Source: Egicoccus halophilus
Lineage (GTDB): Bacteria; Actinomycetota; Nitriliruptoria; Nitriliruptorales; Nitriliruptoraceae
DNA: 64,000 nucleotides
Assembly: GCF_004300825.1 (NCBI RefSeq)
Contig: NZ_CP036250.1
Coordinates: 2,722,001-2,786,000, forward strand
Direction of reading: 5' to 3'
Below the pieces are notes generated by a model. The model saw nothing but the letters and a program-made list of their open reading frames with translations. It made no database searches and was not told the origin of the DNA. Both the position numbers and the translations under genes were made by a program. Every line of letters begins with the position of its first letter. Positions within the stretch are counted from its first letter, which is position 1. Of the stretch, positions 1 to 64,000 are shown in pieces.

Positions 1-2
1 AT

Positions 3-878
3 GCCCAGTACCTGTTCGGGATCGAGCATCGGCTGCCGGTCGCCCTGGCCACGCCGTCGCTCGGCTCGATCTACGGCGTCGAGCCGGACTTCCGGCAGGC
101 GCTCGTGGTGGCCGTGTCGCAGTCGGGTCAGTCCCCCGACGTCGTCGGCGTCCTCGACGCGGCCCGCCGCCAGGGCCGGCCGGCGCTGGCCATCACCAAC
201 GATCCCGACAGTCCGCTCGCCGACGCGGCCACCTGCGTGCTCGAGCTCGGTGCCGGACCCGAACGGTCGGTGGCGGCCACCAAGACCTACACCACCTCGC
301 TGACGGCACTCGCGCTCGTCGCGGTCGCCGGCCTCGACACCGGACGCCGCCGGGAACGACTCGCCGATCTCGGGCTGCTCCCCGACGTGCTGGAGACGGT
401 GCTCGGCCTCGACACCGGGGCGGCGGCCGCCGGACTGAGCGAGGTCGAGCACCTGCTGGTGGCCGGTCGGGGGCTCAACTACGCGACCGCGTTCGAGGCC
501 GCGCTCAAGATCCGCGAGCTCAGTGGCGTGGTCGCCGAGGCCTTCTCCCCGCCCGACCTGCTGCACGGACCGATCGGCGCGGTGTCGTCGGGGGCGGCCG
601 CGCTGCTCATCGCCCCCAGCGAGCCGAGCCTGGCCGGGGTCGCCGCGCTCGCCGCGCCGCTGCGCGAGCGCGGCGCGCGGCTGGCGGTGCTCAGCGCGGA
701 CGCCTCGCTGCTGGCGGTCGCGGACGTGCCGTTGCGGCTGCCACGCGAACCTGCCGACTGGCTCACGCCCGTGACCACCATCGTGCCCGCGCAGCGTCTC
801 GCCTCCGCGCTGGCGGCCGACCGCGGCCGTGACCTCGACGCGCCCGAGGGCCTGACGAAGGTCACCCGCACCAGGTGA
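3..878 (+). CDS. SIS-domain sugar isomerase/deaminase-like protein (5' partial)
   Basis: The reading frame is already open at the window edge, so the N-terminus is missing; 291 residues are visible. SIS (sugar isomerase) domains bind phosphosugars, as in the isomerase half of GlmS and in AgaS/NagB-II-type deaminases. A phosphosugar-binding motif SQSGQSPDVV occurs early, followed by a GlmS-like stretch SVAATKTYTT. The second half has the repeated-SIS pattern around ALKIRELSGVVAEAF and LLHGPIGA. No glutaminase domain is visible, although it could lie upstream. A cytosolic amino-sugar phosphate enzyme is the likely role. The exact substrate cannot be set from the sequence. Confidence 0.8.
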   Translation, partial: AQYLFGIEHRLPVALATPSLGSIYGVEPDFRQALVVAVSQSGQSPDVVGVLDAARRQGRPALAITNDPDSPLADAATCVLELGAGPERSVAATKTYTTSLTALALVAVAGLDTGRRRERLADLGLLPDVLETVLGLDTGAAAAGLSEVEHLLVAGRGLNYATAFEAALKIRELSGVVAEAFSPPDLLHGPIGAVSSGAAALLIAPSEPSLAGVAALAAPLRERGARLAVLSADASLLAVADVPLRLPREPADWLTPVTTIVPAQRLASALAADRGRDLDAPEGLTKVTRTR

Positions 879-960
879 GCGCGGCCGCGTGCCCGAAGGC
901 GGTCCCCGGGTGCGCGACGCCGTACCTTGGGTGTCTCGACGACGACGAGGCACGCCTGCC

Positions 961-1809
961 GTGAGCGAGCACGACACCAGCACCGACACGTGTTACCTGC
1001 ATCCGGACCGCCCGGCGCTGCTGCGGTGCTCGCGGTGCGAACGTCCGATCTGCGGTGACGACGCGATCGAGGCTCCCGTCGGCTACCAGTGCCGGCAGTG
1101 CGCCTCCGGCGGCCAGCGCGTGCGCCGCCTCGGCGACCTGTTCGTGCGGCCGCTCGTCAGCCAGACGCTCGTCGGCGTCATCGCCGTGCTGTTCCTGCTC
1201 ACCCAGGCCGACCGAAGCACCGTGCTGGGGACCTTCGGGCTCGTTCCCGCGGCGGCCGGCGTCGAGCCGTGGCGGCTGGTGACCAGTGCCTTCCTGCACG
1301 CCAACCTGATGCACGTCGCGTTCAACGGCCTGCTGCTCTGGCGGCTGGGCGAGATGCTCGAACCCGTGCTCGGACACCTGCGCTTCGGCGCGCTGTACCT
1401 GGCCGGGCTCGCCGGCGGCAGCCTCGGCGTGGTCGGCCTGGCCTGGTTGACCGCCTCCACGCCGTTGGCCGAGATCCCGCTGCTCGGGTGGGTGTTCGCC
1501 ACCAGCCCGTTCGGCGTCACCATCGGCGCGTCCGGCGCCGTGTTCGGCCTGATGGGTGCGGCCATGGCCGGCATGCGTGCCCGCGGCGTCGATCCGTGGC
1601 GGACCGACGTGGGCAGCCTGGTGCTGCTCAACCTGGTGATCACGTTCCTGCTGCCCGGCATCTCGGTCGGTGGGCACCTCGGTGGCCTGCTCGGCGGGTT
1701 CGTCGCCGGCAAGCTGCTGTTCGTCGAGGCGTCACGGGCCCGGTCCGCCGCCGTGCGCACCGCCGGGCTCGCGGTCGTGGTGCTGCTGGCGACGATGCTG
1801 CTGTTCTGA
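961..1809 (+). CDS. Rhomboid-family intramembrane serine protease with N-terminal B-box-like zinc finger
   Basis: This 282-residue protein should cleave transmembrane substrates inside the membrane. Cysteines 11, 23, 26, 31, 44 and 47 form a zinc-finger-like cytosolic head (CYLHPDRP, CSRC, CRQC). Several membrane helices follow, with the catalytic serine S191 in GASGAVFG and the histidine H239 in GGHLGG, the Ser-His dyad of rhomboids. HANLMHVAFN is the usual conserved loop motif. The GTG at 961 is preferred because the frame upstream is arginine-rich and unlike the family. The zinc-finger/rhomboid arrangement is common in Actinobacteria; substrates are unknown. Confidence 0.9.
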   Translation: MSEHDTSTDTCYLHPDRPALLRCSRCERPICGDDAIEAPVGYQCRQCASGGQRVRRLGDLFVRPLVSQTLVGVIAVLFLLTQADRSTVLGTFGLVPAAAGVEPWRLVTSAFLHANLMHVAFNGLLLWRLGEMLEPVLGHLRFGALYLAGLAGGSLGVVGLAWLTASTPLAEIPLLGWVFATSPFGVTIGASGAVFGLMGAAMAGMRARGVDPWRTDVGSLVLLNLVITFLLPGISVGGHLGGLLGGFVAGKLLFVEASRARSAAVRTAGLAVVVLLATMLLF

Positions 1810-1953
1810 GCCGCACCGTCCCGGCCACCGCCGGTGGTCCGGGCGTCGGCCTCTGGCGGCTCGCAACCCGACCCTCCGACCGTCTTGCGTGACGGCGGTG
1901 GTCGGGGCGCGCCGGCATCGTGCGTCCGACCCTTGACCTGTTGGAGGAGAGAC

Positions 1954-2148
1954 GTGCACCGCAGACGACTGCCAGCACTCGCCACCGCTGCGGCTCTCGC
2001 CCTGGCGGTGGCCGGCTGTGGCGACGACGGGACCGACACCGACACCACCGAGACCAGCCCGGCCCCCGACGACGCGACCGACGACCTCGGGACCCCCACC
2101 ACCCCGGACGACCCGGTCGACGACGCCGGCGGCAGCGCGGACCCCTGA
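1954..2148 (+). CDS. Small Asp/Thr-rich lipoprotein
   Basis: This 64-residue protein has an arginine-rich N-terminus, a hydrophobic signal segment and a lipobox ending AVAGC, so it should be lipid-anchored on the outer face of the membrane. The mature part is acidic and low-complexity (Asp, Thr, Pro) with no recognisable fold. GTG at 1954 follows a GGAGGAGAG ribosome site with good spacing, which fixes the start inside a longer open frame. It sits between the rhomboid gene and the convergent NAGGN operon. Function is unknown; it may only be a surface tether. Confidence 0.65.
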   Translation: MHRRRLPALATAAALALAVAGCGDDGTDTDTTETSPAPDDATDDLGTPTTPDDPVDDAGGSADP

Positions 2149-2221
2149 TCCGGTGACGACACGCGCCGGAACGCTGTCGGTGCGGTACGCGGCCGGTGCG
2201 GAATCGCGCACCGGCCCCCGG

Positions 2222-2857
2222 TCAGTCGGGCTCCTCCTCGCCGTCACGTGCCCGCCGCTCGCGGACGACGTAGGTCGCCGCACCCAGCAGCACCCCCGCC
2301 AGCAGGATCCCGAAGGCACCGACGCGGTCGGTGACCGCGTCGAGGAACTGCTGGGACTCCCCGACCGCCGTCGGGTCGGTCAGCACCAGGCCGACGAACA
2401 GCGCCCCCGCCAGGATCAGCGCGCCCGTGAGCACGCGCGCACCTCGCCCGGTGAGCTCGTGGCGGTCCTGGAGGATCCGGCCGGCCTTCACGATGCGCCG
2501 CACCCGCAGGATGCGCAGCGCGCCGGCGAGGCGAACCAGCCGCAGCAACTGCACGGGCCCGACCGCGAACACCACGGCCGGCACGAGCACGGCCGTGAAG
2601 GCGACCAGCCACCGGTGGCGACGCAACCAGTCACGACGGTCCTCGGCGACGGCGAAGAGCACCACGGTCTCGGCCACCAGGACCGCGCCGGAGAGCAGGT
2701 TCACCACGGAGCCGGCGGTGGCGTACGGGTCGTCGAACAGCGTCAGGAAGGTGGCCGGGATCGACGCCAGGGCCGCGACCAGTACGGGCACGGCCAGTCG
2801 GCCGGCGAGGCGGTCGGCACGGTCGGCGTGGGCGGGGCTGCGGGCGTCGGTGCTCAT
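2222..2857 (-). CDS. Voltage-sensor-like six-helix membrane protein lacking a K+ filter
   Basis: The 211-residue protein shows about six hydrophobic segments. The fourth, RLVRLAGALRILRVRR, carries arginines at roughly three-residue spacing like the S4 helix of voltage-gated channels. Between the last two helices there is only a short loop, and no TVGYG-like selectivity filter is visible, so it may conduct something other than K+ or act only as a sensor. It starts 40 bases after the NAGGN synthetase on the same strand, so it is probably the third gene of the osmolyte operon. A role in osmotic or ionic stress is inferred from context. The call as a channel relative is moderate. Confidence 0.6.
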   Translation of the reverse strand: MSTDARSPAHADRADRLAGRLAVPVLVAALASIPATFLTLFDDPYATAGSVVNLLSGAVLVAETVVLFAVAEDRRDWLRRHRWLVAFTAVLVPAVVFAVGPVQLLRLVRLAGALRILRVRRIVKAGRILQDRHELTGRGARVLTGALILAGALFVGLVLTDPTAVGESQQFLDAVTDRVGAFGILLAGVLLGAATYVVRERRARDGEEEPD

Positions 2858-2897
2858 CGGGGCGGCACCGTACTGCCCCCGCTGCCCCCGCAGGCCC

Positions 2898-4736
2898 TCA
2901 CTCCTCCTCGTCGGCCGCCCGGTGGTCGGTCGACGGACCCGCCGGCTCCCAGCCACGCGGCAGCGGGCGGGTGGCGGGGAACAGCAGGTCGATGAACTTC
3001 TGCGCCGTCGGCTGCGGCTCGTGGTTGGCGAGGCCGGGTCGCTCGTTGGCCTCGATGAACACGTACTGCTCGCCCGAGACGTCCGGGACCAGCATGTCGA
3101 GGCCGACGACGGGGATGTCGAGCTTGCGACTCGCCCGCACGGCGGCGTCGGCAAGCGTCGGGTGCAGCTTCTCGGTCACGTCGTGGATGGTCCCGCCCGT
3201 GTGCAGGTTCGCCGTCCGCCGCACCTCGAGCTCCTCGCCCTTGGGCAGCACGTCGTCGAAGGCGAACCCGTTGTCGGCACACGCCTTCTCGGTCACCGCG
3301 TCGAGCGGGATCTCGGACTCGCCACTGGTCGCCGCCGCACGGCGGCGCGAGGTCGACTCGATCAGCTCCCGCACCGTGTGCCTGCCCGTGCCCACCACGG
3401 TGGCGGGCCGACGGATCGCGGCCGCGACGACCTGGTGGCCGATGACCACGATGCGCAGGTCCCGTCCCGTCACGCACTCCTCGAGCAGCACGTTGGGGCA
3501 GTAGGTCCTCGCGAGACGGATGGCCTCGCGCAGCTCCTCGACGGTGTGCACCCCGACGGTGATGCCCTGCCCCTGCTCCCCGCGCGCGGGCTTGACCACC
3601 AGCTGGCCGAGCTCCTCGAGCAGCACCTCGTCCTGTGGCCCGTCGGTGGCCACCGCTCCGCGCGGGACCCGCAGGCCGGCTTCGACGAACAGCCGGTTCG
3701 TCAACCGCTTGTCGTCGCACTTGCTCATCGCGACGGCGCTGGTCAATTCCGACAGCGACTCGCGCGTCTGCACGCTGCGGCCACCGTGGGTGAGCTGCAT
3801 CAGTCCGCTCTCCGCGTCGAGCACCTCCACGGAGATGCCCCGCCGCAGGGCCTCGTCGGCCAGCAGCCGGGCGTAGGGATTGAGGTCGTCGAGCCGCTCG
3901 GCGGGCGCGGCCGAGAACAGCCGCTCGTTGATCGGGTTCTTGCGCTTGACGCAGAACACCGGGACGCGGACGAAGCCGAGCTTCTCGTACAACCCGATCG
4001 CCGGCTCGTTGTCGTGGACCACCGACAAATCCAGATAGGCCCGACCGCGCGCCTTGAAACGGTCGAGCAGGGTGCTCACCAGGGCACGGCCGACGCCCGG
4101 ACGCGGCGACTGGGGGTCCACGGCCAGGCACCACAGACTGGTGCCGTCCTCGGGATCGTTGAAGGCGACCCGGTGGTCGACGCCGGTGACGGTGCCGATG
4201 ATCTCGCCCGTGTCGGCGTCCTCGGCCACGAGGTAGGTGAACGTCGAGGTTCGCTGGTTGGCCCACAACACCTCGGCCGGCGCGACCACCATGCCGGCCG
4301 CGGTGTAGATGCGGTTGACCGCGTCCGCGTCGCGCTCCGAACGCAGGTCACGCACGACCACCCCGCGCACCGGGTCGCGGGCGGCCCGGTGCTGGTGCAG
4401 CCACTTGCGGTAGGTGTGGCTGGGGTCGATGAACAGTTCCTGCGGTGCGTGCGCGACCAGCACGTGGGGTTCGCGCACGTACAGGCAGATGTCGCGCCGA
4501 CCGGGCTCCTCGTCGGCCACCGTGCGGACCAGGGCCTCGTGGGACGCGAACGTCTGCCCGAAGATCAGCCGTCCCCACCCGCACTCGAGGGTCACCTCCG
4601 CCTCGAGATCGGCGGTCAGGTGCGGCGGGCGGACGTCCCAGGACCGGGTCGAGAGCCCGGCGCCGTGGTTGGGCTTGGAGGCATCACGCACGTGGCCGCG
4701 TGCGGCCCGTACCCCCCGCTCGTGGGTCGGGTTCAC
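2898..4736 (-). CDS. ngg: N-acetylglutaminylglutamine synthetase (GNAT + ATP-grasp)
   Basis: This 612-residue bifunctional enzyme makes N-acetylglutaminylglutamine, the precursor of the osmolyte NAGGN. The first half is a GNAT acetyltransferase (CLAVDPQSPRPGVGRALV, then NEPAIGLYEKLGF). The second half is an ATP-grasp ligase (VVKPARGEQGQGITVGV, LLEECVTGRDLRIVVI, VFIEANERPGL). The GTG at 4736 is chosen because AAGGAG lies five bases upstream; the ATG at 4760 has no ribosome site. It follows the amidotransferase gene by 46 bases on the same strand, the pairing known from NAGGN-producing bacteria. Osmotic induction is expected from the family but not shown here. Confidence 0.88.
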   Translation of the reverse strand: MNPTHERGVRAARGHVRDASKPNHGAGLSTRSWDVRPPHLTADLEAEVTLECGWGRLIFGQTFASHEALVRTVADEEPGRRDICLYVREPHVLVAHAPQELFIDPSHTYRKWLHQHRAARDPVRGVVVRDLRSERDADAVNRIYTAAGMVVAPAEVLWANQRTSTFTYLVAEDADTGEIIGTVTGVDHRVAFNDPEDGTSLWCLAVDPQSPRPGVGRALVSTLLDRFKARGRAYLDLSVVHDNEPAIGLYEKLGFVRVPVFCVKRKNPINERLFSAAPAERLDDLNPYARLLADEALRRGISVEVLDAESGLMQLTHGGRSVQTRESLSELTSAVAMSKCDDKRLTNRLFVEAGLRVPRGAVATDGPQDEVLLEELGQLVVKPARGEQGQGITVGVHTVEELREAIRLARTYCPNVLLEECVTGRDLRIVVIGHQVVAAAIRRPATVVGTGRHTVRELIESTSRRRAAATSGESEIPLDAVTEKACADNGFAFDDVLPKGEELEVRRTANLHTGGTIHDVTEKLHPTLADAAVRASRKLDIPVVGLDMLVPDVSGEQYVFIEANERPGLANHEPQPTAQKFIDLLFPATRPLPRGWEPAGPSTDHRAADEEE

Positions 4737-4782
4737 CCTCGCTCCTTCAGGTCCCGGCATCCGCGCGTCGCGGACGTCGGAC

Positions 4783-6603
4783 TCACGGACGCACGTCGTG
4801 GGTCTGCAGCCACAGCTCCAGCAGTGCCAACTGCCACAGCTTGTTGCCTCGCAGGGGGGTGAGCTGCCCGTTGGGGTCGTCCAGAAGGTGCTGGACCGCG
4901 TCCGGCTGGAACAGGCCGCGTTCGCGCGCCTCGGGTGCGTGCAGGGCATCGCGCACGAGGTCGAGGTACGGGCCTTGCAGGTACTTCAGCGCCGGGACCG
5001 GGAAGTACCCCTTCGGACGGTCGATGACCTCGTTGGGGATGACCCGGCGGGCCGCCTCCTTGAGCACGCCCTTGCCCTCCTGGGCCAGCTTGAGCTCCGG
5101 CGGGATCCGGGCCGCGATCTCGAGCACCTCGTGGTCGAGGAACGGCACCCGTGCCTCCAGGCCCCAGGCCATGGTCATGTTGTCGACCCGCTTGACCGGG
5201 TCGTCGACGAGCATGATCTGCGAGTCCAGACGCAGGGCCATGTCGGTGGCGCTCTGCGCGCCGGGCATGGCGAAGTGCTGGGCGACCAGGGCGCGGGAGA
5301 CGTCGTCCTCGAGGCAGTAGTCCCTGCCGACCAACCGCTGCATCTCGGCGTGCGGACGGTCGAAGAAGGCCTGCGCGTAACGGTCGACGGCTGCGGCGAC
5401 CAGCCGCTCACGGTCGGCCTCGCCGACTTCGTCGGTGAGCGCCTGCATCGGCGGGTACCAGTGGTAGCCGGCGAACACCTCGTCGGCGCCCTGACCGGAC
5501 TGCACCACCTTGACGTGCTGGCTGACCTCCTGGCTGAGCAGGTAGAACGCCACCGCGTCGTGGCTCACCATGGGCTCGCTCATGGCGTGCACGGCCTGCC
5601 CCAGGGCCGGGAGCATGCGCTCGGTGTCGATGCGCAGGCGGTGGTGGTTGGTGCCGTAGCGCTCGGCGATGACGTCCGAGTACTTGAACTCGTCGCCTTC
5701 CTCGCCACCGAAGGACTCGAAACCGATCGAGAACGTGTTGAGGTCGCGCTGTCCCGCCTCGGCGAGCAGACCGACCACCAGCGACGAGTCCAGCCCGCCC
5801 GAGAGCAGCACACCGACCGGGACGTCGGCGACCAGCCGCCACTGCACGGCCTTGCGCAGCGCCTCGAGCGTGGCGTCCTCCCAGTCCCGCGCCGACCAGT
5901 CGGCGCGGTCCGGGTCACGGGTGAAGTCGGGACGCCAGAACTCGGTCGTCGTGCGCGAACCGTCCGCCTCGATCGCGATCGTCGTCGCCGGCGGGACCTT
6001 GCGCACCCCGTTGAGGATGGTCCGCGGTGCGGGCACGACCGAGTGGAAGGTCAGGTAGTGGTGCAGCGAGACCGGGTCGATGGAGGTGTCGATGTCGCCG
6101 CCGGCGACCAGTGCCGGCAGGCTCGAGGCGAAGCGCAGCCGCGAGGGCTCGTCGACCACGTACAGCGGCTTGATGCCGAACCGGTCGCGCCCGAGGAAGG
6201 TGCGGCCCGTCCCCCGCTCGTAGATCACGAACGCGAACATGCCCTGCAGCTTCTCGACGAAGCCGTCGCCCCAGGCGTGGTAGGCCTTGAGCACCACCTC
6301 GGTGTCCGACGTGGAGAAGAACTCGTAGCCCTCGGCCTGCAACTCCTCGCGCAGCGGCTGGTAGTTGTAGATGCAGCCGTTGAAGACGAGGGTGAGACCG
6401 AGACCGGCGTCGTGCATCGGCTGGTCACCGCACGAGGACAGATCGATGACCGACAGGCGACGGTGGCCCATCGCCATCGGGCCGGCGGACCACACGCCCT
6501 CGGCATCCGGTCCACGGGCGATCATGCGGCCCGTCATCCGGTAGACCGCCCCGACGTCCGGGGTGGCGCCGTCGAAACGGAGTTCACCGCTGAAACCGCA
6601 CAT
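4783..6603 (-). CDS. asnO: N-acetylglutaminylglutamine amidotransferase (asparagine-synthase family)
   Basis: This 606-residue protein belongs to the AsnB family. Cys2 (MCGFSGE) is the N-terminal glutaminase nucleophile, and LLSGGLDSSLV is the ATP-pyrophosphatase loop of the synthetase domain. With the adjacent GNAT/ATP-grasp synthetase it should amidate N-acetylglutaminylglutamine to the compatible solute NAGGN, rather than make asparagine. It is the first gene of a three-gene minus-strand operon that ends at 2222. The region between 6604 and 6861 separates it from the divergent PhzF gene and should hold the operon promoter. General asparagine synthase activity remains possible, but the neighbour argues against it. 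Confidence 0.88.
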   Translation of the reverse strand: MCGFSGELRFDGATPDVGAVYRMTGRMIARGPDAEGVWSAGPMAMGHRRLSVIDLSSCGDQPMHDAGLGLTLVFNGCIYNYQPLREELQAEGYEFFSTSDTEVVLKAYHAWGDGFVEKLQGMFAFVIYERGTGRTFLGRDRFGIKPLYVVDEPSRLRFASSLPALVAGGDIDTSIDPVSLHHYLTFHSVVPAPRTILNGVRKVPPATTIAIEADGSRTTTEFWRPDFTRDPDRADWSARDWEDATLEALRKAVQWRLVADVPVGVLLSGGLDSSLVVGLLAEAGQRDLNTFSIGFESFGGEEGDEFKYSDVIAERYGTNHHRLRIDTERMLPALGQAVHAMSEPMVSHDAVAFYLLSQEVSQHVKVVQSGQGADEVFAGYHWYPPMQALTDEVGEADRERLVAAAVDRYAQAFFDRPHAEMQRLVGRDYCLEDDVSRALVAQHFAMPGAQSATDMALRLDSQIMLVDDPVKRVDNMTMAWGLEARVPFLDHEVLEIAARIPPELKLAQEGKGVLKEAARRVIPNEVIDRPKGYFPVPALKYLQGPYLDLVRDALHAPEARERGLFQPDAVQHLLDDPNGQLTPLRGNKLWQLALLELWLQTHDVRP

Positions 6604-6861
6604 GCGAGCAAGTCCCTTCTCTGCGTCGTGGCGGGCGTTCGCGCAATCGGGTCGAGGTGGAGCGCCGGCCCCGGGACGTCGGCAGCGAGTGCCGTTGCGT
6701 CAGCGGGGCCGGCCCGGGGATTCGCCGTGCCGCAGAGAGCCTGACGACCCCCCGGCCCACCCTCAACCGTCGAACACTGGCCGTTCGGGAAGTTGCCGGC
6801 AGTGTCGGGCCGCCCGGACAGGCGAACGACTACCGTGTCGGCCCCCGACGCGAGGTTCTCC

Positions 6862-7704
6862 ATGCCGCCGTTCCGACTCGTCGACGCGTTCGCCGAGCAG
6901 GCGTTCGCCGGGAACCCGGCCGGCGTCGTACTCCTCGAGCGGCCGCAGCCGGTCGCGTGGATGCAGGCGGTCGCAACCGAGGTCAACGCCTCCGAGACGG
7001 CCTTCCTCGTGCGCTCGGAACCCGACGGCGACACCTGGCGGCTGCGCTGGTTCACCCCGACCACCGAGGTCGACCTGTGCGGCCACGCGACGCTCGCCGC
7101 CGCGCACGTGCTGTGGCAGGACGCCCGCGCGCCCGCCGACGCGACGCTGCGGTTCGCCACCCGGTCCGGTGTGCTGACCGCCACCGCCGAGGACCGCGTG
7201 ATCTGGCTGGACCTGCCGGCGTGGCCGGTCCGGACGCACCCCGAACCGTCCCGTCTGGCGTCGGCACTGGGCGCGGCCGCTGGCCGCTACGTCGGTCGCA
7301 GCGCCGGCAACGTGGACCCGTCCGGCGCGTCGCAGGACGACCAGGCCCAGGCCAACGACGTGGTCGTCCTCGACCACGAACGCGCCGTGCACGAACTCGC
7401 CCCCGACCTCGCCGAGGTCGCCCGGCTCGGCTCGGGTGGGCTGATCGTGACCGCGCCGTCGGACGGCGACGACGACTTCGTCTCCCGCTACTTCGCGCCG
7501 GCGCTCGGGGTTCCCGAGGACCCGGTCACCGGCTCCGCCCACGCGACCCTGGGACCCTGGTGGGCACAGGAGCTCGGCCGCGACACGCTCACGGCCCGGC
7601 AGCTGTCCCGGCGCGGCGGACACCTGCGCGTCCGGGTCGTGGACGACCGGGTGCACGTCGGTGGTGCCGCCGTCACGGTGATCAGCGGCGCGCTCGCCGA
7701 CTGA
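6862..7704 (+). CDS. PhzF-family isomerase
   Basis: This 280-residue protein has the diaminopimelate-epimerase-like double fold of the PhzF family. Near the N-terminus are AFAGNPAGVV and NASETAFL; the glutamate there is residue 45, the position of the catalytic acid in characterised PhzF. CGHATLAAAHVL and PVTGSAHATLGPWW are the other two family signatures. The start at ATG 6862 follows a GAGG-type site and matches the family N-terminus. Substrates of PhzF homologues outside phenazine producers are mostly unknown, and no phenazine genes are nearby. It stands alone, divergent from the NAGGN operon. Confidence 0.88.
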   Translation: MPPFRLVDAFAEQAFAGNPAGVVLLERPQPVAWMQAVATEVNASETAFLVRSEPDGDTWRLRWFTPTTEVDLCGHATLAAAHVLWQDARAPADATLRFATRSGVLTATAEDRVIWLDLPAWPVRTHPEPSRLASALGAAAGRYVGRSAGNVDPSGASQDDQAQANDVVVLDHERAVHELAPDLAEVARLGSGGLIVTAPSDGDDDFVSRYFAPALGVPEDPVTGSAHATLGPWWAQELGRDTLTARQLSRRGGHLRVRVVDDRVHVGGAAVTVISGALAD

Positions 7705-7722
7705 CGGGCCCGGGCGTGGGCG

Positions 7723-8529
7723 TCAGTCCTCCGCGCTCCTCGAGCCGAGCCGGGCGGCCAGCCAGGCAGCGGCACGCTGCCACAGCGGCTCCGTCGGATC
7801 GATGAGTGCCATGTGGTCGGCCGGACCCGTCGCGAGCTCGACCTCGCCGCCGACAGCCCGCACCGCCGCCGCGTAGGTCTCGCTCTGGCTCGTCGGCACG
7901 CTCTCGTCCTGCTCACCGTGCACCAACAGGACGGGGACACCGTGACCGACCAGACCGACGGGGTCGGCCAGCGCCCACCGCTCCGGGACGACGTCCGGAG
8001 CACCGCCGAGCAGGTCGACCATCGCGCCGTTGCCCATGCCGGCGTGCTGACCCGCGACGAGGTCGGCGACCGGCGCGAGCCCCACCGTCGCCGCGGGCGT
8101 CACCCGCGGGCCGGCTCCCACCACGCCCGCCGGCAACCGCGTCCGTCCGGTCGCCCACAGCGCGAGGTGCCCGCCGGCGGAGTGACCGACGACGGCGACC
8201 CGCGTCAGGTCCACCGGCGCGTCGAGGTCCGCCAGCCGGTCGATCCCGGCCGCCACGTCGGCGAACGTCGCCGGCCAGCCGCCCCGGTCGGCCGGCGCGA
8301 CCACCTGGTCGGGCGGCGGGACCCGCCGGTACTCGAGGTTCCACGCCGCCATCCCGCGGGCGGCGACGTCGCGTGCCAGCGGCGCCGTCAGCTCCCGCAC
8401 GTACTGGTGCCGCCAGAACCCACCGTGCAGGAGCACCACGACCGGCCAACCGTTCTCGGGCACGTCCCCGTCGGGCAACGACAGCTCGGCGACCTGGTCC
8501 GGACGGTTCCCGTAGGCGTGGATAGACAC
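7723..8529 (-). CDS. Alpha/beta hydrolase (BD-FAE / kynurenine-formamidase-like)
   Basis: The 268-residue protein has the oxyanion-hole motif LLHGGFWR, the nucleophile elbow GHSAGGHLA, an acid position near HGEQDESVP and a histidine in GPADHMALID. This arrangement matches small esterases of the BD-FAE/kynurenine formamidase group. GTG at 8529 lies seven bases after AGGAG and is preferred over upstream starts. It converges on PhzF with only 18 bases between the stops. No tryptophan-degradation genes flank it, so a general carboxylesterase is equally possible. Confidence 0.82.
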   Translation of the reverse strand: MSIHAYGNRPDQVAELSLPDGDVPENGWPVVVLLHGGFWRHQYVRELTAPLARDVAARGMAAWNLEYRRVPPPDQVVAPADRGGWPATFADVAAGIDRLADLDAPVDLTRVAVVGHSAGGHLALWATGRTRLPAGVVGAGPRVTPAATVGLAPVADLVAGQHAGMGNGAMVDLLGGAPDVVPERWALADPVGLVGHGVPVLLVHGEQDESVPTSQSETYAAAVRAVGGEVELATGPADHMALIDPTEPLWQRAAAWLAARLGSRSAED

Positions 8530-8671
8530 GTGAGGTCTCCTGGCGGGGCGGACCGGGCGGCGGCCGGGACGGCCGGGTGGCAGGCGCGACGGCCGGGTGG
8601 CGGGCGGCAACCGTAGACGGCTGCCCTACGCTCGTCGTCCGCCCGTCGCCGTGCGTTCGAAGGTCCTCCTC

Positions 8672-10372
8672 GTGGACGACACCGCCCTCTCCCCCGACCG
8701 TCGTCGCCGCGACCTGACGCGGGTGCGCGAGGAGGTCTTCGATCTCGTCGTCGTCGGTGGTGGCGTGACCGGAGCCGGCATCGCGCTCGACGCCGCCACC
8801 CGTGGGTTGACCGTCGCACTGCTCGAGCAGCGCGACCTCGCCGCCGGGACCTCGAGTCGGTCGTCGAAGCTGATCCACGGCGGCCTGCGCTACCTCGAGC
8901 AGTTCAACTTCTCGCTCGTGCAGGAGGCCCTGCGCGAACGAGGGCTGCTGCTCAACGACCTGGCCCCCCACCTGGTGCGACCGGTGTCCTTCCTGTACCC
9001 GCTGCGCCACCGCGTGTGGGAACGCGCCTACGTCACCGCCGGGGTGACCCTCTACGACACCCTCGGCGGCGCCCGCCAGTTGCCGCGTCACCAGCAGCTG
9101 TCGCGCCGCGCCGCGATGCGCCTGGTCCCGTCGCTCCGGTCGGACGCGCTGACCGGCGCCATCCGTTACTGGGACGCGCAGGTCGACGACGCCCGCCACA
9201 CCATGGAGCTGGCCCGTACCGCCGCCTCGTACGGCGCCTCGGTGCTGACCTCCACCCGTGTCACCGACCTGCTGCGCGAGGGCGAGCGGGTCGTCGGGGT
9301 CGTCGCGCGTGACCAGGAGGGCGGCACGGACCTGCACGTCCGTGGACGGCAGGTCGTCAACGCGACCGGCGTCTGGGCCGACGGCATCCAGGAGATGGCC
9401 GGCCGCGGACGCATCCGTGTCCGGGCGTCGAAGGGCATCCACCTGGTGGTCCCCCGCGACCGGATCCACGCCGACACCGGCATGATCCTGCGCACCGAGA
9501 CGAGCGTGCTGTTCGTGATCCCCTGGGGACGGCACTGGTTGCTGGGCACCACCGACACGGACTGGAACCTCGACCTGGCACATCCGGCCGCGTCCGCCAG
9601 CGACATCCAGTACCTGCTCGACCGGGTCAACGGGGTGTTGCGCACCCCGCTGACCCACGCCGACGTCGAAGGCGTGCAGGCGGGCCTGCGCCCCCTGTTG
9701 TCGGGCGAGTCGGAGGCCACCAGTCAGCTCTCGCGCGAGCACGCCGTCGCACAGACGGTGGCCGGCATGATCACCATCGCCGGGGGCAAGTACACCACCT
9801 ACCGCGTGATGGCGAAGGACGCCGTGGACGCCGCCGCCCGCAGCCTCAACCAGCGGGTGCCGGCCTGTGTGACCGACCGGACCCCGTTGCTGGGGGCCCA
9901 CGGGTGGCATGCCCTGTGGAACCGCCGGGAGCGGCTCGCCGCGGAGGTCGGCCTGCACCCCAGCCGCATCGAGCACCTGCTGCGCCGCTACGGCAGCATG
10001 GTGACCCAGCTGCTGGACCTGCTCGCCGACCGGCCCGAACTCGGGGCGCGGATCGCCGGTGCCGAGGACTACCTCCAGGTCGAGGCGGTCTACGCCGCCA
10101 GCCACGAGGGCGCGCTGCACCTCGACGACCTGCTGACCCGACGCACCCGCATCTCGATCGAGACCTTCGACCGCGGCCTGGCCGCCGCCCGGGACGTCGC
10201 CCCGCTGATGGGCGAGGTGCTGGACTGGGACGACGACGACATCGCCCGGGAGATCGAGCACTACGAGGCCCGGGTCGCCGCCGAGATGGAGTCGCAGCAG
10301 ATGCCCGACGACCGCACCGCGGACGCCGCCCGCATGGGCGCCCGCGACGTGCGCGTCGGCGGCGCGGGCTGA
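8672..10372 (+). CDS. glpD: Glycerol-3-phosphate dehydrogenase, FAD-dependent
   Basis: This 566-residue flavoprotein oxidises glycerol-3-phosphate to dihydroxyacetone phosphate at the membrane and passes electrons to quinone. The FAD-binding motif VVGGGVTGAGIALDAA is near the N-terminus, followed by GTSSRSSKLIHGGLRYLE, a GlpD signature, and later GGKYTTYRVMA. The C-terminal cap domain is present. GTG at 8672 is chosen because GAAGG lies upstream; GTG 8651 is an alternative adding seven residues. Length fits the actinobacterial family. No glycerol kinase or facilitator is nearby. Confidence 0.92.
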   Translation: MDDTALSPDRRRRDLTRVREEVFDLVVVGGGVTGAGIALDAATRGLTVALLEQRDLAAGTSSRSSKLIHGGLRYLEQFNFSLVQEALRERGLLLNDLAPHLVRPVSFLYPLRHRVWERAYVTAGVTLYDTLGGARQLPRHQQLSRRAAMRLVPSLRSDALTGAIRYWDAQVDDARHTMELARTAASYGASVLTSTRVTDLLREGERVVGVVARDQEGGTDLHVRGRQVVNATGVWADGIQEMAGRGRIRVRASKGIHLVVPRDRIHADTGMILRTETSVLFVIPWGRHWLLGTTDTDWNLDLAHPAASASDIQYLLDRVNGVLRTPLTHADVEGVQAGLRPLLSGESEATSQLSREHAVAQTVAGMITIAGGKYTTYRVMAKDAVDAAARSLNQRVPACVTDRTPLLGAHGWHALWNRRERLAAEVGLHPSRIEHLLRRYGSMVTQLLDLLADRPELGARIAGAEDYLQVEAVYAASHEGALHLDDLLTRRTRISIETFDRGLAAARDVAPLMGEVLDWDDDDIAREIEHYEARVAAEMESQQMPDDRTADAARMGARDVRVGGAG

Positions 10373-10428
10373 TCGGTCTGCGGCCGGTTCTGCTGCCCGG
10401 TGTGCGGGCGCGAACCGCAGCGGCGGCA

Positions 10429-10454
10429 CCCGCCCGGCCCGCCGCATGGGCGGG
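10429..10454. terminator. Possible bidirectional terminator
   Basis: Seven-base inverted arms CCCGCCC and GGGCGGG flank a 12-base loop between the convergent glpD and acetamidase stops. There is no clear T-tract, so this is tentative. Confidence 0.3.
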
Positions 10455-10456
10455 CG

Positions 10457-11371
10457 TCAGCGAAGCACGGTGAGATCGAGATCGAGGGCGACGACCCAGT
10501 TGGGCGCGTCGACGACCTCGACGATGCGCAGGTCCGCCGCGACCGAGCACAGCGCGTAGGCGTCGACCGGCGCCAGGCCGTGGTCGGTGCCCAGCCGGTC
10601 GACCATCGCGCGGGTGGCGTCGCGCGCGGCGGCGTACAGGTCGGGGCCGACCCCGGTGGTCACCAGGCGTGGCCCGTGCGGTGACGAGGCGCCGGCCGGC
10701 AGCTCGAGCTGCGGCGCCGGGAGGTCTCCACCGCGGCGCAGCCCGATCCGCACCGTCGCGGTCGCGGAGGTCTCCACCGCCGTGCCGCAGACCTCGCCGT
10801 CGCCCTGGGCGGCGTGGGGGTCGCCGACCGACAGCAGCGCGTGCGGGACCTCGACGGGCAGCAACAAGGTGGCGCCCACCCGCACGTCGCGGCAGTCGAG
10901 GTTGCCGCCGACCCGGCGCGGCGGGATCACCGAGTGCTCCCCCGTAGCGGCCGGGGCCAGCCCGACCGTGCCGAGGAACGGACGGGCCGGCAGGCGGGCG
11001 AAGCCGCCGAAGTCGACCGTGCCGTCGGTGAGCGAGGACACGACCACGTGCGGGTCGGGGAACTCGTCGGCGAGCAGGCCGAAGCCGGGGATCAGCGCGG
11101 TCCACCCGACCGGACCCGTCTCGATCGCCAGGACCTCCACCGTCAGGGTGTCGCCGGGAGCGGCCGACGGCACGGCCACGGGCCCGGTCAGCGGGTTGGC
11201 CCGGGCGAGGTCCAGCGCGGCGATCGCGTCCGCGGTGGCGTCGGGCCCGAGCTGACCCCCGAAGCAGTCGGCCAGGACGAGCTCGACCGTGTCGCCCGGA
11301 TCGACGTGCCGACGCGGCGCACGCCTACGGTCCCAGCCGGTGTGGCCGTCACGGTGGTGCAGGCGGTGCAT
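10457..11371 (-). CDS. Acetamidase/formamidase family protein
   Basis: This 304-residue protein matches the FmdA/AmdA family of zinc-dependent amidases that hydrolyse short-chain amides such as formamide and acetamide. Visible signatures include DCFGGQLG near the N-terminus, the central GGNLDCRDVRVG with HALLSVGDPHAAQGDGEV, a metal and active-site region, and TSATATVRI. The ATG at 11371 follows AGGAG by five bases. Its upstream region now abuts an IS110 element, which may have separated it from original promoter sequence. Substrate range is not readable from sequence. Confidence 0.88.
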   Translation of the reverse strand: MHRLHHRDGHTGWDRRRAPRRHVDPGDTVELVLADCFGGQLGPDATADAIAALDLARANPLTGPVAVPSAAPGDTLTVEVLAIETGPVGWTALIPGFGLLADEFPDPHVVVSSLTDGTVDFGGFARLPARPFLGTVGLAPAATGEHSVIPPRRVGGNLDCRDVRVGATLLLPVEVPHALLSVGDPHAAQGDGEVCGTAVETSATATVRIGLRRGGDLPAPQLELPAGASSPHGPRLVTTGVGPDLYAAARDATRAMVDRLGTDHGLAPVDAYALCSVAADLRIVEVVDAPNWVVALDLDLTVLR

Positions 11372-11410
11372 GTGCGCTCCTGAGGGTGACGCCGACGAGC
11401 GTCACGACGC

Positions 11411-11623
11411 TAATGGGTGTCGACCGTCCGGTGTTACTGCAGGATGGTCGAGAGCCGCCGGTCGGTCAGCACTGTATGACGCAGGACCTCGAGTTCTACG
11501 GCTAGATCGTGCGCCGGCTGGTCGGTGAGGTCGACCTTGATGGCTGGTGGGATGACGTGCTTCGAGCACTGAACCATTAGGGCGCTGCTGGTCGCCTCGG
11601 CTCACACGACGATCGGGAGGACG
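11411..11623 (+). ncRNA. Candidate IS110 bridge RNA region
   Basis: The non-coding left end upstream of the transposase is about 213 bases long. In IS110-group elements the left end encodes the bridge RNA, which pairs with donor and target DNA. The position and length fit. I could not fold it or identify the guide loops by eye, so this rests on family knowledge. Confidence 0.35.
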
Positions 11624-12841
11624 ATGGATGCGTTGTTCGTAGGACACGATTGGGCAGAGGATCATCACGACGTTCACCTGCAGGACCGCGAGGGTCGGCA
11701 GCTCGCGCAGGTGCGACTAGCTGACGGGGTCGAAGGGATCGCCAGGTTCCATGCCCTGATCGCCGAGCACGCCCAGGACCCGGCCAGCGTGGTGATCGCG
11801 ACAGAGACCGACCGGGGCCTGTTCGTCGCCGCGCTGGTGGCTGCCGGCTACCGGGTGTTCGCGGTGAACCCGGTCTCGACCGCCGCCTACCGGACACGGC
11901 ACTCGACCTCGGGTGCGAAGTCCGACCCCGGGGACGCCAAGGTGCTAGCCGACCTGGCCCGCACCGATGTGCGCAACCACCGGCCCGTGGCCGGCGACAG
12001 CGAGCTCGCCGTCGCGGTCAAGGTGCTCGCACGGGCCCATCAGGGGCTGGTGTGGACCCGTCAGCGGCAGGCCAACCAGCTGCGCTCGACGTTGCGGGAG
12101 TTCTACCCCGCTGCACTCGAAGCGTTCGACGATCTGGCGTCGGGTGACGCGCTGGCGCTCTTGGCGGTTGCGTCGACGCCTGAGCAGGGCCGGCGGCTGT
12201 CACGATCCAAGATCGCCGCGGCACTCCGGCGTGGGGGCCGGCAACGCAACATCGACCGGCGCACCATCGAGATCCAGACCGCCCTGCGCGCCGAGCATCT
12301 CCACGCCCCCGCCATCGTCGCCGACACGATGGGCGAGGTGGTGTCCTCGCTGGTCGCGGTCATCGCCACGATCCAGACCCAGATCAGCCAGCTCGAACAG
12401 CAGTTGAACGAACGTTTTGAGGCGCACCCGGACGCCAAGATCATCCGTTCCCTGCCAGGACTGGGGATGATCCTCGGCGCCCGGGTGCTCGCAGAGTTCG
12501 GCGATGACCCGAACCGCTACGACACCGCGAAGTCTCGCAAGAACTACGCCGGCACGTCACCGATCACCAAAGCCTCCGGCAAACACCACGTCGTGCTCGC
12601 CCGCTACGCCCGCAACAAACGCCTGGCTGACGCCTGCTACCAGTGGGCCTTCTCCGCCATCACCGCCAGCCCCGGCGCACGCGCCTTCTACGACCAACGC
12701 CGCGCCGCGGGCGACACCCACCACCGCGCCCTGCGCGCCCTCGGCAACCGGCTCGTGGGCATCCTCCACGGCTGCCTACGCCACCACACCATCTACGACG
12801 AACACATCGCCTGGGCACACCGGCTCACCCTGGCTGCTTGA
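11624..12841 (+). CDS. IS110-family transposase (DEDD recombinase)
   Basis: This 405-residue protein has an N-terminal RuvC-like DEDD domain: D9 in VGHDWAED, E61 in ATETD, and D101/D104 in SDPGDAKVLADL. The C-terminal transposase_20 region contains SLPGLGMILGARVLAE and NYAGTSPIT, with the serine expected for this family, and a coiled coil lies between the two (IQTQISQLEQQLNE). Length is normal for IS110. GGGAGGACG precedes the ATG. It appears intact and is inserted between the divergent acetamidase and SURF1 genes. Confidence 0.93.
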   Translation: MDALFVGHDWAEDHHDVHLQDREGRQLAQVRLADGVEGIARFHALIAEHAQDPASVVIATETDRGLFVAALVAAGYRVFAVNPVSTAAYRTRHSTSGAKSDPGDAKVLADLARTDVRNHRPVAGDSELAVAVKVLARAHQGLVWTRQRQANQLRSTLREFYPAALEAFDDLASGDALALLAVASTPEQGRRLSRSKIAAALRRGGRQRNIDRRTIEIQTALRAEHLHAPAIVADTMGEVVSSLVAVIATIQTQISQLEQQLNERFEAHPDAKIIRSLPGLGMILGARVLAEFGDDPNRYDTAKSRKNYAGTSPITKASGKHHVVLARYARNKRLADACYQWAFSAITASPGARAFYDQRRAAGDTHHRALRALGNRLVGILHGCLRHHTIYDEHIAWAHRLTLAA

Positions 12842-12897
12842 CACCTACGACCGTGGGATAGCTAGCCGGCGCCGGCACGGGGGTACCCTGCACACCG

Positions 12898-13704
12898 ATG
12901 CTCACCGATCTCCTGCGCCCTCGCGCCCTTCTCAGCCACGCGCTGGTCCTGTTCGTCGCGGCGACCTGCGTCGTGCTCGGGCAATGGCAGTTCGACCGCC
13001 TCGCCCAGGTGCGCGAGAACAACGCCCTGCTGGAGCAACGATTGCAGAACGACCCGGTCGCGTTGGGCGAGCTCGTGGGAGCCCCGACGGTCGACGAGGC
13101 GGAACTGGAGTACCGGCCGGTCACGGCGCGCGGCACGTTCCGGCCGGCGCAGGAGCTGCTCCAGCGCGGTGCACAGCATCAGAACCAGCAGGGGTTCTCG
13201 ATCCTCACCCCGTTCGACCTGACCGACGGCGGCGTGGTGCTCGTCCGACGGGGGTTCGTGCCCGCCGCGTTGGACACCCCACCGGTCGCCGAGGCCGCAC
13301 CGCCCACGGGCGAGGTCGAGCTGCACGGCATCCTCGAGCGCCCGGTGCCCAATCCGCCGCGCGGGCCCCAGGATCCGGCCGAGGGCCACATGGAGCGGGT
13401 GTTCCACGCCGACACGGCGCGCCTCGACCAGCAGGTGGACGGCACGCTCTACCCCATGGTCCTGCGCCTGCAGACCGACGAGCCGGTCGCCTACGACGCG
13501 ATGCCCGTCCCCCCCGCCCCACCGGTGCTCGACGAGGCGAACCACTTCTCGTACGCCATGCAGTGGCACTCGTTCGCGGTGCTGGCCGTGGTGACCTACG
13601 TCGCCTGGCTGGTCACGCAACGCCGGCAGCGGCAGGGTGGACGTCCGGACGCCGAGGCGCCGACGTCGCCGGGAACGACCACGACCGCCGGCCATCGCGG
13701 CTGA
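12898..13704 (+). CDS. SURF1 family cytochrome oxidase assembly protein
   Basis: The 268-residue protein has two membrane helices, one at residues 12-30 and one near residue 225, with a large external loop, the SURF1 layout. Conserved elements are GQWQFDRLAQ after the first helix and HFSYAMQWHSFA at the second. SURF1 helps insert haem a into cytochrome c oxidase subunit I. No oxidase genes are in the window. The IS110 right end lies about 35 bases upstream, so its promoter may be altered. Confidence 0.85.
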   Translation: MLTDLLRPRALLSHALVLFVAATCVVLGQWQFDRLAQVRENNALLEQRLQNDPVALGELVGAPTVDEAELEYRPVTARGTFRPAQELLQRGAQHQNQQGFSILTPFDLTDGGVVLVRRGFVPAALDTPPVAEAAPPTGEVELHGILERPVPNPPRGPQDPAEGHMERVFHADTARLDQQVDGTLYPMVLRLQTDEPVAYDAMPVPPAPPVLDEANHFSYAMQWHSFAVLAVVTYVAWLVTQRRQRQGGRPDAEAPTSPGTTTTAGHRG

Positions 13705-14001
13705 GCGGCCGGCCACCAGGACTCGGGTCGAGGTGACGCGGACGGCCCTACGGTCCGTGGCCGCCCCCCGCGCGGCCACCGATACCGCAGTCCCCGACCG
13801 TCCGCGTCTCCTCCACCTCCGCCGCTCACCCGAGATCGGGCGAGCGGAGCCGTGCCGAGCGCAGGCGCATGGTCGCACGGTCGGTGAGCGGACGGAACCG
13901 TGCCCCTACGACACTTGCGAGGTGGTGCTAGCACCACCTCACCCCTGGTCGTCCGACCCGCCGGAGACCGCCTAGTCTCTGGATCGACCAGGAGGCGAGG
14001 T
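13705..14001. other. Intergenic region upstream of a NarL-type regulator
   Basis: These 297 bases hold no convincing gene. The one striking element is a perfect palindrome at 13919-13940. A TAGTCT that could be a -10 box lies near 13973, but I see no matching -35. Confidence 0.5.
13919..13940. promoter_or_regulatory. Perfect 22-bp palindrome, operator candidate
   Basis: Each 11-base half reads GAGGTGGTGCT and its reverse complement, joined with no spacer. It sits 61 bases upstream of the GTG of the NarL-type regulator. The symmetry is that of a dimeric regulator site, perhaps autoregulatory. Confidence 0.6.
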
Positions 14002-14685
14002 GTGCAGGCCGGTGCGACACGGACCACGCTCCTCATCGCGGAGGACGACTACCTGGTGCGGGAGGGGGCACGATCGGTGCTCGCGGCACACCCGCGTCTG
14101 CAGGTGCTCGGTGCCGCGTCGGACGCCGAAGGTGTCCTCGAGCTGCTCGAGGAGTGCGACCCCGACGTCGTGATGCTCGACATCCGGATGCCTCCCACGT
14201 TCACCACCGAGGGCATCGACCTCGCCCACCGCATCCGTGGCCTGCGCCGGGGCACCGGCATCGTGGTGCTCTCCCAGCACGCCGACCCCGAGTACGCGCT
14301 CGAGCTGCTCAAGGACGGCTCCGACGGGGTGGCCTACCTGCTCAAGGAACGGCTCGGCGACGCCGACCGCCTGGTGCAGGCGATCGAGGAGGTCCGCGCC
14401 GGGGGCTCGATCCTGGACCCCCGCATCGTCGAGGGTCTGCTCGACGCGCAGCGGCGACGCACGGCCTCGAAACTGGCCGGTCTGACGCCACGGGAGCTCG
14501 AGGTCCTGGCGCTCATGGCGTCAGGTCGGGGGAACGTCGCGATCGGCCGGGAGCTGTCCATCACCGACCGGTCGGTCGAGAAGCACACCAATTCCATCTT
14601 CCGCAAGCTCGGCCTGTCCGAGGAGCTCGAGCTCAACCGCCGGGTCGCCGCCGTGCTGTTCTACCTCCAGCGCTCGACCGACTGA
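14002..14685 (+). CDS. NarL/FixJ-family response regulator
   Basis: This 227-residue protein has an N-terminal receiver (LLIAEDDYLVREG, phospho-acceptor aspartate in VVMLDIRMP, lysine in AYLLKERLG) and a C-terminal LuxR-type helix-turn-helix (LTPRELEVLALMASG, SVEKHTNSIFRKLGL). GTG 14002 follows AGGAGG and is preferred over the upstream GTG at 13900. It converges on a histidine kinase gene whose open frame runs 165 bases into it on the opposite strand. The kinase has the HisKA_3-type domain that pairs with NarL regulators, so the two probably form one system. The palindrome upstream may be its own operator. Confidence 0.9.
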   Translation: MQAGATRTTLLIAEDDYLVREGARSVLAAHPRLQVLGAASDAEGVLELLEECDPDVVMLDIRMPPTFTTEGIDLAHRIRGLRRGTGIVVLSQHADPEYALELLKDGSDGVAYLLKERLGDADRLVQAIEEVRAGGSILDPRIVEGLLDAQRRRTASKLAGLTPRELEVLALMASGRGNVAIGRELSITDRSVEKHTNSIFRKLGLSEELELNRRVAAVLFYLQRSTD

Positions 14686-16386
14686 CCGGCGCTGCGGCAG
14701 CAGCGCCGTCATCGACGTGCCCTCACCGGGGTTGGAGAGCAGCTGCAGCGAGCCGCCCAACGCGTTCACCCGGTCGCGCAGATGGACGACGCCCCCCGAG
14801 TGGACCGTGCGATCGGGGCGGAAGCCGACCCCGTCGTCGACCACGCTGACCCGCAGCATCTCGCCCTCGTGACGGACCTCGATCGCGATCCGGGTGGCCC
14901 GGGCGTGCTTGAGGGCATTGGCCACCGCCTCCGAGATCAGGAAGTAGGCGTTGGTCTCGACCGCCTCGTCGCTGCGGGGCAGTGGATCGGGATCGAGCAC
15001 CACGTCCACCGGCGTGGCCGACCGGCTCGCGAGGCTGTGCAGGGCGCCACCGAGCCCGCGGTCCCGCAGGATCGACGGGAACAACGCCTGTCCGGTGGCG
15101 CGCAGTTCGTCGAGGATCCCGTCGATCGAGCTGGCCATCTGGTCGGTCACCGCGTCGACCTCCCCCGGGTCGTCGCGCAACCGGTGCCGAGCGGCGCCCA
15201 CCTGCATGCGCAGCACCACCAACTGCTGTTGGATGCCGTCGTGGAGGTCCTGGGCCACCCGGCGCCGCTCCTCGTCCTGGACGCCGACGATCCGACGGGC
15301 CGCCTCCTGCAGCGCCTCCGCCTGCTGGCGGATGACCAGCAGCTGCGCCCGCAGGGCCCGGCGCATGCGCTCGAGCGCCCCGGCCAGCGCACCGATCTCG
15401 TCGCGCCGTTCCACCGTGAAGCTGCGGTCGAGGTCACCCCCGGCGATCGCCGTCGCCGTGTCCGTCAGGGACACGATCGGTCGGATCATGACGCGTGCCA
15501 ACGCGAACGCCAGCGAGCCCCCCAACGCGATGAGCAGCGTGACCATCAGCACCCGCGTGCGGGTCAGGCGGGCGTCGAGCGCGGCCAGCGGGTCCGCGGT
15601 CACCAGGCCGATCGCGCCCGGACGTCCCCAGCTGCGCTCGGCCCCGATGGCGACGTAGCGCACGAGTCGGCGGTCGTCGACCTGTTGGGTCTCGCGCTGC
15701 AGCGACGGGTCACCCAGCGCCGGGTCACCGACCGCGTGCCCGTCCGAGGAGGCGACCACCGTGCCGTCCACCACGATCTCGACCCGGTCCACGCCGGTGA
15801 GGCGGCCGACCTCCCGGGCACGGGCGTCGGAGAGCTCGAAACCGACGACGACCAGCAACGGCTCCCCGAGCTGCTGTACGGGCGCGACGTACACCAGCCC
15901 CCAGGAGCCGTTCTCGAGCGGCACGATCCGCTGGCCGGCCAGCTCGCTGAAGGAGACGCCGTCGAGCTCGTCGGGGTCGAGGGGCGCGACGGTCGTGCGT
16001 GCCGGCAACCGCTGCACCAGTTCGCCCCCACGGACGTCCACGACCCCGCCCAGCTCCAGGTTCGGTTCGCTGGTCCCCACCGTCGAGAGCAGGTCGGCCA
16101 GGCCCCGCTGGTAGGCCGCTGGGGTCGCCGAGTCGCTCAGCAGCTGCTGGGCGAGCGTGTTGAGCAGCAGGTTGGTCCGCAGCCCGTCGCGTTGCACCTC
16201 GAAGTCCAGGGCATTGCCCTGCTCGACCGTGAGCAGCCGGGCCTGCTCCCGCAGCGCCTGCCGCGTCAGCCGCGTCTCGAGCACCAGCGTCACCCCGCTC
16301 GCGAGGATCAGCACGACCAGGAAGGCCATCAGGATCTTGGGCAGCAGCGAGGCCTCGCGGTCGAACACCGCCCGCAGGGTGCTCAC
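14521..16386 (-). CDS. Membrane histidine kinase (HisKA_3 type)
   Basis: The 621-residue kinase has a membrane helix at about residues 15-35, an extracellular sensor of about 250 residues, a second helix, a HAMP linker (RPIVSLTDTATAIAGGDLDR), the dimerisation motif RRVAQDLHDGIQQQL with the phosphorylated histidine, and an ATPase domain (EAVANALKHA, VVDDGVGF). Its GTG start overlaps the stop of the solute-binding lipoprotein gene by four bases, so the two are translationally coupled. About 55 C-terminal residues after ALLPQRRS are encoded antisense to the regulator and look like read-through rather than a domain. It should phosphorylate the neighbouring NarL regulator. Confidence 0.88.
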   Translation of the reverse strand: MSTLRAVFDREASLLPKILMAFLVVLILASGVTLVLETRLTRQALREQARLLTVEQGNALDFEVQRDGLRTNLLLNTLAQQLLSDSATPAAYQRGLADLLSTVGTSEPNLELGGVVDVRGGELVQRLPARTTVAPLDPDELDGVSFSELAGQRIVPLENGSWGLVYVAPVQQLGEPLLVVVGFELSDARAREVGRLTGVDRVEIVVDGTVVASSDGHAVGDPALGDPSLQRETQQVDDRRLVRYVAIGAERSWGRPGAIGLVTADPLAALDARLTRTRVLMVTLLIALGGSLAFALARVMIRPIVSLTDTATAIAGGDLDRSFTVERRDEIGALAGALERMRRALRAQLLVIRQQAEALQEAARRIVGVQDEERRRVAQDLHDGIQQQLVVLRMQVGAARHRLRDDPGEVDAVTDQMASSIDGILDELRATGQALFPSILRDRGLGGALHSLASRSATPVDVVLDPDPLPRSDEAVETNAYFLISEAVANALKHARATRIAIEVRHEGEMLRVSVVDDGVGFRPDRTVHSGGVVHLRDRVNALGGSLQLLSNPGEGTSMTALLPQRRSVGRALEVEQHGGDPAVELELLGQAELAEDGIGVLLDRPVGDGQLPADRDVPPT

Positions 16387-17648
16387 CCGGCCGGCCGGGT
16401 CGCCAGCCACGCCTCGGCGTGGTCCTGCAGGCCCGCCATCGCCTCGGCCGCCTCCTGGCGTCCGGTGATCACCGCGTTGAGCGCCTCGGAGAACGCCTGC
16501 GCGATGTCCGGATAGGCGATCAGCGGCATCACCCGGGCGTCGGACAGCCGGGGGACGAAGTCCGACAGCAGCGGGTCGTCGGTGAACACCGGATCACGGA
16601 ACACCCGCACCCGGGCCGGCAGCCGCCCCTCCTCGGTGGCCAGGCGCACGGCCACCTCGTCGTCGGTCAGCCGCAGCGCCAGCGCGAACGCGAGCTCCGG
16701 CTGCCCCGCCCCCTGGGGCAGGAACAGGCTCGAGCCACCGAGCACCGTCACCGGCCGCTCCGGGTCCTGCTGGGGCAGGGGCAGCACCCGCAGGTCCAGG
16801 TCCCGCGTGGCGTTGCGGGCGACGACACGCAGGTCCCACGACCCGGTGGCATGCACGGCGGTGTCGCCGTTGACGAACGCCTGGACCGCATCGGCGGCGA
16901 AGTCGGGTCCGTACGGCGGCGGCGTGAACTCCGAGGTGGCGAGCTCGACCAGGTACTCCAGCGCCGTGACGGTGGCCGGGTCGTCGAAGGTGAACGTGGG
17001 CCGACCCGTGCGGGAGTCGACCTCGACGACCTCCCCACCCAGCGCGCGGATCCAACCGTAGGCCTGCCAGCTGCTCGTGGAGACCGGCATCATCCACGAC
17101 GCCGCACCCGACGCCGTCACCGCCTCCGCGGCGGCACGGAATCCCTGTGGGGTGGCGAGGTCCTCGGGCTTGAGCCGGGCGGCCTCGAGCATGTGCTCGT
17201 CGGCGAGCAGGACCAGGGCGTTGGTGTCCAGCGGCACGCCGTAGCGTGCACCGAGCCACGTCACGTCCTCGACCGCACCGGGAAGGAAGTCGCCGGCTCG
17301 GAGCCCCGCCTCCTCCCATCGCTCGTCCAGCGGCGTGGCCAGCCCGGCCGCCGCAGCGGCGAACGCGTGCCAGTGCGCCAGGTCGTAGGGCTGCTCGAGG
17401 CGCTGCGCGGAGGCGACCAGGTCCGGGATCTGCGAGAACGGCACCGCCTGCACCTGGACCCGCACCCGGTCGTGTTCACGCTCGAACTCGTCGATCACCT
17501 CGCGCACCGCCGGTGCGCTGGCCCAGTCGTCGGCCATGATGACCCGCACCAGGGTCGGCTCCGACGGGACGGCGCTCGCGGCACAGCCGGCCGTGACCGA
17601 TGCTGCCAGCGCCAGGGCGGACAGCAGGAGGCTCGAGAGGATCCGCAC
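16383..17648 (-). CDS. Extracellular solute-binding lipoprotein (family 1)
   Basis: This 421-residue protein starts with a hydrophobic signal and lipobox VTAGC, then a type-1 sugar-binding-protein fold (residues around YDLAHWHAFAAA, GVPLDTNALVL, FVNGDTAVHATGSWD). Normally such proteins feed an ABC transporter, but no permease or ATPase is adjacent. It is instead coupled by a GTGA overlap to a histidine kinase. Context suggests a periplasmic-type ligand receptor for the kinase. GTG 17648 is selected because the signal peptide begins there; the upstream frame is low-complexity shadow. Ligand unknown, perhaps a sugar. Confidence 0.85.
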   Translation of the reverse strand: MRILSSLLLSALALAASVTAGCAASAVPSEPTLVRVIMADDWASAPAVREVIDEFEREHDRVRVQVQAVPFSQIPDLVASAQRLEQPYDLAHWHAFAAAAAGLATPLDERWEEAGLRAGDFLPGAVEDVTWLGARYGVPLDTNALVLLADEHMLEAARLKPEDLATPQGFRAAAEAVTASGAASWMMPVSTSSWQAYGWIRALGGEVVEVDSRTGRPTFTFDDPATVTALEYLVELATSEFTPPPYGPDFAADAVQAFVNGDTAVHATGSWDLRVVARNATRDLDLRVLPLPQQDPERPVTVLGGSSLFLPQGAGQPELAFALALRLTDDEVAVRLATEEGRLPARVRVFRDPVFTDDPLLSDFVPRLSDARVMPLIAYPDIAQAFSEALNAVITGRQEAAEAMAGLQDHAEAWLATRPAG

Positions 17649-17759
17649 CTCGTCCCGCCCCTCCCGATGACCACACGCGCGCGTAGGTTGACACAGTGCA
17701 CGGCCATCGTCCACTGGGACAGTGCGGTCACCGGGCACGGTCGGCGGTAGCGTGAGGTC

Positions 17760-18635
17760 ATGGCCATCTTCCGCACCCAGCCCTTCCTCCCGACCGCCTT
17801 CCACGACGACGCGACCCTCGACCTCGACGGGCAGTCCGCCCTCGCCGCGACCACGGCGGCCGCCGGCGTCGACGGGGTCGCCGTGCTCGGGACGGGGAGC
17901 GGGGAGCCCGGTGCGCTGCGCCTCGAGGAGGTCGCCGACGTGGTCGCGGCCACCCGACGCGGCGCGGCGGGACTGCCGGTCGCGGTCGGACTGGCGTCGA
18001 CCGGCCCGGGGGCACTGCCCATGGCCCGTGCGGCCGCCTCGGCCGGCGCCGACCTGCTCGTCGCGGCCGTCCCGGCGGGCGCGGACCGGGGCGAGGCGCT
18101 GACCGCCGTGGCGGAGCTCGGCGTGCCGCTGTGGTTGCACCACGTCCCCGCGGTCACCGGCGCCCGACTCGACGCACCGGCCCTGCTCGCCCTCGCCGAG
18201 GACCTCGGGGCGGGTGCGGTGGTCGTGGAGGCCGCACCGCCCGGTGACCTCGTGGCCGGGATCGCCGGCGAGGGCCGTCCCGCGACGCTCGGCGGACTGG
18301 CCGGTCTGTTCCTGCCCGAGGAGGTCGAGGCCGGCGCACTCGGCACCACCGCCGGCTCGGCCGTCCCGGAGCGTCTGGGTGCGCTCGCCTCCCGCTACCG
18401 CGCGGAGGACCCCGCGGCCGCCTGGGACGCCTACCTGGAGCTGCTGCCATGGCTGCGGCTGGAGGTCGGCAGCCCCGGCCTGCGGGTGCGCAAGGAAGCC
18501 TGGCGACAGCGTGGCGTGCTCGGCTCCGCCCGGGTACGCGAGGGGACGCCGCTGGGCACCGCCACCAAGATCGCGGTGACGCGACGCCTGCGACAGGTGG
18601 GTGTCGAGGTGCGTGCGCCCTACCCCGGCGCGTGA
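17760..18635 (+). CDS. DapA-like (DHDPS/NAL superfamily) protein without catalytic residues
   Basis: The 291-residue protein matches the TIM-barrel pattern of dihydrodipicolinate synthase (GVDGVAVLGTGSGEP, LPVAVGLAS). The usual GTTGE motif is GTGSGE. The catalytic Tyr position reads LHHVP (residues 126-130) and the Schiff-base Lys position reads VVVEA (154-158), so both key residues appear to be lost. It is therefore probably not an aldolase or DHDPS. It is divergent from the solute-binding protein and 25 bases upstream of a GNAT gene. Assignment to the superfamily is fair, function unknown. Confidence 0.7.
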   Translation: MAIFRTQPFLPTAFHDDATLDLDGQSALAATTAAAGVDGVAVLGTGSGEPGALRLEEVADVVAATRRGAAGLPVAVGLASTGPGALPMARAAASAGADLLVAAVPAGADRGEALTAVAELGVPLWLHHVPAVTGARLDAPALLALAEDLGAGAVVVEAAPPGDLVAGIAGEGRPATLGGLAGLFLPEEVEAGALGTTAGSAVPERLGALASRYRAEDPAAAWDAYLELLPWLRLEVGSPGLRVRKEAWRQRGVLGSARVREGTPLGTATKIAVTRRLRQVGVEVRAPYPGA

Positions 18636-18660
18636 GCCCACGCCGCCCACAGGAGGCACC

Positions 18661-19485
18661 GTGACCCCCGAGTCCGACCCGGTCGATCCCGACGCGGTCC
18701 TACCGAGCCCGCCCGGGACCGGCGCCTCCGACGCCGAAGCGGTCGAGCCGCCGCTCGACCACGACGCGGTCGCTCCGGACGCCTGGCACCGCCGGGTCGA
18801 GTTGCGCGACGGCACCGCGGTACTCATCCGCCAGATCCGCCCCGAGGACCGCGACCGGCTGGCGGCCGGCTTCGCGGAGCTCTCCCCCGCATCGCGCTAC
18901 CTGCGCTTCCACAGCGCCGTCGACGAGCTGTCCGAGGAGCAGCTGACCTACCTGACCGAGGTCGACCACGTCGACCACGAGGCCCTCGTCGCCGTCGACC
19001 TCGACCGCCCGGAACGGGCCGGGGTCGGCGTCGCCCGCTACGTGCGCGAGCCCTACGAACGTGAGACCGCCGAAGCCGCCATCACGGTCGCCGACGCCTA
19101 CCACGGCCAGGGGGCCGGCACCCTGCTGTTGGGAGCACTGGCCGCCCGCGCCCGCGCCAATGGCGTGCGGGTGTTCCGCAACTACGTGCTGGCGGGCAAC
19201 CACGCCATGCTGGAGGTGTTCGACCACCTCGGCGCCCGACGCGAACGCGAGAACGAGCAACTGTGGCGCGTGGACCTGCCGCTGCCCGAGGACCTCGACG
19301 AACTCGCCGACTCGGCTCCCGGTCGGGCCTTCGCCGCGGCGGCGCGCGGACATCGACACCTCGTGAGCCTGTTCCCGCCGATCTGGAGCCGCATCAAGGG
19401 CCGTCGACGCGACCGGGAGGACGATCGCCGTGAGCTCGAGGCCGTGCGCGACGACGTGGACCCGTGGCTCGATCCCGACGGCTAA
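18661..19485 (+). CDS. GNAT-family N-acetyltransferase
   Basis: The 274-residue protein has an acidic, proline-rich N-terminal tail of about 45 residues and then a GNAT domain (VLIRQIRPEDRDRL, acetyl-CoA loop YHGQGAGTLLLGALAARA, FRNYVLAGNHAMLEVF). This form resembles the stand-alone acetyltransferases related to Pat-type lysine acetyltransferases, but no cAMP-binding domain is seen. GTG 18661 follows AGGAGG at five bases. It starts 25 bases after the DapA-like gene and is probably cotranscribed with it. Confidence 0.82.
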   Translation: MTPESDPVDPDAVLPSPPGTGASDAEAVEPPLDHDAVAPDAWHRRVELRDGTAVLIRQIRPEDRDRLAAGFAELSPASRYLRFHSAVDELSEEQLTYLTEVDHVDHEALVAVDLDRPERAGVGVARYVREPYERETAEAAITVADAYHGQGAGTLLLGALAARARANGVRVFRNYVLAGNHAMLEVFDHLGARRERENEQLWRVDLPLPEDLDELADSAPGRAFAAAARGHRHLVSLFPPIWSRIKGRRRDREDDRRELEAVRDDVDPWLDPDG

Positions 19486-19494
19486 CGTCCGCGC

Positions 19495-20133
19495 GTGCCC
19501 GCCCTCGTCCTCCGTCCCGAGCTGCGCCGCCGGCTGCCACGCCTGCTGCTCGGCCTCGTGCTGTGCGGGCTCGGCATCGCCGTCATGGTGGCGGCCGACC
19601 TCGGGCTCGGCCCCTGGGACGTGCTCCACCAGGGGCTGTCCCGCCTGAGCGGCATCCCGATCGGGACCGTCGGGATCCTCGTGGGCCTGCTGGTGCTCGT
19701 CGCCTGGCTGCCGTTGCGGGAGCGTCCGGGCCTGGGCACCGTGCTCAACGTGCTGGTCATCGGCGTGGTGATCGACGTCACCCTGCTGGTGCTGACGACC
19801 CCCGCCGCACTGTGGCAGCGGTGGGTGCTGATGCTCGCCGGACCGGTCCTGTTCGGGATCGGCTCGGGCTACTACATCGGCGCCGGTCTCGGCTCGGGGC
19901 CACGCGACGGCATCATGACCGGCCTGGCACGACGCGGCCTGCCGGTCGGGCTGGTGCGGGCCGGCCTGGAGCTGAGCGTGCTCGCCCTGGGCTGGCTGCT
20001 CGGCGGCACCGTCGGCGCCGGCACACTGGTCTTCGCGCTCGGCATCGGTCCGCTGGTGCACCTCGCCCTGCCGCGGCTCGCCCTGCCCGACGTCGATCCG
20101 GCGCCACCAGAGGGCACCCGCTCCGCGCGCTGA
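19495..20133 (+). CDS. YczE/YyaS-like integral membrane protein
   Basis: The 212-residue protein has about five to six membrane helices and the conserved YczE pattern: GLGPWDVLHQGLS in the first loop and GLGSGPRDGIMTGL in the second. It follows the GNAT gene by nine bases and is likely in the same operon. The family has no firm function. Its stop codon lies at the first unit of a 28-bp tandem repeat. Confidence 0.8.
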   Translation: MPALVLRPELRRRLPRLLLGLVLCGLGIAVMVAADLGLGPWDVLHQGLSRLSGIPIGTVGILVGLLVLVAWLPLRERPGLGTVLNVLVIGVVIDVTLLVLTTPAALWQRWVLMLAGPVLFGIGSGYYIGAGLGSGPRDGIMTGLARRGLPVGLVRAGLELSVLALGWLLGGTVGAGTLVFALGIGPLVHLALPRLALPDVDPAPPEGTRSAR

Positions 20134-20137
20134 CGCG

Positions 20138-20277
20138 CAGAATTCGGGCCGGCCGCGCTGGCGCTCAGAATCCGAGCCGGCCGCGCTGACGCTCAGAATC
20201 CGAGCCGGCCGCGCTGACGCTCAGAATCCGAGCCGGCCGCGCTGACGCTCAGAATCCGAGCCGGCCGCGCTGACGCT
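20138..20277. repeat. 28-bp tandem repeat, five copies
   Basis: A CAGAAT core recurs at 20138, 20166, 20194, 20222 and 20250, exactly 28 bases apart; the first unit is slightly diverged (CAGAATTCGGG) and the rest are identical. Each unit contains GCCGGC. The array fills the space between two convergent genes, and GCTGACGCTCAG at its edges supplies the stop codons. Confidence 0.95.
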
Positions 20278-21647
20278 CAGCGGCAGAGCCCGGCGATCGT
20301 CGGGTACGGGTTGACCCACGCCCCGTCGATCCGACGTCCCAGGTGGAGGTGCGGTGGCGTGGTACGGGCGTTGCCCGTGTTGCCCACGGTCCCGATCTGC
20401 TCGCCCGCCGCCACCGTGGTGCCCACCGTCAGGTCCTCGGCGATCGTGTCGAGGTGGGCGTTGTACCACTCGCTGCCGTCGGCGGTCCGGTACGTGACGG
20501 TGACGCCGCCCAGGCTCGTCGGCGAGTCGGCCGGGTTCACCCGCACGACCGTGCCCTCGGCGATGGCCACCACGGCCACGCCACGGTCGGCGAACATGTC
20601 GGTGCCCTCGTGCGTCCGGCCACCCGAGCGGGGGTAGCCCCAGTCGTTGCTGAAGTCGCGGTTGGCCACCGCACCCTCCACCGGACAGAAGCCACCGGCG
20701 ACCGACGGGCCGCCGAGGCTCCGGCCGAGGACGGCCGCCGCCATCTCCCGCTCCCGACGCTCGGCGTCCTCGGCCAGGCGTCGCTCGACGAGTTCGACCT
20801 GCAGCTCGGCGCGGCGCACATCGACCCGCGCCAGCAGGTCGGTGGTCTGCTCGGCGTCGGCCTGGAGCCCGGCGAGGACCTCACGCTGCCGCAGCTCCGC
20901 CTGCTCGATCTCGGCGGTGAGCGCGGCCTCCTGCGCCTGCAGGTCCTCGACCCACGCGAGGGTGTCGGCCGCCTCGGTCGCGGCCTGCGTCGCCCGGCTG
21001 CGTGCCCGGGCCGCGTCACGTTCCTGGGTCGTACGACGCTCGCGCAGGGCGAACACCTGCTGGACGGTGGACTCCTGGGTGTCCACGACCACCTTGAGCT
21101 GCTTGAGGCCGACGGCGAAGCTGTTGGGATCCTCGGCGCGACGCAGCACCTCGATGACCATGGCGCCGCGCGTGGCACCCGCCGTGCCGTACTTGAACGT
21201 CTCGACGAGCTGCTGGGTCAACAGCTGCTCCTCGTCCAACAGTCGCTGGCGGGTGCGCTCGAGCGCACGTTCACGACGCCGGTGCTCGGCCTCCGCGGTG
21301 CGCTGCGCCCGCTCGGCCTCCTCGCGTGCCACCTCGGCCAGCGCGACCTGTCCCTCGGCGGCGCGGAGCCGCCCCCGTGCGTCGTCGAGCTGGAGTGCGA
21401 GCTGCGCGAGCTCCTCCTCGGCGGCCAGCAGGTCCTCGTGGACCCGGCCGAGTTCCGAGCTCAGGTCCCCCGCCTCCTCGTCGGCCTCACCCAGCTCGCG
21501 CGCGACCTCGTCACTGGTGCGCGAGTCGCCGCTGCGGCCGTCGTCACGCGGTTGCGCCGCAGCCGTCGTGGGCACCACGACGAGTACCGCCGCGACCGCG
21601 GCGACGGCACGCAGACGCCGCCGGGACGGATGACGACGGAGGGACAC
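20277..21647 (-). CDS. M23-family peptidase with N-terminal coiled coil (EnvC/NlpD-like)
   Basis: This 456-residue protein has a signal segment ending near TTAAAQ, a long coiled coil rich in Ala, Glu and Arg (about residues 45-310), then a LytM/M23 domain with zinc motifs HEGTDMFAD and HLHLG. Such proteins act outside the membrane on peptidoglycan or activate amidases during division. GTG 21647 has AAGGA upstream. Both zinc motifs are intact, so it could be an active endopeptidase, unlike the degenerate EnvC. Confidence 0.88.
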   Translation of the reverse strand: MSLRRHPSRRRLRAVAAVAAVLVVVPTTAAAQPRDDGRSGDSRTSDEVARELGEADEEAGDLSSELGRVHEDLLAAEEELAQLALQLDDARGRLRAAEGQVALAEVAREEAERAQRTAEAEHRRRERALERTRQRLLDEEQLLTQQLVETFKYGTAGATRGAMVIEVLRRAEDPNSFAVGLKQLKVVVDTQESTVQQVFALRERRTTQERDAARARSRATQAATEAADTLAWVEDLQAQEAALTAEIEQAELRQREVLAGLQADAEQTTDLLARVDVRRAELQVELVERRLAEDAERREREMAAAVLGRSLGGPSVAGGFCPVEGAVANRDFSNDWGYPRSGGRTHEGTDMFADRGVAVVAIAEGTVVRVNPADSPTSLGGVTVTYRTADGSEWYNAHLDTIAEDLTVGTTVAAGEQIGTVGNTGNARTTPPHLHLGRRIDGAWVNPYPTIAGLCR

Positions 21648-21764
21648 GGGCGTCCTTCGCTTGCTCGAGTCGACGCGTGCGGCGGTCACGGCACGGTGGG
21701 CGACGACCGTGGACCGGCACGGTACCGCCCGCCCCCCGACACGTCGGCCATTGGCGTGCGCCAC

Positions 21765-23156
21765 TCAAGTACGTTCGCGGGCCGCGGGCAACAGCAGACA
21801 GGCGGCCGAACCGACGGGATCGAGGTGCAGCGACAGCTCGCCCCCCTCCGCGGCGACCAGCGCACGCGCCAACGGCAGGCCCCGACCCCCCGCCCCGAGG
21901 CCCCGCTCCGCCTCCCGTGTCCCCGGACGCGCTCCTGCGGAGCCGGACCGTCCGCCTCGCCGCACCTCCTCGGACGTCGTCGTGCCGCGGGTCGCCGGGG
22001 CGCCGCCGCCCGGCCCCGGTGTCCGGAGCCCCTCGTCGAGCACACACAGGCGGACCGTTCCGCGTGGCTCGCTCGGCAGCGCCGGGGCGAGCCGCACCGT
22101 CACCCGGCCCCGAGCGTGCCGCAACGCGTTGTCCAGCAGCACCTGCAGCGCCTGGCCGACCGCGCCCGGGCGCGCCCGCACCAACGGGACCGGCAACGCC
22201 TCGAAGACCACCTCGCGCCCCTGCTGGGCGGCCAGGTCCTCCCAGGCCGGTAGGCGCTCCCGGACGAGCTCCGTCAGGTCGAGATCCCCCGCAGCGGCAT
22301 CTGGCCGGGTCAGCGCCACCAGCTCCTCGATGGTGGCCTCCAGCCGATCGGCCTCCTCGAGTGCCGCGTCGACCGAGGGGCCGGGAGCTCCGACCGCGAG
22401 CGACTCCAGATGCAGCCGCAGGGCCGTCAGCGGCGTACGGAGCTGGTGGGAGGCGTCCGCAGCGAAGGCGTTGGCCCGATCCACCGATCGTCCCAGTCGG
22501 CCGGCCGTGTCGTCGAGCGCGTCGGCGATGCGGTCCGCCTCCTCGAGCCCGCTGCGCGGGGCCCGCGCCGTGAAGTCCCCCTCACCGAGGCGGGCGGCGG
22601 AGGTCGCCAGCCGTTCGAACGGCTGCGCCAAGCGGCGCCCGAGCACCCAGGCGATCGCCCCGGCCAGGGCCGCGACACCGCCGGCCACGCCGGCGATCAG
22701 CAGCCAGGCTCCCCGGACCTGGGTGCGCACCGGTGCAGCGTCCCCCGCCGCGTGCAGCAGCAGGCCCTGCCCACACACCTGGGTGGACAGCCGCATGGCC
22801 ACCGCCACCCGCTGCGGGTCCACCACCCGCCCCGGCCGACCGGCGGCCGCGTCGACCAGCTCACCGCCCAGCGCCGGCGAGCCGCCGGCCGCGGTCGTGA
22901 CCACCAGCTGCCCGTCCGTGGTCACCACGGTGAAGGCGAGCGGCAGGTCCGCGAGCTGCGCCACGCGCAACTGCAGCTCCGCGCACGTGCGCGACGAGGC
23001 GTCCAGCACGAGGGCGATCGGTTCGACGGTCCCCTGCAGCCCGTCCAGCGCCCGCTGCTCGACCAGTCCCCGCACCGCCAACGCCAACGGCAGGGCGAAG
23101 GCGAGCAGCGCCGTCAGCACCAGGGCGGCCGCCGAGACGACGAGACGATGTCTCAT
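21765..23156 (-). CDS. OmpR-system sensor histidine kinase
   Basis: The 463-residue kinase has two membrane helices flanking a small external domain of about 130 residues, a HAMP-like linker, the phospho-histidine motif ADASHQLRTPLTALR and an ATPase domain (LLDNALRHA, GRGLPLARALV). Its ATG overlaps the stop of the response regulator by four bases (ATGA), giving translational coupling. A Gly/Ser/Thr/Arg-rich insert of about 60 residues, from GLRTPGPG to GLGAGG, splits the ATPase core and is unusual, although the flanking motifs read on normally. Confidence 0.88.
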   Translation of the reverse strand: MRHRLVVSAAALVLTALLAFALPLALAVRGLVEQRALDGLQGTVEPIALVLDASSRTCAELQLRVAQLADLPLAFTVVTTDGQLVVTTAAGGSPALGGELVDAAAGRPGRVVDPQRVAVAMRLSTQVCGQGLLLHAAGDAAPVRTQVRGAWLLIAGVAGGVAALAGAIAWVLGRRLAQPFERLATSAARLGEGDFTARAPRSGLEEADRIADALDDTAGRLGRSVDRANAFAADASHQLRTPLTALRLHLESLAVGAPGPSVDAALEEADRLEATIEELVALTRPDAAAGDLDLTELVRERLPAWEDLAAQQGREVVFEALPVPLVRARPGAVGQALQVLLDNALRHARGRVTVRLAPALPSEPRGTVRLCVLDEGLRTPGPGGGAPATRGTTTSEEVRRGGRSGSAGARPGTREAERGLGAGGRGLPLARALVAAEGGELSLHLDPVGSAACLLLPAARERT

Positions 23157-23914
23157 GCGTCCGCGTCCGAGCTCGGCCCAGACCCCGCCGCCGGGCCGCC
23201 GGCCAGGCCCGTCTCCTCCGAGGCCAGCTCGAAACGCAGACCCACCCCCCGGACCGTGGTGACGTAGCGGGGGTCGGCCGGATCGTCGCCCAGCTTGCGC
23301 CGCAACGACGAGACGTGGACGTCGATGGTCTTGGACGCACCCATCCAGCGGGTGTCCCACACCTCCCGGGCCAGCTCCTCGCGGGTCACCACGCTGCCGG
23401 CACGGGCGACCAGCAACGCCAACAGGTCGAACTCCTTGGGCGAGAGGTCGAGCTCCCGCCCGCCCCGCCAGGCCCGTCGACCGGCGACGTCCACCCGCAC
23501 GTCGCGGACGACCAGCTCCTCGGCCAGGCGCGGGCGGGCCGCGGCCGCCCGGCGCAACAGGGCACGCAGACGCGCCTGCAGCTCCGCCAGACGGAACGGC
23601 TTGGTGACGTAGTCGTCCGCGCCGGCGTCGAGCCCGACGACGACCTCCGTCTCCGTGGTCCGGGCGGTCAGCACCAGGATGGGGAGGTCCGCCCCGAGAT
23701 CGCGTCGCAGCCGTCGACACACCTCGACGCCGTCGATGTCCGGCAGTCCCAGGTCGAGCACGACCGCGTCCGCCGCGCGTGCCGCCGTCAGCGCCTCACG
23801 TCCGGTGGCGACCCGCACGACCTCGTGTCCGGACGCGGACAGCGCCGCGACCAGCGGCCGTGCGATGCCGTCGTCGTCCTCGACCAACAGGACCCGTGCC
23901 GGAATGTCGTGCAA
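23153..23914 (-). CDS. OmpR/PhoB-family response regulator
   Basis: The 253-residue regulator has a receiver (LLVEDDDG, phospho-Asp in AVVLDLGLPD, Lys in YVTKPFRL) and a C-terminal winged helix (LSPKEFDLLALLVARAG, TIDVHVSSLRRKLG, VRGVGLRFE). The start is a TTG at 23914; GGGAGGGG upstream supports it and no ATG or GTG precedes the receiver. It is divergent from an HtrA gene, a layout often seen for envelope-stress systems, so HtrA could be a target; that is inference. Confidence 0.9.
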   Translation of the reverse strand: MHDIPARVLLVEDDDGIARPLVAALSASGHEVVRVATGREALTAARAADAVVLDLGLPDIDGVEVCRRLRRDLGADLPILVLTARTTETEVVVGLDAGADDYVTKPFRLAELQARLRALLRRAAAARPRLAEELVVRDVRVDVAGRRAWRGGRELDLSPKEFDLLALLVARAGSVVTREELAREVWDTRWMGASKTIDVHVSSLRRKLGDDPADPRYVTTVRGVGLRFELASEETGLAGGPAAGSGPSSDADA

Positions 23915-24142
23915 CGCCCCTCCCCTCCCGGGTGTCGTGGCCGCCAGCCTACGGCTGCACCCACGGGGGGACCGTCGCGCACGCCACCGCTCGGGCGGTG
24001 CTCACCGGCCCTTGCCGAATCCTTACCCGGCGCCGGGGCCGTCTTCACCCGGCCCTTCCTACCGTTGCTCCCACGTCGACCGCCCGCCCGTCGGCACCCG
24101 ACCACCGGCCTCGGCCCGCCCACCCGCCCAGGAGCTCCCCCC

Positions 24143-25396
24143 GTGGACCTCGACACCACCACCCGCACCGGCGGCCGCGCCGACGCCCCACCTCCCCCGA
24201 CCTCGCCGGCCCCCGTCCCGCCCTCCGGGGACCTCGGCTCCGGGGACACCGGCTCCGGCGACACCGGCTCCGGCCACACCGGGGGCCTGCCCCCGACGCC
24301 GCCCACCGTCGCGCCCGCCGCCGCGCCCACCCCCCGCCTGCGGGGACGCCAGCTTCTCGCCGTCGCCCTCGCCGGCGCGGTCGGCGCCGGTGCCGTCGTC
24401 GTCCCCGCACAACTGCTCGACGACACCTCGGCCTCGACGGTCGGCGCCGCGACCGCCGCCGCGTCGAGCGCGCCCGCCCTGAACTCGAGCAGCCTCGTCG
24501 GCGGCATCGCCCAGCAGGTCTCCCCGTCGGTCGCACGCGTCGACGCCACCGGCCCGATGGGCACCAGCGCCGGCTCCGCCGTGGTCTACCGCGCCGACGG
24601 CGTGCTGGTCACCAACCACCACGTCGTCGCCAACGCCGCCCAGGTCGGCGTCACCCTGCCCGACGGCGAACGCCACACCGCCGAGGTCGTCGGCAGCGAC
24701 CCCAGCTCCGACCTCGCCGTCCTGCGCGTCGAGGCGACCGACCTGCCCGTGCCCGTCTGGGCCGACGCCGACCACCTCCCCGGCGTCGGGGACACCGCCG
24801 TCGCCATCGGCTCCCCGTTCGGCCTCGACGGCTCGGTCACCGCCGGCATCGTCAGCGCCCTCGGACGCACCGTCGCCACCAGCGGGGCCAGCCTCGTCGA
24901 CCTGCTCCAGACCGACGCCGCCATCAACCCCGGCAACTCCGGCGGGGCGCTCGTCGACGGCGAGGCCCGCGTGATCGGCGTCAACACCGCCATCGCCAGC
25001 AGCGGCGGCGGCAACGAGGGCATCGGCTTCGCCATCCCGGCGACCACCGTGCGCAGCGTCGCCGACCAGATCCTCACCGACGGCGCCGTGCAACACGCCT
25101 TCCTCGGCGTCGTCGGCCAGACCGTCGACCCCGACATCGCCCGCCTCTACGGCCTGCCGGTCGACCGTGGCGCCGTCCTCGCCGAGGTCCCCGACGGCCC
25201 CGCCGCCGACGCCGGCCTGCAGCCCGGTGACATCGTCGTCCGACTCGACGAGCACGACGTCGCCACCATGGCCGACCTCGCCGGACGCCTCCAGCAGTAC
25301 CGCCCCGGCGACGAACTCGAGGTGACCTACCTGCGCGCCGGCGAGGAGGCCACCACCACCGTCACGCTCACCGAACGGCCCGACCGGGCCGGCTGA
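24143..25396 (+). CDS. HtrA/DegP-like serine protease with PDZ domain
   Basis: This 417-residue protein has a cytosolic Pro/Gly-rich N-terminal tail with a short repeated GSGDT motif, one membrane anchor (about residues 70-92), a trypsin-like domain with the full triad (His in TNHHVVAN, Asp in SSDLAVL, Ser in NPGNSGGALV) and a C-terminal PDZ domain (AADAGLQPGDIVVRLD). It should degrade or process proteins outside the membrane. GTG 24143 follows AGGAG. A strong terminator lies about 105 bases after its stop. Confidence 0.92.
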   Translation: MDLDTTTRTGGRADAPPPPTSPAPVPPSGDLGSGDTGSGDTGSGHTGGLPPTPPTVAPAAAPTPRLRGRQLLAVALAGAVGAGAVVVPAQLLDDTSASTVGAATAAASSAPALNSSSLVGGIAQQVSPSVARVDATGPMGTSAGSAVVYRADGVLVTNHHVVANAAQVGVTLPDGERHTAEVVGSDPSSDLAVLRVEATDLPVPVWADADHLPGVGDTAVAIGSPFGLDGSVTAGIVSALGRTVATSGASLVDLLQTDAAINPGNSGGALVDGEARVIGVNTAIASSGGGNEGIGFAIPATTVRSVADQILTDGAVQHAFLGVVGQTVDPDIARLYGLPVDRGAVLAEVPDGPAADAGLQPGDIVVRLDEHDVATMADLAGRLQQYRPGDELEVTYLRAGEEATTTVTLTERPDRAG

Positions 25397-25500
25397 CCAG
25401 ACCCGTCCGCGGCGCCTCCCACGCCGCCGGACGCGGCCGACGCACCCCACATCCCGCCGCCGGGCCCGCTCTCCACCCGGCATCCCCACGCGTCGGCCCG

Positions 25501-25532
25501 GACCCCGACCGCTCCCCCCAGCGGTCGGGGTC
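25501..25532 (+). terminator. Rho-independent terminator after HtrA
   Basis: A perfect 13-bp stem (GACCCCGACCGCT and its complement) with a CCCCCC loop is followed by a pyrimidine tract CCTTCTCTCTC. Confidence 0.8.
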
Positions 25533-25561
25533 CCTTCTCTCTCTCCCACACCATTCTCGCT

Positions 25562-25834
25562 CCACCCTCCATCGGGCCCAGAGGCCCTCTGTCCTCCCTG
25601 CCAGGGAAGACACTCCTCCATTCCACCCTCCATCGGGCCCAGAAGCCCTCTGTCCTCCCTGCCAGGGAAGACACTCCTCCATTCCACCCTCCATCGGGCC
25701 CAGAGGCCCTCTGTCCTCCCTGCCAGGGAAGACACTCCTCCATTCCACCCTCCATCGGGCCCAGAGGCCCTCTGTCCTCCCTGCCAGGGAAGACACTCCT
25801 CCATTCCACCCTCCATCGGGCCCAGAAGCTCGCC
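25562..25834. repeat. 61-bp tandem repeat, four copies plus a partial fifth
   Basis: CCACCCTCC marks unit starts at 25562, 25623, 25684, 25745 and 25806. Units are nearly identical; copies 2 and 5 carry AGAAG where the others have AGAGG. Each full unit holds two 13-base inverted repeats, CAGAGGCCCTCTG and TCCCTGCCAGGGA. No coding role is apparent. Confidence 0.95.
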
Positions 25835-25889
25835 ATCGAGTTCGCTAGCGTCGGGCGGCCCGGCGTCGGGACGCGGGTGGGAGGCACGT

Positions 25890-27707
25890 GTGGACGCACC
25901 GCTGCGCATCGGCAACTGTTCGGGCTTCTACGGCGACCGGTTCGCGGCCGCCCGCGAACAGCTCGAGGGTGGACCGCTCGACGTCCTGACCGGCGACTAC
26001 CTGGCCGAGCTCACCCTGCTCATCCTGGCGCGCGCACGACGCCGGCCCGACGGCGTCGGCTACGCGCGCACGTTCCTCCGCCAGATGCGCGAGATCCTCG
26101 TTCCCTGCCGGGAGCGGGGCGTCCGCGTGGTGGTCAACGCGGGCGGACTCGACCCGGCCGGACTCGCCGCGGCCCTGCGCGAGCTGGCCGCAGAACTCGA
26201 CGTCGACCTGCCGATCGGCCACGTCGAGGGCGACGACCTGCGTCCGCGACTCGACGCGCTGCGCGACGCGGGTGAGACGCTGGCGCACCTGGACACCGGC
26301 CGGCCCCTGGCGGACCTCGGGGTCCCGCCCCTCACCGCCAACGCCTACCTCGGCGCCTGGGGCATCGCCGCCGCGCTGGACGCCGGTGCGCAGATCGTGG
26401 TGACCGGCCGGGTGTCGGACGCGAGCCTGGTCGTCGGTCCCGCCGCTTCCCACTTCGGGTGGGCCCGCGACGACTGGGACCGTCTCGCCGGAGCGGTCGT
26501 CGCCGGTCACGTGCTGGAGTGCGGCGCCCAGGCCACGGGCGGCAACCACCCGTTCTTCCTCGAGGTCCCCGGCCTCGAGCACGTCGGGTTCCCCCTCGCG
26601 GAACTGCACGCCGACGGCAGCAGCGTCATCACCAAGCACCCGGGCACCGGCGGTTCGGTCGACACCGACACCGTCACCGCGCAGCTGCTGTACGAGATCG
26701 CCGGTCCGGCCTACCCCAACCCCGACGTCACCGTTCGTTTCGACACGATCCGGCTGGTCCCGGACGGTCGGGACCGGGTGCGCATCGATCACGTGCGCGG
26801 AGGCCCGCCGCCCGACACCACCAAGGTCGCCGTCACCGCCCTGGGTGGCTACCGCAACCGCGTCACGTTCCTGCTGGCCGGTCTCGACCTCGACGCCAAG
26901 GCCGCGCTGGTCCGTCGTCAGCTCACGCCCGCCCTCGACGCGATCGGACCCGATCTCGTCGAGTGGCGACTGACCGGCGCCGAGCGGCCGGCCCCCACCC
27001 GTGACCCCGCCGACCTCGCGCGGCTCACCCTCACCGTCCACCACGGCGAGGCAGCACCGATCGGCCGCGCCCTCGCCGCCGCCTGCGTCGAACTCGGCCT
27101 GGCCTCCTACCCCGGCTTCACCCTGACCGCGCCGCCCGGGGACGCCGAGGCGTTCGGGCGCTACTGGCCGACCAGCGTCGCGGCCGCGCAGGTCCCCGAG
27201 GTGGCGGTACTCCCCGACGGCGAGCGGGTCGAGGTGCGCCAGACCGGTGCGGACCACGGCCGGCCGCTCGCCGACTGCCTGCACGCGTCGCCACCCGACC
27301 GGACCGACGCCGACGGGACGCCCGCCGTCGACGTCCGCCGCCGCGTGCCGCTCGGCCGGTTCGCGGGCGCCCGCTCGGGCGACAAGGGCGGCCACGCCAA
27401 CGTGGGACTGTGGGTGCGCGACCCCGCGCACCTGCCCTGGCTGCGGGCGGTCGCCGGTGACCCGGAGGCGGTCCGACGGCTGCTGCCCGAGGCGGCCAAC
27501 CACCGGGTCGAGGTGCATGCGCTCCCGAACCTGGCGGCGATCAACGTGGTCGTCCACGGACTGCTCGGCGACGGCGTCGCCTCCTCGACGCGACCCGACC
27601 CGCAGGCCAAGGGGCTGGGCGAGCACCTGCGGGCGCAGCTCGTCCCGGCACCGGCCGGGACCGCCACGGACGCGAGCCGGGGGTCCCGTCAGGACGTCGC
27701 GCGGTAG
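25890..27707 (+). CDS. AtuA-like acyclic terpene utilization family protein (DUF1446)
   Basis: The 605-residue protein matches the AtuA/DUF1446 family: LRIGNCSGFYGDRFAAA at the start, NAGGLDPAGLA, VVTGRVSDASLVVGP and ECGAQATGGNHP. A C-terminal AtuA-like domain of about 100 residues begins near RRVPLGRFAGARSGDKGGHANVG. In Pseudomonas AtuA belongs to the citronellol pathway, but the other pathway genes are absent here, so the substrate is open. The GTG follows GGGAGG. Its last 19 bases overlap the convergent SWIM gene. Confidence 0.87.
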   Translation: MDAPLRIGNCSGFYGDRFAAAREQLEGGPLDVLTGDYLAELTLLILARARRRPDGVGYARTFLRQMREILVPCRERGVRVVVNAGGLDPAGLAAALRELAAELDVDLPIGHVEGDDLRPRLDALRDAGETLAHLDTGRPLADLGVPPLTANAYLGAWGIAAALDAGAQIVVTGRVSDASLVVGPAASHFGWARDDWDRLAGAVVAGHVLECGAQATGGNHPFFLEVPGLEHVGFPLAELHADGSSVITKHPGTGGSVDTDTVTAQLLYEIAGPAYPNPDVTVRFDTIRLVPDGRDRVRIDHVRGGPPPDTTKVAVTALGGYRNRVTFLLAGLDLDAKAALVRRQLTPALDAIGPDLVEWRLTGAERPAPTRDPADLARLTLTVHHGEAAPIGRALAAACVELGLASYPGFTLTAPPGDAEAFGRYWPTSVAAAQVPEVAVLPDGERVEVRQTGADHGRPLADCLHASPPDRTDADGTPAVDVRRRVPLGRFAGARSGDKGGHANVGLWVRDPAHLPWLRAVAGDPEAVRRLLPEAANHRVEVHALPNLAAINVVVHGLLGDGVASSTRPDPQAKGLGEHLRAQLVPAPAGTATDASRGSRQDVAR

Positions 27708-28660
27708 CGGGCCCGGTCACCGGTGCCGGTCCGCAGCACCGTGCCGGCGTCGAAGAGCCGGTCGAGCTGGTCCCGGATGGCTTCCACGTCACGACCGAGG
27801 GCGGCCGCCAGCGACGGCGCGCTGCCGATGCGCTGCGCCCGCAGCTCGCTCAGCAGCAGTTCCTCGTCGGCCGCGTCGCTGCCCTCGCCGGCGGCGAGCC
27901 GCCACGCTCCCTCGGCCGCCCGCTCGATCGCCCGCAGGTAGGGCTCGATGTCCTCGACACCCGGCGGGGGCCCGAGCCGCTGGAACAGTGCCGAGGGGTC
28001 CTCGACCGGCGTCGGCTGCAAGGGGATCGCGTCGAGGTCACCCCCCGCGGCGAACATCCCACGGGACAGGTCGAGCCCGTCGTCGGCCACCTGCTCGCTC
28101 CCGCCACGACGACTCCGCAGCTCCCGCAGCAGACGCTCGCGGTCACGTCCCCGCAACCGCAGCAGCAGGAACGGGTCGCGGTCGATCGCGGCCGCCGCCA
28201 CGGTGTGCACGGCCGCGGCGTGCCGGCACAGCTGCCGGTCGGCCTCGCAACTGCAGCGGATCGCGAGGTCGGTGAAGCGCGGCAGGACCGGCACCCCGGC
28301 GGCCTCGAGCACCGCGGCGACCCCCTGTGGCAGCTGCCCGTCGAGCAGCGCCGCGGTGAAGCGCAGCTCCGCGGCCAGCGCCGACATGGCCCGGTCCCAC
28401 GCCCCGGGTTCCGGCAGGCTCCAGGCGAGCACCACGTCACAGGGCGCGCCCCGGTCCTCGCGGACCGTGCCGTGCACCTCGCCGGGCTCGATGCGCACGT
28501 CGCTGACCGCGCCGCGGCGGGCCAGGCCCTGCCCGCGCTGCACGCGACGGGCGTTGGCCGCTCCGGACGCGTCGAGCACCTCGCGCCAGCGCTGCCCCCA
28601 CCAGTGCCGGCCGTCGGGAGCGGAAGGGTCCGTCCCGGACCCGGGAACCGTGCCGCTCAC
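27689..28660 (-). CDS. SWIM zinc-finger protein, partner of SNF2 helicase
   Basis: This 323-residue protein carries the SWIM motif CSCEADRQLCRH (CxCx(n)CxH), a zinc-binding DNA- or protein-interaction element. WWGQRWREVLD near the N-terminus is typical of the SWIM proteins encoded next to HelZ-type SNF2 ATPases. The GTG overlaps the helicase stop by four bases, so the two are coupled and probably act as a complex. The ORF extends further upstream, but that part is antisense shadow inside the helicase gene. Confidence 0.85.
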   Translation of the reverse strand: MSGTVPGSGTDPSAPDGRHWWGQRWREVLDASGAANARRVQRGQGLARRGAVSDVRIEPGEVHGTVREDRGAPCDVVLAWSLPEPGAWDRAMSALAAELRFTAALLDGQLPQGVAAVLEAAGVPVLPRFTDLAIRCSCEADRQLCRHAAAVHTVAAAAIDRDPFLLLRLRGRDRERLLRELRSRRGGSEQVADDGLDLSRGMFAAGGDLDAIPLQPTPVEDPSALFQRLGPPPGVEDIEPYLRAIERAAEGAWRLAAGEGSDAADEELLLSELRAQRIGSAPSLAAALGRDVEAIRDQLDRLFDAGTVLRTGTGDRARYRATS

Positions 28661-31600
28661 GCACGACCTCCCGGGATCGCGGTCAGCGTCGGGCGGCCCG
28701 GCGCGACCGTCGGGGTCTCGTCGTCCTCGTCCGCGAGGTCGTCGGTCGACAACGAGACCAGCTCCCGCAGCTCGTCGTCGTCGAGTTCGGTGATCCAGGT
28801 CTCGCCCGCCTCGACGACCGCGTCGGCGAGTGCGCGTTTGCGGTCGAGCAGCACGGCGATGCGCTCCTCGATGGTCCCGGCCGTCACCAGGGTGTGCACG
28901 GTGACGGCACGGGTCTGTCCGATGCGGTGCACCCGGTCGGTGGCCTGGTCCTCGACCGCCGGGTTCCACCAGCGGTCGAAGTGCAGCACGTGACTGGCAC
29001 GGGTGAGGTTCAGGCCGGTACCGCCGGCACGCAGGGACACCAACAGGATCGGCGGTGCGTCCTCGTCGGTCTGGAACCGCTGCACCATCTCGTCGCGTTT
29101 CGGCAGCGGCAGGCCGCCGTGCAGGAACGGCACCTCGGGCAGCCCGAGCTCACCACCGAGGTGGCGGACCAGCAGGTCCCCCATCTCGCGGAACTGGGTG
29201 AACACCAGCGCGCGCTCGTCGTTGTCGACGATCTCCCCCAGGATCTCGGTGGACCGGGCGAGCTTGCCCGAGCGACCCGGCAGACGCCGATCGCCCTCGG
29301 GACCGTTGGCGTCGCGCAGGTACTGGGCCGGGTGGTTGCAGATCTGCTTGAGCGCGGTCAGCAGGGCCAGGATGCGACCACGCCGTTCGAAGGCGGTGTT
29401 GCCGAGTCCCTTGCCACTGAAGGCCTGGTCGATCGCCGCCTGGTACAGGCTGGCCTGTTCCCGCGTGAGCGAGCAGCTGACCGTCAGCTCCTGCTTGGGC
29501 GGCAGGTCGACGGAAACCTCGGGATCGGCCTTGCGCCGTCGCAGGACGAAGGGTGCGACCAGTCGACGCAGCCGCGAGGCCGCGTGTTCGTCGTGCCAGC
29601 GTTCGACCGGGACGGCGAAGCGTTCGTTGAAGGCCCGCTGCGAGCCGAGCAGGCCCGGATTGGTGACGTCGACGATCGCCCACAGCTCCGCCAGCCGGTT
29701 CTCGATCGGCGTACCGGTCATGGCGATGCGGGCCCGGGCCGTCAGCGACCGCGCGGCCCGGGCACCCTTGGACGCCGCGTTCTTGATCTGCTGGGCCTCG
29801 TCGAAGACCACGACGTCCCAGTCGATGTCCTGGAGCATGCCGATGTCGCGTCGCAGCAGCGCGTAGGACGTGACCGTGACGAACCCGGGCTTGAAGGCGC
29901 GCCGTGTCACCGGTCGCTCCGGGCCGTGGTGGCGGACGACCGGAACCTCGGGGGCGAAGCGCGCCAGCTCCCGCTCCCAGTTGCCGACCACCGAGGTCGG
30001 GCACACCACCAGGTGGGGCCGGTCCTGCTCGCGGGAGGTCAGCAGCGCGATCGCCATCAGCGTCTTGCCCAGCCCCATCTCGTCCGCCAGGACCCCGCCC
30101 ATGCCGAGCTCGGTGAGCCGCTGCAGCCAGGCCACACCGCGGCGCTGATAGGGCCGCAGGTCGCCCTCGATGTGCTCGATGCGCGCATCGCCGGGTTCCT
30201 CGCTGTGGCGCAACCGTTCGATCAGCTCGCCCAGCGCCCCGTCGGCGACGGCGTCGACCCAGCCGAGCTCGCCCGCCTGGTGCTGACCGGACAGCGCCGC
30301 GGCCAGGGCCTCGGTCAGCTCCAGCGACGCGGTCTGGCCGGCGAGCTCCGCCATCCGGTCCACCTCGTCGAGGTCGACGCGGATCCAGTTGCCCCGCCAG
30401 CGGACCAGCGGCTGCTTGAGCGCCACGATCTCGGCGAACTCGTCCGCGCTGAGCGTGTCCTCGCCCAGGGCGACCTCGTAGCGCAGGTCCGCGACCGAGG
30501 TCAGCCCGAGCGGGTCGGCGCCATCCACCCGGGGCGCGAGCTCGGTACCGCGGCCGATCCGCACCCGCAGCCGCAGTCGCCGGTCACCGCTGTTGCGCAG
30601 CTCCGGCGGGACCTCGACCCCGATGCCGCCGGCGGCCAGCGCGTCGGCCCCCTGTCCCAGCAGCGACGCCACCTCGCTCGCCCGCAGGTCGAGTCCGACC
30701 GGGCGCGCCTCGGACAGGCTGCGGTCGATCGGGACGTAGAGCCGGGCCGCGCTGGCCAGGCCCCGCACCAGGGTGACCTCGGGATCGGGCAGTCGTCGCC
30801 CGGCCAACTCCACCCCGGCGCCCTGACCGGCCCACACCTCGGCCGCCTCGATGCGAGCCGCTGGGTCGACGGTGGACTGCAACAGGTAGGACAAGCGCCA
30901 GCTCGCCTCGGTGGCCGACAGGCGGGCGACCACGTCGTCGCGTCCGTCGTCGCCGACGACCGGGGGCTCGAGCCTCACGGCGAGACGGGCGACCGCTTCG
31001 TGGTCGCCGCCGAGCAGCGGACCGGCCCACTCCTGTACCTCGGCCGCGATCTCGTCGGCAGGGACCCGCAGACGGTCCACGGTCGGATCGCTGCCCGCCA
31101 GTGCGTCCGCCCACATCTCCTGCCACGGACGGCGCGGGCCACGGCGGCGCGGGTCCAGCTCGGGCCGTCGCCCCTCCCGGGCACAGGCGTCGGCGACCGC
31201 GTCGAGGAACGCGCCGAGCAGCTCGCCCGGCCGCCACAACGGTCCCGAGGGACGGCGCACCGCATGGGCCGCGAGCGGGAGGGCCGCGGCCAGCTGCCCC
31301 AGGCGCGTGTCCGACGGGGCGGCCACCCGCCACGACGCCAGACCGGTCGAGGGGTGGTCGCCGGGCCGGAACACCGGCAGCAGCCGCCCTGCGGCCACCA
31401 GTTCCAGCGCCAGCTTGGCCGCGACGCTCCAGGCCAGCACCGACGCCGATGGGCGCGACCAGGCGGGCCAGTCCGGCCCCGGCGGCATGGCGGCCAGACG
31501 GCGCACGGCCGGCAGCAGGGCCACCATGCGGGCCGGACGTGCCCGGGGCTGCACCTCGACGCCCGCCCCGAGTGCGACCCCGGCCAGGACACCGGGCGCC

Positions 31601-31815
31601 CCCGCCGGCAGGTCGAGCGCACGCGTGGCCTGCGCGAGTGCGGCGTCGTCCGCCTCGCTCACCACCGTGTCGGGCTTCCCGACCCCGCGGATCCCGGCCT
31701 CGGGCGCAGCCACCCCGTCGCCCGGGCCGTCGAGTCGCGGCAACCAGACCGCGAAGAGCCCGGAGGCGGGCACGAGATCACCCGGCACGAACGACAGCTG
31801 CGCACGCTCGGCCAA
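28657..31815 (-). CDS. SNF2-family DEAD/DEAH-box helicase (HelZ-like)
   Basis: This 1052-residue protein has a long N-terminal region and a C-terminal SNF2 motor: motif I LADEMGLGKT, motif II DEAQ, motif III TGTPIENR, then the second RecA lobe with VFTQFREM and DRVHRIGQTRAV. It should translocate on double-stranded DNA and remodel protein-DNA complexes. A TTG at 31815 is chosen because AAGGAG lies seven bases upstream and the frame before it is arginine-rich. It heads a two-gene operon with the SWIM protein, as in many Actinobacteria. Confidence 0.9.
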   Translation of the reverse strand: MAERAQLSFVPGDLVPASGLFAVWLPRLDGPGDGVAAPEAGIRGVGKPDTVVSEADDAALAQATRALDLPAGAPGVLAGVALGAGVEVQPRARPARMVALLPAVRRLAAMPPGPDWPAWSRPSASVLAWSVAAKLALELVAAGRLLPVFRPGDHPSTGLASWRVAAPSDTRLGQLAAALPLAAHAVRRPSGPLWRPGELLGAFLDAVADACAREGRRPELDPRRRGPRRPWQEMWADALAGSDPTVDRLRVPADEIAAEVQEWAGPLLGGDHEAVARLAVRLEPPVVGDDGRDDVVARLSATEASWRLSYLLQSTVDPAARIEAAEVWAGQGAGVELAGRRLPDPEVTLVRGLASAARLYVPIDRSLSEARPVGLDLRASEVASLLGQGADALAAGGIGVEVPPELRNSGDRRLRLRVRIGRGTELAPRVDGADPLGLTSVADLRYEVALGEDTLSADEFAEIVALKQPLVRWRGNWIRVDLDEVDRMAELAGQTASLELTEALAAALSGQHQAGELGWVDAVADGALGELIERLRHSEEPGDARIEHIEGDLRPYQRRGVAWLQRLTELGMGGVLADEMGLGKTLMAIALLTSREQDRPHLVVCPTSVVGNWERELARFAPEVPVVRHHGPERPVTRRAFKPGFVTVTSYALLRRDIGMLQDIDWDVVVFDEAQQIKNAASKGARAARSLTARARIAMTGTPIENRLAELWAIVDVTNPGLLGSQRAFNERFAVPVERWHDEHAASRLRRLVAPFVLRRRKADPEVSVDLPPKQELTVSCSLTREQASLYQAAIDQAFSGKGLGNTAFERRGRILALLTALKQICNHPAQYLRDANGPEGDRRLPGRSGKLARSTEILGEIVDNDERALVFTQFREMGDLLVRHLGGELGLPEVPFLHGGLPLPKRDEMVQRFQTDEDAPPILLVSLRAGGTGLNLTRASHVLHFDRWWNPAVEDQATDRVHRIGQTRAVTVHTLVTAGTIEERIAVLLDRKRALADAVVEAGETWITELDDDELRELVSLSTDDLADEDDETPTVAPGRPTLTAIPGGRA

Positions 31816-32142
31816 GCACCCGCTCCTTCTGGCGACAGACGGCCCACGAGCGTAGACGGTCGGCGGCCGATCGGCCCACGCAGCCGTCGGCGGGAAGCTG
31901 CGGCGCCGTCGTGGCGTTGTACCGAGGACGGGGGCCCCACGCCCGGTCACGTCCGGGCGGTCACGCTCCGGGGGCTGACGCAACAGCCGACACCTCGTTG
32001 GCTACGAACAGCAGACAGCCACCCGCGGACCGTCCGTCTCCCGGACGGTCGTTGCACCGACACGCTGCGACACCGACACACGCGTCTGTCCCCCCCGCCC
32101 CCGACGCCCCCAAGCCCCCCGCCCCACCCACGGAGGTCGCTC

Positions 32143-32418
32143 GTGACCGACGACACACGCACCCCGGCCACGGACCAGCCCGGGACCACGATGACGGCCG
32201 ACCGCAACGACACGGTCATCAGTTGGCTCGAGAACGAATTCCCCGGTTGGCAGGTCTCGATCGACGAGACCGCCACCTGGGAGGGAGACTCGCGGCCGCT
32301 GTGGATCGCCCGTCGCGGCGGCCACCACCCGCAGTCCGAGTTGTCCGCGGCCAAGTTGCACACCCGCCTGACCGAGTACCTCGAGCGCGAGGCCCGCAAG
32401 CGGGCCCTGTCCAACTGA
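32143..32418 (+). CDS. Conserved small hypothetical protein
   Basis: This 91-residue protein has a predicted compact alpha/beta pattern with NDTVISWLENEFPGW and EGDSRPLWIARRGGHHP; the C-terminus is a basic helix. GTG 32143 has GGAGG six bases upstream; an internal ATG at 32191 would give a 75-residue version. A strong hairpin terminator follows the stop. Function unknown. Confidence 0.7.
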   Translation: MTDDTRTPATDQPGTTMTADRNDTVISWLENEFPGWQVSIDETATWEGDSRPLWIARRGGHHPQSELSAAKLHTRLTEYLEREARKRALSN

Positions 32419-32449
32419 GCGTTCGGCGTACCCCCCGACGGCTCGACCT

Positions 32450-32482
32450 GGACGGCGCCCGCGATCGCTGCGGGCGCCGTCC
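32450..32482 (+). terminator. Hairpin terminator
   Basis: A perfect 13-bp stem, GGACGGCGCCCGC and its complement around a GATCGCT loop, lies 31 bases after a stop. There is no T-tract, as is common at this GC content. Confidence 0.65.
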
Positions 32483-32545
32483 GTCGTCGTCGGCCCGCGT
32501 GTCGTGGACGGCCGCCGGACCGTCCACCACCGGCGCTACGGTGGC

Positions 32546-33709
32546 ATGGTGAACCTTCTCGACGTCCTGCTGATCCTGCTGGTCCTGGTCGCCATCGGCG
32601 GGGGCCTGCGGCTGGGCTTCGTGGCCCGGGCCGCCTCCTGGATCGGGTTGGCCGTCGGGGTCGTGTGTGCGACCTGGACGGTGCCCAACGCCCTGTCGCT
32701 CGTCGAGGGCGGCGAAGCCGGCATGCGTCTGCTCGTCGGCCTGGTCGTGCTGGCGGTGACCGTGACCGTGGTCGCGTCGCTGTTCCAGGCCGTCGGCCTC
32801 CGGGCCCGGCGCTCCATCGCCGCGACGCCCCTGTCGGGCCTGGACCGGGGACTGGGTGCGCTCGCCGGCGCCGGCGCGATGGTGGCGGTGATCTGGCTCC
32901 TGCTGCCCGCCGCCGCGCAGGTGCCCGGCGAGGTGTCGCGTCAGGTCCGTACCTCCGCACTGGCCGCCACGCTCGAAGGCTCCACCCCCGAACCACCGGA
33001 CGCGGTGCGGGCGTTGCGCAACCTGGTCGACAACAGCCGCTTCCCCGAGGTGTTCGCCGACCTGCAACCCGCGCCGGTCACCGGGCCTCCCCCCGAGGAC
33101 ATCCCCGTCCCGCAGGACATCGTCGACCGCGCCACCGCGGCGACGGTGAACGTCGAGGCCGACGGCTGCAACCGTCGCTACGAGGGTTCGGGGTTCGCCC
33201 TGGCCACCGACACCGTCGTGACCAACGCGCACGTGGTCGCCGGCGCCGAGGACGTGCAGGTCAAGCGGCCCGACGGCGAGGTCCGGCCCGCCACGGTGGT
33301 GGTCTTCGATCCCGACCGGGACCTCGCGATCCTCGAGGTCCCCGATCTCGGTCAACAGCCGTTGCCGACCGCGCCCGCCGAGACGGGCTCCGACGGCGCG
33401 GTGATCGGCTACCCCGGTGGGCAGGACACCCCGCGGGTCGCGCCGACGCGGATCGACGACCAACGCACCGCGGTCGGTCGTGACATCTACGGCCAGGAAC
33501 GCACCGAACGCCAGGTGCTGTTCCTGTCGTCGGCGCTGCAGCAGGGTGACTCCGGCTCCCCCGTGATCGACGTCGAGGGTCGGCTCAACGGGGTCGTGTT
33601 CGCCATCAGCCCGGACAACCCCACGGCCGCGTTCGCCCTCGACCTCGACGAGCTCGAGGCGATCGTCGACGCGCCTCGCGCCCCCGGCGAGACCGGCCCC
33701 TGCATCTGA
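32546..33709 (+). CDS. MarP-like membrane-anchored serine protease (CvpA + trypsin domains)
   Basis: The 387-residue protein begins with four hydrophobic helices of the colicin-V-production type (residues about 1-122) and continues with a trypsin-like domain. The triad is H229 (TNAHVV), D259 (DPDRDLAIL) and S337 (QQGDSGSPV). C208 and the penultimate C386 match the positions of the regulatory disulfide of mycobacterial MarP (Rv3671c), which protects against acid and oxidative stress. ATG 32546 and GTG 32549 are both possible starts. Confidence 0.88.
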   Translation: MVNLLDVLLILLVLVAIGGGLRLGFVARAASWIGLAVGVVCATWTVPNALSLVEGGEAGMRLLVGLVVLAVTVTVVASLFQAVGLRARRSIAATPLSGLDRGLGALAGAGAMVAVIWLLLPAAAQVPGEVSRQVRTSALAATLEGSTPEPPDAVRALRNLVDNSRFPEVFADLQPAPVTGPPPEDIPVPQDIVDRATAATVNVEADGCNRRYEGSGFALATDTVVTNAHVVAGAEDVQVKRPDGEVRPATVVVFDPDRDLAILEVPDLGQQPLPTAPAETGSDGAVIGYPGGQDTPRVAPTRIDDQRTAVGRDIYGQERTERQVLFLSSALQQGDSGSPVIDVEGRLNGVVFAISPDNPTAAFALDLDELEAIVDAPRAPGETGPCI

Positions 33710-33712
33710 GGC

Positions 33713-34540
33713 TCAGCCGACGGTGCGGCGCACGAACCCCCCCAGGCCGGCCGTCAGCAGCAGCGCCACCGCGACCGCCATCGCCGTCAGGAACGCCACC
33801 GGCGGCATCGCGTCGACGGCCGGGGTCAGCGCCGCCCGCAGCCCCTCGCTGACGTACACCAACGGGTTGAGCAGCACCAGCCACTGCAACCAGGGCACCG
33901 CCGCCAGCGACGTCCACGGGTAGTAGACCGCGCCCAGGAACGTCAGCGGCAGCACGACCAGCGAGAACATCAGTCCGATCTGACGCGGGTTGACCCGGGT
34001 GCCCAGCGCCAGGCCGAGCGCCCCCGACAGCACCGCCGCCAGCACCGCGACGAGGACCAGCAGGCCCGGCCGGGGCACCGCCAGATCGACCTCGCCGGCC
34101 GGCACCAGGGCGACCAGCGGCAGCACGACCGCCCCGGCCAGCAGGCTCTGCAACGCGCCGAAGGCCACCTTGGTCAACGCCACGACCTCGACCCGGACGG
34201 GCGCGAGGATGCGGTCCTCGATCTCCCGGGTCGCGCCGAACTCCTGCGACAACGGCAGCGCCACCGAGGTGATGCCCTGGAACACCACCGCGACCGCGAC
34301 GAGCCCCGGCACGAGCACCGTCGCGAAGTCCGCCGCGCCGGCCTGCGCCGGGGCACCGATGCCCTGACCGATGCGCGGGAACACGTAGGCGAAGACGAAC
34401 ACGAACAGCAGCGGCTGCGCCACCGCGCGGGCGACGAAGGGCCACAACTCGCGCCGCAGTACCCGCAGGTCCCGCAGCAGCAGCCCCTGCACGGTCCGCA
34501 GCGTCCCGCCCACCCCGGGCGTCGTTGCCAGCTCACTCAC
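33713..34540 (-). CDS. ABC-2 type transporter permease
   Basis: The 275-residue protein has six membrane helices and the ABC-2 signatures of drug and polysaccharide exporters (YVFPRIG, EFGATREIEDRILAPV, NPRQIGLMFSLVVLPLTFLG, NPLVYVSEGLR). Its GTG overlaps the end of the ATPase gene by eight bases, so it is the second gene of a two-component exporter of the DrrA-DrrB type. Substrate unknown. Confidence 0.88.
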   Translation of the reverse strand: MSELATTPGVGGTLRTVQGLLLRDLRVLRRELWPFVARAVAQPLLFVFVFAYVFPRIGQGIGAPAQAGAADFATVLVPGLVAVAVVFQGITSVALPLSQEFGATREIEDRILAPVRVEVVALTKVAFGALQSLLAGAVVLPLVALVPAGEVDLAVPRPGLLVLVAVLAAVLSGALGLALGTRVNPRQIGLMFSLVVLPLTFLGAVYYPWTSLAAVPWLQWLVLLNPLVYVSEGLRAALTPAVDAMPPVAFLTAMAVAVALLLTAGLGGFVRRTVG

Positions 34541-35635
34541 GCAGGTCCCGCCCGGTCAACGCGATGAACACGCCCTCCAGCGACGAGCGCGAGACGCTCA
34601 GGTCGGTCAGCCCCTGCCCGGCGACCACGGCGACGACCTCGCCGACCAGGTGGTCGCGGTCCTCGGCCCGCACCCGCAGACCGTCGTCGCGTCGGTCCAC
34701 CGCGACGACCCCGTCGAGTCGGCCCAGCGCCGTGACGAGCGCGTCGTCGACCGCCCCGTCGAGGCGGAGCTCGACGACCATGCCGGTGCCGTGCTCACGC
34801 TGGAGGACCTCGGGCCGGTCACAGACGAGCACCTGCCCGTGGTCGACGATGGCCACCCGCTCGCACAGGCGCTCGGCCTCCTCGAGGTGGTGGGTGGTCA
34901 GCACGATGGTCAGCCCGTCGGCCTGCAGCTCGCGCACCAGTGTCCACAGCAGCAGTCGGCTCTGCGGGTCGAGGCCCGCGGTCGGCTCGTCGAGGAACAG
35001 CACCGCCGGGTCGTGGCTCACCGCACGCGCGATCTGCAGCCGCTGCGCCATGCCACCGGAGATCTGGCGCGGCAGCCCGCTCGCCCGCCCGGTCAGCCGG
35101 AACCGCTCGAGCAGCTCGTCGGCGCGGCGCCGGGCCGGGGCGGCCGCGATGCCGAAGTAGCGTTGGTGGTGGTAGAGGTCCTCCCACAGCGTCAACGACC
35201 GGTCCAGCGTGTTGTCCTGGGTCACCACGCCGAGGCGCCGCTTGGCCGCGGCCGGCCGACGGACCACGTCGACGTCCTCGACCCGCACCGACCCCGCCGT
35301 GGGCCGGATCCGCGTGGTGCAGATCCCGACGGTCGTGGACTTGCCGGCACCGTTGGGCCCGAGCAGGCCGAACAACTCACCACGCCGGACGGCGAGGTCG
35401 ACCCCCGCCAGCGCGGTGACCGGGGGCCGCCCGGGTAGGTCTTGGCGACGCCGGAGAGCGCGACCGCGACGTCGCTGTCGGCGTCCGGAGCCGGTGGCGC
35501 GACGGCGGGGCGGGCAGCGGACAGCGGCACGGCGGCATCCTCGAGTTCGGCGGGGGCGCCGGCAGGGGACGACGAGGCTTCGGAGCGTCGCGGGCGCGCG
35601 GACGGGTGCGCACTTCTCGACAGCACGCGAGCCAT
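34533..35635 (-). pseudogene. ABC transporter ATPase (DrrA-like), frameshifted near the N-terminus
   Basis: Two frames together give a normal ATPase of about 367 residues. From the ATG at 35635 the first frame gives an Ala/Pro tail and VALSGVAKTYPGG; the second continues PPVTALAGVDLAVRRGE, Walker A GPNGAGKSTT, signature ISGGMAQRLQIARA and Walker B VLFLDEPTAGLDP. The shift lies in the G5 run at 35422-35426, where one base is missing. All motor motifs sit after the break. Either the gene is damaged or the run was misread. The permease follows with an eight-base overlap. Confidence 0.8.
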
Positions 35636-35716
35636 CGGGTCCGGCCCGTGACGTGCACGGCCCCACGACCGGACCGCGCACCGGATACGCCCGGCGGGCG
35701 GGTCTAGGCTACGGGT

Positions 35717-36178
35717 ATGAGCCGAAACATCGCCACCACCGACCGTGTCGAGCGCGACGCGCTGCTCGACTTCGTGCGACCGCGCCACAAGGTGGTCCTG
35801 AGCTCGTTCCGTCGGGACGGTTCGCCACAGTCCTCGCCGGTCACGGCCGGGCTCGACGGCCAGGGCCGGCTCGTGGTCGCCACCTATCCGCAGCGGGCGA
35901 AGACGAGGAACTTCCGACGCGACCCACGGGCGAGCGCCGTCGTGCTCTCCGACGACTTCGACGGCCCGTGGGTGCAGCTCGACGGCGAGGTCGAGGTGCT
36001 CGACCTCCCCGACGCGGTCGAACCGCTGGTCGAGTACTTCCGGGTGATCGCGGGCGAGCACTCGGACTGGGACGAGTACCGCCGGGCGATGGTGGACCAG
36101 GGCAAGAGTCTGCTGCGAATGACGATCACCCGCTGGGGCCCGATCGCCACCGGCGGGTTCCCGCCCGAACTCGCCTGA
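35717..36178 (+). CDS. PPOX-class (pyridoxamine 5'-phosphate oxidase fold) protein, likely F420- or flavin-dependent
   Basis: The 153-residue split-barrel protein matches the actinobacterial PPOX class, which bind F420 or flavin. Conserved parts are HKVVLSSFRRDGSPQSSPV, LVVATYPQRAKTRNFRRDP and the C-terminal TITRWGPIATGG. The start is ATG 35717. It is followed by an MFS transporter 14 bases later and probably shares a transcript. The redox substrate is unknown. Confidence 0.8.
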   Translation: MSRNIATTDRVERDALLDFVRPRHKVVLSSFRRDGSPQSSPVTAGLDGQGRLVVATYPQRAKTRNFRRDPRASAVVLSDDFDGPWVQLDGEVEVLDLPDAVEPLVEYFRVIAGEHSDWDEYRRAMVDQGKSLLRMTITRWGPIATGGFPPELA

Positions 36179-36192
36179 GAGACCGCTCCACC

Positions 36193-37515
36193 GTGTCCCG
36201 ACCGCTCAGCGAGCGTGTGTACGCACGCCTCGTCGCCGACGACGGCGCCCGCGACGAGCTGCCACCCGCCGTCGCCCGGGCCGTGCCCGCCAACGCCACC
36301 CGCCAGGTCGGTGGCCTCGCGCTGCAGGGCGCCGGGGACCTCGTCGTCGACCCCAAGACCGTCCTGGCCTGGCTGCTCGGCGCCGTCGGTGCCCCGGCCG
36401 TCGTCGCCGGCCTGCTGGTCCCCGTGCGCGAGTCGGGCTCGATGCTCCCCCAGGCCGCGCTGGTGCCGTGGTTGCGCCGCAAGGCGGTCCGCAAGCGGGT
36501 CTGGGTCGCGGGCGAGCTCGGCCAGTTCGTCGCCGTCGTGGCCATCGCCGTCCTCGCGGCCACGACGACCGGTGCGGTCGCGGGCTGGGGCGTCCTCGCC
36601 GCGCTCGGCGCGTTCGCCCTGGCCCGGTCGGTGACCTCGATCGCGTCCAAGGACGTCATGGGACGCACCGTTCCCGCTGGTCAGCGCGGGCAGCTCAACG
36701 GCTGGGCGTCGGTGGCCTCGGGCGGGGTCGCGGTCACCCTCGGGCTGGGCCTGCGCCTGCTGGGGGACGGAGGGACCACCGACGCCACCGCCCTGGCGAT
36801 CCTGATCGGCGGTGGAGCGGTCACGTGGCTGCTCGCCGCCGGGGTGTTCGCCCGCATCGTCGAGGCTCCCGAGCCCGTCGAGGATGCCGACGAAGCCCCC
36901 GGGGCACTGGCGACCGCCGTCCGCCTGCTGCGCCACGACCGGCCGTTCCGTTCGTTCGTGGTGGCCCGCACGCTGCTGCTCGTGTCGGCGCTGACGCCGC
37001 CGTTCGTGGTGACCCTCGCCAGCCGACAGGGCGGTGGCGGCCTCGCCGGCCTCGGACCCTTCGTGCTCGGCAGCGGCATCGCCTCGCTGCTCGGCGGACG
37101 GCTGTGGGGACGGGCGGCGGACCGTTCGAGCCGGCGGGTGATGGTCGCCGCCGCCGTGATCGCGACGACCGCCACCCTGGCGTTCCTCGCCGCGCTGCAG
37201 GTGCCGACGCTGCGGGACACGGCCTGGCTGTACCCGGCCGTCTACCTGGTGCTGGCACTCGCCCACACCGGCACGCGGATCGGCCGCAAGACCTACGTGG
37301 TCGACCTCGCCGACGGCAACCGACGCACCGAGTACGTCGCGGTCTCCAACGCCGCCATGGGACTGCTGCTGCTGGCGACGGGAGCGTTGTCGTCGGCCGT
37401 GGCGGGCTTCGGCCCCGCGGCGGCCCTGCTGCTGCTCTCGGCCCTGGGGGTGGCCGCCGTCCCCGCGGGCCTGCGCCTGCCGGAGGTCAGCGGCGAGCGG
37501 GCCGCCCGCCGCTGA
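36193..37515 (+). CDS. MFS transporter
   Basis: The 440-residue membrane protein has about ten to twelve hydrophobic helices arranged in two halves with a central cytosolic loop (EAPEPVEDADEAPGAL). WGRAADRSSRRVMVAAA resembles the loop motif that follows helix 8 in MFS proteins. The start is GTG 36193, because the upstream open frame runs through the PPOX gene in another frame. The substrate cannot be predicted. Confidence 0.75.
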   Translation: MSRPLSERVYARLVADDGARDELPPAVARAVPANATRQVGGLALQGAGDLVVDPKTVLAWLLGAVGAPAVVAGLLVPVRESGSMLPQAALVPWLRRKAVRKRVWVAGELGQFVAVVAIAVLAATTTGAVAGWGVLAALGAFALARSVTSIASKDVMGRTVPAGQRGQLNGWASVASGGVAVTLGLGLRLLGDGGTTDATALAILIGGGAVTWLLAAGVFARIVEAPEPVEDADEAPGALATAVRLLRHDRPFRSFVVARTLLLVSALTPPFVVTLASRQGGGGLAGLGPFVLGSGIASLLGGRLWGRAADRSSRRVMVAAAVIATTATLAFLAALQVPTLRDTAWLYPAVYLVLALAHTGTRIGRKTYVVDLADGNRRTEYVAVSNAAMGLLLLATGALSSAVAGFGPAAALLLLSALGVAAVPAGLRLPEVSGERAARR

Positions 37516-37560
37516 CCGCGCCCTCGACGTTCGGTCCCGTGGCACCGCGACGCCGGGCGG

Positions 37561-37995
37561 TCACCCCTCGCGCAGGTCCAGGCCGGCGCGGACCCGCACG
37601 AGCTGGGCGAACCCGCTGGGGTCCTGCACCGTCAGCGTCGCCCCGGGGTGACGCAGCCACCGCCGGCCGGCGAGCGCCCCGACCGGTTCCCGGAACGTCA
37701 GGCACACCCCGGCGCGGGTGGTCGTCCCGAACGTGACCCCCCGGTCGGCCAACGACAGGTGGGGGCCGATCGCCTTGATCGCCCGGAACGGACCGGTCAG
37801 CGTGACGTCGGTGACGTTGTCGAGCGTCGTCTCGAGCCACCACAGGCCGAAGCGCACCCGCAGGACCTGCGCACCGACGACCACCTGCGCGGTCTCCGGG
37901 CGCACCCCCAGCAGACGCAGCAGCGGTCGGTACCGGGGTTCGAAGTCGAAGGCGACGCCCTGCAGTCGCGAGCTCGCCGGTTGCCGGGTGTCCAT
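37561..37995 (-). CDS. Conserved hypothetical protein
   Basis: This 144-residue protein lacks membrane helices. It has a recognisable conserved core in Actinobacteria ([48 protein letters not shown]) but no assigned function. ATG 37995 fits the N-terminus. It converges on the MFS transporter with 45 bases between stops and is divergent from typA. Confidence 0.65.
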
Positions 37996-38173
37996 CGCCG
38001 CCTCCGTGGTCGTCCCCTCGTCGGGGTACCCCTCCCCGACCGCCACCGTGTGCGCCGGCCCTGTCCCGACGGGCCCGCGCCGCCGGCCGGTACGCTTGGT
38101 CGACCCCCTTCGCGTGCGTCCTCGTCGCGCGCGCCGTGGGGCGCCGTCCCTTCCTCGAACCTCGGTGCTACCT

Positions 38174-40030
<1,857 letters not shown>

Positions 40031-40036
40031 GACGAC

Positions 40037-40064
40037 GGTGGCCGCCCCGTCCGGGGCGGCCACC
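40037..40064 (+). terminator. Terminator after typA
   Basis: A perfect 12-bp stem GGTGGCCGCCCC with its complement around a GTCC loop begins seven bases after the stop. Confidence 0.75.
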
Positions 40065-40083
40065 TCCGGCATGCCGGGCGAGA

Positions 40084-41877
40084 TCAGTCGGCGAACACGA
40101 TCGGGGTGTCGCCGGCCACCAGACGCCAGTCGACCGCGTGGAACGCGTCGGCGTCGAGCACGCCCTGCTCGGCGGCCCAGACCGTGATCAGCTCCTGGAT
40201 GCTCTCGAGCGGGTCGTAGGCCACCTCGGCGGTCGGCAGGACCGGTGGGTTGCCACCGCCACCGGCGACGTAGTTGTCGGTCGCCAGGATGAACTCCTGT
40301 GTCGGGTCGAGCGGCTCGCCCTCGAAGCGGACGTCGACCAGCCGCTGCCCCACCGGGCGGGTCAGGTCGATGTCGTAGCTCAGCCCGTACACGTGCTGCA
40401 GGAACCACTGGGCGTTCGTGCCCGAGCGCACCAGGCTCGCTCGCGTGTGCGGTCCCGCGTCCTCGACGCCGGTGTAGAAGCTCGCCACCCACTCGAGGAA
40501 CTCGACGACCTCGCCACCGTTGACCTGTAGCGCGACCAGCACGTTGTTGTCGTACAGGTACAGCGACGCGAGCTGGCGGACGTTGACCTCGCCGGCCGGG
40601 ACGGTGACCGGGGAGGTCGTCAACGGCGAGCGTGCCGAGAGGATGGGCAAGCCCTCGTAGGCGGTGCCGACCAGGCCCTCGCGGGTCGCCTCGGCCTGCA
40701 CCAGCGCCATCATGTCGATCGCGGCGACGTCCTCGGTCATGGAGTTGCGCAGCGTCAGCTCCTGCAGCGACGTCGCGACCGGCGCGTTGACGTAGTCGAC
40801 CACCGCCTGGTGCTGGTCGGTGACCAACTCGACGATCGCCGGGTCGTCCGCGAAGTCGTTGGCGTTGAGGTGCGAGGCCGCCGCCTCGGCGATGCGCCAC
40901 TGGCCGCGTTCCTTGCGCAGCACCAGGTCGGTCACCCCCAGCCGCTGACCGTGGCTACCGGCCTGCGACACCACGACCTGCTCACCGGTCACCTGGTTGG
41001 TGACCAGCCGCTGCGGCACGTTGCTGTGCGTGTGCCCCGCGAGCAGGAGGTCGATGCCGGGCACCTGCTCGGCGACGGCCGTGCCGAAGTTCTCCGGGTA
41101 GGGCAGCTGGTCGCCGTAGGACGAGTTGTTCCCCAGACCGGCGTGCACGGCGGCGATGACGAGGTCTGCCCCCTTGGCCCGCATCTCCGGCACGTAGCGG
41201 TGCGCGGTCTCGAGGCCGCCGACGAAGTCGAGGCGCCCGTCGACGTGCGTGCGGTCCCACAGCGCGCTGCCCGGGGTCGTCAGGCCGAGGATGCCGACCC
41301 GGATCGGCTTGTGCCCGGGCAGGTTGACGGTCTCGATCACGTACGGGGTGAATGCCGGCTCGTCGGTTCCCGCGCGCAGCACGTTGGCGCCCAGCAATTC
41401 GGCGTCGAGCTGCTCGGCGAACGCCGACAGCACCGGCAGTCCGAAGTTGAACTCGTGGTTGCCCACGGTCATGGTGTCGTAGCCGATGGCGTTCATCGCG
41501 GTTGCGATCGGGTGCGGCGTGCCGTCTGCGACCGAGTCGATCGTCGCGTAGTAGCGGCCGAGCGTGGTGCCCTGGATCGTGTCACCGACATCGAGCAGCA
41601 GCGTGCTGCCCGGGGTGCGCTCGGCGCGGACCTGCTCGACCATGGTCGAGACGCGCGCCAGCCCGCGACCGGTGCCGTACGGGCGGTCCTGCAGGTAGTC
41701 CCAGTTGAGCAGGCGGGCGTGCAGGTCGGTCGTCGAAAGGATCGACAGCTCGGCCGTGTGGTTGACCACGGCGCGTGGATTGGCGGGTTGGGCCGAGGCC
41801 GGCAGCACGGTCACCAGTGCCAGCAGCAGCGCAGTCATGGCGGCACCGAACGTGCGGTGCCGTGGGGCGTGGGACAC
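40084..41877 (-). CDS. Secreted 2',3'-cyclic-nucleotide phosphodiesterase / 5'-nucleotidase
   Basis: This 597-residue protein has a signal peptide ending near ASAQ, a calcineurin-like metallophosphatase domain (STTDLHAR, DVGDTIQGT, GNHEFNFG, AGHTHSNV) and a C-terminal 5'-nucleotidase domain (GEVNVRQLASLYLYDN, LATDNYVAGGGGN). CpdB-type enzymes scavenge nucleotides outside the cell. GTG 41877 lies six bases after AGGAG. The lone gene reads away from putP. Confidence 0.9.
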   Translation of the reverse strand: MSHAPRHRTFGAAMTALLLALVTVLPASAQPANPRAVVNHTAELSILSTTDLHARLLNWDYLQDRPYGTGRGLARVSTMVEQVRAERTPGSTLLLDVGDTIQGTTLGRYYATIDSVADGTPHPIATAMNAIGYDTMTVGNHEFNFGLPVLSAFAEQLDAELLGANVLRAGTDEPAFTPYVIETVNLPGHKPIRVGILGLTTPGSALWDRTHVDGRLDFVGGLETAHRYVPEMRAKGADLVIAAVHAGLGNNSSYGDQLPYPENFGTAVAEQVPGIDLLLAGHTHSNVPQRLVTNQVTGEQVVVSQAGSHGQRLGVTDLVLRKERGQWRIAEAAASHLNANDFADDPAIVELVTDQHQAVVDYVNAPVATSLQELTLRNSMTEDVAAIDMMALVQAEATREGLVGTAYEGLPILSARSPLTTSPVTVPAGEVNVRQLASLYLYDNNVLVALQVNGGEVVEFLEWVASFYTGVEDAGPHTRASLVRSGTNAQWFLQHVYGLSYDIDLTRPVGQRLVDVRFEGEPLDPTQEFILATDNYVAGGGGNPPVLPTAEVAYDPLESIQELITVWAAEQGVLDADAFHAVDWRLVAGDTPIVFAD

Positions 41878-42061
41878 GGAGGTCTCCTGGGAGGCGGGTG
41901 GGTGGAGCCCGCGCATCCAAGCCCCCGGCCCAGGAGTGGGACAAGAGACCCGAACGGCCCGCGCGGATGTCGCCCGACATCCTCGGATACGTCCGTTCGA
42001 CCAATGACCACTCGCCTCGCGGAAACCTCGCGTCGAGGGTCGCGACGGACGAGGGGGCGTC

Positions 42062-43556
42062 GTGGTCGAGGTGTCGGTTCCGGTCGTGACCGCGATGGTG
42101 CTCTACCTCGTGGGCATGGTCGGCGTCGGGATCTGGATGTACCGGCGCACGCACGACCTCGGTGACTTCGTGCTCGGCGGTCGCTCGCTGGGTACGTACC
42201 CGGCGGCACTGTCGGCACAGGCGTCGGACATGAGCGGCTGGCTGCTGCTGGGCCTGCCCGGCGCGATCTACGCCTCCGGTCTCGGCGAGGCCTGGATCGG
42301 CATCGGCCTGCTGATCGGGACCTACCTCAACTGGCTGCTGGTGGCCGGCCGCCTGCGCACCTTCAGCGAGCAGGCCGGTGACGCGCTCACGCTCTCGGCC
42401 TACGTCGAGCACCGCTTCGAGGACCGGACCCGTCTCCTGCGTCCCACCTCGGCGGTCGTCACGATCCTGTTCTTCGCGATCTACGTCGCCTCGGGGCTGG
42501 TCGCCGGCGGGCTGCTGTTCGAGCTGGTCTTCGGTGTCGACCCCGAGCTCGCGATGGCGCTCAGTGCCGTCGTCACCGTCGCCTACACCCTGCTCGGTGG
42601 CTTCCTCGCCGTCAGCTACACCGATGCCTTCCAGGGCTCGCTGATGCTGGTGGCGCTGATCGTGGTACCGGTCGTCGGCGTGCTCGCCGACGGCGGTCTC
42701 GGGGCCATGAACCAGGCGGTACGCGCCGGCGCCCGGACTGCTCGACCTGTTCGGCGCGGCCGAGTTCACCGGTGACGGATGGGAGGACGCCGGCGCCCTG
42801 GGTGTCGTGGCGATCGTGTCCGGGCTCGCCTGGGGACTCGGCTACTTCGGTCAGCCCCACATCCTGGCCCGGTTCATGGGCATCCGCGACGCCGCCCTGG
42901 TGCCGGTCGCGAGACGGGTCGGGACCACCTGGGTGGCGATCTGCCTGGCCGGCGCGGTGCTCGTGGGCGTGGCCGGCATCGCCTTCTTCGACACGCCCCT
43001 GGACAACGAGGAGACGGTGTTCCTCGGGTTGATCACCGAGACGATGCCGGCCTGGATCGCCGGCATCCTGCTCACCGCCGTCCTGGCCGCGGTCATGTCC
43101 ACCGCCGACTCGCAACTGCTGGTGACCTCCTCCGCGCTGACCGAGGACGTCTACCGGGCCTACCTGCACCGTGACGCACCCCCACGGACCCTGCTGTGGG
43201 TCGGCCGCCTCACGACGGTGGCGGTCGCCGGCGTGGCGCTGTGGCTGGCGCTGCGTGGCGGGACGGTGCTCGATCTGGTCGCCTACGCCTGGGCCGGCTT
43301 CGGCGCGGCGTTCGGGGTACCACTGCCGCTGTCGCTGTACTGGCGACGCATGACCGACGTCGGTGCGTTGGCCGGCATGCTCGCCGGTGCCGTCACCGTG
43401 GTGCTGTGGAACAACGTCGTCGGCGGCGACCTGTACGAGATCGTCCCAGGGGTGATCGCCTCCGCCGTCGCCTGCGTCGCCTTCAGCGCCCTCGGGTCGC
43501 CACCACGGCGCGACTTCGTCACCCAGCTCGCCGAGGCCGAGGCCGCCGTCGAGTAG
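42062..43556 (+). pseudogene. putP: Sodium/proline symporter PutP, single frameshift
   Basis: Two adjacent frames add up to a 497-residue sodium:solute symporter of normal length. The first part runs from GTG 42062 (FVLGGRSLGTYPAALSAQASDMSGW, a PutP signature) to about 42729. The second continues PGLLDLFGAAEFTG, GLAWGLGYFGQPHILARFM and STADSQLLVTSSALTED to the stop at 43556. The break near 42729-42737 needs one base removed from GCCCGG to restore the frame. Either PutP is inactive or this is a sequence error. Proline dehydrogenase and P5C dehydrogenase lie 5-9 kb downstream, which supports proline as substrate. Confidence 0.82.
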
Positions 43557-43743
43557 CCGGGTTCACCGTCTCGGCGACCCGGCCGCGATCGGTCTCGGGG
43601 ACCGGTTCCGGGAATGTCGAGTCGCGGTCGTCCGGCGACGCTCGCAAACCTTCGACGGCGGCCGCTCGCCCGCGGTCCGGGTTGTCCCCAGGCTGCGACG
43701 AAGCCGATCGGTCGGTGTCACACCACGGTGCGACACTGGGGTC

Positions 43744-45336
43744 ATGCTGCTGCTCGAGGCGTTCCCGGACCTGGTGGCCGAACCGGCCACCAGCTACGAC
43801 CCTGCCCTACCGACGGCCGCCCCGACGTCCGGCGGCGGGGTGGATCTGGACTATCCGGTGTTGGCGCAGGCGCCGCTGCTGGGACAGCTGCTGGCCACGT
43901 TGCGGCAGGTCGACCGGCTGATCGCCGACGCGATCGACACCATCGTGGAGTTGCAGGACACCGAGCTGGCCGAAACGGTCACCGGCGTCCCGCTCGAGCA
44001 GTGGCTGCTCATCGTGGCCCGCCGCACGGGCACCGACCGGCGCATGCTGCTCACCACCGCCGACGTCTGCCGCCGCCTGCCCGCCCTCCGACACGCCTTC
44101 ACCGCCGGACGGATCTCCTGGTCCCAGGTCCGCACCCTCGTGCTCCAGCTCCACCGGCTCCCACACCGGCTCGACCGACAGCTCGACGCCGCGGTCGAGC
44201 AGGCCATCGATCGGGCCGAGACCGCCGACCCCGACAACCTCGCCACCCTGACCGGCTGGCTGGTGTCCGACCTCACCACCACCGACGAGACCGACCAGCC
44301 CGACGACGGGTCCGGGCCGGTCGAGTACCTGACACTCCAACCCCGCCTGGACGGCACCGGCGGACGGTTCCACGGCGAAGCCGGCCCCGAAACCTTCGCC
44401 CGCCTCGAAGCCGCCACCGACCCCGGCCCGGTCGGCGGTCCGACCCGGACCCGCTTCGGTGCCAGCCCCGACCCCGACCGGACCGCCGGCAGCATCGCCG
44501 AACGCGGCCGACGCCGGCTGCACACCCTGCTCGACCGGCTCGAAACCACCACCTGCACCACCTGCACCACCACCGACCAGGACGGCGGCAGCAGCGGAGG
44601 TCGCGTTGGGAGGCGGCGGCTCCCGCCGGTGCGGCTGCTGCTGCGTGCCGAACTCGACACCCTGTGCGACCGCCGACAGACCCCGGCACAACTGTTGACC
44701 CGGCTCGTTGGTGGGCGCATGACCCTCACCGCCACCGCCGCACGCCGGCTGATCGACGAACGCGGCGCAGAGCTGCGCACCATCGTCCTCGACACCACCG
44801 GCAACGTCGTCGGCGTCGGACGCCGTACCCGGATCCCGCCCGGCTGGCTCACCGACGCCGTCCTCGCGGTCCACGACACCTGCACCGAACCCGGCTGCAA
44901 CATCGCCGCCACCGCCTGCGACCTCGACCACGCCACCCCCTGGCACCCCACCCGGGCCGACCACCCGCCCGGGACCACCGACGCCGGCAACGTCGGCCCG
45001 CTGTGTCGCACCGCCAACCGCACCAAGGAACCCGACGGCTGGACCGCCACCCAGACCCCCGACGGAACCCGCCACTGGCACCACCCCCACACCGGCCTCA
45101 CCATCGACACCCTCCCCGCCACCACCCGCCTGCGCGTCCCGCCACCAGATGACCTGACACTGGCCGACCCGGCACCACACCACCGCAGCACGGCCGCCCC
45201 CGACGGCCACGACCCACCGACGTCACCGCCACTGACCGGATCGACCAGGCTCGTCCACCCCGGCGAACACCCTGACCGCCCCGCCCGCGACGTCCCCAAA
45301 CCCGGCACGGGCAGCGACCCACCCCTGCCCTTCTGA
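43744..45336 (+). CDS. DUF222 domain-containing HNH endonuclease
   Basis: The 530-residue protein has an N-terminal DUF222 helical domain (LPALRHAFTAGRISWSQVRTL) and a C-terminal HNH nuclease motif (CTEPGCNIAATACDLDHATPW, then GNVGPLCRTANRTK). A Thr/Cys low-complexity stretch (TTTCTTCTTT) sits between them, and the last 70 residues are Pro-rich and probably disordered. This multicopy family is typical of Actinobacteria and of uncertain role. No intein or intron is next to it. Confidence 0.88.
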   Translation: MLLLEAFPDLVAEPATSYDPALPTAAPTSGGGVDLDYPVLAQAPLLGQLLATLRQVDRLIADAIDTIVELQDTELAETVTGVPLEQWLLIVARRTGTDRRMLLTTADVCRRLPALRHAFTAGRISWSQVRTLVLQLHRLPHRLDRQLDAAVEQAIDRAETADPDNLATLTGWLVSDLTTTDETDQPDDGSGPVEYLTLQPRLDGTGGRFHGEAGPETFARLEAATDPGPVGGPTRTRFGASPDPDRTAGSIAERGRRRLHTLLDRLETTTCTTCTTTDQDGGSSGGRVGRRRLPPVRLLLRAELDTLCDRRQTPAQLLTRLVGGRMTLTATAARRLIDERGAELRTIVLDTTGNVVGVGRRTRIPPGWLTDAVLAVHDTCTEPGCNIAATACDLDHATPWHPTRADHPPGTTDAGNVGPLCRTANRTKEPDGWTATQTPDGTRHWHHPHTGLTIDTLPATTRLRVPPPDDLTLADPAPHHRSTAAPDGHDPPTSPPLTGSTRLVHPGEHPDRPARDVPKPGTGSDPPLPF

Positions 45337-45390
45337 CCGCCCCCGGGCTCCCTTCCACACCGCGTCCCCGCACCGCAGCAACCACCCGAC

Positions 45391-45431
45391 GCCCACCACG
45401 CACGCCTCGCCGAGGCGTCGCCGTGGTGGGC
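45391..45431. terminator. Long hairpin terminator
   Basis: Outer arms GCCCACCACG/CGTGGTGGGC and inner arms ACGCCTCG/CGAGGCGT form one long stem between the HNH gene and the convergent AraC-like gene. Confidence 0.75.
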
Positions 45432-45448
45432 TCGGCGTGCGCACCGCA

Positions 45449-45853
45449 TCAGCGCAGCAGGTCGGGCTCGACGGAGGCTGGTTGTAGTCGCAGGTCGCCG
45501 CGGCACGACGGCCCGGCGGCGGACCTGCCCGCTCGGATCTCGCGTGGGGTGTCCGAGAACGTCACGGAGGTCCGACCGAAGGCTTCGGTCGACCGGTAGC
45601 CGGAACGGACGGCGACCGAGAGCAGCGGCGTGTCACCCGCCACGACCGCCGCCGCGGCCAGCGACACCGGCCGCCAACGGACGGAGCTCGACAGCGGCAT
45701 GCCGGCCAACGACGTGAACGTCCGCCGCAGGTGGTGCGACGAGGTCTGCGCGATCGGCACGAACTCCTCGACGTCGCCCCCGTCTCCCACGTGCTGCTCG
45801 AGGTGCTGCTCGAGGTCTCGAGGGCCCGCTTCAGTCCGTCGATCGTCAGTCAC
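45449..45853 (-). CDS. Truncated AraC-family DNA-binding protein
   Basis: The 134-residue frame carries an AraC helix-turn-helix pattern: HHLRRTFTSLAGMPLS and VAVRSGYRSTEAFGRT, ending in TPREIRAG. In relatives this domain leads a longer protein with a GyrI-like effector domain, which is missing here; instead a short unrelated tail ends at 45449. The start is unsure: GTG 45853 directly abuts GAGGAG, and ATG 45886 is an alternative. It may be a remnant gene. Confidence 0.5.
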   Translation of the reverse strand: MTDDRRTEAGPRDLEQHLEQHVGDGGDVEEFVPIAQTSSHHLRRTFTSLAGMPLSSSVRWRPVSLAAAAVVAGDTPLLSVAVRSGYRSTEAFGRTSVTFSDTPREIRAGRSAAGPSCRGDLRLQPASVEPDLLR

Positions 45854-46026
45854 CTCCTCACGGTGACGCAGGCTTACGGGACCCATTCCCCCGTCACCCG
45901 ACGATCCGTGCCCGTTCCGATCGGGCGGTTCGCCGGGGGCTGCACGGTGTCTCTCGTCACCGGGGGGCGGCACCCGACGCCGCCACCGCTAGGTTGCGAC
46001 GGGCGTTCCCGACCCGCAGGTCCGTC

Positions 46027-47208
46027 GTGCCGATCGTCGCCCACTCCGCGCTGCCGACCTTCGGCGAGCTCGCCGCCGTCGGCGAGGACGTCCTCAGCCT
46101 CGAACAGGCGAGACACGCCGACATCCGTGAGTTGCACGTCGGCCTGCTCAACATGATGCCCGACGCCGCCCTCCACGTGACCGAGCAGCAGTTCATACGG
46201 CTCCTCGGCCACGCCAACCGGATCGTGCAGGTCTACGTCCATCCCTTCACCGTGCCCGGCCTCGTCCGCGACGACGCGGCACGCGACCACATCGAGCGGT
46301 ATTACACCCCGTTCGAGCAGCTACGCGAGGACGGCCTCGACGCGCTGATCGTCTCCGGCGCCAACGTGTCCAACCCGCGCCTCGAGCAGGAGGCGTTCTG
46401 GCAGCCGCTGCTCGAGGTGATCGACTGGGCCGGCGACCACGTCACCTCGGTGCTGTGCTCGTGTCTGGCCACGCACGCGCTGCTGCAGCACCTGCACGGC
46501 ATCTCCCGTCGTCCGCTGCAGAGCAAGCGCTGGGGCGTCTTCGCGCACCGTGCCACCCGGCCCGGCCACCCGCTGCTGCGTGGGATCAACAGCCGGTTCG
46601 ACGTGCCCCACTCACGGTGGAACGAGGTCACCTCGGTCCAGCTCGAGGCACGTGGCCTGCAGGTGCTGATCGAGTCGACCGAGGCGGACCTCCACCTCGG
46701 CGCCAGCGCCGACGGGATCCGCATGGTGTTCCTGCAGGGCCACCCCGAGTACGACACGGTGAGCCTGCTCAAGGAGTACAAGCGCGAGGTCGGGCGCTAC
46801 TCGGCCGGTGAGCTCGACCAACTGCCGCCGCTGCCCCAGCACTACGTGTCCGAGTCCGCGGCACGCCTCGCCCACCGCCACCTCGAGGCGGTCGTCGCAG
46901 CGCGCGAGGCCGGACGCCCGGCACCGCCCTTCCCGGAGGACGAGTTGGCCGCCGGGCTCGACAACACCTGGGCCGACACCGCCAAGGCCGTGTTCGCCAA
47001 CTGGCTCGGGCTCGTTCACCGCCTCACCGACGTGGAGCGTGGGGTCCCGTTCATGCCCGGCGTCGACCCCGAGGATCCCCTCGGTCTCCGCACCGACCGA
47101 CCGCACCGACCGACCGCACCGACCGCACCGACCGCACCGACCGCACCGACCGCACCGACCGAATCGTCGACCGACCACCACCCCGGGAGGGAACCCCATG
47201 CCACATGA
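46027..47208 (+). CDS. metA: Homoserine O-acyltransferase (MetA family)
   Basis: The 393-residue enzyme activates homoserine for methionine synthesis. Family motifs are LLNMMPDAA near the start, CSCLATHALLQ with the catalytic cysteine, SRWNEV and FLQGHPEYDT with the His and Glu partners. Whether acetyl or succinyl is transferred cannot be fixed from visible residues; the coupled sulfhydrylase suggests acetyl. GTG 46027 fits the family N-terminus. The C-terminus ends in a (PTA)n repeat from a 9-bp DNA repeat and overlaps metY by 11 bases. Confidence 0.88.
   Translation: MPIVAHSALPTFGELAAVGEDVLSLEQARHADIRELHVGLLNMMPDAALHVTEQQFIRLLGHANRIVQVYVHPFTVPGLVRDDAARDHIERYYTPFEQLREDGLDALIVSGANVSNPRLEQEAFWQPLLEVIDWAGDHVTSVLCSCLATHALLQHLHGISRRPLQSKRWGVFAHRATRPGHPLLRGINSRFDVPHSRWNEVTSVQLEARGLQVLIESTEADLHLGASADGIRMVFLQGHPEYDTVSLLKEYKREVGRYSAGELDQLPPLPQHYVSESAARLAHRHLEAVVAAREAGRPAPPFPEDELAAGLDNTWADTAKAVFANWLGLVHRLTDVERGVPFMPGVDPEDPLGLRTDRPHRPTAPTAPTAPTAPTAPTESSTDHHPGREPHAT
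47105..47162 (+). repeat. 9-bp tandem repeat inside the end of metA
   Basis: ACCGCACCG is repeated about five times, with diverged CACCGACCG units to its left, giving the Pro-Thr-Ala tail of MetA. Such an array can change length by slippage in whole codons. Confidence 0.85.
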
Positions 47209-48478
47209 CGAGACCCTGGCGATCCACGCCGGCTACGAACCGGACCCGACCACCAAGGCGGTCGCCGTTCCGATCTACCAGACGGTCGCGTACGCCTTCG
47301 ACGACGCGCAGCACGGTGCTGACCTGTTCGACCTCGCCGTCCCCGGCAACATCTACACCCGCATCATGAACCCGACCCAGGACGTGCTCGAGCAGCGCAT
47401 CGCCGCGCTCGAGGGCGGCGTCGCGGCTCTGGCGACCAGCTCCGGACAGGCGGCGATCACCTACGCGATCCAGAACCTCACCAGTTTCGGCGACAACATC
47501 GTGACCGTGCCGCTGCTCTACGGGGGCACGTACACCCTGTTCAAGCACATGTTCCCGGCGCAGGGCGTCGAGGTCCGCTTCGCCGCCGACGACTCCCCCG
47601 ACGCGCTCGGCTCGCTGATCGACGAACGGACCAAGGCGGTCTACTTCGAGTCCATCGGCAACCCGGCGGGCAACATCCCCGACATCGAGGCCATCGCGAA
47701 GGTGGCCCACGACGCCGGCGTGCCGGTCGTCGTCGACTCGACCGTGGCCACCCCGATCCTGCTCAAGCCGATCTCGTGGGGCGCCGACATCGTGATCCAC
47801 TCGATGACGAAGTACATCGGTGGGCACGGCAACTCGGTCGGCGGGATCATCGTCGACGGCGGCCGCTTCCCCTGGGCCGACCACGCCGAGCGCTTCCCGC
47901 AGTTCAACCAGCCCGAGCCCGCCTACCACGGCGTGGTGTACGCCGAGGCCCTCGGTGCCGCCGCGTTCATCGGCCGCGCCCGCACGGTGCCGCTGCGCAA
48001 CACCGGCTCGGCGATCAGTCCCTTCAACGCGTGGCAGATCCTGCAGGGGCTGCAGACCCTGCCGTTGCGCATGGAACGCCACGTCGAGAACGCGGCGAAG
48101 GTCGCGCGACACCTCGCCGACCACCCGAGCGTCGCCTACGTCGAGTACGCGGGCCTGCCGGACTCCCCGTACCACGAGCTGGCGCAGAAGTACACCGGTG
48201 GCCGACCCGCGTCGCTGCTGACGTTCGGGGTGCAGGGCGGCTACGAGGCGGCGGTGAGGTTCCACGACGCGCTGGAGTTGTTCACCCGCCTCGTCAACAT
48301 CGGGGACACCAAGTCACTCGTCAACCACCCGGCGTCCACCACCCACCGCCAGCTGACCGAGGAGGAGCTCGTGACGGCCGGGGTGAGTCCCGACGCGATC
48401 CGGCTGAACGTCGGCATCGAGCACATCGACGACATCCTCGCCGACCTCGACCAGGCGCTGGCCGCCGCCACCGACTGA
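47198..48478 (+). CDS. metY: O-acetylhomoserine sulfhydrylase
   Basis: This 426-residue PLP enzyme makes homocysteine from O-acylhomoserine and sulfide. The Cys/Met metabolism PLP fold is clear: IYTRIMNPTQDVLEQRIAALEGG, SSGQAAITYAI, and the PLP lysine in HSMTKYIGGHGNSVGG. The C-terminal GYEAAVRFHDALELFTRLVNIGDTKSL pattern is that of MetY rather than MetB. The ATG at 47198 lies in the end of metA after a GGGAGGG site, so the two are coupled. No known SAM riboswitch is seen upstream of metA. Confidence 0.92.
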   Translation: MPHDETLAIHAGYEPDPTTKAVAVPIYQTVAYAFDDAQHGADLFDLAVPGNIYTRIMNPTQDVLEQRIAALEGGVAALATSSGQAAITYAIQNLTSFGDNIVTVPLLYGGTYTLFKHMFPAQGVEVRFAADDSPDALGSLIDERTKAVYFESIGNPAGNIPDIEAIAKVAHDAGVPVVVDSTVATPILLKPISWGADIVIHSMTKYIGGHGNSVGGIIVDGGRFPWADHAERFPQFNQPEPAYHGVVYAEALGAAAFIGRARTVPLRNTGSAISPFNAWQILQGLQTLPLRMERHVENAAKVARHLADHPSVAYVEYAGLPDSPYHELAQKYTGGRPASLLTFGVQGGYEAAVRFHDALELFTRLVNIGDTKSLVNHPASTTHRQLTEEELVTAGVSPDAIRLNVGIEHIDDILADLDQALAAATD

Positions 48479-48649
48479 GCCGGGTGCTCGTGCGGCAAGA
48501 CCCGCCCGGACGAGCGGCCGCGGACGAGCGGCCGCACGGTCGGGCGAGCGTCGGCCACCGCGTGCGTGACCATCGCACGGCCGCGTCCGGTGTCCCGCGG
48601 CCTGCTTGCATCCGGACGGCACCGAATCCGACCGGCACCAGGAGACCCC

Positions 48650-49573
48650 ATGCTGCGATGGTTGCTCTCGCGCGCGGCCGGTGACCCCCGGCTCGCCGAG
48701 CTGGCCGCGACCAGTCCGCTCGTGCGTCCGCTCGTCGACCGGTTCGTCGCCGGCGACACGCTCGAGGACGGTCTCCGGGCCGCCACCGAACTCGCCGCCG
48801 TCGGGGCGACGCTGACGCTCGACCACGTGGGTGAGTACGTCACCGACGAGCAGGACGCCGACGCGGCCGCCGGCGCCTACCGCGATCTGCTCGCGCGCAG
48901 CGCCGAGGAACAGCTGCCGGCCGGCATCAGCGTCAAGCCGACCCAGCTCGGCCTGCTGCTCGATCGGCCGGGTTGCAAGGCCCGGGTGGCCGACCTCGCC
49001 GCCCGCGCCGCCGAGGCGGACGCGCACGTGACCCTGGACATGGAGGACCACACGGTCACCGAGGCGACGGTCCGCCTGGTCGAGCAGGCCCATGCCGACG
49101 GGGCGACCAACGTCGGCTGCGCCCTGCAGTCGGCCCTGCATCGCACGCCCGAGGACGTACGTCGTCTCACCCGCCTCGGGGCCGGCATCCGGTTGTGCAA
49201 GGGGGCCTACGCCGAACCCGCTCACGTCGCCTGGCAGCGTCGGGTCGAGGTCGACCGGGCCTATCTCGAGGCCGCCCGCTACCTGCTGCGCGAGGCCACC
49301 TACCCCCGCTTCGCGACCCACGACCACCGGCTGGTGGCCGCCATCAAGCGCGAGGCCGCGGTGCTCGGACGCGCACGGGACAGCTACGAGTTCCAGATGC
49401 TCTACGGCGTCCGCGACGACCTGCAGCGAACGTTGGTGGGCGACGGCTACCGGCTGTGTGTCTACGTTCCCTACGGGACCGAGTGGTTCCCCTACGTCGT
49501 GCGCCGGCTCGCGGAACGGCCGGCCAACCTCGCGTTCTTCCTACGTGCCTTGACGAGTGGAGACCAGTCATGA
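48650..49573 (+). CDS. Proline dehydrogenase
   Basis: The 307-residue FAD enzyme oxidises proline to pyrroline-5-carboxylate. The TIM-barrel motifs are visible: LTLDHVGEYV, ISVKPTQLGL, VTLDMEDH, RLCKGAYAEP and FATHDHRLV, then YEFQMLYGVR. The monofunctional form is normal for Actinobacteria. ATG 48650 follows AGGAG. Its stop overlaps the start of the next gene (ATGA), so both steps of proline catabolism are cotranslated. Confidence 0.93.
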   Translation: MLRWLLSRAAGDPRLAELAATSPLVRPLVDRFVAGDTLEDGLRAATELAAVGATLTLDHVGEYVTDEQDADAAAGAYRDLLARSAEEQLPAGISVKPTQLGLLLDRPGCKARVADLAARAAEADAHVTLDMEDHTVTEATVRLVEQAHADGATNVGCALQSALHRTPEDVRRLTRLGAGIRLCKGAYAEPAHVAWQRRVEVDRAYLEAARYLLREATYPRFATHDHRLVAAIKREAAVLGRARDSYEFQMLYGVRDDLQRTLVGDGYRLCVYVPYGTEWFPYVVRRLAERPANLAFFLRALTSGDQS

Positions 49574-51195
49574 GCGACGGCCGCTTCCGCGTCCCCGAAC
49601 CCGTCAACGAACCCGTACGGGACTACGCCCCCAGCAGCCCGGAGCGCGCCTCGCTCGAACAGCGCCTGCGCACCATGAGCGGCGAACGCGTCGAGGCGCC
49701 CAACGTCATCGACGGGCGCGACGTCACCACCGGCGACACGTTCGTGGCCCGCGCACCGCACCGTCACGACCTCGAGCTCGCCGACGTGCACGCGGCGGGC
49801 CGCGACGAGGTGCAGCAGGCCATCGAGGCGGCCCTGGCCGCCAAGCACGACTGGTCGCGGACGCCATTCGAGCATCGCTGCGCCATCTTCCTGCGCGCGG
49901 CCGAGCTGCTCGCCGGACCGTGGCGCGACACCCTCAACGCCGCCACGGTCCTCCACCAGTCGAAGTCGGTGCTGCAGGCCGAGATCGACGCCGCGTGCGA
50001 GCTGATCGACTTCCTGCGGTTCAACGTCGCCTTCGCCCAGCGCGTGTACGACGAGCAGCCACAGTCGGTCGCCGGGGAGTGGAACCGCACCGACCACCGG
50101 CCGCTCGAAGGCTTCGTGCTGGCCGTCACACCGTTCAACTTCACCGCCATCGCCGGCAACCTGCCCACCGCACCGGCGCTGATGGGCAACACGGTGGTGT
50201 GGAAGCCCTCGGAGAAGCAGGCACTGTCGGCACACCACCTGATGCGCCTGCTGCAGGCCGCCGGTCTGCCCGACGGGGTGATCAACCTCGTGCACGGTGA
50301 CGGCGCGCAGGCCGTCGACGTCGCCACCGCGTCACCGCACCTCGGCGGGCTGCACTTCACCGGCTCCGCGGCGGTGCTCTCGGGGCTGTTCCGCAAGGTC
50401 GGGGAGAACATCGACCGGTTCCGTGCCTTCCCCCGCATCGTCGGCGAGTCGGGCGGCAAGGACTTCGTGGTGGCGCACCCGTCGGCGGACGTCGACCGAC
50501 TGGTCGTCGCGCTCGGACGCGGAGCGTTCGAGTACCAGGGGCAGAAGTGCTCGGCCGCGTCGCGGGCCTACGTGCCGCGCTCGGTCTGGCAGCACGTCCG
50601 CGATCCGCTGGCCGACCTCGCCTCGTCGCTGACGATGGGCGACGTCGGCGAGGACCTGTCGACGTTCATGGGGGCGGTGATCGACGGGCGCGCGTGGGCC
50701 CGCCACCGCGACGCCATCGACCAGGCGGCACACGCCGGCGCCGAGGTCCTCGTCGGTGGCGACCCCGACGACGCCGACGGGTGGTTCGTGCCGCCCACGG
50801 TGCTGGTCACCGACGACCCGCGCGCCAGCACGATGACCGAGGAGTTGTTCGGCCCGATCCTCACCGTGCACGTCTACGACGACGCCGACTTCGACACCGT
50901 GCTCGGCGAGGTGGACCAGGCGGCCCCGTACGCGCTGACCGGGTCGATCTTCGCCGACGACCGGCGGGCGGTGGCCCGGGCGACCGACGCGCTGCGCGAC
51001 ACCGCCGGCAACTTCTACGTCAACGACAAGCCGACCGGGTCGATCGTCGGACGCCAGCCGTTCGGTGGCGCGCGCCGCTCGGGCACCAACGACAAGGCTG
51101 GGTCGGTGCTCAACCTGCAGCGGTGGGTGTCACCGCGGGTCATCAAGGAGACGTGGGTGTCCCCGGTGGACCCGCGCTACCCCCACATGGGCTGA
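49570..51195 (+). CDS. pruA: L-glutamate gamma-semialdehyde (P5C) dehydrogenase
   Basis: The 541-residue aldehyde dehydrogenase converts P5C/glutamate semialdehyde to glutamate with NAD. The conserved parts are TPFNFTAIAGNLP, VVWKPSEKQ, the catalytic glutamate in VGESGGKDF, the catalytic cysteine in EYQGQKCSAAS and EELFGPILTV. Length fits the PruA type. It overlaps proline dehydrogenase by four bases. Confidence 0.95.
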   Translation: MSDGRFRVPEPVNEPVRDYAPSSPERASLEQRLRTMSGERVEAPNVIDGRDVTTGDTFVARAPHRHDLELADVHAAGRDEVQQAIEAALAAKHDWSRTPFEHRCAIFLRAAELLAGPWRDTLNAATVLHQSKSVLQAEIDAACELIDFLRFNVAFAQRVYDEQPQSVAGEWNRTDHRPLEGFVLAVTPFNFTAIAGNLPTAPALMGNTVVWKPSEKQALSAHHLMRLLQAAGLPDGVINLVHGDGAQAVDVATASPHLGGLHFTGSAAVLSGLFRKVGENIDRFRAFPRIVGESGGKDFVVAHPSADVDRLVVALGRGAFEYQGQKCSAASRAYVPRSVWQHVRDPLADLASSLTMGDVGEDLSTFMGAVIDGRAWARHRDAIDQAAHAGAEVLVGGDPDDADGWFVPPTVLVTDDPRASTMTEELFGPILTVHVYDDADFDTVLGEVDQAAPYALTGSIFADDRRAVARATDALRDTAGNFYVNDKPTGSIVGRQPFGGARRSGTNDKAGSVLNLQRWVSPRVIKETWVSPVDPRYPHMG

Positions 51196-51326
51196 GAGGG
51201 CACCCGGCCGAGGTGGCCGGACGGCGGCGGTGCCGGGCCGTCCGGACGCCGCGGCACCCGAACGGCCGCGTCCCGGCGGCCCGCCGACCGGGCACCGTGC
51301 ACGCTCCCGCACACAAAGGCCGGTCC

Positions 51327-51761
51327 GTGCCCGAGGTCGTTCGCATCATCCCCGCGTCACGCGACGCCGTGTTCGAGGCGCTGTCGCGCCCGGAGAACTA
51401 TCCGCGTTGGGTCGTCGGTGCCCAGCGCATCCGCGCGGTCGAGGGTGACTGGCCGCAGGAGGGATCGACCTTCCACCACGTGGTCGGGGCGTTCCCGTTG
51501 CGGCTGAAGGACTCGACCAGTGTCGTGACGATGGTCCCCGACGAGCAGCTCGTACTGGAGGCCCGTGGTCGCCCGCTGGGCCGCGCGACGGTGGAGCTGC
51601 ACCTCGAGGAGGTCCCCGGCGGCACGCGTGTGCGCATGGTGGAGTTCCCGATCTCCGGCCCCGGACGCTTCCTCCCGTCGTTCGTCCTCGGACCGTCGAT
51701 CCGGCAGCGCAACGAGGTCTCGCTCCAGCGCCTCGAGGACGTGCTGACCTCCGGGCGTTGA
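51327..51761 (+). CDS. SRPBCC (START-like) family protein
   Basis: The 144-residue helix-grip protein begins IIPASRDAVFEALSRPENYPRWV, the usual opening of polyketide cyclase/dehydrase-like SRPBCC proteins that bind hydrophobic ligands. GTG 51327 fits the family start. No polyketide genes are near. The ligand is unknown. Confidence 0.8.
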   Translation: MPEVVRIIPASRDAVFEALSRPENYPRWVVGAQRIRAVEGDWPQEGSTFHHVVGAFPLRLKDSTSVVTMVPDEQLVLEARGRPLGRATVELHLEEVPGGTRVRMVEFPISGPGRFLPSFVLGPSIRQRNEVSLQRLEDVLTSGR

Positions 51762-51776
51762 CCGCCGGGTGACGCG

Positions 51777-52262
51777 TCAGCGCACGAACGCCGCCACGCC
51801 CCACACCGCGATCATGGTGAGTCCGACGACGAGCTCCACGACCACACCGATGCCGTAGGCGCGTACGACCGACCCGACCGAGCGCCATGCCGGTTCCCAG
51901 TCCCCCAGTCGCTGGAACTCGGCCACCAGCAGCCCGGCCGCGGCGCCGATCAGGAACCCCAGCACGGGGATGACGAAGAACCCGACGACGGCGCCGAGCG
52001 CGGCCAGTCCGAGCGAGCGCATCGGCACGCCGCCGCGGCGTCCGGAGCGCGCCGGCAACCAGATCGTGGCCCCGGTGCCGATGGCGAACAGCACGGTGAG
52101 GATGGCCGCGATCGTCCACCCCGCGGTGTCGGTGGCGACCAGCAGGGCACTGCCCGCACCGGCGAGCCACACCAGCAGCAGGCCCGGCAGGACCGGGACG
52201 ACCACGCCGACCAGGCCGACGAGCATCACGAGCAGGGCGAGGGCGGCGACGACGGGGTCCAT
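51777..52262 (-). CDS. DUF456 family membrane protein
   Basis: The 161-residue protein has four to five membrane helices with the DUF456 pattern: GLVGVVVPVLPGLLLVWLAG near the start and the glycine-rich VIPVLGFLIGAAAGLL later. It converges on the SRPBCC gene with 15 bases between stops. Function unknown. Confidence 0.82.
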   Translation of the reverse strand: MDPVVAALALLVMLVGLVGVVVPVLPGLLLVWLAGAGSALLVATDTAGWTIAAILTVLFAIGTGATIWLPARSGRRGGVPMRSLGLAALGAVVGFFVIPVLGFLIGAAAGLLVAEFQRLGDWEPAWRSVGSVVRAYGIGVVVELVVGLTMIAVWGVAAFVR

Positions 52263-52363
52263 GCGTCCTCCTGGACGAAGCGGCAGCTGCGGTGGCGACG
52301 TTCCCCGCGCACGCTACGCCGCGTGATGCGGAGCGGACCGCACCGGGGCTGACCGCACGGCAA

Positions 52364-52401
52364 CGGGCCGGGGACGCGTCCGTGGACGCTCCCCCGGCCC
52401 G
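52364..52401 (-). terminator. Terminator after xylanase
   Basis: Outer arms CGGGCCGGGG and CCCCGGCCCG with inner arms GCGTCC/GGACGC form a long hairpin about 25 bases after the xylanase stop. Confidence 0.7.
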
Positions 52402-52427
52402 CCCGCCGGGTGCCGGGACCCCCGGAC

Positions 52428-54065
52428 TCAGTCGGTGAGCACGCGTGCCCGACTCACCAGCGACGCCGCCTGGTCGCGACGAACCGGCTGGTTCGGCGAG
52501 AAGGTGGTCGCGGTGGTGCCGAAGACGACGTTCGCGCCGTACAGGGCGTTGATGGCCCCCGCGTGGGTCGGCGTCAGGTCCGTGAACGGACCCGTGTCGA
52601 CGTCGTCGAGCTCGAGCCAGTTCGCCAGCATGGTCGCCAGCTGCGCTCGGTTGATCGTCGCGCCCGGACGGAAGGTGTGGTCGCGGTACCCGTCGACGAC
52701 GCCGGCGGCGACCAGTGCCGCGATGGCACCCTCGTGCTGGGTGCCGGCCACGTCGGTGAACCGGGTGGTGGTACCGGTCGTGTCGAGCCCCGCTGCCTGG
52801 GCGAGAAGCGTCGCCAACTGTCCACGCGTGAGCGAGGACGCCGGACGGAACGTGCCGTCCCGGAACCCGGCCACGATCCCGTCGCGGCTGAGCGCACGGA
52901 TGTTGGCTTCGTGCGCACCGGCCGGGACGTCGGGATAGCCCGGCAGGCTGTCGAGCAGCGTGCGGTGCAGGGCGTAGTAGGCCGGCTTGCGGCTGAAGTC
53001 CTCGAAGGTCACCGTCGCGGCGCCCTGGTCGGGGAAGAACACCGGGACCCACGAGTAGCGGTCCGACCAACCCCAGATGGTGTAGGAACGGCAGCCCTCC
53101 ACGTTCAGACACGCCTGCAGCGTGCGCCGGTAGTCGTCGGCCTGACGGGCCAGTTGTGCCGGCGTCGGGCGACCGGTGTCGTCGAGCACCATGCGGACGT
53201 CGACCTCGGTGATGGCCGTCTCGAGGCCGAGCGCGTCGAAGCGCTCCAGGTTCGCCTGCAGGTCACCGGGGAAGCCCCACTGGATGCCGAGGTGCCCCTG
53301 CGCCCCGAAGCCGTCGACCGGGACGCCCTCGTCGAGCAGCTGCTGGGCGAGCTCGTAGTAGGCCGTGCTCTTGGCGTTGATGGACTCGACGCTGTAGTCG
53401 TTGAAGAACAGCAGCGCGTCCGGGTCGGCCTCGTGCGCCCAGCGGAACGCGTCGGCGATGATGCCGGGACCGAGGTTGCGGATCCAGATGTTCTCCTCGC
53501 GGAACTCGCCCTCGCCGGTGAAGATCTCGTTGGCCACGTCCCACTGCTGGATGCGGCCCGCGAAGTGCCCCACGACGGTGAGGATGTGCTCGCGCAGGAT
53601 CCCGCGCAGCTCGTCGGGCGTGAAGTCGCCCTCCTCGAGCCACAGCGGGTTCTGGCTGTGCCACAGCAGCGTGTGGCCGCGCACGACCTGGCCGTTGGCC
53701 TCGGCGAACTCGACGATCGCCTCGGCGGGAGCGAGGTTGTAGGTCCCCTGTTCCGGATGGACGAACTCCCACTTGAGGTGGTTCTCGGGCGTCAACGAGC
53801 TGAACTCGCGGGCCAGGTGCGACCGGTAGACCACGTCGTTGGGGAACGGGTCCGGGTAGGGCATCTCGAGGTGGTGGCCGCCCCCGGCGACCGCGACCCC
53901 GACCTCGAGGTCGAGCGGCGCGACCCCGCGCAGGGTGTCGGTCGCGCTGGCGGGTCGGGCGGTGTCGTCGGCGAGCCCGGCGGTGGGTGCCAGGGCCGTC
54001 GCCGCGAGTGCCGCCGCGAGCGACAGCGCGACGGTCGAACGTCTCGGAGTACGTGTTCTACGCAT
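52428..54065 (-). CDS. GH10 endo-1,4-beta-xylanase with C-terminal SLH repeats
   Basis: This 545-residue secreted enzyme has a signal peptide (ending near GLADD), a GH10 barrel and three S-layer-homology repeats. GH10 marks are TPENHLKWEFVHP, the acid/base glutamate in WDVANEIF, the nucleophile in AITEVDVRM and YTIWGWSDRYSW. The SLH region (GIVAGFRDGTFRPASSLTRG, VVDGYRDHTFRPGATINRA, VVFGTTATTFSPNQPV) should hold it to the cell wall. ATG 54065 follows GGGGAG. It lies next to an integrated element that begins 158 bases upstream of its start codon. Confidence 0.94.
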   Translation of the reverse strand: MRRTRTPRRSTVALSLAAALAATALAPTAGLADDTARPASATDTLRGVAPLDLEVGVAVAGGGHHLEMPYPDPFPNDVVYRSHLAREFSSLTPENHLKWEFVHPEQGTYNLAPAEAIVEFAEANGQVVRGHTLLWHSQNPLWLEEGDFTPDELRGILREHILTVVGHFAGRIQQWDVANEIFTGEGEFREENIWIRNLGPGIIADAFRWAHEADPDALLFFNDYSVESINAKSTAYYELAQQLLDEGVPVDGFGAQGHLGIQWGFPGDLQANLERFDALGLETAITEVDVRMVLDDTGRPTPAQLARQADDYRRTLQACLNVEGCRSYTIWGWSDRYSWVPVFFPDQGAATVTFEDFSRKPAYYALHRTLLDSLPGYPDVPAGAHEANIRALSRDGIVAGFRDGTFRPASSLTRGQLATLLAQAAGLDTTGTTTRFTDVAGTQHEGAIAALVAAGVVDGYRDHTFRPGATINRAQLATMLANWLELDDVDTGPFTDLTPTHAGAINALYGANVVFGTTATTFSPNQPVRRDQAASLVSRARVLTD

Positions 54066-54222
54066 GGCGAAGCTCCCCTGTCGCCGCGAGGACCGGCCTC
54101 CCGAGCCGGTCCGCTCCCTATTAGTATGGCGCGGCAACAAATTATGAGCGCAGCATAGGGGCAGCCCGTTGTGACCACAAGGCGCGTCCGATCGACAGAA
54201 CGCGAGACGCGATGAGCGCGCG

Positions 54223-54264
54223 TGGGCCGGGCGGGGCTCGAACCCGCGACCAAACGATTATGAG
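54223..54264 (-). other. tRNA 3' fragment (anticodon CAT), attachment site
   Basis: On the minus strand this reads an anticodon loop CTCATAA, a T-arm GCGGGTTCGAGCCCCGC, the 3' acceptor strand CCGGCCC and discriminator A. The matching 5' half is absent: the bases before CTCATAA do not pair with the anticodon stem and no complementary acceptor is at the right distance. This is what remains when an element inserts into a tRNA 3' end. Confidence 0.75.
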
Positions 54265-54639
54265 ACGAGTAGGCCGTCTCACGTCGGCCCTGGTCGCTTT
54301 CGGGTTCGGGGAAGTGGCCTGGGTCCCGGGTGGGTCCCTGCGACCTCCCGACGGGCCTCGAATCGTGGCGCTGTGTTCGGAAGGCGCGCGCTCTTGGTCT
54401 CGCCAGCGCACACCCCTAGGCGTCAAGGCGTCTTGACGAGATGGGAACCTAGATTCCCGCTAGCGGCGTAGTTACAGCTTTGCGGTGTGCTTAGGCGAAG
54501 AATCTTTCCTGTCTAGCGCGACTCGACGCTAGCTCGCGAGGTGTGCTGAGCGAATTCGTCTGTGGCGGACGACAGAACCATGTGGTCAACTCAGGTGCCG
54601 CCAGGGTGGCGGTGAGCGTCAGCCACAAGGAGCGACGCG
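54265..54639. other. Intergenic region at the element's left end
   Basis: About 375 bases contain no convincing gene. The base composition is less GC-rich than the chromosome to the left, with AT-rich stretches near 54431-54515. Integrase arm sites are expected here, but I see no clear repeats. Confidence 0.45.
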
Positions 54640-55254
54640 ATGAACAGCGAGTTCGAGGAGTGGTCCGCCGGCCACGTCGTGGACTTCCACGAGTGGGCCG
54701 GGAAGGAAGGCCGGATGAACGCGTCCACGGCCGCCGCGCGAGGCAGCGCGGTCAAGCGCGTCTTCGAGTACGTGTACGGCGAGGAGTGGCCCAGCCAGTC
54801 CGTGAAGGACCTGGACGAGGCCGACCTCTTCCTCCGGTTCCGCAACAAGGCGAAGTTCGACGTCACGCCCAAGAGCATGGAGACCTACGAGGGCCGCTTC
54901 ACGAAGGCCATCGAGAGCTACACGCTCTTCAACAAGGACCAGACCGCCTGGGCACAGTCCCTCCGGACCAACACGAGGGCTCCGCGGTCGGGCAAGGCCG
55001 ACAAGAAGAAGGAGAGCGAGACCCAGGCCCAGCAGCAGTCGAAGGTGACTGAGCCGGAGATGGGCGGCCGTGACGAGCAGGTGCCCGAAGGTCTGACGCG
55101 CTACCCCTTCCCGCTCCAAGGCGGGGTGCAGGCTCAGCTCTACCTGCCCACGAAGGGGCTCACGGGTCCCGATGTGAAGCGGCTGACCGCCTACCTCCAG
55201 AGCCTCGTGATGGAGGAGCAGCCGGCGCTGATGGCGGGCTCGCCCCAGGAGTAG
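54640..55254 (+). CDS. Unknown element protein with recombinase core-binding-like N-terminus
   Basis: This 204-residue soluble protein has AAGGAG seven bases before its ATG. The N-terminal 90 residues (VDFHEWAGKEG, TYEGRFTKAIESYTLF) resemble the SAM-like helical domain that precedes the catalytic domain of tyrosine recombinases, but no catalytic domain follows. A charged Lys/Glu/Gln linker leads to a C-terminal piece with YPFPLQGGVQAQLYLP and LTAYLQSL, a pattern seen in small phage and regulatory proteins. It sits between the attachment site and the integrase. A role in recombination or immunity is only a guess. Confidence 0.6.
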   Translation: MNSEFEEWSAGHVVDFHEWAGKEGRMNASTAAARGSAVKRVFEYVYGEEWPSQSVKDLDEADLFLRFRNKAKFDVTPKSMETYEGRFTKAIESYTLFNKDQTAWAQSLRTNTRAPRSGKADKKKESETQAQQQSKVTEPEMGGRDEQVPEGLTRYPFPLQGGVQAQLYLPTKGLTGPDVKRLTAYLQSLVMEEQPALMAGSPQE

Positions 55255-55261
55255 GCCCGAT

Positions 55262-55341
55262 GCGAAGAGGAGGCGTAGCACTCGCGGCTTTCGCGAACCG
55301 CCAAGCAACCTTGGCCTATGGCGAGTGCTACGCCTCTTCGC
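55262..55341. terminator. Long imperfect inverted repeat, bidirectional terminator
   Basis: Arms at 55262-55285 and 55321-55341 pair over 21 bp (GCGAAGAGG...CGTAGCACTCGC); the left arm carries an extra AGG. The loop is 35 bases. It lies between the stops of the convergent 204-residue gene and the integrase. Confidence 0.7.
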
Positions 55342-55350
55342 AGGCTACTC

Positions 55351-56574
55351 CTACTTCACCTCTCGAAGCTCGGCACCGCCTACCTCCCGGTGGGCGGTGT
55401 CGAGCTTCCCCATGACGTCGTCGAGGTCGCCTTCGAACAGGTGGGTGTAGACGTCGAGCGTGACCTGGATGGAGCTGTGCCCGAGCTGGCTCTGGATGGC
55501 CTTCGCGTCCGCGCCCATCGCTCGGAGGATGCTGGCGCATGAGTGTCGGAGGTGGTGCGGGGTGACGTCGTCGAGCCCGGCGAGCTTCCTCGCGGGGTTC
55601 CAGGAGTTGCGCCGGAAGTTGCCGTAGATGAGCGGACCGCCCATCGGAGCCACGAAGACGAGCGCGTCGGGGTCGGAGCCCAGCCCGGACCGTTCGTAGT
55701 GAGCGGCCAGCTCCTCGACCACGAAGGAGGGCAGCGAGACCGTCCGTCCCCTGCCGGTCTTCGTGTCGTGGAAGATGACCCGCCCGGACACGTTCGCCAT
55801 CGCGTCGGTCACGAGGATGCGTCGGCGGAGGAAGTCGACGTGTCGGCAGCGGAGCGCGGCGGCCTCGCCGTACCGGAGCCCGCCGTAGGCCATCACGAGG
55901 ACCAGCGCCCGGTGCTCCGGTCGCATCGCCTCCGCCAGCCGGGCGACCTCGCTCGCGTCGAGGAAGCGGTGTTCCGGCCGGACCATCTTCGGTAGCTCGA
56001 CCCGGACCGCCGGGTTCCGCGTGAGGTACCGGTCATCGACGGCCGCGTCGAGGATGGCGCGGAGGAGTCGGGCGCAGTGTCGGATGTGCGTCGGGGACAA
56101 GCCCTCCTCGACCATCCCGCCCACCCAACGCTCCACCGAGAGCCGGTCGATGCGACCGAGGGGATGATCGCCGAAGGCTGGGTAGATGCGGGCTCGCAGC
56201 AGCACGAGGTACCCGTCCCGCGTCTTCGGCTTGAGCCGTCGCTTCGCGTCGAGCCAACGGTCCCCGAACTCCTTGAGCGTCGTCTCCGCCATCCGCGGGT
56301 CGACCCACTCCCCTCGCTGGACCGAGGCGCGGGTCTCGGTCAGGAACCGACGCGCATCCTCGAAGCGCTCGAAGCTCTTGCTGCGCCGCTCCCCTCGCTC
56401 GTCGCGGTACCGGACCTTGTAGGCGGTCCGGCCTCCCGCGAGGTCCCGGCGCCAGATGTTCTCGGCACCCTCGTCTCCGGCATCACGCGACCTCCCGCGC
56501 CGTCTCGGCCTCGGCGTCGAGCGCGAGCGACCGGAGGACGCCAGAGACGCTGGCCGGATACCACCGAGCGCCAC
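55351..56574 (-). CDS. int: Tyrosine-family site-specific integrase
   Basis: The 407-residue frame carries an N-terminal arm-binding region (IWRRDLAGGRTAYKVRYRD), a core-binding domain and a catalytic domain with Arg in GGLRYGEAAAL, HHLRHS, LGHSSIQVT and the nucleophile Tyr in DVYTHL. It should recombine the element into the tRNA. The only in-frame start is GTG 56574, which overlaps the serine recombinase by 92 bases and adds an odd Arg-rich leader. A TGATG junction at the recombinase stop suggests the true start is ATG 56486 in another frame, followed by a one-base shift before IWRRD. Confidence 0.87.
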   Translation of the reverse strand: MALGGIRPASLASSGRSRSTPRPRRRGRSRDAGDEGAENIWRRDLAGGRTAYKVRYRDERGERRSKSFERFEDARRFLTETRASVQRGEWVDPRMAETTLKEFGDRWLDAKRRLKPKTRDGYLVLLRARIYPAFGDHPLGRIDRLSVERWVGGMVEEGLSPTHIRHCARLLRAILDAAVDDRYLTRNPAVRVELPKMVRPEHRFLDASEVARLAEAMRPEHRALVLVMAYGGLRYGEAAALRCRHVDFLRRRILVTDAMANVSGRVIFHDTKTGRGRTVSLPSFVVEELAAHYERSGLGSDPDALVFVAPMGGPLIYGNFRRNSWNPARKLAGLDDVTPHHLRHSCASILRAMGADAKAIQSQLGHSSIQVTLDVYTHLFEGDLDDVMGKLDTAHREVGGAELREVK

Positions 56575-57148
56575 CGCGGGCGGTCGGGACGCCCTCGGCG
56601 GTCAGGTGGTCGGCGATGGCTCGGAGCGACCACCCCTCGCGTCGGAGGTGGGCGATGGTGAGGCGGATGGTCTCGGGTGTCTCGACGGGGCGACCGAGCC
56701 GGGTCCCGCGCGCCTTCGCGGCTGCGAGCGCGTCGCGGGTCCGAGCCGCGATGAGCCCTCGCTCAAGCTCAGCCACCCCGGCCAGCATCGTGAGGACGAA
56801 CCGCCCGACCGGGGTCGAGGTGTCGAGGCCAAGGTCGAGCACGACCAGGTCCCATCCCTCCTCGTCGGCCCGAGCGGCGAGCGCGAGGACGTCGAGCGCG
56901 GAACGGCCGATGCGGTCGAGCTTGGCCGCGATGAGGACGTCACCGCGGTCGAGGCGGTCGAGGGTCGCGCCGAGCGCCGGTCGGTCCGCGGGAGGGACCG
57001 AGCCCGAGATGCCATCGTCGGTGGCGTAGTCGACGGTCCAGCCACGTCGAGCGGCTTCAGCTTCGATGGAGGCGCGCTGGGCGACGAGGCCGAGCCCGGA
57101 GCGGGCCTGCTCGTCGGTCGAGACACGCGGGTAGCCAAGGACCCTCAC
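56483..57148 (-). CDS. Serine recombinase (resolvase/invertase family)
   Basis: The 221-residue protein has the catalytic serine in YPRVSTDEQ, the AKLDRIGRSALD and GRFVLTMLAGVAELERGLIAART motifs of the resolvase domain, and a C-terminal helix-turn-helix (GWSLRAIADHLTAEGVPTARGG). This is the short resolvase form, not a large serine integrase. Its GTG overlaps the stop of the small zinc protein by four bases. It may resolve multimers or invert DNA in the element. Confidence 0.9.
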   Translation of the reverse strand: MRVLGYPRVSTDEQARSGLGLVAQRASIEAEAARRGWTVDYATDDGISGSVPPADRPALGATLDRLDRGDVLIAAKLDRIGRSALDVLALAARADEEGWDLVVLDLGLDTSTPVGRFVLTMLAGVAELERGLIAARTRDALAAAKARGTRLGRPVETPETIRLTIAHLRREGWSLRAIADHLTAEGVPTARGGARWYPASVSGVLRSLALDAEAETAREVA

Positions 57149-57279
57149 GAGGCCACCTCCTCGTGCCAGCAGGGCGAGCCAGTGCGAGCCGCACGCTCGC
57201 AGCCTTCGCAGTACCCGGCGGCCGAGCCCGGTCGGACGGGCTCGACGTCGCAGCAGTTGCAGAGGTCGAGAGCGTTCAT
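57145..57279 (-). CDS. Small Cys-rich zinc-ribbon-like protein
   Basis: This 44-residue protein has MNALDLCNCCD, then CEGC and a final Cys, enough to bind zinc. ATG 57279 has GGAGG seven bases upstream and overlaps the preceding stop (ATGA). Phage and satellite elements often carry such tiny zinc proteins; the role is unknown. Confidence 0.65.
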   Translation of the reverse strand: MNALDLCNCCDVEPVRPGSAAGYCEGCERAARTGSPCWHEEVAS

Positions 57280-57494
57280 GCGTCCACCTCCTCGATGATG
57301 AGGCTGGCGTCCGCGTGAGGCGTCGCGAAGCGCGCCTCGAACTGCCAACCCGTCTCCGTCGCGGTCAGGACGCAGCGGCCTTCCTCGTCAACCGCGACCT
57401 CGAATCGGCCAAGTTCGGCCTCAATGGCTTCGCGTTCAGCTTCTACTCGTAGCTCGGCGTCGTGGTTTCGCGTCCGGTCGGTTCCCGTGTTCAT
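57276..57494 (-). CDS. Small acidic hypothetical protein
   Basis: This 72-residue acidic protein (RVEAEREAIEAELGRFEVAVDEEG) leads the recombinase operon. ATG 57494 has GGAG upstream, and its stop overlaps the start of the zinc protein. No family is recognised. Confidence 0.6.
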   Translation of the reverse strand: MNTGTDRTRNHDAELRVEAEREAIEAELGRFEVAVDEEGRCVLTATETGWQFEARFATPHADASLIIEEVDA

Positions 57495-57599
57495 CTCTGC
57501 TCCGTCCCGGTCGTTGCATCCGCAACCACCTGACGAAGCTTAGGCGAAACGGAGGATTCCCGTACGGGTTCTGAGAACGCTTTCCACCGAGCGGCGAGG

Positions 57600-57693
57600 C
57601 TCACACCTAAGCCACGGAGCCTCCCCGCGGACCCCGAGGTACCGGCGAGCCGTGATCTCGCGCGAGGTGTGAGACGGAGCCACGGGGAGGCTC
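57600..57693. repeat. Two interleaved inverted repeats
   Basis: CTCACACCT (57600-57608) pairs with AGGTGTGAG (57665-57673), and GAGCCTCCCCG (57617-57627) pairs with CGGGGAGGCTC (57683-57693). The order A-B-A'-B' is that of a pseudoknot or of two competing hairpins. It lies at the 3' end of the TerS-like gene and upstream of the recombinase operon. Confidence 0.7.
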
Positions 57694-58168
57694 ACTCGGC
57701 CTCGTCCCACTCCGGCCAGTCGTCCTCCGGCTCGACGTCGATGACGTCGGCCATCGACCCGACAACGGCGACCTCGATGGCCTCGCGCCACGGCTCAGGG
57801 CGGAGGGAGACCTCGACTTGCGTCCGGTCGACCGGCTTGCCGAGGACCCGGTCCGCAATCTGCCGCGCGGCCTCCAGCCGGTACTTCATGTCGGCCTCGT
57901 GGTCCGCGACCAACTCCTGCCAGAGCTTCACGGCGTCGACGACCGAGGACCGACAGACCTCCAGCGCCTCGTCGAGCTTCCGTCGGTTCAACTCCTGGTG
58001 GACCTCGAAGGGGACGACGGTCGGCGGCCGGCCGCGGAACGTCCCCGCCGTGTCTCGCCGCCTCCCCCGCCACAGCTCCTCCTCGTCCCACTCCCCCACG
58101 TCCTCCTCCCCCTTCAAGATGGCGGCGTTGACGCCGCCCACATGGATTCGCTTCCCGCCACTCGCCAT
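57692..58168 (-). CDS. Small-terminase-like phage protein
   Basis: The 158-residue protein has FRGRPPTVVPFEVHQEL and AARQIADRVLGKPVDRTQVEV, patterns seen in TerS-like and related phage packaging proteins. The second ATG (58168) is preferred because GGAGGGGA lies eight bases upstream; ATG 58174 is the alternative. An IS3-family element is inserted 16 bases upstream of the start region and leaves the ribosome site intact, but it produces a long fused frame with the transposase tail. TerS assignment is moderate; no large terminase is in view. Confidence 0.55.
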   Translation of the reverse strand: MASGGKRIHVGGVNAAILKGEEDVGEWDEEELWRGRRRDTAGTFRGRPPTVVPFEVHQELNRRKLDEALEVCRSSVVDAVKLWQELVADHEADMKYRLEAARQIADRVLGKPVDRTQVEVSLRPEPWREAIEVAVVGSMADVIDVEPEDDWPEWDEAE

Positions 58169-58189
58169 CAGCATTCCCCTCCGGTCATC

Positions 58190-59123
58190 TGGACTTCCCC
58201 CCGCGGGCCGGACACCGGCATATGCGGCCACCGTCGACGGTAGCGACTGGGTCTGCCGTTGGTGCTGTTCGTAGAGGGCTGGCGGGATCATCCCGATCGT
58301 GGAGTGCCGCCGTCGATGGTTGTAGCGATGGACCCAGACAAAGATCGCCCGGCGGGCGGCGGCTCGGGTCGGTAGGTGCAGCCGGTGGATGAGCTCAACC
58401 TTCAACGTCGCGAAGAAGCTCTCAGCAACCGCGTTATCGAGGCACGAGCCGGTCCGCCCGCACGACTGGGTGACACCCAGGTCGCGGCACGCGGTTCGAA
58501 ACGTCTCGGAGGTGTACTCCGAGCCGCGGTCGTGATGAAAGATCGTGCCGTCCATCTTGCGTCGCCCACGGGCGGCGACCGCCATCTCGAGCGCATCGAC
58601 GACCAGCGTCGCGTCGTGGCGGTCACCCATGGACCAGCCGATCAGCCGCCGGGATGCCAGTCGATCACGGTGGCCAGGTACAGCCATCCCTGACCGGTGC
58701 GGACGTAGGTGATGTCACCGGCCCAGACGGTGTCGAGCAGTTGCGGCTGGAACCTACGGCCGACCAGATCCTCGATCGCCGGCGCGGCCTCATCCGCTTT
58801 GGTCAACGACCGACGACGCCGGGGACGATGGCCCTGCAGCCGTTCCTGGCGCATCAGCCGGGCGGTGCGCTTGCGGTTGAGCACCCACCCCTTCTCGACG
58901 AGCTCCGCCGTCATGCGCGGCTCGCCGTAGGTCCCGTCCGAGGCGGCGTGCAGATCACGGATCTCGTTGATCAGCCGCGCTTCGTCCCACTCCGCCTCGG
59001 TCGGCCCCTCGCCGCGCTCGAGCCAGGCATAGAACGCCGATCGCGACACACCGGCGGCGGCGCAGGCAGCGTTGACGTGAACCCTTCGGCCTTCCGGGCG
59101 GCCACGCAGCGATAGCGCGTCAC
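58190..59123 (-). pseudogene. IS3 transposase orfB (DDE), two frameshifts
   Basis: The pieces read GVSRSAFYAWLE, YVRTGQGWLYLATVID, then SRRLIGWSM, HDRGSEYTS and LDNAVAESFFATLK, the DDE integrase core. The GTG at 59123 overlaps the orfA stop. Single-base losses near 59077-59081 and 58658-58661 break the frame. The last frame has no stop before the IS end and runs on into the TerS-like gene. No functional transposase can be made without several shifts. Confidence 0.85.
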
Positions 59124-59434
59124 TGCGGTGACTCCTTCACCCAGAAGGCCACGGTTCGTTTGAGCAAATCACGCTCCATCCGAAGCTTGGCGTTCTCCGC
59201 CTCGAGCTCCTTCAACCTGGCGCGCTCGTCAGGTGCGATGCCGCTGCCGGCGACCTGTTCATCCTGGTGGCGACGCACCCAGTTGCCCAGCGTGGAGTCA
59301 TACACCCCCAGCTCCGCGGCGACCTCCGCGACCGGGCGGCCGGTCGTGAGCACCAGGTCGACCGCGTCGCGCTTGAACTCGTCGGAGAACTTGCGGCGCG
59401 GTCTTGGTTGTCGTCGTTCGTTGTCGTGTCCCAT
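59120..59434 (-). CDS. IS3 transposase orfA (helix-turn-helix)
   Basis: The 104-residue protein has RRKFSDEFKRDAVDLVL and AEVAAELGVYDSTLGNWVRRH, the IS3 OrfA DNA-binding domain, and a leucine-zipper helix (LKELEAENAKLRMERDLLKR). It appears intact. It overlaps orfB with a GTGA junction. Confidence 0.92.
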   Translation of the reverse strand: MGHDNERRQPRPRRKFSDEFKRDAVDLVLTTGRPVAEVAAELGVYDSTLGNWVRRHQDEQVAGSGIAPDERARLKELEAENAKLRMERDLLKRTVAFWVKESPQ

Positions 59435-59494
59435 GCGGACATCCTGTCATCCAGGGTGTCCGGCTGCAGGGGGGAGGTCCAATCAGCCTTCTCC

Positions 59495-61582
59495 TCAACT
59501 CAGGTTGGAAGTTCTTCGTCGTGGGCGACGGCCCCGACCCGGGGTCGACCCGGGGTCGGGCGGGTCGGGCATCTGCGTTCGCCTAGCCACCGTCATCGCC
59601 GCCCGCTCCCGCACCGTCGGGAAGTGCCTCTTCATCGTTCCCGGGCCGGTCTCCACTCGGACAGCTCCGTCCTGTCGCATGGCCTCCAGCTCATCCTCGA
59701 GCGCGCCCGTCCCGATGCCCTTGCTCTTGCATGCCGACACGACCTTCTTCTGGCTGGCGCCGGGGTTGTCGGTGATCGCCGCGGACAGCAGCTCGCGCGC
59801 CTTCGACCGGTCGGCCTCCTTGCGAGCAGCACGCTTCATCTGCTGCGCCTGCTCGCGGCGCTCGTCTCGTTGGCTCACGAACTCGTCTGAACTGACCTCG
59901 CGGACGTGTTGGAAGACGACCGACCCGGCCGCCTCGACCATCAGTACCTCCAGCGCCAAGAGCGGACCGTTCCTCTGCTTCTCGGCAACGATGGCGCGAG
60001 CGTTCGAGGCCGTCCCCAGCGGCTCCATCCGGAACATCGAATGGACCCGCGCGCGGAGCTTGTCGTTGCCTCGGGCTCGCTCACCGGAGGCGTTCGTGTG
60101 GTGGCCGACGAGCACACAGAGGTCGAGTGCCCGCGCCAATGCGCGTAGGCCGCGGCTGGCCGCGTCCATCCCCTCGGCGTTCTCGTCGCCGCTCATGTTC
60201 TCGATGAGCGGCTCAACCACGAGCAGCCGAACCGGGTACGGGGAGTCCTTGGCGAGCCTGCGAACGGTCCTGACCGTCGCAGCTAGCGACGGCAACGAGG
60301 TCAAGTCGATGCCCTCGGCGTCGAACAGCATCGGCGCTTCGTCGCCATCGTGAGCATGCTTGGCCTCGTAGGCACGGATGCGAGGTCCGAACTCCGCGAG
60401 CCCTTCCCCTTCGTAGAACACAACCGCGCCCTGCCGCGTCGGTCGCCCATGCCAGGCAGCACCGCGAGCGACCGACTCGCTGATGGCGATGAGTTCGAGG
60501 GTCTTGCCGATTCCGGGTTGGCCGTAGAGGACTGCCACGCCGACGCGCGGCAGGTAGCCGTCGACGAGCCAGTCCGGCGGTTCGAGCGCGTGAAGCTGCT
60601 CCTTGGTGAGCATCCGACCGATGTGGTCCCGGTCGGCTTCGTCAAGCTCGCCGAGCAACCGCTTGAGCTCGACCTCGACGGCGTCCTCGTCGGCCTTGCC
60701 GAGTGCCCACGAAGGGACGCCCACGGTCTCCAACAGCAGCGTGCGGAAGCCAGGCCATCCGTCGTCCTCGGTGCAACCGGCGTGGCAGTGGAGCTTCGGG
60801 TAGCCGTCCTCGCCCAGCGTGATGGAGAGGGATGGGTTGCGGTCGTCGTGGCCTGGACAGCGCGCTTCCCACTGGTGGACGTCGGTCTGCTGCGCCTTGA
60901 GCGCCCCGACCACGGCCTGGAGCCTTCGGTCCGGGGACTCGTACGGCGACGCTTCGGGTTGAGCCTTGACCTTGACCTCGACCGCGCCCTCGACTCCGTA
61001 CCCAGCCGCGAGGTGGTCCGCCGCGTCCTTGCCTTGTGCTGCCTCGACGACGCGGATGGAGGCGACGTGATCGGCCAGCCTCGCTACGACCTTGGCGGCA
61101 TGGGAACGGCCGACATCGTCGCGGTCTTGCCAGACCCAGACCTCCGCCGCGCCGCGGAGCACATCGAGCGTTGCGAGGTTCTTCCCAGCGCCGCCGGGGT
61201 TGCACGTCGCCACCTCGCCGGCCTCCTCCAGTGCCCCAACGTCCTTCTCGCCCTCGCAGACGTGGATGCGCTCCCCGTTGGCGACGGCTTCAAGTACCCG
61301 TGGCAGCCGATACGCGACACGCTCGACGTCCCCGAGCTTCCAGACCGAACCGCCCTTCCCATCCGGGCGTCGCTGACGGAACCGCTTGTCAGGCTCTCGG
61401 ACGACCTCGAACAGCAGCTCACCCGCCGCATCCACATACGGGTAGACGGCCGCGTCATCGTCGAACTCGTCCCAAGCCTGCTCGTCCTCGTCGTCCGGGA
61501 CGGCAACGAGTCGGCGACCGTTAGCTCGGGCAGAGCTTGGCTGGCCCCCTCGCTTGCGAGGGGGCTTGCTGTTGGCCGTCAT
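59495..61582 (-). CDS. Toprim / zinc-finger / RecA-like replication protein
   Basis: The 695-residue protein joins primase-like and helicase-like parts. Residues about 45-190 form a Toprim domain (CEGEKD at E110, WQDRDDVG at D153/D155). Residues 240-270 carry a zinc motif (CPGHDDRNPSLS and CHAGC). A RecA-like ATPase has Walker A YGQPGIGKT (K360) and Walker B RLLVVEPL. The C-terminus has a winged-helix-like region (GASQKKVVSACKSKGI). In most relatives the zinc motif precedes Toprim; here the order is reversed. It overlaps the excisionase by four bases and should replicate the element. Confidence 0.85.
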   Translation of the reverse strand: MTANSKPPRKRGGQPSSARANGRRLVAVPDDEDEQAWDEFDDDAAVYPYVDAAGELLFEVVREPDKRFRQRRPDGKGGSVWKLGDVERVAYRLPRVLEAVANGERIHVCEGEKDVGALEEAGEVATCNPGGAGKNLATLDVLRGAAEVWVWQDRDDVGRSHAAKVVARLADHVASIRVVEAAQGKDAADHLAAGYGVEGAVEVKVKAQPEASPYESPDRRLQAVVGALKAQQTDVHQWEARCPGHDDRNPSLSITLGEDGYPKLHCHAGCTEDDGWPGFRTLLLETVGVPSWALGKADEDAVEVELKRLLGELDEADRDHIGRMLTKEQLHALEPPDWLVDGYLPRVGVAVLYGQPGIGKTLELIAISESVARGAAWHGRPTRQGAVVFYEGEGLAEFGPRIRAYEAKHAHDGDEAPMLFDAEGIDLTSLPSLAATVRTVRRLAKDSPYPVRLLVVEPLIENMSGDENAEGMDAASRGLRALARALDLCVLVGHHTNASGERARGNDKLRARVHSMFRMEPLGTASNARAIVAEKQRNGPLLALEVLMVEAAGSVVFQHVREVSSDEFVSQRDERREQAQQMKRAARKEADRSKARELLSAAITDNPGASQKKVVSACKSKGIGTGALEDELEAMRQDGAVRVETGPGTMKRHFPTVRERAAMTVARRTQMPDPPDPGSTPGRGRRPRRRTSNLS

Positions 61583-61785
61583 CGCGAGCCCGCGACGTCG
61601 GTGTTGGCTTCGATGAATGCGTCGAGGACGCTGCGGCGGTAGCGGGTGTGGTGCCCGACCTTCACGCAATCGAGCTTCTTGTTGCAGCGGGCTCGACGGA
61701 CCCACGCCTCAGTCACGCCGAGGTAGGCCGCCGCGTCGGCCGAGTTCAGTAGCGGGTCGGGGTTCTTGGCTTCGTCGTCTGGCAC
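61579..61785 (-). CDS. xis: Excisionase-type helix-turn-helix protein
   Basis: The 68-residue MerR-like small DNA-binding protein has LLNSADAAAYLGVTEAWVRRA and RYRRSVLDAFIEAN, the excisionase/AlpA pattern. The GTG start at 61785 follows GAGAGG, and the stop overlaps the replication gene, so both are made together. It may direct excision or control the operon. Confidence 0.82.
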   Translation of the reverse strand: MPDDEAKNPDPLLNSADAAAYLGVTEAWVRRARCNKKLDCVKVGHHTRYRRSVLDAFIEANTDVAGSR

Positions 61786-62079
61786 GTTCGGGCCTCTCCA
61801 CAGAGCAGGGATTCAGGACGTCTGATCTCTGGTCTATGGGTTGCCGCGAACGCGACTCCGCGAGTGCGGGACCGGCTCGACGAGCCGGTGAAGCGCTAAC
61901 CTCGTGCGGTAGGCGTGACGCGACGGTAGCGCGCCGCCGCACCAAAGGGAAGCGTCCCGCGTCGGCACGCGCTGTCACGCCAAAGCCTCAAGATTCGCAA
62001 GAGATGGGCCTGTTTACGGCAAGTGGCAGGAGGGCGTACGGTCGGAGAAAGAGTCCGCGCCGAGGCTGAGGAGAGCGTG
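61786..62079. other. Divergent control region of the element
   Basis: These 294 bases separate the minus-strand replication operon from the plus-strand small genes and should contain both promoters and perhaps the replication origin. The visible element is a palindrome at 61871-61889. I see no iterons. Confidence 0.5.
61871..61889. promoter_or_regulatory. 19-bp palindrome, operator candidate
   Basis: The nine-base arms ACCGGCTCG and CGAGCCGGT flank a central A. It lies in the divergent promoter region. Confidence 0.55.
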
Positions 62080-62250
62080 GTGGGACCGCGAGCAATCCTC
62101 ACGTCGGAGCTACGTGTGCAGGTTCGGCCGAGCCTCCGGGAGCGACTGGAGACCGTCGCTCAGCAGCGCGACACAACCCTCTCGGCGCTCGTCCGAACCC
62201 TCATCGAGCGCGGGCTCAACAGCGAGGAGAACGATGGGCGCGAAGACTGA
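62080..62250 (+). CDS. Ribbon-helix-helix (CopG/Arc-like) small regulator
   Basis: This 56-residue protein has a short strand (ELRVQVRPSLRE) followed by two helices (RLETVAQQRDTTLSALVRTLIERGL), the ribbon-helix-helix pattern. GTG 62080 has GAGGAG upstream. It may bind the nearby palindrome. It is the first gene of the rightward set. Confidence 0.7.
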   Translation: MGPRAILTSELRVQVRPSLRERLETVAQQRDTTLSALVRTLIERGLNSEENDGRED

Positions 62251-62303
62251 CCAAGTGCGGGCGACGGCTGACCGCTGTCGACGGTGCTCGACGAGAGGCC
62301 GCG

Positions 62304-62402
62304 TTGGCTCGGCTCCGTGCCGAGGACCGGCTGGCGGACCTTGAGGAACGCGAGCGACGTCGCGACGAGCGACGACGAAGCCGCGTCCCGTCCCGGAGGT
62401 AG
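62304..62402 (+). CDS. Possible very short charged peptide
   Basis: A frame from TTG 62304 gives about 32 residues rich in Arg and Glu (RLADLEERERRR), ending four bases before the next gene. A competing frame from ATG 62234 gives 36 residues. Neither is convincing; the stretch 62251-62402 may simply be decayed. Confidence 0.25.
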   Translation: MARLRAEDRLADLEERERRRDERRRSRVPSRR

Positions 62403-62405
62403 ACC

Positions 62406-62840
62406 ATGCCGAACCGAACGCTCACCGAGGCGCGCCAAGCCCTCGCCGACCTGGCCCCATCCCTCAACCCCGAGATGTACCGACGACTGGAGGACGAGCT
62501 GAAGACCGCCCAGCGGCAGGCTCGCCGGTACGCCGACAACTTCCTCGCCTCGAACCTCGCGACCGTCGAGGAGCGCCGAGCGACGCTGCTCGTTGAGGCC
62601 TGCCAAGTGCGGGACGAACTCGACGCGCTCGAAGCCGAGGGCGCTGGTGGGTTGATCTCTGCTGCGGACTACGCCGAGCAGCTCCAAGCCCTCGAAGCCC
62701 GCCGCACCCAAGTCGACAACGCCTACTCCGAGACCGTCCGCGAGCTGGACGGCGTCGAGACGGTCGAGGACGACCCGGACGCGTGGCTCGACGGTGTGTT
62801 CCGGCGCTACCCCAAGCTGATGCCTGCGTTCACCTTCTAG
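62406..62840 (+). CDS. Hypothetical coiled-coil element protein
   Basis: The 144-residue, mostly helical, acidic protein has heptad-like stretches (YRRLEDELKTAQRQARRY, YAEQLQALEARRTQVD) and a C-terminal WLDGVFRRYPKLMPAF. GGAGG lies seven bases upstream of the ATG. No family is recognised. Confidence 0.65.
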   Translation: MPNRTLTEARQALADLAPSLNPEMYRRLEDELKTAQRQARRYADNFLASNLATVEERRATLLVEACQVRDELDALEAEGAGGLISAADYAEQLQALEARRTQVDNAYSETVRELDGVETVEDDPDAWLDGVFRRYPKLMPAFTF

Positions 62841-62849
62841 GAGGCCACG

Positions 62850-63392
62850 ATGTCACCCCTCCCGCTCGCCTCCATCGACTAAGCATTCGAGGAGCGCATC
62901 GGCGGCCCGACCGACACGTTGGCCGCCGAAGTCGTGTACTCCCTCGCCAGCGATGGCCGCGCTCCGACCGTGGCCTCCGCGCGCGCAAGGCTCGCCGAGT
63001 GGGAGACCGTCGAGCTGGCCAATGCGGACTCGCGCATCCGAGCGGCACTCGACCGAGGCGACGTGCTCGTAGCGGAGGATGGGACGCTCGCGGTCGATTC
63101 GGACGTGAGCGAGGTCATCGCCGACCGGCTCCAGTTCTGGCGGTTCGCCGAGGGCCGGGACGACGTCCGTTCACTCCAGGTCGCCGCGACCTCGATGGCG
63201 CTCCTCGACTACCAGCGCGAGCGCGGCGACTGGCCCGACCGATTCGACGCGACCGCCTACCTCATGTCGACCTACGAGCTGACCGAGCACGAGGCCGCCG
63301 ACCGACTCGACCTGTTGGAGCAAGCCGCACTCGACCGGGATGGACGCTCGACGCTCCGCCTCGTCGTGGACATCGAGGAGGAACGCCCATGA
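62850..63392 (+). pseudogene. Hypothetical element gene with an early TAA stop
   Basis: ATG 62850 has GGAGG upstream and reads MSPLPLASID, then TAA at 62880-62882, and the same frame continues AFEERIGGPTDTLAAEVVYSL for a further 170 residues to 63392. A single change from GAA would explain the stop. Reinitiation at TTG 62919 would give 157 residues but lacks a good ribosome site. The family is unknown; the next gene overlaps its stop. Confidence 0.6.
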
Positions 63393-63748
63393 GCAAGGCC
63401 GAGGACATCTACCGGACCGTCACCCGCACCTACCGCCGTGACGGCAGCATCGAGACGACCGACCTGCGCTACCCGGACCGAGAGCACGACCCGCTCCGGT
63501 TCGTCGAGACGATGGTCGGCTTGACGGTCCTCACCTCCGGTCGCTTCCCCTCCAACCGCGGCCTCGCGAGCCGGATGGCCGAACTGTGGTCGACGTCGAC
63601 CGTCGAGGCCGCTCTCAGTATCGACAACCTGGCGCATCGAGCCGGCTCCCACCTGCGCCTGATGGGCCCCATCGAGGGCTTCGAGGAGGAAGGCAGATGG
63701 CCCTACGTCTGGGCGCTCGTCGACGAACCCGTTGGGGCGCAACCGTGA
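63389..63748 (+). CDS. Hypothetical element protein
   Basis: The 119-residue protein starts at an ATGA overlap with the preceding frame. The N-terminal part is basic (IYRTVTRTYRRDGS), and the C-terminus has WPYVWALVDEP. No family is recognised. It is part of a tightly packed gene chain. Confidence 0.6.
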   Translation: MSKAEDIYRTVTRTYRRDGSIETTDLRYPDREHDPLRFVETMVGLTVLTSGRFPSNRGLASRMAELWSTSTVEAALSIDNLAHRAGSHLRLMGPIEGFEEEGRWPYVWALVDEPVGAQP

Positions 63749-63825
63749 AGCGCTACCCGGTTCTGACGCTGTACCTCCTCGTCAGTGCCCTGCTCGTCGC
63801 GGTAGTTGAGGGGATGACGCTGTAA
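63745..63825 (+). CDS. 26-residue single-helix membrane peptide
   Basis: GTG 63745 overlaps the previous stop by four bases and encodes VKRYPVLTLYLLVSALLVAVVE plus four residues, one membrane-spanning helix with a basic start. It could be a small inhibitor, lysis or anchor peptide. The overlap and composition are the only support. Confidence 0.5.
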   Translation: MKRYPVLTLYLLVSALLVAVVEGMTL

Positions 63826-64000
63826 ACGAGCCCGAACATCACCGCGCGCGCGACGGTCCTCGGCCTCACCCGCCGCGGACGACCCATCTACGCCATCGCC
63901 GGTGGAGCCGGCGACGAGCCGCCACCCGAGCAGGGCGACGAGGAACAGGACGAGCCACCGGAGGGCTTCGTCCCGGCCGAAGAGTTGGAACGGACCCACG
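63826..64000 (+). CDS. Scaffold-like phage protein, start unclear (3' partial)
   Basis: Directly after TAA 63823-63825 an open frame reads TSPNITARATVLGLTRRG, RPIYAIAGGAGDEPPPEQ, then an acidic stretch and PEGFVPAEELERTH, running off the window. The pattern resembles the N-terminus of head-scaffold proteins of actinophages. No ATG, GTG or TTG opens it; an ACG sits where a TAATG-type overlap would put the start. Either ACG is used or the start was mutated. Confidence 0.4.

Follow-up and report, generated by a model that had tools for sequence, protein, structure and literature searches.

Kinases supplied by binding proteins

Carbohydrate three-component systems are represented by AraPST and XylFII-LytS in Geobacillus stearothermophilus and Clostridium beijerinckii, HptA of Staphylococcus aureus is a binding protein, and LuxP of Vibrio belongs to another binding-protein fold class than the lipoprotein considered here. 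According to excerpts of one report (PMC10384115), the CuaD-CuaS-CuaR system (CuaDSR) of Ruminiclostridium cellulolyticum employs a second solute-binding protein (SBP), separate from that of the importer, which binds the kinase and sharpens cellobiose sensing; the carbohydrate systems of G. stearothermophilus and C. beijerinckii are likewise described there as having separate SBPs for sensing and uptake. Excerpts of a further report (PMC8534201) describe LuxP-LuxQ, in which the kinase, carrying PAS-like domains in tandem, receives the signal AI-2 from a periplasmic binding protein, and HptSA, listed with glucose-6-phosphate, whose kinase HptS has a double PAS-like sensor. As the logic of a kinase fed by an SBP has been published for CuaDSR and LuxPQ, systems of this kind are already known.

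The window, the stretch of 64,000 nucleotides from Egicoccus halophilus that was analyzed, carries a trio of genes encoding an SBP, a sensor histidine kinase (HK), and a NarL/FixJ-type response regulator (RR). CuaDSR, as excerpted, and the trio have in common that the SBP is encoded beside kinase and regulator. However, the three CuaDSR genes are organized as a single operon next to that of the importer under their control, whereas in the window the RR gene is convergent with and overlaps the HK gene and no importer is adjacent. LuxPQ senses AI-2, while the kinase in the window is of the HisKA_3 type and has a separate NarL-type regulator. A double PAS-like sensor such as that of HptS may also be present in the kinase of the window, whose external domain is PAS-like or Cache-like in the structural model. 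The excerpts place the signaling binding-protein precedents in Firmicutes, where the Geobacillus and Clostridium systems belong, and in Vibrio; the trio family adds an actinobacterial case. Among the titles listed in searches of open-licence papers, none concerned the present trio or a kinase gene whose end lies inside its regulator gene.

The SBP gene (16383..17648, minus strand; GTG start at 17648, TGA stop at 16385-16383) encodes 421 amino acids resembling maltose-binding protein. Pfam matches to SBP_bac_8 (1.2e-24) and SBP_bac_1 (3.1e-19), together with an AlphaFold model (pLDDT 93.0) whose top matches among solved structures are sugar- and glycerophosphodiester-binding proteins (Z ~40), place it with the SBPs of sugar-type (CUT1) ABC importers and agree with the sugar-type binding lipoprotein proposed in the first-pass annotation. 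From this fold, the protein may be a former transporter subunit. Orthologues share 37 to 69% identity (19 aligned), and the lipobox cysteine Cys22 (codon at 17583..17585, minus strand), through which the protein is probably lipid anchored, is invariant in all 20 aligned SBPs. The GTGA coupling of the SBP and HK genes that had been proposed was read directly from the sequence (16383..16386, minus strand): the SBP stop codon and the HK start codon together occupy these 4 nt, and a start codon with this overlap is available in 13 of 20 relatives.

The HK gene (14521..16386, minus strand; GTG start at 16386) encodes 621 amino acids arranged as TM1, an external domain, TM2, HAMP, HisKA_3, HATPase_c, and a tail of ~55 residues, with HAMP, HisKA_3, and HATPase_c each exceeding the Pfam cut-off. 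The predicted model has a mean pLDDT of 77.9 and a pTM of 0.46, residues 567 to 621 being mostly below 50. The large external sensor that had been anticipated was recovered, with ~240 residues outside (approximately residues 38 to 278; 15553..16275, minus strand) that are PAS-like or Cache-like in the model. Residues 50 to 264 of the model matched residues 353 to 593 of 5ere, which we take to be a Cache domain (Z 14.4, rmsd 3.2, 199 residues aligned); Pfam gave no Cache match, nor any other, in the sensor. LuxQ is absent among the structure matches listed for the sensor, which excludes nothing. By alignment, sensor length was 225 to 253 residues in all 21 SBP-linked kinases. The RR gene (14002..14685, plus strand; GTG start at 14002) encodes 227 amino acids in which Response_reg and GerE both exceed the Pfam cut-off. 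By Pfam, the two proteins thus have every domain of a HisKA_3 kinase/NarL-FixJ regulator pair (HisKA_3 and HATPase_c; receiver and GerE), and all three genes are real and lie where they were first described.

Linkage to the kinase and the question of transport

Of 101 genomes, 22 contain an SBP orthologue (E ≤2.3e-66), and exactly these 22 also contain a full-length HK orthologue (E ≤9.2e-81). As the two genes were adjacent in all 22 SBP-holding genomes, their linkage is more than chance. An RR orthologue (E 1.2e-79 or better), convergent with HK, was present in 21 of these genomes, and in the remaining genome the contig is cut inside HK; the SBP gene is thus steadily linked to both kinase and regulator. 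The order SBP-HK-convergent RR was found in 19/20 refetched loci. Five more distant loci (L115-L119) all contained SBP-HK, and four of them the convergent RR, with L115 ending past HK. Given the kinase and RR distances, the partial correlation of SBP distances with those of the sensor was 0.52 for 20 sequences (kinase, 0.43; RR, 0.17) and 0.55 for 16 sequences of one family (kinase, 0.30; RR, 0.34), a small margin and weak evidence on which no reliance is placed.

One genus, represented by two genomes (L154 and L155), has kept HK and the convergent overlapping RR while the SBP is absent. In a hydropathy scan of 20 SBP-linked kinases (L048 was left out), the stretch between the membrane segments was 226 to 261 residues long, compared with 137 and 130 residues in L154 and L155, respectively, by the same scan. 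The sensor of the SBP-less kinases is therefore ~100 residues shorter. This pair represents a single event in one genus, which retains kinase and regulator despite lacking an SBP.

The first-pass annotation had also stated that no permease is near, and this holds for BPD_transp_1 permeases: the genome has 44 matches, none of them inside the window, and the nearest lies ~21 kb from the SBP gene with an SBP of its own. The permease genes that would stand beside the SBP in a sugar-type (CUT1) ABC importer are therefore missing from the window. We recognized no sugar gene beside the trio there, going by presumed names of the neighbors. The other SBP_bac_1/8 genes of the genome, one of which matches below the Pfam cut-off, each lie within a few kilobases of a permease match (14/14). 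They adjoin 27 of the 44 permease matches, and the best-scoring NCBIfam models of the other 17 are of amino-acid/ectoine, methionine, betaine/choline, or oligopeptide/nickel type. These types are approximate, as the best models mostly fall below their curated cut-offs, and three of the permeases (1161353, 2288922, and 2289590) were typed by the matched stretch only. An orphan sugar-type permease for the SBP was accordingly rejected. Permeases elsewhere that depend on this lipoprotein had been named as what would count against a sensory role; no unpaired one of sugar type was found among the 44 BPD_transp_1 matches of the genome, a count that importers without such permeases would escape.

In two relatives (G042 and G055), the trio lies directly downstream of a PotABC-like importer that carries its own SBP gene. 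In a search of 11 genomes (E 1e-10), nine, including G048, gave no match to the SBP of this importer, and the importer was therefore rejected as a general source or partner of the trio SBP. Distant relatives of its PotC-like permease occur in eight of the nine other genomes, the match in G000 (5.5e-33) being to a permease with its own SBP. The importer may be a local target of the trio in G042 and G055.

Overall, we consider it likely (probability of roughly 0.77) that the trio is a dedicated, SBP-dependent three-component signaling system. The joint presence of SBP and full-length HK as neighbors, the failure to find an unpaired sugar-type permease, and the shorter sensor in kinases without an SBP give good indirect support, drawn from sequence comparison, for a lipoprotein that would serve the kinase and not a transporter. 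The SBP could instead be a transport subunit serving a distant sugar importer in trans, with its link to the kinase reflecting only co-regulation of uptake with sensing. Its clean maltose-binding-protein fold, the importer directly upstream in G042 and G055, and the ability in principle of importers to share binding proteins are consistent with such a role. However, each sugar-type permease found has a neighboring SBP gene, in the loci examined it is the kinase, not a transporter, that the SBP accompanies, and the upstream importer is PotABC-like with an SBP of its own that most of the genomes searched lack, which makes service in trans very improbable. Somewhat less improbable, yet still unlikely, is that the PAS-like domain of the kinase itself perceives the signal, with the lipoprotein as a modulator dispensable for signaling. 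Several double PAS-like sensors bind ligands by themselves according to excerpts of PMC8534201, the two-component part of CuaDSR alone still perceived cellobiose in those of PMC10384115, and the genus of L154 and L155 has a kinase-regulator pair with no SBP. In contrast, full-length sensors co-occur with the SBP in 22/22 genomes, and the sensor is much shorter in the kinases that lack an SBP.

In the signaling system that we favor, the SBP, importer-type but without an importer, appears to work as a detachable receptor of the kinase. We infer that it would be anchored outside the membrane and bind a small solute from outside, which the fold suggests to be oligosaccharide-like, and would dock on the PAS-like external domain of HK. 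Ligand binding would shift the HisKA_3 kinase to a different state, and Asp60 of the NarL-type regulator would accept phosphate from the kinase. As the genus without an SBP, in which part of the sensor is gone, provides a natural control, the docking surface should be predictable and testable.

The convergent kinase-regulator overlap

The regulator had been described as converging on the other two genes. Its orientation was correct, but the relationship was understated, as the 3' ends of the HK and RR coding sequences share 165 bp (14521..14685). An overlap was present in all 20 pairs measured (19 relative loci and the window). HK is read in the frame whose codons lie directly antisense to those of RR, the final 49 to 72 HK residues in relatives and the window being antisense to most of the RR DNA-binding domain. 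The HK stop codon TGA (14521..14523) faces the TCA codon of RR Ser174. TCA serine codons are rare (16/425 in SBP and 10/544 in HK), and termination at this position therefore looks selected.

The overlap is probably a passive by-product of high G+C content, in which HK lost its stop and read through into an open antisense frame, leaving a functionless tail. The codon-to-codon antisense frame is often open in high-G+C genes, and most of the HK tail has a pLDDT of <50. Against this reading, the stop kept at a rare TCA looks selected, although this bears on termination and not on tail function; likewise, similarity at fourfold sites is somewhat higher within the overlap (0.588 versus 0.499), which bears on the overlap and not on what the tail does. 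A doubtful alternative is that HK and RR are locked at the DNA level by the antisense tail and the selected TCA stop, that overlapping convergent transcripts may set the HK:RR ratio, and that in relatives RR may respond to the SBP solute by controlling genes for membrane-lipid modification (FAD oxidase/DUF1365/cyclopropane synthase). With a stop codon kept within the partner gene, one DNA stretch constrains two functionally paired genes, an unusual case that can be tested directly.

Neighboring genes and a putative operator

In many relatives, a molybdoenzyme gene precedes the SBP gene, and in many the FAD oxidase/DUF1365/cyclopropane synthase genes are divergent from RR. Both sets of genes are possible targets of the regulator. 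The first-pass annotation mentions neither these neighbors nor the HK-RR overlap nor the palindrome described next.

A palindrome, AGGTGGTGCTAGCACCACCT, lies upstream of RR (13920..13939) and is a putative operator through which RR probably controls its own promoter. Its consensus (≤3 mismatches) occurred in 14 of 20 RR upstream regions and in 0 of 1,014 control windows, a contrast that is partly circular, as the RR upstream regions also supplied the consensus. Four of the 20 regions (L037, L040, L044, and L047) miss it even at 5 mismatches; in L040 and L044, a palindrome is present whose core agrees but whose arms differ. Genome scans for the 20-bp palindrome (≤3 mismatches, 10 genomes) returned 1 to 4 sites each, compared with 3 to 10 for the reversed pattern. 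The additional sites are therefore no better than chance, and definition of a regulon by this motif was dropped. The RR-upstream site was among the hits in 9/10 genomes (the exception being G019).

A similar palindrome lies 3' of a gene that we presume to be ccr-like in G000, G002, and G003; its long G+C-rich arms fit a terminator, and it was therefore not counted as an operator. A site common to G000 and G002 appears, from its conserved flanks, to lie inside a coding sequence. Lone palindrome sites in G003, G019, G034, G042, and G048 were inspected by sequence only.

Organization and co-occurrence of the three genes

The solute-binding lipoprotein (SBP; 421 amino acids [aa]; 16383-17648, minus strand) and the sensor histidine kinase (HK; 621 aa; 14521-16386, minus strand) were assigned by sequence reading and Pfam, as was the NarL/FixJ-type response regulator (RR; 227 aa; 14002-14685, plus strand). 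HK carries HAMP, HisKA_3, and HATPase_c domains, and RR carries receiver and GerE domains. A GTGA motif is common to the SBP stop codon and the HK start codon, which bears out the coupling described in the first-pass annotation. Likewise, RR lies on the opposite strand and converges on the pair as described there, with the 3' ends of HK and RR overlapping by 165 bp.

SBP orthologues (E value of 2.3e-66 or better) were present in 22 of the 101 genomes searched, its own included, and the next matches scored 1.6e-21 or weaker. HK (9.2e-81 or better) occurred in exactly the same 22 genomes and adjoined SBP in all of them in the initially fetched loci. RR (1.2e-79 or better) was found in 21 of these, with the exception of G001, where the contig ends within HK. 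The next matches to HK (4.2e-54 and 3.8e-49) and RR (1.4e-78 and 8.8e-78) came from the same two genomes, G005 and G017, both of which lack SBP. Twenty of the 21 nonself loci were refetched for gene order, the one left out being on a short contig (G032), where the positions of the search matches indicate the same order. SBP, HK, and convergent RR were intact in 19 of the 20; the G001 locus is cut off. A scan of named genomes yielded 19 loci, labeled Nitriliruptoraceae (13 loci), Actinomycetota (1 locus, 70% identical), and five more distant loci (L115 to L119; 37 to 43% identical) from Acidimicrobiia (3 loci), Actinomycetes (1 locus), and Actinomycetota (1 locus). SBP adjoins HK in all five distant loci, and a convergent RR follows in four, L115 ending past HK.

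Proposed ligand presentation to the kinase

The 3.98-Mb single-contig genome contains 44 BPD_transp_1 permease matches and 15 distinct SBP_bac_1/SBP_bac_8 genes, 14 of which are accompanied, within a few kilobases, by one or more permease matches. The SBP studied here is the only one without, and the earlier statement that no permease is near holds for BPD_transp_1 permeases. The 17 permeases located away from such SBPs scored best as amino-acid/ectoine-type, methionine, betaine/choline, or oligopeptide/nickel permeases. Among the mapped loci, the trio is immediately preceded by genes for a PotABC-like importer only in G042 and G055 (L049, 7434-14880, and the corresponding stretch of L050); these genes include an SBP of the importer's own, present in 2 of 11 genomes searched, and are accompanied by a DUF5995/cyclic-nucleotide-binding protein.

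The predicted SBP model (pLDDT, 93.0) best matched sugar-binding proteins of ABC importers (3uor; Z, 40.3; 382 residues aligned; root mean square deviation [RMSD], 2.9), closely followed by UgpB, a glycerophosphodiester binder (4mfi; Z, 39.9). By sequence, GacH was the top single-protein match and the Listeria protein 5ysb, titled as a beta-1,2-glucooligosaccharide binder, the top profile match. The HK model was weaker (pLDDT, 77.9; pTM, 0.46). Its external part (about residues 38 to 278) aligned to residues 353 to 593 of 5ere (Z, 14.4; RMSD, 3.2; 199 residues aligned), in keeping with a sensor of the PAS-like or Cache type.

G005 and G017 (loci L154 and L155) belong to one genus in the same family as the window's organism. 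SBP was not found in either, by the search of 101 genomes or by locus inspection, while RR is kept (60% identical) and the convergent HK overlaps it by 219 bp. The molybdoenzyme gene that precedes SBP in many relatives ends 78 bp before HK in L154 and 164 bp before the likely HK start in L155. In one hydropathy scan, 137 and 130 residues separated the membrane segments of these two kinases, compared to 226 to 261 in 20 SBP-linked HKs (L048 went unscored because, from the start chosen, the scan detected a single segment). The corresponding stretch in the 21 SBP-linked HKs measures 225 to 253 residues when judged by alignment. A shorter sensor in the absence of SBP is what SBP docking on the lost part would predict, although this represents one evolutionary event.

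We therefore read the trio as a probable SBP-dependent three-component signaling system. As published work already describes SBPs serving a kinase, in CuaDSR (PMC10384115) and in LuxPQ and an HptSA entry (PMC8534201), the mechanism is not new. As far as our literature searches reach, the actinobacterial family, the convergent overlapping RR, and the conserved element upstream of RR are.

Antisense overlap of HK and RR

The 3' ends of HK and RR overlapped in all 20 pairs measured. The overlap is 165 bp long in 11 of them, the window included, 219 bp in four, 195 bp in one, 150 bp in three, and 71 bp in one. In 19 pairs, HK is read codon-to-codon antisense to RR, and its stop lies opposite a TCA serine codon among the last 72 codons of RR, as it does in L154 and L155; the exception, L047 (71 bp), uses a different frame. 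In the window, this codon is Ser174 (14521-14523). TCA is rare elsewhere (16 of 425 SBP serines; 10 of 544 HK serines, excluding the last 75 codons). Of the 20 sequences, 17 have serine at position 174, encoded by TCA in 12; in the remaining sequences except L047, HK stops at another TCA, either 72 or 49 codons short of the end of RR. In ordered pairs with TCA in one sequence and serine in the other, TCA was kept at Ser174 in 132 of 192, compared to 2 of 104 for SBP, 14 of 70 for HK, and 28 of 132 for the remaining RR serine columns, among them those of the alternative stops. Third positions of fourfold codons showed greater similarity within the overlap (0.588; 31 sites) than beyond it (0.499; 98 sites; permutation, 0.004), as scored in 19 sequences, without L047; because the sequences are related, this is modest evidence. 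Most of the HK tail was modeled with a pLDDT under 50.

HK and RR are separated by about 130 bp to 1.2 kb in L117, L118 (with other predicted genes in the gap), and L119, and their ends meet in L116. Thus, the long overlap seems to be a trait of the window's class, which we infer from the taxon labels to be Nitriliruptoria.

The upstream palindrome and neighboring genes

A perfect palindrome lies upstream of RR (13920-13939), and no match within 3 mismatches occurred in 100 shuffles of the window. A consensus, derived from the same sequences that were scored, matched 14 of 20 RR upstream regions within 3 mismatches and 16 within 5, compared to 0 and 3 of 1,014 control windows from these loci. 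In L040 and L044, the core is kept and the arms differ yet still pair, a pattern compatible with an operator or with a hairpin. Scans of 10 whole genomes recovered the RR site in 9, and additional sites were at chance level. The simplest reading would be a site of RR autoregulation. In three congeneric genomes, a G+C-rich palindrome with a similar GGTGGTG/CACCACC-like core follows a presumably ccr-like gene (L161, 4025; L162, 4023; L163, about 4081) and could be a terminator or a second binding site. In G003, another regulator-like gene has a weaker copy of the RR palindrome (3 mismatches) close to its start (L163, 11485).

In oriented maps, an Oxidored_molyb (molybdopterin oxidoreductase) gene directly precedes SBP in at least 11 of 20 loci and lies about 2 kb off in a twelfth (L042). 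An Amino_oxidase (FAD-dependent oxidase) gene is divergent from RR in at least 10 loci (L034 to L038, L041 to L043, L045, and L046), with DUF1365 and cyclopropane-synthase genes next in line in L034 and L046; in at least 2, a cyclopropane-synthase-family gene alone takes this position. These counts are lower bounds, as some loci end before those positions. The genes named here are candidate RR targets. In the window's genus, the molybdoenzyme is located elsewhere, and no match to the oxidase was found in the three genomes searched, a search run without a positive-control genome.

On the SBP side (17760-21764), neighbors recurring in relatives are putative GNAT-like (12 of 20 loci), YczE-like (9 loci), and DHDPS-like (5 loci) genes, along with an M23 peptidase (10 loci), some loci being cut short. 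Elsewhere in the window, a transposase-like gene, presumably IS110-like (11624-12841, plus strand), separates an acetamidase-like gene from SURF1; in L031 and L032, from the same genus, these two lie about 100 bp apart without it.
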